From a bacterium (GTDB lineage Bacteria; Armatimonadota; Zipacnadia; Zipacnadales; Zipacnadaceae), in the NCBI GenBank assembly GCA_030603495.1, contig JAUVXR010000036.1, positions 1 through 24,854 on the forward strand: 24,854 nucleotides of DNA, given 5' to 3'. Both the position numbers and the translations under genes were made by a program. Shown one piece after another: positions 1 through 24,854 of this stretch. The notes under the pieces are model-generated. The model ran no database searches. It was not told where the DNA came from and worked only from the letters and a program-made list of their open reading frames with translations. The number at the start of each line of letters is the position of its first letter. Within the stretch, counting starts at the first letter, position 1.

Positions 1-285
1 AAGGCCGCCGCCGAGGCTGCCGGTACTCCCCTAGTTGCTCTGCGGGCGCCGGGCGCCGAAGACATGATTAGGTCCGGTGACAATGGCCTGTTGAGCGAAA
101 TCCCGGACGGTGCCGAGGGCCTCGCCAGCAGTCTGCTCGAACTGGTAACCGACCCCGAGCGTCGAACAGTAATGGGCCGACGGGCCCAGGAAGCCGCCCA
201 GCAGTTCGACTTGACCTGCGTCATAGACCGGCTGCTGGCCATCTACCGGCGGGCTATCGAACTGGGCGGCGAGATTCCACTGTAG
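1..285 (+). CDS. C-terminal end of a GT4-type (group 1) glycosyltransferase, 5' truncated by the window edge
   Basis: The frame is open from base 1 and ends at TAG 283-285, leaving 94 residues of the C-terminus. It begins with an Ala-rich stretch leading into GTPLVALRAPG, followed by a GDNGLL segment, a helix ending LVTDPERRTVMGRRA and a final amphipathic helix. In GT4 enzymes the G-PV-A---G---ED-I--G-NG-L pattern is the end of the nucleotide-sugar-binding Rossmann domain, followed by a Leu-rich helix and a short alpha helix. The acceptor and sugar cannot be told from this fragment. It lies upstream of carB on the same strand, but 202 bases and a possible promoter separate them, so they are probably not one operon. 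The family call is from motif recognition only. Confidence 0.75.
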   Translation, partial: KAAAEAAGTPLVALRAPGAEDMIRSGDNGLLSEIPDGAEGLASSLLELVTDPERRTVMGRRAQEAAQQFDLTCVIDRLLAIYRRAIELGGEIPL

Positions 286-399
286 CGTCCTCGCTACGCC
301 ATGGCCACGTCGCACGCTGTCCGGAATCCTGACCTACCAGCCTGTCCGGCGATCCACGCAGGAAGATGAGACGCTGACGGCGAATAAGGGATAGGTATC

Positions 400-429
400 T
401 TGACTTATCCCGTTGGGCCAGAGTAAGAT
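400..429 (+). promoter_or_regulatory. Candidate sigma-70-type promoter for carB
   Basis: A TTGACT -35-like hexamer (400-405) is followed after 18 bases by TAAGAT (424-429), which matches four of six -10 consensus positions. It lies about 60 bases upstream of the carB ATG in the 286-487 gap. No gene, attenuator-like hairpin or riboswitch was recognised in that gap. This is consensus matching only. Confidence 0.35.
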
Positions 430-475
430 TGCGCGAACGGCCGGTATATGCGAGCTGGCAGTGGAGCCGCGCATC

Positions 476-482
476 AGGGGAG
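476..482 (+). promoter_or_regulatory. Ribosome binding site that fixes the carB start
   Basis: AGGGGAG lies five bases before the ATG at 488. It supports that start over the in-frame TTG at 413, which would add 25 residues with no counterpart in the CarB family. Confidence 0.75.
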
Positions 483-487
483 ATTAT

Positions 488-3400
488 ATGCCCAAGCGTG
501 AGGACATCGAGACAATTCTGATAATCGGGTCGGGCCCGATAGTTATCGGCCAGGCCTGCGAGTTTGACTACTCCGGCACCCAGGCCTGTAAGGCTCTCCG
601 GGAGGAAGGCTACCGGGTCGTACTGGTTAATTCCAATCCAGCGACCATCATGACCGACCCGGAGACCGCCGACCGTACCTACATTGAGCCGCTGAATACC
701 GAGACCATCGCCCGGGTCATTGCCCAGGAGAAGCCCGATGCCCTGCTGCCTACATTGGGGGGCCAGACTGGGCTGAACCTTGGCCTTGCTCTATCGGAGT
801 CAGGAATTCTTTCGCGTTACAACGTCGAGCTTATCGGTGCCAACCGCAAGGTCATCAAGAAGGCCGAAGACCGCGAGCTGTTCAAGGACGCAATGCTCGC
901 CGCCGGGCTGGACATGCCACAGAGCGCTTTCGCTAGCACGATGGGCGATGCCCGCCGCATTGCCCGCAGCCTTGGCTTCCCCCTCATTATCCGTCCCTCA
1001 GCCACACTGGGCGGCACTGGCGGCGGCACGGCCCATAACGACGAGCAGTTGGAACTGGTCGTCGGCCGGGGACTGGACGCCAGTCCCATGAATGAAATCC
1101 TCGTCGAAGAGTCAGTGCTGGGCTGGAAGGAAATAGAACTCGAGGTGATGCGCGATACTAACGACACTGTCGTTATTGTCTGCACCATCGAGAACTTTGA
1201 TCCTATGGGCATTCACACCGGCGACTCCATTACCGTTGCTCCTGCCCAGACCGCCACTGATTATGAGTGCCAGGCGATGCGCGACATGGGCTTCCTCATC
1301 ATGCGGGAAGTCGGCATGGACAGCGGCGGCAGCAACATCCAATTCGCGGTGGACCCCTACGATGGCCGCGTGGTGGTCATTGAGATGAACCCCCGCGTCA
1401 GCCGCTCGTCGGCGCTTGCCTCCAAGGCCACCGGTTTCCCCATTGCCAAGATCGCCGCGAAACTAGCGGTTGGCTACACCCTCGACGAGATACCTAACGA
1501 CATCACCCGCGAGACGCCCGCTTGCTTTGAGCCGACTATTGACTATGTCGTCACCAAAATCCCCCGGTGGGCTTTCGAGAAGTTCCCCGGCGCCGATCCT
1601 GAGCTGATGACCCAGATGAAGTCGGTGGGGGAGGCGATGTCCATCGGACGCACCTTCAAGGAGTCGCTGCAAAAGGGTATCCGCTCGCTGGAGATCGGCC
1701 GCTTTGGCCTCGGCGGCGACGGCCAAGGTGTACACTACGACCAGTTACCTCGCAAAGAGCTGTTGGAACTGCTGCTCACCCCCCATCCCGACCGTCTCTT
1801 CCAACTTCGTAGCGCCATGCGCGCTGGCGTCAGCTTGGATGAGCTATTCGAGTTGACTAAGATTGACCCCTGGTTCCTGCACCAGATGCAAGAGATCGTA
1901 GCAATGCAGGACGAGCTGGTCGAACGTCGTCCCCAGACTGCACCAGGCCAGCCACCGGCTATCTCCCCGCCGCATATGCGCCAGCTGAAACGCGCCGGGT
2001 TCTCCGACCGCCAAATCGCGGTCCTCACCGATGCGGGGGAAGAAGCCATCCGAGACTTGCGCAAGGAGATGGGCGTTGAGCCGGTGGTAAAGCTTGTGGA
2101 TACTTGCGCCGGCGAGTTTGAAGCCTTCTCCCCTTACTACTACCTCACCTATGAGCGCGAAGACGAATTCCGCCCCAGCACAGAGCCCAACATCATCATT
2201 CTGGGCGGCGGGCCTAACCGCATCGGCCAGGGCATTGAATTCGACTACTGCTGTGTCCATGCCGCCTTTGCGCTGAAGGAGGACGGCTTCGAGACTATTA
2301 TCATCAACAGTAACCCCGAGACAGTCAGCACCGACTACGACACCTCCGACAAGTTGTATTTCGAGCCGCTCACCCTCGAAGACGTGCTCAACATCTGCGA
2401 CAAAGAGCAGCCGGATGGCGTCATCGTCCAGTTCGGCGGCCAGACCCCGCTCAATCTGGCTGAAGGTCTACAAGAGCATGACGTGCCGATCATCGGCACC
2501 TCACCCGAGAGCATCCGACGAGCCGAGGACCGGGAGAGCTTCAAGCAGCTCATTGATAAGCTCGGCTTGGTCCAGTCACCCAACGATACTGCGACATCCG
2601 TCGAGGGCGCCATTGCCGCTGCACACGAGATCGGCTACCCGGTGGTGGTACGGCCCTCGTATGTACTGGGCGGTCGCGCTATGCAAATCGTCTACAACGA
2701 CGAGCAGCTCGATCGCTATATGAGCGCGGCCGTGGAAGCCTCGCCCGAGCACCCGGTGCTTATTGACAAGTTCCTTGAAGATGCCATCGAGATTGACGTG
2801 GACGCCATCGCTGACGGCCAGCGCTGCGTTATCGGCGGCATTATGGAACATATCGAAGAGGCCGGCATCCATTCGGGCGACTCGGCCTGTGTTCTGCCCG
2901 CCTTCAGCCTCGCCGAGGACGAACTGGAGGAGATAGAACGGCAGACCAAGGCGCTTGCCCGGGAGCTGGAAGTGATTGGCCTGATGAACGTCCAGTACGC
3001 TATTCGCAACGAGGTGCTCCACGTCCTGGAGGTCAACCCCCGGGCCTCGCGCACTGTTCCCTTCGTCAGCAAGGCCATCGGCGTGCCCCTGGCCAAGCTC
3101 GCCGCGCGGGTGATGGCCGGCAAGACTCTGGACGAACTGGGCTTTACTCAGGAAGTAAACATCGAGCACACGGCGGTCAAGTGCCCGGTCTTCCCCTTCG
3201 GCAAGTTCTCGGGGATTGACACAATTCTAGGACCCGAGATGAAGTCTACCGGCGAGGTAATGGGCATAGACGCCCGCTTCGGTGCGGCCTTCGCTAAGGC
3301 CTACATCGCCGCCGGGCACATCTTGCCCACTCGCGGTACGGTATTCATCAGTGTACGTAACCGCGACAAGCGTGATGCCATCTTTCTCGGTCGGCGACTC

Positions 3401-3763
3401 AACGAACTAGGCTTCCACATCGTCGCCACCGAGGGCACCGCCGGTGTCCTGCGCCGTGTCGGCGTGGACGCCGAGGTGGTCTACCGCGTCTCTGATCCCC
3501 GTGGGCGCAACGTCATTGATCTCATTCACGAGGGCCGTATTGACCTGATCATCAACACGCCTCGTGGCGAGGAGCCCCGCGAAGACCAGCGTCGCATCCG
3601 CGCCGAGGCCGTCCTCTACGACGTCCCCAGTATTACCACTATGGCCGGCGCGATTGTCGCAGTAATGGGGATCGAAGCCCTCCAGCACGGCGAGATTGAC
3701 GTCAAAGCTCTCCAGGACTACCACGAGGGAATAATCCACGAGGCAAGCGCCGCCCAATCCTAA
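488..3763 (+). CDS. carB: Carbamoyl-phosphate synthase large subunit
   Basis: This cytoplasmic enzyme makes carbamoyl phosphate from bicarbonate, ammonia (from the CarA glutaminase) and two ATP, for pyrimidine and arginine synthesis. From ATG 488 the protein has 1091 residues, close to the family's roughly 1070. Two homologous halves are visible. The N-terminal carboxyphosphate half opens with [19 protein letters not shown] and the second half with [17 protein letters not shown]. Each carries an ATP-grasp domain with [12 protein letters not shown] or [11 protein letters not shown]. The C-terminal 150 residues are the MGS-like allosteric domain. It keeps T-GT and NTPRGEE, which correspond to the UMP/IMP-binding Thr and Asn residues of the E. 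coli enzyme, so nucleotide control is likely retained. carA is not in the window. mtnA follows 17 bases after the TAA. Identity is secure. Confidence 0.98.
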
Positions 3764-3780
3764 CGGCATCGGAGCCCCAG

Positions 3781-4881
3781 ATGAGTACTGGAATGCCGCG
3801 CACCGTCTGCTGGGCCGAGAGTGCAGCCGGGCCCGTGGTCCGGTTGATTGACCAGACTCTCCTGCCGGGTGAATTGGTCCTTAAGGATTGCTGTGAGCTT
3901 GAGGAGGTCTGCGAGGCCATCCGCGTCCTGCGCGTGCGCGGCGCTCCGGCTATTGGCTGCGCGGCAGCGCTGGGGGTGGCCCTGGCAGTGCACCGTAGTG
4001 CGGCACAGACGACTGCCGACCTATTGGCGGTGGTCGAGGACGCGTCGCAGGAGCTCGCCACCACCCGGCCTACTGCGGTGAACCTCTTCTGGGCACTCGA
4101 GCGGATGCAGCAGGTGGCCGAAGGCTCTGGCACCTTATCCCCGGATGAATTCTGCGTCGCCTTGCTCCGTGAAGCCCAGCACATCGTTGCTGACGACGTG
4201 GCGCGCTGCCACCGTATCGGGCACTACGGCGCGGAGCTTATCCCAGATAATGCGGATATCCTCACTCACTGTAACGCTGGCGCGCTGGCCACGGCGGGGT
4301 ATGGCACGGCGCTGGGCGTCATCCGCGCAGCGCACGAGCAGGGCAAGCAGATTCACGTCTGGGTGGATGAAACGCGCCCGCTCCTGCAGGGTGCCCGACT
4401 CACGGCCTGGGAGCTTCAGCGGGAAGGGATTCCCTATACGCTAATCTGCGATAGCGCTGCTGCGTCGCTAATGCAGCGGGGGAGGGTGGACTGCGTAGTC
4501 ATTGGAGCGGATCGCATCGCCGGTAACGGGGACGTTGCCAACAAAATCGGCACTTACTCGGTAGCAGTGGCCGCCGCCCGCCATCAGGTGCCGTTCTATG
4601 TGGCTGCGCCGTTTTCGACGGTGGATTTCGACCTGGCTTGCGGTGATGAGATCCCCATCGAAGAGCGCTACCCCGAAGAAGTCGCCTATGTCGCCAATCG
4701 GCTGACCGAACCAATCTGCCCGGCCCCCGTCAATATCTACAACCCGGCCTTCGACGTGACGCCAGCCGAGCTGATCACTGGGATAATCACCGAAGCCGGC
4801 GTCGCCTATCAGCCTTTAGCCTCGTCGTTGTCCGAGCTGGACTCCGAGACTTCCTCGTCCTCGTCGGGCTCATCGTCCTGA
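3781..4881 (+). CDS. mtnA: Methylthioribose-1-phosphate isomerase (methionine salvage)
   Basis: The enzyme converts 5-methylthioribose-1-phosphate to methylthioribulose-1-phosphate in the methionine salvage pathway. The 366-residue protein has RVRGAPAIG (52-59), THCNAGALAT with catalytic Cys164, DETRPLLQGARLT (196-208) and IGADRIAGNGDVANKIGTY with Asp244. These match the Cys/Asp pair known from Bacillus MtnA. GGAG at 3771-3774 lies six bases before the ATG, and the gene sits just after carB, so co-transcription is likely. The family core ends near residue 345. The last 24 residues are a Ser/Glu-rich tail (LSELDSETSSSSSGSSS) encoded entirely where the gene overlaps the convergent gene at 4809. 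The tail is probably a by-product of reading antisense through that gene's acidic C-terminus. No other salvage gene is in the window. The related aIF2B-like ribose-1,5-bisphosphate isomerases are the alternative; the length and motifs favour MtnA. Confidence 0.93.
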   Translation: MSTGMPRTVCWAESAAGPVVRLIDQTLLPGELVLKDCCELEEVCEAIRVLRVRGAPAIGCAAALGVALAVHRSAAQTTADLLAVVEDASQELATTRPTAVNLFWALERMQQVAEGSGTLSPDEFCVALLREAQHIVADDVARCHRIGHYGAELIPDNADILTHCNAGALATAGYGTALGVIRAAHEQGKQIHVWVDETRPLLQGARLTAWELQREGIPYTLICDSAAASLMQRGRVDCVVIGADRIAGNGDVANKIGTYSVAVAAARHQVPFYVAAPFSTVDFDLACGDEIPIEERYPEEVAYVANRLTEPICPAPVNIYNPAFDVTPAELITGIITEAGVAYQPLASSLSELDSETSSSSSGSSS

Positions 4882-7800
4882 TCGTCTGCGGTCTTCTTAG
4901 CCTCTTCGATCTCCTCTTCGGATACCCACGGGAGGCGGACCTTCTCCTCGATGCTGTTGCCCGCTTCGTCCCACGCCCGGAGCACTATTTGCTTAGCATC
5001 CTTCGACAGGTCGTGCGCGTTTATGGTAAAGCGCTCAATCAGCTCATCGTAGGCACCGTCGGCAGGCTGGGCTGCCCACCATTGCTCGCTGTCGTCGAGA
5101 TGCCACGACACTGCCGCAACCGCCGTCTGGTTATCACGCGCCAGGCCCACAATCGTCGCTGTTGCCTCGTCCTGGTCACCGCGCACCGGCTGCAGACTAA
5201 GTACCGGCGTATCATTATCAATGCGCACCCCGCTGACGATCTTGGTGACCTCCCGCGCGTGACCAGGATTACTGGGCTCGTCGCTGACTGTTACCTTCAG
5301 TTCGTAAGTCCCCGCTCGCTGCTCGGTCGTATCTAGCTCGTACGAGTTGTCCTGGAGGGGGCCAGCGATCTTCTCCCACTCCGGCGCGGCGGTGCGGCGC
5401 AGGTATATAGTGGCAGCCGTGGTATCATCCTCGGGCTCCTCCACTGACCACTCGATCTTTGCCTGGTTACGCAGCGCTGCGCCGCCGGCGGGCTTCTTGA
5501 TCACCAGTTCGGGCTCTTGGTTGGCGGGCAAGTAGCTGATCTTTATCGCCCTCAGCTCCGGACCGTCGCCAGTGCTGTCTCGGGGCACCTTCGCCCGATA
5601 TTGCAGATAGCGCGCGGTGGGGACATCAATCCGCTCACCGCTGCGGTACTCCCGAGACCAGGCGCTCCAACTGCCCTCTTCATGGTCGGATGTATTCCCG
5701 GAGCGGCACTGAAAGGCAATTCCTTCGCTGTCAGCGCCTTCTGTCCACCACTGAATCTGGCGCCATCGGCTGACGCGCTCGGCGTCCAATACCGGCGAAG
5801 TGTAGATGGCAGCCTCAACCGGCGATGCGTCAGCCGCCAGCACTCGCCCCGGGTTGGCTCCAGCGGCCGACAGGCTGCCCTTCTCGTCCGCGGCCAGACA
5901 CAGGATCGCGCCGTCATCCTTGCTCCGATAGACTACAGTGTGGTGCTCATCGGAAGTCAGCTCCAGGATCGTACTGCGCGAGTCCGTCCCAGCATAGACG
6001 CAGCCATTGGCCGCCAGCAGTGTCAGCACCCTGGCCTTCGTGTCCTCGTAAACGGTCTCTACTACGCCCCCTGGGTCTATGCGATAGATCTGGCCTTTGC
6101 TACTGTTCCCGGCAGTCGCGGCGTACAGATACCCGTTGTTGACCACCACAGCCGCCACGTCATTCTCCTCGCTGTCGAGTATGCCCCGTATCTGCCGCTG
6201 TGTGCCGATCTGGTAGACGGCGCCCGGCGCTGACGTGCCGGCGTAGACAACTCCCTCCCACACCGTCAGGCACAAGACATGCGACTGGGGAAGATCGGCG
6301 TACACCGAGTAGCCGCCGGCCCTGTCTACCAGGTAGACCACACCATAGGGCCCGGTGGCGACGAACAGGCCCCCGTCGGGCGCCGCTTCGATGTCCCATA
6401 CATAGTCGGCGGGCAACTCACAGAACACCTCTCCCTTATCCTTCCCTGAGATAGTAAAGATCTTGCCGGCTCCGCAGGTGCCCGCGTAGAGCTTCGCGTC
6501 GGAGCCAGCCAGTAGTGCGCTAACCGCCGTCTCTTCGGTATCGAAGTACGGCTCGAAATCCTTGCCGTCGTACCGGAAAATGCGCCCGCTGGTTGCCTCC
6601 CCGACGTATACGTTCCCGGTAGCGTCCGCCGCTATGCTCCACAGTATTTCCCCTGGTGCGGTTGCAGAAACTCGCCATTCCGGTATGCCTAGTAGCACCC
6701 CATCATCACGGATGCCGATGCCCGTCATCTCGCCTTTCTCGTAATCTTTGGGAGCGTCATGTAGCCAGGACGAGGGCTTGCGTATTACCGCGCCCTCGAC
6801 CTCCTCTTCTTCTTCCTCCTCTTCTTCGTCGGGTAGTTCGGAGTCCGTCTCGGCATCTTGTTCTTCCAGCAGCTTCTTGATGCGGTCAGGCATCGGGATG
6901 TCGGGCTGAAGCGCTTTCATCTCCGCCAGGAACCGGGGTGCGACCACACGATCCGGGGCAAAGGCCGACCGTGCCCACCACAGCCTCTCCGGCGCCTGCT
7001 GGCCGGCGCTGATCTCGTCCCACTCGTTACCTTCCATGGCCGCAGCCCCTGCCATCAAGCCACCGGCGCGCAGCAGCCCCTTAGTCGGCACTCTGATCTC
7101 CATCCGCTCGCCCCTACGATCTTCCGTGGGCAGTACCAGCGTGGCCATCCCGTCGAGCACGTAGGGGGTATCGTTCACTTCGGCTAGCTCGGAATAGCCC
7201 AGGGCGATATCCGTGCGCTTGGCCGCCGACAGGATCCCCAGCGCCCAGTTCGGCATATTGTTCAACCGCCTCGGCCCGATGCGCAGCCCCACCGTTGGTA
7301 TTGCCGCCACCGTCACGAGCTGCGTATTCTGCTCCATCGTTTCATACTGCTCGATAACCGTCTCGAGGCTATTGAAGTCCGGCGTCAGCAACCGCATAGC
7401 CGAGCGCATCATCCAGCCGTATGCCCCGCTACCAACTGCCACGCGCAGATACCCCTTGGGCAGTTCCAGGGGCATATGCAAGCGGACTTCCCGATCGGTA
7501 AGCTCCTCGCCAGTGGGGCGGACCAGCACGTGCAAGATGACGTCTTCGCCCGCCCGGGCCACCTGCTGCTCGGTCCACACCCGCTCGATAGTCGCCGTCC
7601 GGTTCTCCCTTTTCAGCTTGGCCGTTAGCTTCACGCTGCTTACGCGTTGAGGCTTGAACCGGTTCTTCTCCAGCAGCGTCATCGCCGACAGCATATCCCA
7701 CAGCGTCTCGTACGTCGGATCCTCGCTGTAGGCAAAGGTATTCGTGCGGCTTACGGACGAGCCTTCATTGCCCTCGACGGTAAATGTGACTGCTACCGTC

Positions 7801-8939
7801 CCTTCGTCATTGGCGTCATAGCCGGCGTATAGCGCGTCGAATGCGCAAGAGAGGATAAGCGAGCTGCGCAGGGCCGGATCGTTGCAGACCTGTAGCCGGT
7901 AGCTGCGCGAGATATTGCTGTCGCGGTCGTGAATCTCAAACTCCGCCGGAATCATCTCGGGCACCTCACCTACCCGCCCCGCCACCGACCACGCGCTGTC
8001 CTGGGTCAGTGTCCCTACTGGCGTTATGCCCGAGGCCATCCGAAACGAGAAGTCCAGACTCGAAACCACATGGTGAACCCACGCTGTGGTCAGCGGCAAC
8101 TGCGTCTGGCCCAGCTTCATGGCCGGGTGCCCGAAAGCCAGGATCCGATCCCCGCCACGGTACGTCACTGTCCCTACCGAGCTAATGTCAAAATCTCCGG
8201 AGACCAACTGTATTCCCACCGCCGCGCCCGGCTTCAGCTCCGTTTCCACCTTCCGGCGCAGATTGCCCGGCCCGGGCATTGCCTGAAGGCCGCGCCTTTC
8301 GAAGAAATCAGCCAGTCGCTCTACGGTCCTCGCCGAGAAGCCGGCACAGAACATCGGCGTCATCACCGGCTGCAGCGCCAGGGTATGATCATCCACAAAG
8401 GGCTTTTCGTAGCCAGCGCCGACGACCTCCACGCCGGTTATGCGCCGGCCAGCTATCGTGATCTGGGAGTCGGGCGTAGGACTTGCTGTCTCTACGGCCT
8501 CCGCGCCGTCCTCTTTATCAAGAGCCTCCAGCATGTTTTCGATCGGAGTTACCCCAGCGATAGGCTGCTTGCCGAAGGGCCAGGCGAAAGCGACTGCTCC
8601 GACCAGCCGCCCGCCAATGTAGACCGGACTGCCGCTCATCCCGCCGAATATGCCCAGCTCCTCCTCTACTATCGGCCCGTCAACTATCCGCACCAGAATA
8701 GCGTCAGCGCCCTGACGAAACTTGGGCAGCACCCCCACGACCTCCACATTGAATTCAGTAATCTCCACGCCGGAAAAGACCGTCCGGCAGGTGCCCTTCA
8801 TGCCGGCTCGGATCCTGCTCACCGACATCATCGTGGCGCTGTCAAATAACGGGGATGCGGCCCGGCAGGGCGCCGCGAGTAGTACCACCAGCGCTGCGAC
8901 AGCCAAGTACACAAATAATACGGGCAAACTCAACCGCAT
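4809..8939 (-). CDS. Exported multidomain protein: SpoIVB-like S55 peptidase region, seven-repeat beta-propeller, Ig-like domains
   Basis: The 1376-residue protein starts with a signal peptide (about 1-27: RL, a hydrophobic run, then PCRAASP), so it is exported. Residues 35-345 resemble the SpoIVB S55 peptidase family. GIFGGMSGSPVYIGG (96-110) carries the candidate nucleophile Ser and RILAFGHP (265-272) the candidate His. Their order is the reverse of SpoIVB. Residues 345-690 are a conserved-looking region of unknown function. An acidic linker (700-714, nine Glu in a row) leads into seven repeats at about 764, 805, 847, 887, 927, 970 and 1011, each with a VYAGT/LFVATG-like strand, which fits a seven-bladed propeller. 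A lectin- or discoidin-like stretch (1045-1138) and two Ig/Fn3-like domains (1144-1240, 1245-1338) follow, then an acidic tail. ATG 8939 has AAAGGAAGG about 11 bases upstream. The substrate is unknown. It stands alone, convergent with mtnA and divergent from the GntR operon. Confidence 0.82.
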   Translation of the reverse strand: MRLSLPVLFVYLAVAALVVLLAAPCRAASPLFDSATMMSVSRIRAGMKGTCRTVFSGVEITEFNVEVVGVLPKFRQGADAILVRIVDGPIVEEELGIFGGMSGSPVYIGGRLVGAVAFAWPFGKQPIAGVTPIENMLEALDKEDGAEAVETASPTPDSQITIAGRRITGVEVVGAGYEKPFVDDHTLALQPVMTPMFCAGFSARTVERLADFFERRGLQAMPGPGNLRRKVETELKPGAAVGIQLVSGDFDISSVGTVTYRGGDRILAFGHPAMKLGQTQLPLTTAWVHHVVSSLDFSFRMASGITPVGTLTQDSAWSVAGRVGEVPEMIPAEFEIHDRDSNISRSYRLQVCNDPALRSSLILSCAFDALYAGYDANDEGTVAVTFTVEGNEGSSVSRTNTFAYSEDPTYETLWDMLSAMTLLEKNRFKPQRVSSVKLTAKLKRENRTATIERVWTEQQVARAGEDVILHVLVRPTGEELTDREVRLHMPLELPKGYLRVAVGSGAYGWMMRSAMRLLTPDFNSLETVIEQYETMEQNTQLVTVAAIPTVGLRIGPRRLNNMPNWALGILSAAKRTDIALGYSELAEVNDTPYVLDGMATLVLPTEDRRGERMEIRVPTKGLLRAGGLMAGAAAMEGNEWDEISAGQQAPERLWWARSAFAPDRVVAPRFLAEMKALQPDIPMPDRIKKLLEEQDAETDSELPDEEEEEEEEEVEGAVIRKPSSWLHDAPKDYEKGEMTGIGIRDDGVLLGIPEWRVSATAPGEILWSIAADATGNVYVGEATSGRIFRYDGKDFEPYFDTEETAVSALLAGSDAKLYAGTCGAGKIFTISGKDKGEVFCELPADYVWDIEAAPDGGLFVATGPYGVVYLVDRAGGYSVYADLPQSHVLCLTVWEGVVYAGTSAPGAVYQIGTQRQIRGILDSEENDVAAVVVNNGYLYAATAGNSSKGQIYRIDPGGVVETVYEDTKARVLTLLAANGCVYAGTDSRSTILELTSDEHHTVVYRSKDDGAILCLAADEKGSLSAAGANPGRVLAADASPVEAAIYTSPVLDAERVSRWRQIQWWTEGADSEGIAFQCRSGNTSDHEEGSWSAWSREYRSGERIDVPTARYLQYRAKVPRDSTGDGPELRAIKISYLPANQEPELVIKKPAGGAALRNQAKIEWSVEEPEDDTTAATIYLRRTAAPEWEKIAGPLQDNSYELDTTEQRAGTYELKVTVSDEPSNPGHAREVTKIVSGVRIDNDTPVLSLQPVRGDQDEATATIVGLARDNQTAVAAVSWHLDDSEQWWAAQPADGAYDELIERFTINAHDLSKDAKQIVLRAWDEAGNSIEEKVRLPWVSEEEIEEAKKTADDQDDEPDEDEEVSESSSDNDEAKG

Positions 8940-8995
8940 AAACCAGCCATCCTTCCTTTGCTGCGAACGCAGGGCTATCGGCGATACTACGCATA

Positions 8996-9024
8996 ATTGA
9001 ACCCGAAGCGGCCCGCCGTGTCAA
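8996..9024 (-). promoter_or_regulatory. Candidate promoter for the S55/propeller gene
   Basis: On the minus strand a perfect TTGACA (plus coordinates 9019-9024) is followed after exactly 17 bases by TTCAAT (8996-9001, four of six -10 positions). It lies about 57 bases upstream of the ATG at 8939 in the divergent intergenic region. This is consensus matching only. Confidence 0.4.
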
Positions 9025-9129
9025 GGCTGGCTGGCCCCTTGAGCTTCACACGGCTGCCTTTCGGCGGATCGCTGGCACAATCATGATCGTTAACGGGGGG
9101 AGACGGCGAACATCAACTGCACCATAGCC

Positions 9130-9158
9130 TTGACAGACAGAACAGCATAAAGTATATT
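9130..9158 (+). promoter_or_regulatory. Strong candidate promoter for the GntR-led operon
   Basis: TTGACA (9130-9135, perfect -35) is followed after 17 bases by TATATT (9153-9158, five of six -10 positions). A second TATAAT lies at 9162-9167 but has no matching -35. The stretch is markedly AT-rich against its GC-rich surroundings. Transcription would begin near 9165, about 48 bases before the ATG at 9213. Confidence 0.6.
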
Positions 9159-9168
9159 TGGTATAATA

Positions 9169-9186
9169 AGTACAAGTATTTGTGCT
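9169..9186 (+). promoter_or_regulatory. Inverted repeat, candidate operator for the GntR-family regulator
   Basis: AGTACAA (9169-9175), a GTAT spacer and TTGTGCT (9180-9186) form an 18-base inverted repeat with one mismatch. It sits directly downstream of the predicted -10 boxes and upstream of the ribosome binding site at 9201. A dimeric GntR-type repressor bound here would block transcription, which would give autoregulation. Operator function is inferred from position and symmetry. Confidence 0.45.
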
Positions 9187-9200
9187 ATGTTCTCCTCAGC

Positions 9201-9205
9201 AGGAG
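9201..9205 (+). promoter_or_regulatory. Ribosome binding site that fixes the GntR regulator start
   Basis: AGGAG lies seven bases before ATG 9213. The upstream in-frame start at 9180 would lie inside the inverted repeat and has no ribosome binding site, so 9213 is preferred. Confidence 0.7.
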
Positions 9206-9212
9206 CAAGCCG

Positions 9213-9980
9213 ATGGCAGAGCTGCAGCTCGATCAACTGTCGCCCCACAATGGCGAACCGCTCTACGTTCAGATAATGCGCATCCTCGAAGAGCAGATAC
9301 GCTCGGCCCACTTGCAGCCGGGCGATAAGCTCCCCACCCAACAGGAGCTGGCCCAGTACTTCGAAGTCAGCCTGGCGCCGGTGAAGCAGGCCCTGCGCGC
9401 GCTGGAAGAGCGGGGGATAGTCTCGCCCCGCCAGGGCCGCGGGACCTATGTAACCGACACCACGCCCCTCTTTCAGGAGCTTATTGAAAAAGAGCGCATC
9501 CCCTGCTTCACCCGTGAAATGGCTGAAAGCGGCCGGGACGCCTCCTCCATGGTCCTCGGCGTTGAGCAGATCGGTGCCCGCCAGATGCCCAGAGCCGCCC
9601 AGGAGTTGCAGCTCGGCGGCGATGATGGCCTGGTCTTCATCGAACGCATCCGCCAGGCCAACGGCAACCCTCTGGCCCTGCAGAGCAGCTATTTTCCTGC
9701 CGGCAAGCTCGGCGACATAGTCGCGCGCGGACTGGGCGCCAAAGAAGCCCTATCGCGGGTCATTCGCGAGGAGTTTGACATAGTCATCACCGCTTCCCGC
9801 CAGATAATCAGCGCCACCACCGCCACACCCCGCGACGCCCGCTATCTGAAAGTGTCGGTGGATGCGCCTCTGCTGCTGGTCGAGCGCACCTCCTTTTTGG
9901 GCAACGGTGACCCCGTGGAATTCGTCATTGACCGGCGTCTGCCGGAGTTCAACTTCATCGTCTGGCTGCGCGGCAACTAG
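9213..9980 (+). CDS. GntR-family transcriptional regulator, HutC subfamily (winged helix plus UTRA domain)
   Basis: The 255-residue protein has a GntR winged helix-turn-helix at about 15-80: PLYVQIMRILEEQI, then LQPGDKLPTQQELAQYFEVS, then a wing ending in RQGRGTYV. A UTRA effector-binding domain covers about 95-250 (VFIERIRQANGNPLALQSSYFP, LLLVERTSFLGNGDPVEFV). Proteins of this type are usually dimeric repressors released by a small metabolite, often a sugar phosphate or a histidine-pathway compound. The effector here is not known. It is the first gene of the operon; the YfhO-type gene starts 23 bases after its stop. A strong promoter and an inverted repeat lie directly upstream, so autoregulation together with control of the glycosylation genes behind it is the simplest reading. 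Confidence 0.9.
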   Translation: MAELQLDQLSPHNGEPLYVQIMRILEEQIRSAHLQPGDKLPTQQELAQYFEVSLAPVKQALRALEERGIVSPRQGRGTYVTDTTPLFQELIEKERIPCFTREMAESGRDASSMVLGVEQIGARQMPRAAQELQLGGDDGLVFIERIRQANGNPLALQSSYFPAGKLGDIVARGLGAKEALSRVIREEFDIVITASRQIISATTATPRDARYLKVSVDAPLLLVERTSFLGNGDPVEFVIDRRLPEFNFIVWLRGN

Positions 9981-10003
9981 CCGGGAGAATCGGCAAACGG
10001 CAA

Positions 10004-12487
10004 ATGCGTCGTAACGGCTGGCTCACAATCATCTTTCTCGTCGGCTTCGGGCTGCTACTGTTCTGGCCGGTACTGCTCGGTGGCCGCGTCTTCTTCTGGC
10101 ACGATGTCAGCGTCGCCTATATGCCGCTACGCAAGCTGGCCCAGGACGCCATCCAGCACGGCTTCCTGCCGCTGTGGACTCAGACAATCGGCTGCGGTTT
10201 TTCCCTCCTGGCCGAGGGCCAGTCAGCCGTCTTCTACCCCCTGCACCTCATCGGCTACCTCGGCTTGCCCTATTACCACACCTACTCGCTGATGGTCTAC
10301 CTGCACTGCCTGATGGGCGCGATCTTCGCCGCACTCCTGGGGCGCAAGCTGGGTCTGGGCTGGGCCGCTGCTGCCTGCGGTGGGCTGGTCTACGGCTTCT
10401 CCGGCTACTTCGTCTCCAAGGTGCTCTTCATCACTGTGCTCGAAAGCGGCGCCTGGCTACCGCTTGTCCTCTATCTAATCATTGCCGGCCTGGACAGCGG
10501 CGACTATCGCTACTTCCTGGGCGGTGCCGTGGCGCTGTGTCTGTCCATTCTGGGCGGCCACCCCCAGATTGTCTTCTACGAGGTACTCGCCGCGTTTGCG
10601 CTGATATTCGCTTACCTGCTGGGCCGCCAGCCGCAGCCGTTCCGAAGGCGTTTGGCGCGGAGCTTCAGTGCTGCGGTTGTGGTCTTTGTACTCGGCGCGG
10701 GCCTAGGCGCGCTCCAACTGCTACCGACTGCTGCTTTGGCGAAGTTCGCTGACCGGCGCGCCGAGGTGACCTCCGCCGACCTCCGCTCTCTGGGCATGAG
10801 CGCCCATAATCTGGCCTACTACGTTCATCCCACGATTTTTGGCTCTTACGCCGAGAACAACTACTTCGGCCACGACCATTATTACGAAATCTGCGGCTAT
10901 GCCGGCAGCCTGACTCTTATCCTGGCTGTTCTCGCTCTCTTCAGCAGGCGTGCTCCGCCCAGGTATCGCTGGTATCTTGTCTTTCTGGTCGCATTCGGAC
11001 TGTTTATGGCTCTGGCCAAGTACAATCCGCTCTACGAGCTGCTACCTGCCGTACCGGGCTTTAATTTCTTCCGTGCGCCGGGGCGCTACGTGCTGCTCAC
11101 CACCCTGGGCCTAGCCTTACTCGCCGGCGGCGGCATCCAGTCGCTGGCCGGGGCGGGCGGCAAGCTCTGCGCGCGCCGGCTGGCGCAACTGTCTCTTTGC
11201 GTCCTGGTTCTGGCTGGCGGCGTTACGATTGCGCTCAACACCAGCGTGCTTCGCTCAAAGGCGCTGCCTATGCTTCGCGGCCAGATAGCCGCAAGCTACA
11301 GCGATTCTGCAGTGCAGCAGCAGGAGATATCACAGAAAGCAGAAGAGAAGTACGATTTCTTCGTGCAGCGGATCAGTCTCTTTGATCCCAATTGGCGAGC
11401 ATTCGTGCTAGGAATTGCTTTCGTGGGCATAGCTGCCGGCTTGCTGGCACGCGGCGTCTTGACGTATGGGTGGATTGCGGCGGGCTGCCTGCTCGTGCTT
11501 AGCTGGCAGTTCTTGACGTTCGGACTGCCTTACAACGCCACCGCATCACCAAGCTTCTACACCGACCCACCCCGGACAGCACAGCTAATTCATGCTGATC
11601 CGGACCCCGGTCGCCAGTATACCGACCCGCGCTTGTACTCGCTGGATTTCACCCCTCCGGAGTACCCCGGCTGGGCTGAGGGCGGCGATGTGCAGCCGTA
11701 TTTCGCCGCCCGCGAGATATTGCACGCAAACACGGCTGTGCTGTATGATATTGACGCGATTGAGGGCTACCGCTACGCGCTGCTGCCCAGTCGCCAGTAC
11801 GAGGTCTTTGAGAAATACATTCCCGATGGTCTTGCCGGCAAGCCGGGCGGCGCCGCCCGGCCGATTCAATTGTTGCAGATGCTGAATGTGTGCTATTTGA
11901 TCAGCGTACCTGGCTTGGAATCGTCAGAGATAGAGGTACTTTACACTGGCACGGACTTCACAATGTATCGGGTAAACCGTTCGATGCCTCGGGCGTGGAT
12001 AGCCAAGGGCATATCCCAATGTGCCAGCCAAGATGAGGCCCGCGACATCATACTTTCCGCCGGCTTTCTTCCCCAGGAGTGTACTGTGGTCGAGACCGTC
12101 TCATTTGACCTAACCGTTCCCAGCTCGGAATACAAGATCAATACGACGGTCCAAGACGATGGAATGTCTGTGACGACTCATATCCCCTTTGCCTACGAAT
12201 CCGATGCAGGCGACAGCGCAGCTCAATATTTGCTCGTGCTCTCGATGGCCTATCACCCGAGCCTGGTCGCACGCGTGGACGGGGAGATTGCACCGATATA
12301 CCGTACCAACTACGTGCTTTGCGGGGTGTCGGTCCCGCCCGGCGAGCACACTGTCACCGTCCGCTATGAATCGAAGCCGCTACAGCAGGGGCTGATGATC
12401 TCACTGGTCAGCGCACTGGTTACGTTCATCTTGTTGGCGGCAATGAGCAGACGCAAGCGGAGGCAGGAGGCAGCGGATGGTGCTTAA
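10004..12487 (+). CDS. YfhO-family integral membrane protein, probable GT-C glycosyltransferase
   Basis: The 827-residue protein begins with a membrane helix and has many more up to about residue 510. A long, mostly soluble stretch (about 515-790, probably extracytoplasmic) follows, then a last helix and a basic RRKRRQ end. The first loop reads FFWHDVSVAYMPLRK (31-45) with Asp34, the usual position of the catalytic Asp in GT-C enzymes, and continues with PLWTQTIGCGFSLLAEGQSAVFYPLH, a strong YfhO signature. GT-C enzymes use polyprenyl-phosphate-linked sugars on the outer face of the membrane. YfhO of Bacillus subtilis glycosylates lipoteichoic acid together with the GT2 protein CsbB, and here a GT2 gene overlaps this stop by 11 bases. 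The acceptor is unknown. No good ribosome binding site precedes the ATG (GGGAG is 16 bases away), so the exact start is slightly uncertain. Confidence 0.88.
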   Translation: MRRNGWLTIIFLVGFGLLLFWPVLLGGRVFFWHDVSVAYMPLRKLAQDAIQHGFLPLWTQTIGCGFSLLAEGQSAVFYPLHLIGYLGLPYYHTYSLMVYLHCLMGAIFAALLGRKLGLGWAAAACGGLVYGFSGYFVSKVLFITVLESGAWLPLVLYLIIAGLDSGDYRYFLGGAVALCLSILGGHPQIVFYEVLAAFALIFAYLLGRQPQPFRRRLARSFSAAVVVFVLGAGLGALQLLPTAALAKFADRRAEVTSADLRSLGMSAHNLAYYVHPTIFGSYAENNYFGHDHYYEICGYAGSLTLILAVLALFSRRAPPRYRWYLVFLVAFGLFMALAKYNPLYELLPAVPGFNFFRAPGRYVLLTTLGLALLAGGGIQSLAGAGGKLCARRLAQLSLCVLVLAGGVTIALNTSVLRSKALPMLRGQIAASYSDSAVQQQEISQKAEEKYDFFVQRISLFDPNWRAFVLGIAFVGIAAGLLARGVLTYGWIAAGCLLVLSWQFLTFGLPYNATASPSFYTDPPRTAQLIHADPDPGRQYTDPRLYSLDFTPPEYPGWAEGGDVQPYFAAREILHANTAVLYDIDAIEGYRYALLPSRQYEVFEKYIPDGLAGKPGGAARPIQLLQMLNVCYLISVPGLESSEIEVLYTGTDFTMYRVNRSMPRAWIAKGISQCASQDEARDIILSAGFLPQECTVVETVSFDLTVPSSEYKINTTVQDDGMSVTTHIPFAYESDAGDSAAQYLLVLSMAYHPSLVARVDGEIAPIYRTNYVLCGVSVPPGEHTVTVRYESKPLQQGLMISLVSALVTFILLAAMSRRKRRQEAADGA

Positions 12488-13190
12488 GATATCAATCGTC
12501 TATCCGATGTACAATGAGGAAGAGAATATTCACCGGGCCGTGGCGATGGCCCAGCGCGAGCTGGGCAAGGCAACCGACGGAAACTACGAGATTGTTATCG
12601 TCAACGACGCCAGCACCGACCGCACTGGTGAGATCGCCGACCAGCTCGCCGCCAGCGACCCGCGCATTAAGCCGATCCACCACAATGTCAACCGCACGCT
12701 CGGTGGCAGCATCCGCACCGGCTTTGCCCATGCCACGGGCGATGTCGTCCTATATATGGATGCCGACATCCCCTGTGACCTGGCCCACATCCACGAAGCG
12801 CTGCCCAGGTTTGAAATGGCTGACGTGCTGGCGGGATACCGGACAAATCGCTACGAGGGCGTGCTGCGCTGGGTGTATACGCGGGGCTATCGGCTACTGG
12901 TGCGCCTGGTACTCGGAGTGAGCGTGCAAGACGTAAACTGCCCCTTCAAGCTGTTCAAGCGCGAGGTCGTCGCAGCGATGGACCTGCGCTCGGAGGGTTC
13001 GTTCATTGATGCCGAGATGCTCAGTGAAGCACGACGGAATGGCTTTAGAATTGCTGAAGTGGCGGTAGTCTTCTTACCCCGGGAGGCGGGGGAGTCCACC
13101 CTGGCCCGCCCGGCAGTAGTCTTCAAGATCCTGCGCGAATTCTGGCAGTATCTTTTCCGTAGCACAGAAACCAGGAAGGAACAGCAATGA
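12477..13190 (+). CDS. GT2-family glycosyltransferase, dolichol-/polyprenyl-phosphate sugar synthase type
   Basis: The 237-residue soluble protein has the GT-A fold markers of the DPM1/CsbB/GtrB group: SIVYPMYNEEENI (6-18), IVNDASTDRTGEIAD (41-55), GDVVLYMDADIPCDL with the metal-binding D95-A-D97, and QDVNCPFKLFKREVV (151-165). Such enzymes transfer a sugar from a nucleotide donor to polyprenyl phosphate on the cytoplasmic face. CsbB and GtrB carry C-terminal membrane helices that this protein lacks, so it resembles the single-domain DPM1 form. AGGAGG at 12465-12470 lies six bases before the ATG. The start overlaps the YfhO-type gene by 11 bases and the stop shares ATGA with the next gene, so the three are probably made together. 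The sugar is not known. Confidence 0.88.
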   Translation: MVLKISIVYPMYNEEENIHRAVAMAQRELGKATDGNYEIVIVNDASTDRTGEIADQLAASDPRIKPIHHNVNRTLGGSIRTGFAHATGDVVLYMDADIPCDLAHIHEALPRFEMADVLAGYRTNRYEGVLRWVYTRGYRLLVRLVLGVSVQDVNCPFKLFKREVVAAMDLRSEGSFIDAEMLSEARRNGFRIAEVAVVFLPREAGESTLARPAVVFKILREFWQYLFRSTETRKEQQ

Positions 13191-13570
13191 TGATTCGAAC
13201 GGCACTCCTGCTCGGCTGCATCATTCTTGCCCCCACGGGTAATCTGCTGCTTAAGTGGGGCATGAGCGAGTCCGGTAGTATCGCCGAAGCCCAAAGGGGC
13301 ATTGTGCAATACTACGCCAGTGTCTTCACCAAGCCGCAGATCCTGGTCGGTGCGGTCATCTACCTTTGCTCGGCGTTAATGTGGATGGCGGTGCTGTCAA
13401 TGATGGACATCAGCGTGGTATATCCTATGTTCATCAGCGCCGCTTTCGTGATTGTCACGGTGGCCGCCGCACTACTGTTCGGCGAGCACATCAACGCGGT
13501 ACGTATTCTCGGGATAGCGATCGTCATCGTGGGGCTTCTTGTTGTCTCCCAGTCAACTCGCTGGGGGTGA
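13187..13570 (+). CDS. Small four-helix EmrE/ArnE-like membrane protein, candidate lipid-linked-sugar flippase
   Basis: The 127-residue protein has four predicted membrane helices (about 4-24, 51-71, 77-97, 104-121). It ends in FGEHINAVRILGIAIVIVGL, typical of the DMT/EamA-SMR superfamily, and MDISVVYPM before helix 3 recalls ArnE/ArnF. AGGAAGGA at 13173-13180 and an ATGA overlap with the GT2 gene fix the start (13187, or ATG 13190 one codon later). In the context of a lipid-linked sugar synthase and a GT-C enzyme, the most economical role is to flip the polyprenyl-phosphate sugar across the membrane, as GtrA/GtcA proteins and ArnEF are thought to do. A multidrug exporter of the SMR type is the alternative. 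The flippase role is inferred from position. Confidence 0.75.
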   Translation: MMIRTALLLGCIILAPTGNLLLKWGMSESGSIAEAQRGIVQYYASVFTKPQILVGAVIYLCSALMWMAVLSMMDISVVYPMFISAAFVIVTVAAALLFGEHINAVRILGIAIVIVGLLVVSQSTRWG

Positions 13571-13596
13571 ATCGTCGCCGCAACCAGTCAGCTCTG

Positions 13597-14511
13597 CTAG
13601 GGGCTGAGATACAGGATAGCGACTACCGCGATAGCGTACAATACGACGTTGATCATCAGGGGCACATCAGTTAGCAGTACACGGTCGGGGGCAGCACCCC
13701 GGTTCTTGTGGTGGACGAGGTACAGGTAGCGGAATATTCCGTAGATTACGAACGGTACTGTATACATCAGCCAATTCGACCCCACCTCCGCCACGGTCCT
13801 CTCGCTGATGGTATACAACGCATAAGACATCACCGTCGAGGCCGTAACCACCGCGATCATCTGGTCCAGCAGATACGAGCTGTATTCACCCAGAATCGGG
13901 CGGTGAGCCGTAGCCCGCTCCTCCAACTGCACCAGCTCCTGTCGGCGCTTGCTTAGCACCAGGAACAGCGCCAGCAGAATCGTGCAGATCAACAGCCACT
14001 CCGATATCACTACGTCAATCGCTGTTGCCCCAGCAGCAGCTCGCAGTACATAACCTGCCGCCACCGCCAGTACGTCCAGGATGACAATCTGCTTGAACAC
14101 AAACACGTAGCCTAGTGTTAGGAAGAGGTATCCGGCGGCTACCTCGGCGGTGGCGATGTTGATGAAGTAGCAGCCAATGACGCTCCCCGGTCCCAGAATA
14201 ACAGCGGCGAGCACTGCCAGCGGCACCGGCAGTTCTCCGGCCGCTACCGGCCGCCGGCACTTGGTCGGATGCTTGCGGTCCTCGGCGCAGTCCAGCACAT
14301 CATTGATCAGATATATGCTCCCCGAAAGCAGGCAGAAGAGGACGAAGGCGAGGACTGTGGTTGCTATTGCCCCCGGGTCATCGAAGCGCTGAGCAAAGAT
14401 CAGCGCGGCAAAGACCAGGAGGTTCTTCGTCCACTGCTGCGGCCGCATTGCCCGCAGCAGTGCGACCATCACGTTCTTCTTGTCGCTTTTTGCGCTTTCG
14501 GTCTCTTCCAC
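13597..14511 (-). CDS. UbiA-superfamily polyprenyl-phosphate phosphoribosyltransferase (DPPR synthase-like)
   Basis: The 304-residue protein has multiple membrane helices. The first catalytic motif is LINDVLDCAEDRKHPTK (N70-D71...D74...D78-R79) and the second region is ILDVLAVAAGYVLRAAAGA (144-162), followed by LVLSKRRQEL (184-193). The start RPQQWTKNLLVFAALIFA and the SKRRQEL motif mark the group of mycobacterial Rv3806c, which joins PRPP to decaprenyl phosphate, rather than quinone or heme prenyltransferases. The start is GTG. The gene comes last in the minus-strand directon, 54 bases after lysS, and is convergent with the glycosylation operon across only 26 bases. The epimerase and phosphatase that would make a polyprenyl-phosphate pentose are not in the window. 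The substrate is inferred from family likeness. Confidence 0.85.
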   Translation of the reverse strand: MEETESAKSDKKNVMVALLRAMRPQQWTKNLLVFAALIFAQRFDDPGAIATTVLAFVLFCLLSGSIYLINDVLDCAEDRKHPTKCRRPVAAGELPVPLAVLAAVILGPGSVIGCYFINIATAEVAAGYLFLTLGYVFVFKQIVILDVLAVAAGYVLRAAAGATAIDVVISEWLLICTILLALFLVLSKRRQELVQLEERATAHRPILGEYSSYLLDQMIAVVTASTVMSYALYTISERTVAEVGSNWLMYTVPFVIYGIFRYLYLVHHKNRGAAPDRVLLTDVPLMINVVLYAIAVVAILYLSP

Positions 14512-14516
14512 TAGGT

Positions 14517-14522
14517 CTCCTC
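14517..14522 (-). promoter_or_regulatory. Ribosome binding site supporting the GTG start of the UbiA-family gene
   Basis: Read on the minus strand, GAGGAG lies five bases before GTG 14511. This decides for the GTG over later in-frame ATG codons. Confidence 0.65.
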
Positions 14523-14565
14523 AGAAACAGTCAGGTTAGCGCCCTGATTTCCGCCTCGCCTGAGG

Positions 14566-16038
14566 CTATTCGTCGCTGGGGCGCAGGAGCGGAAAGAAGA
14601 TCACTTCCCGCAAATTCGGCTGGTCAGTAAGCAGCATCACTAGCCGATCAATGCCCAGCCCCAGGCCGCCCGTGGGCGGCATGCCGTATTCTAGGGCGCG
14701 GATGAAGTCCTCGTCGAGCGGATGTGCTTCCTCGTCCCCGGCTGCACGAGCTGCCGCCTGCGCTTCGAATCGTTCTCGCTGGTCCAGCGGATCGTTAAGC
14801 TCGCTGAAGGCATTGCCGATCTCTATGCCACCGATAAACGGCTCGAACCGCTCCGTAAGCTGCGCATTATCTGGCTTGCGCTTGGCCAGCGGGGAGATCT
14901 CCACCGGATAATCGGTGATGAAGGTAGGCTGAATGAGCTGCGGCTGCACAAAGCGGTCCGCGAGCTTATCTATTACGTACCCCAGCGACTGCCCCTCAAG
15001 AGTCTGGCGTTCGAGTCCGGCTGCTACAGCCTGTTCACGGGCTGCCTCCGCACTTTCTATGCCACTGAGATCCACGCCGCCATACTCCCTGATCGCCTCT
15101 AGCAGTGAAATGCGCTGCCACGGCGGAGTCAGGTTAATCTCATGGCCTTGGTAGGTGAACTTCAGTGCGCCGTGCACCGCCTGGCACATTGCGCCTACTA
15201 GCCCCTCCGTCAACGTCATCATATCCTCGTAGTCGGCGTAGGCCTCGTAGACCTCGAGGAGGGTGTACTCGGGGTTATGCCGTGTATCTATGCCCTCGTT
15301 GCGGAAGACGCGCCCCATCTCGAAGACTCGCTCGTAACCACCGACAATCAGGCGCTTGAGGTACAGTTCCGGGGCAATGCGCATATAAAGCTGCATCTGA
15401 AGGGTGTTGTGATAGGTGGTAAACGGCCGCGCTGCCGCCCCGCCGTAAAGCGGCTGGAGCATGGGGGTTTCTACTTCCAAGAAATCCCGCTGGCTCAGAT
15501 AGTCGCGCGCGGCTTGAATGATGCGGCTGCGTGCCCGGAACAGCTCGCGGACCTGCTCGTTCGCCAGTAGGTCAACGTAGCGTTGGCGATAGCGGAGCTC
15601 CTGGTCCTGGAGCCCGTGGAACTTCTCAGGCAGCGGACGCAGCGCCTTCGCCAGCAGCAGAAACGCGGCGCAGCGTACCGTCACTTCGTCACTGCGTGTC
15701 TGAAATAGCTCCCCTTCGACTACAATTATGTCGCCCAGGTCTAGATCCTGGAAGTGTGTGTAGTCGTCCTCGCCCAGCACGTCGAGCTGCGCATAAATCT
15801 GCACAGTGGCACTGGCATCCTGCAGGTCAGCAAACGTGGACTTCCCGTGCTCGCGCAGTGCTACTATCCGCCCGGCCACGGATACCACCTGGCCTTCGAG
15901 CTGGGCAAAGTCGCTGTGAAGCTGCGCAATAGAATGCGTACGCGCGCAGCTATGATGCCCGAAGGGGTCCTGGCCTTGCTCTTTCAGTTGATTCAGTTTT
16001 GCCAGTCTACGTTGATACTCGTCCACAGGGTGAGACAT
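14566..16038 (-). CDS. lysS: Lysyl-tRNA synthetase, class II
   Basis: The 490-residue protein has the usual size for bacterial LysS and charges tRNA-Lys in the cytoplasm. An N-terminal OB-fold anticodon-binding domain (about 50-130: VVSVAGRIVALREHGKSTFADL) is followed by the class II catalytic core. This has motif 1 around FLEVETPMLQPLYGGAAARPF (186-206), motif 2 FRNEGIDTRHNPEYT (245-259) and motif 3 GGLGLGIDRLVML (457-469). ATG 16038 has AGAGGA six bases upstream. The gene follows the acyl-ACP-reductase-like gene by 34 bases and precedes the UbiA-family gene by 54, all on one strand. Identity is secure. Confidence 0.97.
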   Translation of the reverse strand: MSHPVDEYQRRLAKLNQLKEQGQDPFGHHSCARTHSIAQLHSDFAQLEGQVVSVAGRIVALREHGKSTFADLQDASATVQIYAQLDVLGEDDYTHFQDLDLGDIIVVEGELFQTRSDEVTVRCAAFLLLAKALRPLPEKFHGLQDQELRYRQRYVDLLANEQVRELFRARSRIIQAARDYLSQRDFLEVETPMLQPLYGGAAARPFTTYHNTLQMQLYMRIAPELYLKRLIVGGYERVFEMGRVFRNEGIDTRHNPEYTLLEVYEAYADYEDMMTLTEGLVGAMCQAVHGALKFTYQGHEINLTPPWQRISLLEAIREYGGVDLSGIESAEAAREQAVAAGLERQTLEGQSLGYVIDKLADRFVQPQLIQPTFITDYPVEISPLAKRKPDNAQLTERFEPFIGGIEIGNAFSELNDPLDQRERFEAQAAARAAGDEEAHPLDEDFIRALEYGMPPTGGLGLGIDRLVMLLTDQPNLREVIFFPLLRPSDE

Positions 16039-16072
16039 GTCCTATCCTCTGCCATAAGTTTTTCGAGTTCAG

Positions 16073-17143
16073 CTACGGGCCGCGACCAGCCAGTTGCCGT
16101 ACCCGAGCGATCTGTTCCTCGGTGACCACGCGCTCGAATGACCGAAAACCGGCCAAGCGGAAGCCGTGTTTGTCGCCAAGCTGCTCGATTTCGCGGACCT
16201 TGTCCACGTCTAGTGCTCTGCCCAGCGTAAAACTCTCGCAGCGGTTCTCCAGGGCCAGTATCATCGTCTCAGCCATACAGGCATAAGCTGTCCGCGGCGG
16301 AAAACCAAAGTCGACATTGAACTCGACCTCGCCGGGGACCTCGACGGCACCGCCTTCGATCACCAATACATCTTCGCGCTCCTCGGCCACACGCCATGAT
16401 ACATCGCGTGGCCGCGCTACGTCACAGATCACCGCTCCCGGCTTGAGCATCTCCGGCTCAACAATCGCCTCCAGCGCTGAGGTCACTGTCACCACCAGGT
16501 CGGCCTGGAGCAACGCGATAGCTGCATCTGTTGTGGTGCTTACCGCGGCGCGTTGCTGGGCGAGTTCGGCGGCGACCTCGGCTGTGGGGTCGCCGGGCCG
16601 TCCCACCAGGGCCAGCGAGTCCACCTCACTCGCCAGTAGATGTGCGCAGATTCGCCCGATTGAACCACTCGCACCGAGCACCACTGCGTGGGCCTGCCGT
16701 GGATCAATTCCTACCTGCGCCGCTGCTTGCAGAACCCCGCGGACAGCGGTTGCTACGGTGTAGCTATTGCCCGTGGTCACCGCAATGTCCAGATTCTCGG
16801 CGACAGTTATCCCCGCATCGCCGACCACCGCCGTGAACGCCCCCAGTCCAACTATACCGGCGCCCAGTTCCTCGGCCAGGCGGCCCGCCTCAACGATCTT
16901 TGCTACGGCCCGCTTCGGGTTGGCATTAGTGAGCTGGCGGGCGGTCAGCGGGCAGATCACAAACCAGCCGCTGGTCTCCGCACCAGCCGTCGTGCGAATT
17001 CCAACAATTTCGCTGGCCATCTTGGCAGGTGTCTTGGCCATTGCCCATTCTATCACTCGTTCCGGCAACCATGCCGTCCACGGATACCTGCGGGCGAGGT
17101 CGCGCACCGTGAGCGGATGAAGTATGAAGGCGAATCTAGTCAT
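16073..17143 (-). CDS. Homologue of cyanobacterial long-chain acyl-ACP reductase (aldehyde-forming), function here uncertain
   Basis: The 356-residue protein matches, from memory, the layout of Synechococcus AAR (Orf1594). It has GAGIVGLGAFTAVVG (94-108), TTGNSYTVATAVRGVLQAA (123-141), a nucleotide-binding VVLGASGSIGR (154-164), VIEGGAVEVPGEVEF (261-275), and RTAYACMAETMILALENR (284-301), which carries Cys289 at the place of the catalytic Cys of AAR. SFTLGRALDVDKVREIEQLGDKHGF (304-328) then resembles the AAR C-terminus. Cyanobacterial AAR reduces fatty acyl-ACP with NADPH to fatty aldehyde. No aldehyde-deformylating oxygenase is in the window, so alkane synthesis is not implied. Automatic annotation may call such proteins shikimate dehydrogenases because of the Rossmann domain. 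It overlaps the upstream gene by eight bases; GGAGG (17155-17159) lies 11 bases before the ATG. The homology is well supported, but the substrate is inference. Confidence 0.75.
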   Translation of the reverse strand: MTRFAFILHPLTVRDLARRYPWTAWLPERVIEWAMAKTPAKMASEIVGIRTTAGAETSGWFVICPLTARQLTNANPKRAVAKIVEAGRLAEELGAGIVGLGAFTAVVGDAGITVAENLDIAVTTGNSYTVATAVRGVLQAAAQVGIDPRQAHAVVLGASGSIGRICAHLLASEVDSLALVGRPGDPTAEVAAELAQQRAAVSTTTDAAIALLQADLVVTVTSALEAIVEPEMLKPGAVICDVARPRDVSWRVAEEREDVLVIEGGAVEVPGEVEFNVDFGFPPRTAYACMAETMILALENRCESFTLGRALDVDKVREIEQLGDKHGFRLAGFRSFERVVTEEQIARVRQLAGRGP

Positions 17144-18083
17144 TGTCGGGCGTGCCTCCGACCCCTGACGATCCCTGCCCGCGATTCAATTCCCGGATAG
17201 TCGGCGCCCAGCCCATCTGCTGGGCCATCGCCAGGTACTCCGCAGCGCTGGCTTCCCCGGCGTCCCTACCCATCAGGCACAAGAAAACGCCCTCCATCAC
17301 GTTCGTAGCGAAGCTGCGGCCCTCGAGCACCGGCGTTGTCGTTATCAGCAAACGCACACCCCGACTCGTGAGAATCTCGACATCCTGTTCCGTGGTCGTG
17401 TTGGTAATGATTATCTTCCCGTCGAGCCGGTGGGGGAGATGTCGTCGGATTATCGGAAAATCACCCGCTATCACCGCCGCCCACTGGTAGTAACGCCCGT
17501 ACTTGGGCCGGATCTCCTCCTGCTTGCTACCAGTCGGGTAAAGCCACTTGAAAGGCAGTCGTCCCAGAATCGGCAGTAGCAAGCGCGCCAGTAGATCCAC
17601 CGAGCGCGTGCTCCGTAGCGCTATCGGGACTCCCAGGTTGAACATCAAATCGCCCAGGACATAGTTGGACGAGAGTGCGCAGATCGCCTCGGTCATCCCG
17701 AATCGGTCGGTGGAACAGGGAATCAGGATGTTGGCCTGCGTAAAGTCCACCACGCCCTGTTCTTGCAGGATTCCTATTGTCTCCCGTTCCAGCGAGTTCT
17801 TCAGCCCGGCGCCATCTACTACCGGCGTCTGCTGGATACGCTGTGCGAGTCGTTGAATATCGCGAAACGGATAAAAGCGGCCCGCCCAGTGCAGCCCTAT
17901 ATTGGCCCCCCCGATGCACAGACAATCCACCTTGCCATCGTTCTGTTCCAATAATAGCCCAAAGCGCCGCAAGTTGCCGTCCGTTCCACGGCGTTCCAGC
18001 AGGAACCGCTCGCCGAGAATCTCTTTTTCAACGCTCTTGTCGCGCGTTGACGATCCCAGGCTGATGCTGAGTATATGCTTCAT
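17136..18083 (-). CDS. Conserved protein of unknown function (family often labelled 'quinate 5-dehydrogenase')
   Basis: This is a 315-residue cytoplasmic protein with no signal peptide or membrane helix. Recognisable segments are SISLGSSTRDKSVE (6-19), FLLERRGTDGNL (27-38), VVDGAGLKNSLER (88-100), PCSTDRFGMTEAI (122-134), LPFKWLYPTGSKQ (176-188), KYGRYYQWAAVIAGDF (194-209) and TTTPVLEGRSFATNVMEG (248-265). I recall similar proteins, mostly from anaerobic Firmicutes, under the name quinate 5-dehydrogenase. No classical GxGxxG dinucleotide site is seen, so that name looks unreliable. It starts inside the coaX stop (ATGA overlap) and overlaps the acyl-ACP-reductase-like gene by eight bases, so it probably works with that protein. 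No ribosome binding site precedes its ATG, which suggests translational coupling. I do not assign a function. The C-terminal 15 residues are Gly/Ser-rich and look disordered. Confidence 0.7.
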   Translation of the reverse strand: MKHILSISLGSSTRDKSVEKEILGERFLLERRGTDGNLRRFGLLLEQNDGKVDCLCIGGANIGLHWAGRFYPFRDIQRLAQRIQQTPVVDGAGLKNSLERETIGILQEQGVVDFTQANILIPCSTDRFGMTEAICALSSNYVLGDLMFNLGVPIALRSTRSVDLLARLLLPILGRLPFKWLYPTGSKQEEIRPKYGRYYQWAAVIAGDFPIIRRHLPHRLDGKIIITNTTTEQDVEILTSRGVRLLITTTPVLEGRSFATNVMEGVFLCLMGRDAGEASAAEYLAMAQQMGWAPTIRELNRGQGSSGVGGTPDND

Positions 18084-18868
18084 GGTGTTGTTGTTTCATA
18101 CGCGGATCGCAGCCCGTCCAGTGTCAGCATTTCGTCTACTGTGATCGCCACTTCGCAATGCGCCACAACCAGCTCCGCATCGCCGCCGGTGGCAACTACC
18201 GGTGCCGTGCGGCCCACCGTTTGCCGCATGATCTCAACCAGTCGGTCAACACTGCCCGCGATGCTTGCCAGTATCCCCAGCGTCAAGCCCTCAGCGGTAC
18301 TGCGCCCCGCCGGTGTGCACTCACGCCCGAGCAGTTGCATCGCCTCTTCCAGTCCCGTGGCGAGGTGAGGCACTGCCTTGAGCAACCCCGTCCGTATGAC
18401 GGGCAGTCCCGGGGCAATCGCCCCCGCGGTCAGGACGCCCTTGGCTGTAATGGCATCGCACGTCACGCAGCTCCCGAAGTCCACCACCACGCAGGGCTTG
18501 CCAACCCGCTCAATCGCTGCCAGAGCATTCAATAACCGGTCAACGCCAATCTGCGCCGGATCGTAGTAGTCGGTTGAGACCTCAACCGCGAAATCTTCCC
18601 CGGCAACTACGCTTCCGGTTCCCAGCCAACGTGCTGCGAACTTTTCGACTGCACTGCGCGCGTTCGGCGAACTGAGGCACAGGACCGCCTGGTTGCAGTC
18701 ATCGCTATCCAGGCCAGCCTCCTCCAAGCGGCTCAGCAGTGTGATTTCCCAATCACCACGCTCGAGCCGGCCTGCCGGTATGCGGCCCACCGCCGCCCAC
18801 CGGCCCTCGCGCCAGGCTCCCGAGTGCACTGTGCAATTCCCGACATCCGCGTACCAGGTCCAACTCAT
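18080..18868 (-). CDS. coaX: Type III pantothenate kinase
   Basis: The enzyme phosphorylates pantothenate, the first step of coenzyme A synthesis. From ATG 18868 the protein has 262 residues, normal for CoaX. Motifs of the ASKHA fold are present: WYADVGNCTVHSG (5-17, Asp8), IGVDRLLNALAA (107-118, Asp110 and Arg111), VVVDFGSCVTCDAIT (127-141, Asp130) and GGDAEL near the end. The usual DVGNT and DFGTATT here read DVGNCT and DFGSCVT, which are mild variants. An in-frame extension to 18964 would add 32 unrelated residues inside the upstream gene. ATG 18868 overlaps the upstream stop as ATGA, and the same overlap joins it to the next gene, so translation is coupled on both sides. Its product feeds the phosphopantetheine supply of ACP, a possible link to the acyl-ACP-reductase-like gene two positions downstream. 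Confidence 0.93.
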   Translation of the reverse strand: MSWTWYADVGNCTVHSGAWREGRWAAVGRIPAGRLERGDWEITLLSRLEEAGLDSDDCNQAVLCLSSPNARSAVEKFAARWLGTGSVVAGEDFAVEVSTDYYDPAQIGVDRLLNALAAIERVGKPCVVVDFGSCVTCDAITAKGVLTAGAIAPGLPVIRTGLLKAVPHLATGLEEAMQLLGRECTPAGRSTAEGLTLGILASIAGSVDRLVEIMRQTVGRTAPVVATGGDAELVVAHCEVAITVDEMLTLDGLRSAYETTTP

Positions 18869-19593
18869 GGCAGTTGTATTACGCGACTCTCGTAGCGATT
18901 GTTGCCCTGGAGCTTCGAGGCCCTGACTAGCACTACTTCTGTGGCGTAGGGCGCAGGCCAGCACAGCAGACTACCAGAGATCTGTTCGATCCGGGCCGTA
19001 GCGCTATGACTGTGCCCGCCCAGTACCACGTCAATTTCTGAGAACAGCTCGGCAAGATGACGATCGTATCTCTTCCCCAGGTGGCTGAGCGCCACCAGCC
19101 AGTCCACCTGGTCACGCAGCGTGGCCACCGCTCCCTCCACTGCCCCCTGCCACGACACGAAGCGCATATCTGAGAACAATTCCGCCCGGCTGCCGGCCCC
19201 AATCATCGTCGGAGTCAGCCCGAATATGCCCACGCGGCCACCCTCGGGCGCTGTCACGATAGTCCACGCCTGGATGTGGCCAAAATCGCCCCGCAGCGGG
19301 CGCAGGTTGGCGCTGAGCACGGCAAACCTCGCCGCCCGTGTCTTGTGAATCATGCCCCGCTTACGAAAGAAATACTCCCGGTTGCCTACCGCCATCGCTG
19401 CGTAGCCCACCTCGTTCATCAGCTCAATAATTGGCTCGCGCCGCCGCAGAGTTACATTCCCGGCGCCTACGGCGTCTCCTGAATCAAGCAGCAGAGCCTT
19501 GTGCTCACGTCGCAGTTCAGTGAGTCGCCGGGCCGCCGCCTGACTGAGACGGTTATGCATATCCGCAGTATGAAGCAGCGTCAGCGAAGCCAT
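18865..19593 (-). CDS. Calcineurin-like metallophosphatase (5'-nucleotidase type) with an altered GNH motif
   Basis: The 242-residue protein contains only the catalytic domain. Metal-site motifs are HTADMHNR (8-15, Asp11 and His13), LLDSGDAVG (35-43, Asp40), GNREYF (70-75), ALSHLGKRYDRHL (168-180, His171) and LGGHSHSATA (191-200, His194 and His196). The family normally has GNH(D/E), whose His takes part in catalysis; here it is Arg72. There is no signal peptide and no C-terminal substrate-binding domain of the UshA kind, so it is probably cytoplasmic. It follows kdsD by 31 bases and is joined to coaX by an ATGA overlap. The substrate is unknown. A role as the phosphatase missing from the Kdo pathway is possible only as speculation. 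Confidence 0.8.
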   Translation of the reverse strand: MASLTLLHTADMHNRLSQAAARRLTELRREHKALLLDSGDAVGAGNVTLRRREPIIELMNEVGYAAMAVGNREYFFRKRGMIHKTRAARFAVLSANLRPLRGDFGHIQAWTIVTAPEGGRVGIFGLTPTMIGAGSRAELFSDMRFVSWQGAVEGAVATLRDQVDWLVALSHLGKRYDRHLAELFSEIDVVLGGHSHSATARIEQISGSLLCWPAPYATEVVLVRASKLQGNNRYESRVIQLP

Positions 19594-19624
19594 CAGAACT
19601 CACCGCCCCCCCAGCTCTCAGCGC

Positions 19625-20608
19625 TCACAACAGGCCGGCCTTCATCAGATCCTGCACGTCCAGGATACCCACTGCGCGCCCCTGCTCGTCAACAACAGGG
19701 ATATTATCGAATTCGCGCTCATCCATTATCTTAGCCGCTTCGGCGGCGAGCATGTCCGGCCCCGCGGTCGTCGGATTGCGCGTCATTACCTCCGAAACCG
19801 GCTGCGCCATTATCTCGTTGCGGTCTGCGACTGCCGGCATCAGTCGCCGGAAATCACCGTCAGTGAACAGGCCGTGGAGACGGCCCTCGTCGTCCACGAC
19901 ACTGACTACCCCCCGCAGCGACGCACTAGACATAGTCAGCAGGGCTTCCAGGACAGTCGCCGTCAACGGCACGACTGGGTTATCTTCGCCTGAGTGCATC
20001 AGGTCGGCCACACGCAGCAGAACTCGCCGGCCCAGCGCGCCCTGCGGATGGGTGGCGCCATATTCCTCAACGGTAAAGCCACGGGCTGCCATCGTCGCCA
20101 TCGCCAGCGCATCGCCCAGCGCCATTGCCGCCGTGGTACTGGCGGTAGGCGAAAGCCCCAGCGGACAAGCCTCCTGCACTACCGATGCGTCCAGCGCCAC
20201 CGTGGCCTCCTGTGCCAGTGTAGAGCTGTCTCGTCCGCAGATGCCAATTATTGGTGCTCCCAGTCGCTTGATGGCCGGTAGAATGTTCAGTATCTCGTCG
20301 GTCTCACCGCTGTTGGAGAACATTATTACTACGTCGTCGCCAGTGACCATACCCAGGTCGCCGTGGAGCGCTTCGGCCGGATGCATAAAGAATGCCGGGG
20401 TACCAGTACTGGCCAGCGTGCCCGCTAGCTTGCGGGCAACCGCTCCAGACTTGCCAATACCACACACCACAGCCCGCCCGCCCATCGCCAGCAACAACTC
20501 CACCGCCTCGACAAAAGCTGCACCTAGCCGCTCGGATAGGGAGCTCACTGCCTCGGCTTCGATTGCCAGAGTCTGTCGCGCTTGTTGGAGAATCTCGTGC
20601 TCGGTCAT
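19625..20608 (-). CDS. kdsD: D-arabinose-5-phosphate isomerase (SIS domain plus two CBS domains)
   Basis: The enzyme turns ribulose-5-phosphate into arabinose-5-phosphate, the first step towards Kdo. The 327-residue protein has the standard KdsD/KpsF layout: a SIS domain (about 40-185) with VVCGIGKSG (Lys53), PAEALHGDLGMV, MFSNSGETDEI (Glu102) and VVQEACPLGLSPTAST (Glu146), then GATHPQGALG (His187). These correspond to the conserved Lys/Glu/Glu/His of the E. coli enzyme. Two CBS domains follow (about 200-260 and 270-327, with FTDGDFRRL and VGILDVQDLMKAGLL). It lies ten bases after kdsA, in the order kdsB-kdsA-kdsD, which supports a lipopolysaccharide role rather than the duplicated GutQ or KpsF roles. 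ATG 20608 is the natural start. Confidence 0.95.
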   Translation of the reverse strand: MTEHEILQQARQTLAIEAEAVSSLSERLGAAFVEAVELLLAMGGRAVVCGIGKSGAVARKLAGTLASTGTPAFFMHPAEALHGDLGMVTGDDVVIMFSNSGETDEILNILPAIKRLGAPIIGICGRDSSTLAQEATVALDASVVQEACPLGLSPTASTTAAMALGDALAMATMAARGFTVEEYGATHPQGALGRRVLLRVADLMHSGEDNPVVPLTATVLEALLTMSSASLRGVVSVVDDEGRLHGLFTDGDFRRLMPAVADRNEIMAQPVSEVMTRNPTTAGPDMLAAEAAKIMDEREFDNIPVVDEQGRAVGILDVQDLMKAGLL

Positions 20609-20618
20609 AGGGATAGAA

Positions 20619-21455
20619 TCATTCCCCCACTGCCTGGTGAATCGCTATCAGTCGCTTCAGGAGCGGTTCAAGCTCATCCAGCGGCACCATATTCGGTCCG
20701 TCACAGGGCGCCTGGTCTGGATCCGGATGGACCTCCAGGAATAGCCCATCTGCTCCCGCCGCTACCGCCGCACGCGCCAGTGTCCCCACAAACTCCCGTT
20801 GGCCGCCGGACGCGGCTCCCGCTCCCCCGGGCAGTTGCACGCTGTGGGTGGCGTCAAAGATCACCGGGTGGCCGAACTGGCGCATTATTGCCAGCCCGCG
20901 CATATCCACGACCAGGTTGTTATACCCAAAGGTTGTCCCTCGCTCGGTAACCATCACCTGGTCGTTGCCCGTGGAGGTGACCTTGGCTATCGAGTGCTGA
21001 ATATCGGTGGGGGAGAGGAACTGTCCCTTCTTGATATTCACTGGCAGCCCGGTCTCACCGGCAGCCACGAGCAGGTCCGTCTGGCGCGACAGAAACGCCG
21101 GTACCTGCAGGATATCGGCTACTTCGGCGACTTCGGGAATCTGGATGATCTCATGCACATCCGTCAGCAGCGGTAAGCCGCATGCCTCTTTGACCGCTGC
21201 CAGAATCGCCAGCCCCTCACGCCAGCCCGGTCCCCGGACCGAGTCCACCGACGTGCGGTTTGCTTTGTCGCAGGAAGCCTTGAAGGCCAAGGGCATCTCC
21301 AGCCCCCCACATATCTCCGCGAGCCGTTGGGCGATGCCCAGCGTCGTCTCATACCCTTCTACCAGACAGGGGCCGGCAATGAGCGCCAGGCATCCGTCAC
21401 CAATAGCAAATTTGCCGTCTGCTATCTTTATTTCTTTAACCGGGCTAAGCGTCAA
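20619..21455 (-). CDS. kdsA: 2-dehydro-3-deoxyphosphooctonate aldolase (Kdo-8-phosphate synthase), metal-dependent type
   Basis: The enzyme condenses phosphoenolpyruvate with arabinose-5-phosphate to Kdo-8-phosphate. The 278-residue protein has IAGPCLVEG (26-34), FKASCDKANRTS, LLTDVHE, FLSRQTDLLVAAGETGLPVNIKKGQFLSP, FDATHSVQLPGG and LEVHPDPDQAPCDGPNM. In the first motif Cys30 replaces the Asn of the E. coli enzyme. Cys at this site marks the metal-dependent class, as in Aquifex, so a divalent metal requirement is expected. The start is TTG at 21455, sharing TTGA with the kdsB stop. GGAG lies eight bases upstream of it and no other in-frame start exists before the conserved core, so the TTG start is well supported. 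Confidence 0.95.
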   Translation of the reverse strand: MTLSPVKEIKIADGKFAIGDGCLALIAGPCLVEGYETTLGIAQRLAEICGGLEMPLAFKASCDKANRTSVDSVRGPGWREGLAILAAVKEACGLPLLTDVHEIIQIPEVAEVADILQVPAFLSRQTDLLVAAGETGLPVNIKKGQFLSPTDIQHSIAKVTSTGNDQVMVTERGTTFGYNNLVVDMRGLAIMRQFGHPVIFDATHSVQLPGGAGAASGGQREFVGTLARAAVAAGADGLFLEVHPDPDQAPCDGPNMVPLDELEPLLKRLIAIHQAVGE

Positions 21456-22225
21456 CAGTCCTTCTCCATCATTCGGCGGACCCGCTCGAGGTCCTCGGCT
21501 GTATCCACGGATATGGCCTCATACACCACCTCAACTACCTTTATCCGGCAGCCGTTCTCCAGCGCACGCAGTTGCTCGAGCTTCTCGGTAACCTCCAGCG
21601 GCGATTGGGGCAGCGATGACAGCCACAGCAGCGTCTCCCGCGTATACGCGTACAGCCCAATATGCCGCAGTGGCCACAGGGTTGACTTCGGATGCTGCCT
21701 GGGCTTATTATCAGGCCACTGTCCGTCCGTGTCAAGCCGGAAGTAGGGGAGAGGCGCGCGGGAGAAGTATAGCGCAAATCGCTCCTTGTCTACGACTACC
21801 TTCACCACCGAAGGCTGCAAGTGCTCGCGATAGCTCACCAGCCGCACGGCCAGCGTGCTCATGCGCAGCCCCGGATCGGCTAGGAACGGCTCGATCAGCG
21901 CGTCAATGGCGGCAGGGTCAATTAGCGGCTCGTCGCCTTGGATATTGACCACAACATCGCACTTCACGTCTCTCGCCACCTCGGCCAGGCGGTCGGTGCC
22001 CGACTTGTGCTCCGGCGAGGTCATCACCGCCGTACCACCAAAGCCTTCGACCACTGCCTTGATGCGCTCGTCGTCGGTCGCCACCAGCAGATTGTCCAAG
22101 CGTTCGGCTCGCTGCGCCCGCTCATAGACGTGCTGGATCATGGGCTTACCCGCAATATCCGCCAGCACCTTCCCCGGTAGGCGCGTCGCCTCGTACCGAG
22201 CGGGTATCATTCCCACTACTCGCAC
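21452..22225 (-). CDS. kdsB: 3-deoxy-manno-octulosonate cytidylyltransferase (CMP-Kdo synthetase)
   Basis: The enzyme activates Kdo with CTP to CMP-Kdo, the donor for the lipopolysaccharide inner core. The 257-residue protein has the family's [16 protein letters not shown] (6-21), VATDDERI (48-55), [11 protein letters not shown] (73-83), [13 protein letters not shown] (92-104, metal-binding Asp98), [11 protein letters not shown] and [13 protein letters not shown]. The start is GTG 22225, with GGGAGA about eight bases upstream. ATG 22210 is possible but would cut the first beta strand. It begins 14 bases after the prmA stop and overlaps kdsA by four bases. Identity is secure, and it is the best evidence for a lipopolysaccharide-bearing diderm cell. 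Confidence 0.96.
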
Positions 22226-22239
22226 TGAAGGTTTCTCCC

Positions 22240-23184
22240 TTACGTTTTGTCAGATGGCAGATGCACTTGCCTGTTGGTTCGCCGCTGCGCCACTACGCAT
22301 ACCCACGTGCCCTGGGTGCGGACCTCTTCGACCCACAACCCGCCCTGACGCAATACCGAGGCCACACGCGGAGCCCGAACCGTGGGTATGCCGCATACAG
22401 CTATGCTCCCGCCGCCGGCAAGGTGCGCGGCCAAGCTACTGCTCAGGGCCACAATCACCGGCGTGTTGATATTCGCCACAATAAGGTCGAACCGGCGCTC
22501 CAGGTTGCTAAGTCCGTCGCCGACCTGCACTGATACTCGATCCGCCACTGAGTTGTGAGCTACATTCTGGCGGGCAATCTCCACCGCCAAGGGATCATTG
22601 TCCACCGCAAGCACCTCACCCGCCCCCAGTTTGGCCGCGGCAATGCTTAGAATGCCCGTACCGCAGCCGACATCCGCGACCGAACAGCCGGGCTGGATCA
22701 GGTCCTCCAGTGCTGCCAGCGACAACTGCGTCGTTTCGTGGGCACCGGTCCCAAAGGCCATCTGTGGGTCTATCTCGATGACGAGATCGTCGTCAAAGGC
22801 GGGCATGGCACCGTCCGGTGGCGGCCAGCTATGCCACGAAGGCTTTACCACCAGTCTTCTACCCACACGCACGGGCCGGTACGAATCCCGCCATGCCACC
22901 GTCCAGTCTTCTTCGGGAACACTGGCTATCGAAAGAGGGAATGTCGCGCCTGCGCCCAGGTTCGCCGCCAATTCGGCCAGGCGCTGGCGCAGGCCTTGCT
23001 CGAGGGCACCTGCTTCACAGTCCAACATATACCCGGTGATGATGACGGCCCTATCTGCTTCGTCTAGGGCGACCCCGCGGCCTGTCACCTCCGTCAGCAG
23101 GCTGGCGACGCTCTCCGCCGCCGACGGGGACGCCTCAATACGGACGACCCGCCATTCCCGAGAAGTGGTACCATTGCGAACCAT
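22240..23184 (-). CDS. prmA: Ribosomal protein L11 methyltransferase
   Basis: The enzyme methylates ribosomal protein L11 with S-adenosylmethionine. Visible PrmA marks are WTVAWRDSYRPVRVGRRLVV, IDPQMAFGTGAHETTQLSL, the AdoMet-binding VADVGCGTGILSIAAAKLGA, a VDNDP acidic loop and DLIVANINTPVI, where the family usually has ANI(L/V). The frame is open back to TTG 23286, but the first 34 residues have no family counterpart. ATG 23184 (giving MVRNGTTSREWRVV...) or ATG 23202 fits best. Neither has a clear ribosome binding site, so the N-terminus is uncertain by several residues. The gap of about 190 bases to dnaJ (23185-23376) holds no other gene that I can support. prmA next to dnaJ is a common arrangement. 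Confidence 0.92.
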   Translation of the reverse strand: MVRNGTTSREWRVVRIEASPSAAESVASLLTEVTGRGVALDEADRAVIITGYMLDCEAGALEQGLRQRLAELAANLGAGATFPLSIASVPEEDWTVAWRDSYRPVRVGRRLVVKPSWHSWPPPDGAMPAFDDDLVIEIDPQMAFGTGAHETTQLSLAALEDLIQPGCSVADVGCGTGILSIAAAKLGAGEVLAVDNDPLAVEIARQNVAHNSVADRVSVQVGDGLSNLERRFDLIVANINTPVIVALSSSLAAHLAGGGSIAVCGIPTVRAPRVASVLRQGGLWVEEVRTQGTWVCVVAQRRTNRQVHLPSDKT

Positions 23185-23376
23185 ATCGAGGCCTGAGGTC
23201 ATCGAAGTCGTACGATACCAGGGCGAGCATTGCCCAAGCTGTGCCCCTTTCCTCAGTAAGTCCGGCCGTTCCCCGCGCCCTGCCAATAATCGGGGCTCGA
23301 ACCAAGCTGTGCCAAAGTGCCGTGTGCGCTGTCGAGGCGCAGGTACCTGCTCAGCGCTGGCATACTTGCCCGCCAG

Positions 23377-24429
23377 TTAGGGCTGCTCAGGGCCTGTAGA
23401 CATCTGTTCGACGGCAAGCTCTTCGAGCAATTTCCGCTGCCGCTTGGTCAAACGTTGAGGCACTGTCACCTGGACATGGACAACCAAGTCCCCGCGCCGA
23501 CCGGACTGCATATCTACCAGGCCCTGCCCGGACAGGCTAAGCTGCGTTCCTGGCTGGGTGCCCGGCGGTATTTCCAACTCAGCCTCGCCCTCAAGCGTGG
23601 GTATGGCAATCTGCGCGCCCAGTGCAGCTTCGGCAAAGCTTATGCTAAGGTGCGTATGCAGGTCGCTGCCCTTGCGCTCGAAGAGCTCGTGAGGCTCAAC
23701 GTGAACCACGACATACAGGTCACCGCTATGGTTGCCGGGCAGGACATCCCCCGCCCCTCGGATGACCATTTCCTGGCCGTGGGCAATCCCCGCTGGGATT
23801 GTCACCTCCAACTCTTCGTCCGCCTCTACTGCGCCCTGCCCCCGGCACTGCCGGCACACTTGGTCTACAACCTCCCCCCGGCCCCTACAGTCCGGACACA
23901 CGCCAACGGTAGTCATCACTCCCAGGAAGCTCTGGCGTGTCTGGCGTACCTGGCCGGCCCCCTGGCAGGTGGGGCACCGCCGCACACTGCTACCTGGCTC
24001 GATGCCGCTACCCTCGCAGTGCTTACAGGTGGATAGGCGGGAGTACTGAATCGTGCGGGTGGTGCCACTGAGTACCTCGGCGAGGTTGATGCTGACCTCC
24101 GCCTGGATACTGCGCCCTTGGCGCTGGGCGCTGGCTTGGCCGAAGGGGGTATCACCAAAGGCTTGGCGGAAAAGCTCGAAGATGTCCAGCCCGCCATCAA
24201 AGAACGAGTCAATACCGCGGTGCCCACGCAAGTCATACTCGCGCCGCTTCCTCGAATCCGATAAGACCGCGTAGGCCCCGCTGATTGCCTTAAACTTCGG
24301 CTCCGCTGTCGGATCACCATTGTTTACGTCCGGGTGATACTGGCGTGCCAGGCGGCGGTAGGCCCGCTTTATCTCACTGGTCGAAGCGGTCCGACCGATC
24401 CCCAAAATTTCGTAGTAATCCGTTGGCAC
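23377..24429 (-). CDS. dnaJ: Chaperone DnaJ (type I Hsp40)
   Basis: DnaJ delivers unfolded proteins to DnaK and stimulates its ATPase. The 350-residue protein has a J domain (1-68) with YHPDVN (HPD at 32-34), a short Gly/Phe region (72-100), a zinc-finger domain with four CxxCxGxG repeats (CKHCEGSG, CPTCQGAG, CPDCRGRG, CRQCRGQG, about 135-199) and a C-terminal beta domain with VTIPAGIAHGQEMVIRGAGD. The Gly/Phe region is shorter than in E. coli DnaJ, but the zinc repeats make it a true type I protein. The start is GTG 24429, preceded by GAGAGG. It follows rpoZ by 42 bases. grpE and dnaK are not in the window. Confidence 0.96.
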   Translation of the reverse strand: MPTDYYEILGIGRTASTSEIKRAYRRLARQYHPDVNNGDPTAEPKFKAISGAYAVLSDSRKRREYDLRGHRGIDSFFDGGLDIFELFRQAFGDTPFGQASAQRQGRSIQAEVSINLAEVLSGTTRTIQYSRLSTCKHCEGSGIEPGSSVRRCPTCQGAGQVRQTRQSFLGVMTTVGVCPDCRGRGEVVDQVCRQCRGQGAVEADEELEVTIPAGIAHGQEMVIRGAGDVLPGNHSGDLYVVVHVEPHELFERKGSDLHTHLSISFAEAALGAQIAIPTLEGEAELEIPPGTQPGTQLSLSGQGLVDMQSGRRGDLVVHVQVTVPQRLTKRQRKLLEELAVEQMSTGPEQP

Positions 24430-24471
24430 CGGAACCTCTCACCACGCTGCTAGACGGACCCCCCCCGGTCC

Positions 24472-24780
24472 CTAATCCTCTTCGCCGTCCTCTTCCTCGT
24501 CATCGTCTTGTTCCACAAATTCGTCAATATCGCCACGCCGGTCGAGATACTCACCGGCTACGGCTGTCGCCGCGGTTTCTTCTGGAGCATCCTCAGAAGG
24601 TTGCACGATTATCTTCCCCTCAGCAATCTCGTGCAGCGCAATCGTCAGCGGATTAGTGGATTCGGTCTCCACCAGTGGTCGGGCGCCATCGCGAAGCTGC
24701 TTGGCTCGCTTCGACATGACTACGATCACATCGTAGGAACTCCCGAGCTGTTCGATCAATTCATCAATGAACGCATCCAT
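24472..24780 (-). CDS. rpoZ: DNA-directed RNA polymerase omega subunit
   Basis: Omega helps assemble and stabilise RNA polymerase. The 102-residue protein begins MDAFIDELIEQLGSSYDVIVV. It continues with MSKRAKQLRDGARPLVE and NPLTIALHEIAEGKI, the conserved RAKQL and A--EI--G-I pattern of the family. The last 25 residues are a strongly acidic tail (DEFVEQDDDEEEDGEED), longer than usual but common as a disordered extension. Its ATG directly abuts the TGA of an upstream frame, pointing to translational coupling with the gene that begins beyond the window. It heads the visible part of the long minus-strand directon. Confidence 0.9.
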   Translation of the reverse strand: MDAFIDELIEQLGSSYDVIVVMSKRAKQLRDGARPLVETESTNPLTIALHEIAEGKIIVQPSEDAPEETAATAVAGEYLDRRGDIDEFVEQDDDEEEDGEED

Positions 24781-24854
24781 TCAGTGGCCTGCAAGCGGTT
24801 CCACGACTACTGCTGTGAACACGGTATACCTCTTACCGACGACTGCTTCACCAT
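24781..24854 (-). CDS. C-terminal end of an unidentified gene, 5' truncated by the window edge
   Basis: One minus-strand frame is open from the window edge to TGA at 24781-24783, giving 23 residues (GEAVVGKRYTVFTAVVVEP then LAGH). The stop abuts the rpoZ ATG, as expected for coupled operon genes. In many bacteria gmk precedes rpoZ, but this end does not look like guanylate kinase. The other two frames contain stops. The fragment is too short to identify. Confidence 0.4.
   Translation of the reverse strand, partial: GEAVVGKRYTVFTAVVVEPLAGH

Follow-up and report, generated by a model that had tools for sequence, protein, structure and literature searches.

The two-gene locus

The window, which is the whole 24,854-nucleotide stretch of DNA that was analysed, carries on its minus strand two overlapping genes, here named R and P, in a neighbourhood that includes coaX and lysS. 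The features relevant to this analysis are as follows.

16073 to 17143, minus strand: R, a stand-alone acyl-thioester (acyl-ACP/CoA) reductase homologue of 356 aa (NCBIfam and PDB matches, phylum counts)
17136 to 18083, minus strand: P, a conserved 315-aa partner without a known family (no database match; phylum counts; alignment)
17136 to 17143, minus strand: 8-base overlap of the P stop and the R start, ATGACTAG (sequence)
16655 to 16675, minus strand: NADP(H)-binding motif GASGSIG of R, residues 157-163 (sequence, alignment)
16277 to 16279, minus strand: codon of the putative catalytic Cys289 of R, in the context AYACMAE (aligned to Cys294 of S. elongatus AAR)
18080 to 18964, minus strand: coaX, type III pantothenate kinase, context only (Pan_kinase, 7e-31; ancestral neighbour)
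14566 to 16038, minus strand: lysS, lysyl-tRNA synthetase, context only (profile match; part of an older gene order described below)

When the sequence was re-read, the positions given in the earlier note, the 8-base overlap and the start of P within the ATGA of the coaX stop (18080-18083) were all found as claimed.

Two other minus-strand reading frames of the window were also recorded. One, at 4809-8939, encodes 1376 aa with a weak match to SpoIVB peptidase S55 near its N-terminus, and its long remainder has no Pfam match. The other, at 18865-19593, encodes a short UshA/SoxB-like metallophosphatase of 242 aa that overlaps the long frame of coaX and adjoins KDO synthesis genes.

R as a member of the AAR/PigE reductase superfamily

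By its full-length profile, R is a member of the superfamily that includes the acyl-ACP reductase AAR and PigE. The NCBIfam PigE model matches residues 45-350 (219 bits, 1.2e-64) and the AAR model TIGR04058 matches nearly the whole length of R (116.3 bits, 1.7e-33), both scores lying below the curated cut-offs of 850 and 449.7 bits, respectively. In a phmmer search of PDB, R matched 4ppm (E 1.3e-39) and 6jzq (E 2e-24). The same program aligns Cys289 of R with Cys294 of Synechococcus AAR, the acyl-carrying residue of that enzyme. Across 48 aligned R sequences, including those fused to the acyltransferase PlsY, this cysteine is at least 97% conserved. The GxxGxxG motif is conserved in R as well as in the PlsY fusions, which have it as GANGVVG. 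The full-length PigE/AAR match, the cysteine and the GASGSIG site thus bear out the view, taken at first from the window alone, that R is a reductase of the AAR kind.

The closest characterised relatives of R are PigE, KecF and PtTamH. PigE and KecF are thought to convert ACP thioesters to aldehydes and then to amines, and PtTamH has been reported to carry out both ACP thioester reduction and transamination of aliphatic aldehydes (PMC10829540).

P as an undescribed family

No match was found for P in Pfam, NCBIfam, PHROGs or PDB, and an alignment of 27 members likewise had no match in Pfam, NCBIfam or PDB. Together with its near-universal presence in the phylum, this agrees with the earlier note, in which P had been regarded as a conserved protein of unknown function; judged from these searches, P is an undescribed family. 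Asp, Gly, Lys, Glu and Arg are invariant at many positions of the alignment, a pattern that would suit an enzyme. The idea that P is a degenerate paralogue of R was ruled out, there being no profile similarity between the two. An AlphaFold2 model of P built from four sequences was not usable (pLDDT 49.7, pTM 0.36). A scan of genome contigs returned matches from Zipacnadia relatives only, and none was found in plasmids, phages or viral contigs. Moorella and its relatives probably carry a P-like gene.

In the earlier note, P had also been placed under the doubtful label quinate 5-dehydrogenase. The same label occurs in Deinococcus and Thermus on a core family, deino9.00587, described as "annotated as quinate 5-dehydrogenase", uncharacterised and expected to be important (PMC9425974). 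The label therefore has a counterpart in the literature, and the likeness to P is one of label and description. The family so labelled is probably P, and the dehydrogenase label on it is probably misleading.

Conservation and pairing of P and R

The window comes from a Candidatus Zipacnadia genome, a member of the Armatimonadota. The distribution of the two genes was examined in 151 genomes spread over this phylum, 115 of which were classed as good. P is present in 143 of the 151 genomes (113 of the good ones) and R in 142 (112 of the good ones), nearly always as one copy each. Among the 139 genomes having both, there are 80, belonging to 23 of 35 families, where R follows P on the same strand and no more than 400 bases away; in many of the others the two lie on separate contigs or at separate places. 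Since both genes are single-copy, near-universal and adjacent in so many genomes, pairing by chance can be excluded. The co-occurrence in other genomes, on which the earlier note had made its reading depend, is therefore very strong, and the P-R pair stands as a conserved unit. In a few genomes genes are inserted between P and R, and these are mutually unrelated.

The usual neighbours of the pair across the phylum are coaX, dusB and lysS, and no further recurrent partner was found among 84 neighbours. The older gene order is coaX-dusB-P-R-lysS, from which dusB has been lost in the window, and P therefore touches coaX there. Of 28 sampled loci with both genes, 11 keep P and R together with none of coaX, dusB and lysS at the locus, which indicates that the pair is the unit. 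The coupling to coaX that had been read from the window is thus a local outcome of the dusB loss and incidental; a functional link to coaX is ruled out by the older order with dusB in between and by the many genomes with P-R and no coaX.

Two kinds of exception were found. In two sister genomes of the window genus (G104 and G077), only a 34-codon remnant of P precedes R, between coaX and R (loci L048 and L050), and a divergent copy of P lies elsewhere in the genome, which reads as a (xenologous) displacement of P and not as its loss. In addition, one genome that is 96% complete (G010) has P and an ElbD-like protein, with R, PlsX and PlsY all absent; the tie of P to R is therefore not absolute.

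Link of R to phospholipid acylation

PlsY is the acyl-phosphate:glycerol-3-phosphate acyltransferase. In six genomes from three families, PlsY and an R homologue (33-36% identical) are joined in one protein of about 570-620 aa, PlsY making up the N-terminal and the R homologue the C-terminal half. These fusions are located as follows.

L037, L039, L040, L041, L042 and G006:C318 (L038): PlsY fused to an AAR/PigE-type reductase domain

The fusion is the sole PlsY of these six genomes, and R is therefore tied to phospholipid acylation. P is retained in five of the six, the sixth genome being 69% complete. No such fusion of PlsY to an AAR/PigE-type reductase was found in the literature searched. 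A strict dependence of R on PlsY is ruled out by one family (f25) that keeps R and P and has no PlsY. Collectively, these findings connect R with the lipid acyl pool, though its tie to PlsY is not strict.

Divergent copies of P were also seen close to a second PlsY. In G083, the neighbours of such a copy include a second PlsY, a sensor kinase and an MGDG-synthase-like glycosyltransferase, and in G023 and G104 P and a second PlsY are similarly close. Islands with a divergent P near a second PlsY were recorded at L109:4692-10476, L110 and L049; the first also contains a HisKA_3 sensor kinase, an MGDG-synthase-like glycosyltransferase and, between these two, a reading frame with no profile match.

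Phospholipids of the bacteria that carry the pair

According to a meeting report, all phospholipids of Chthonomonas calidirosea are of the phosphatidylglyceroylalkylamine type (PMC3367263), this being the one species of Armatimonadota for which the alkylamine lipid is documented; in its genome P and R are adjacent. The same class, the N-glyceroyl-alkylamine phospholipids, is made by Thermus and Deinococcus (PMC3398001), where these are major membrane lipids, and N-glyceroyl alkylamines have been reported from Moorella and other Bacillota (PMC13274423). The Thermus enzymes for the third chain and the head group of this lipid are stated to be unidentified (PMC9636437). R-like (AAR-like) matches were obtained in the Thermus composti and Deinobacterium controls; the match between gene and lipid across phyla is thus drawn from the literature and from R-like matches that lie under the AAR cut-off, the search set for P having been within the phylum.

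The distribution of phosphatidylethanolamine (PE) synthesis was also considered. Phosphatidylserine decarboxylase (Psd) is encoded in only nine of the 151 genomes, and PE is therefore probably no general lipid of the phylum; such rarity is as expected if another phospholipid dominates. Psd was likewise not found in the Thermus and Deinobacterium controls.

Possible role of P and R

We propose, with moderate confidence, that R supplies the fatty aldehyde from which the alkylamine chain of the N-glyceroyl-alkylamine (phosphatidylglyceroylalkylamine) phospholipids is formed, with P taking part in the same pathway. The proposal is based on the family and residues of R, its aminotransferase-fused relatives, the near-universal and often adjacent occurrence of both genes, the PlsY fusion, the divergent P copy close to a second PlsY, the lack of an aldehyde-deformylating oxygenase, the rarity of PE synthesis, the C. 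calidirosea lipid together with the adjacent P and R of that species, and the lipid class shared by Thermus, Deinococcus and Bacillota. P and R are the best candidates found here for alkylamine-lipid genes. The earlier note had thought of ether lipids, waxes or aldehyde signalling; a lipid-linked aldehyde system is retained from that suggestion, but the evidence points specifically to the N-glyceroyl-alkylamine chain.

In the proposed mechanism, R would be an NADPH-dependent acyl-ACP/acyl-CoA reductase acting beside PlsX and PlsY and drawing part of the membrane-lipid acyl pool. Judging from its family and its residues, R could take the acyl group from acyl-ACP (or from acyl-CoA or acyl-phosphate) onto Cys289, and reduction of the acyl-Cys289 by NADPH would then release the fatty aldehyde. 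The aldehyde would not proceed to an alkane; by analogy with the relatives of R, an aminotransferase encoded elsewhere may convert it to a long-chain alkylamine, and no aminotransferase was found among the recurrent neighbours of P-R. This alkylamine would become the third chain of the N-glyceroyl-alkylamine phospholipids, which would be the main phospholipid type in these bacteria. P, on the strength of its association with R, might be an enzyme or a scaffold that takes the aldehyde or the amine toward the glyceroyl amide. We thus infer the substrate, the aminotransferase and the end product, as well as everything assigned to P. More tentatively, P might be the founding member of a new enzyme family and, together with R, produce either the alkylamine or the glyceroyl-alkylamine amide found in the phosphatidylglyceroylalkylamine lipids.

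Four other explanations were weighed. In one, which we regard as improbable, R supplies fatty aldehyde or alcohol for ether lipids, whether these are alkyl or vinyl ether glycerolipids, with P as the ether-forming or a subsequent enzyme. The PlsY fusion, which links R to glycerolipid assembly, would fit such a pathway, as would the ElbD-like protein with a FAR domain in G010, the genome devoid of R, PlsX and PlsY, ElbD being the protein that makes ether lipids in Myxococcus. However, ElbD-like proteins occur in only five of the 151 genomes (G010, at L117:4472-8881, with FAR, AMP-binding, carrier and acyltransferase domains, and G021, G025, G039 and G050), and at least three of the five keep R or the PlsY-R fusion (G021, G025 and G039), while G050 is 61% complete. 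The three good genomes with an ElbD-like protein are all among the four good genomes that have no PlsY (Fisher p 1.6e-5), a distribution which suggests that the ElbD-like protein replaces PlsY as an enzyme of the ether-lipid type. Moreover, no report of ether lipids in Armatimonadota was found in the literature, the Chthonomonas phospholipids are all of the alkylamine type, and the lipids listed for Thermus and Deinococcus are ester/amine lipids (PMC3398001, PMC9636437).

We consider it similarly doubtful that R and P control the pool of acyl-ACP and acyl-phosphate, by overflow to aldehyde and recycling to fatty acid or alcohol, with no structural lipid as the product. R and PlsY would share one such pool and are fused in some genomes, and a divergent copy of P lies near a sensor kinase. 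However, the single-copy, near-universal conservation across the phylum suits core biosynthesis better than this, and no recurrent aldehyde dehydrogenase or alcohol dehydrogenase was seen among the neighbours of P-R as would-be partner.

Far less probable still is a role for R as a shikimate/quinate or other Rossmann dehydrogenase, with P as a metabolic enzyme that has no connection with lipids. The Pfam Shikimate_DH model does match the Rossmann part of R (46 bits, residues 147-255), and the label quinate 5-dehydrogenase is attached to the family that is probably P. However, the N-terminal substrate-binding domain of shikimate dehydrogenases has no Pfam match in R, which has instead the full-length PigE/AAR match and the aligned cysteine, and P has neither a dehydrogenase match nor profile similarity to R. 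Judged by profile score, R thus falls outside the shikimate dehydrogenases, a placement within them having been named at the outset as contrary to the reductase reading.

A hydrocarbon pathway of the cyanobacterial type, with AAR followed by an aldehyde-deformylating oxygenase, is hardly credible although R is related to AAR and shares its catalytic Cys, because R scores far under the AAR cut-off and the oxygenase (ADO, PF11266), already remarked as missing from the window, is encoded in none of the 151 genomes and was found in the Synechococcus control, so that the alkane route is excluded.

If R and P do provide the alkylamine chain, a lipid class shared by Armatimonadota, Deinococcus-Thermus and Bacillota would thereby have its first genes, and an orphan core family whose dehydrogenase label is probably misleading would gain a function.

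Comparison with known systems

R resembles cyanobacterial AAR (TIGR04058; PDB codes: 6JZQ and 6JZU) in its full-length alignment, in the correspondence of C289 with C294, in the NADP(H) site and in the domain order. In contrast to that enzyme, R lies far under the AAR cut-off, belongs to a phylum without ADO, is paired with P and is fused to PlsY in six genomes. With PigE, KecF and PtTamH (COG5322 domain; PDB code: 4PPM), R shares the same reductase domain, PigE giving the top profile score; in those proteins, however, the reductase is fused to a class III aminotransferase, whereas R stands alone with no aminotransferase domain. Moreover, in contrast to those fusions, R is a core gene that does not belong to a secondary-metabolite cluster. 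ElbD of Myxococcus xanthus is comparable to the R-PlsY fusion in that an acyl reductase is joined with a glycerolipid acyltransferase, but its reductase is of the FAR (NAD_binding_4/Sterile) type, which is another Pfam family than that of R, and ElbD-like proteins are rare in the phylum (5/151). For P, the nearest counterpart by description, as opposed to sequence, is deino9.00587, which is likewise a core and slowly evolving family, belongs to no CDD family and bears the same odd label.
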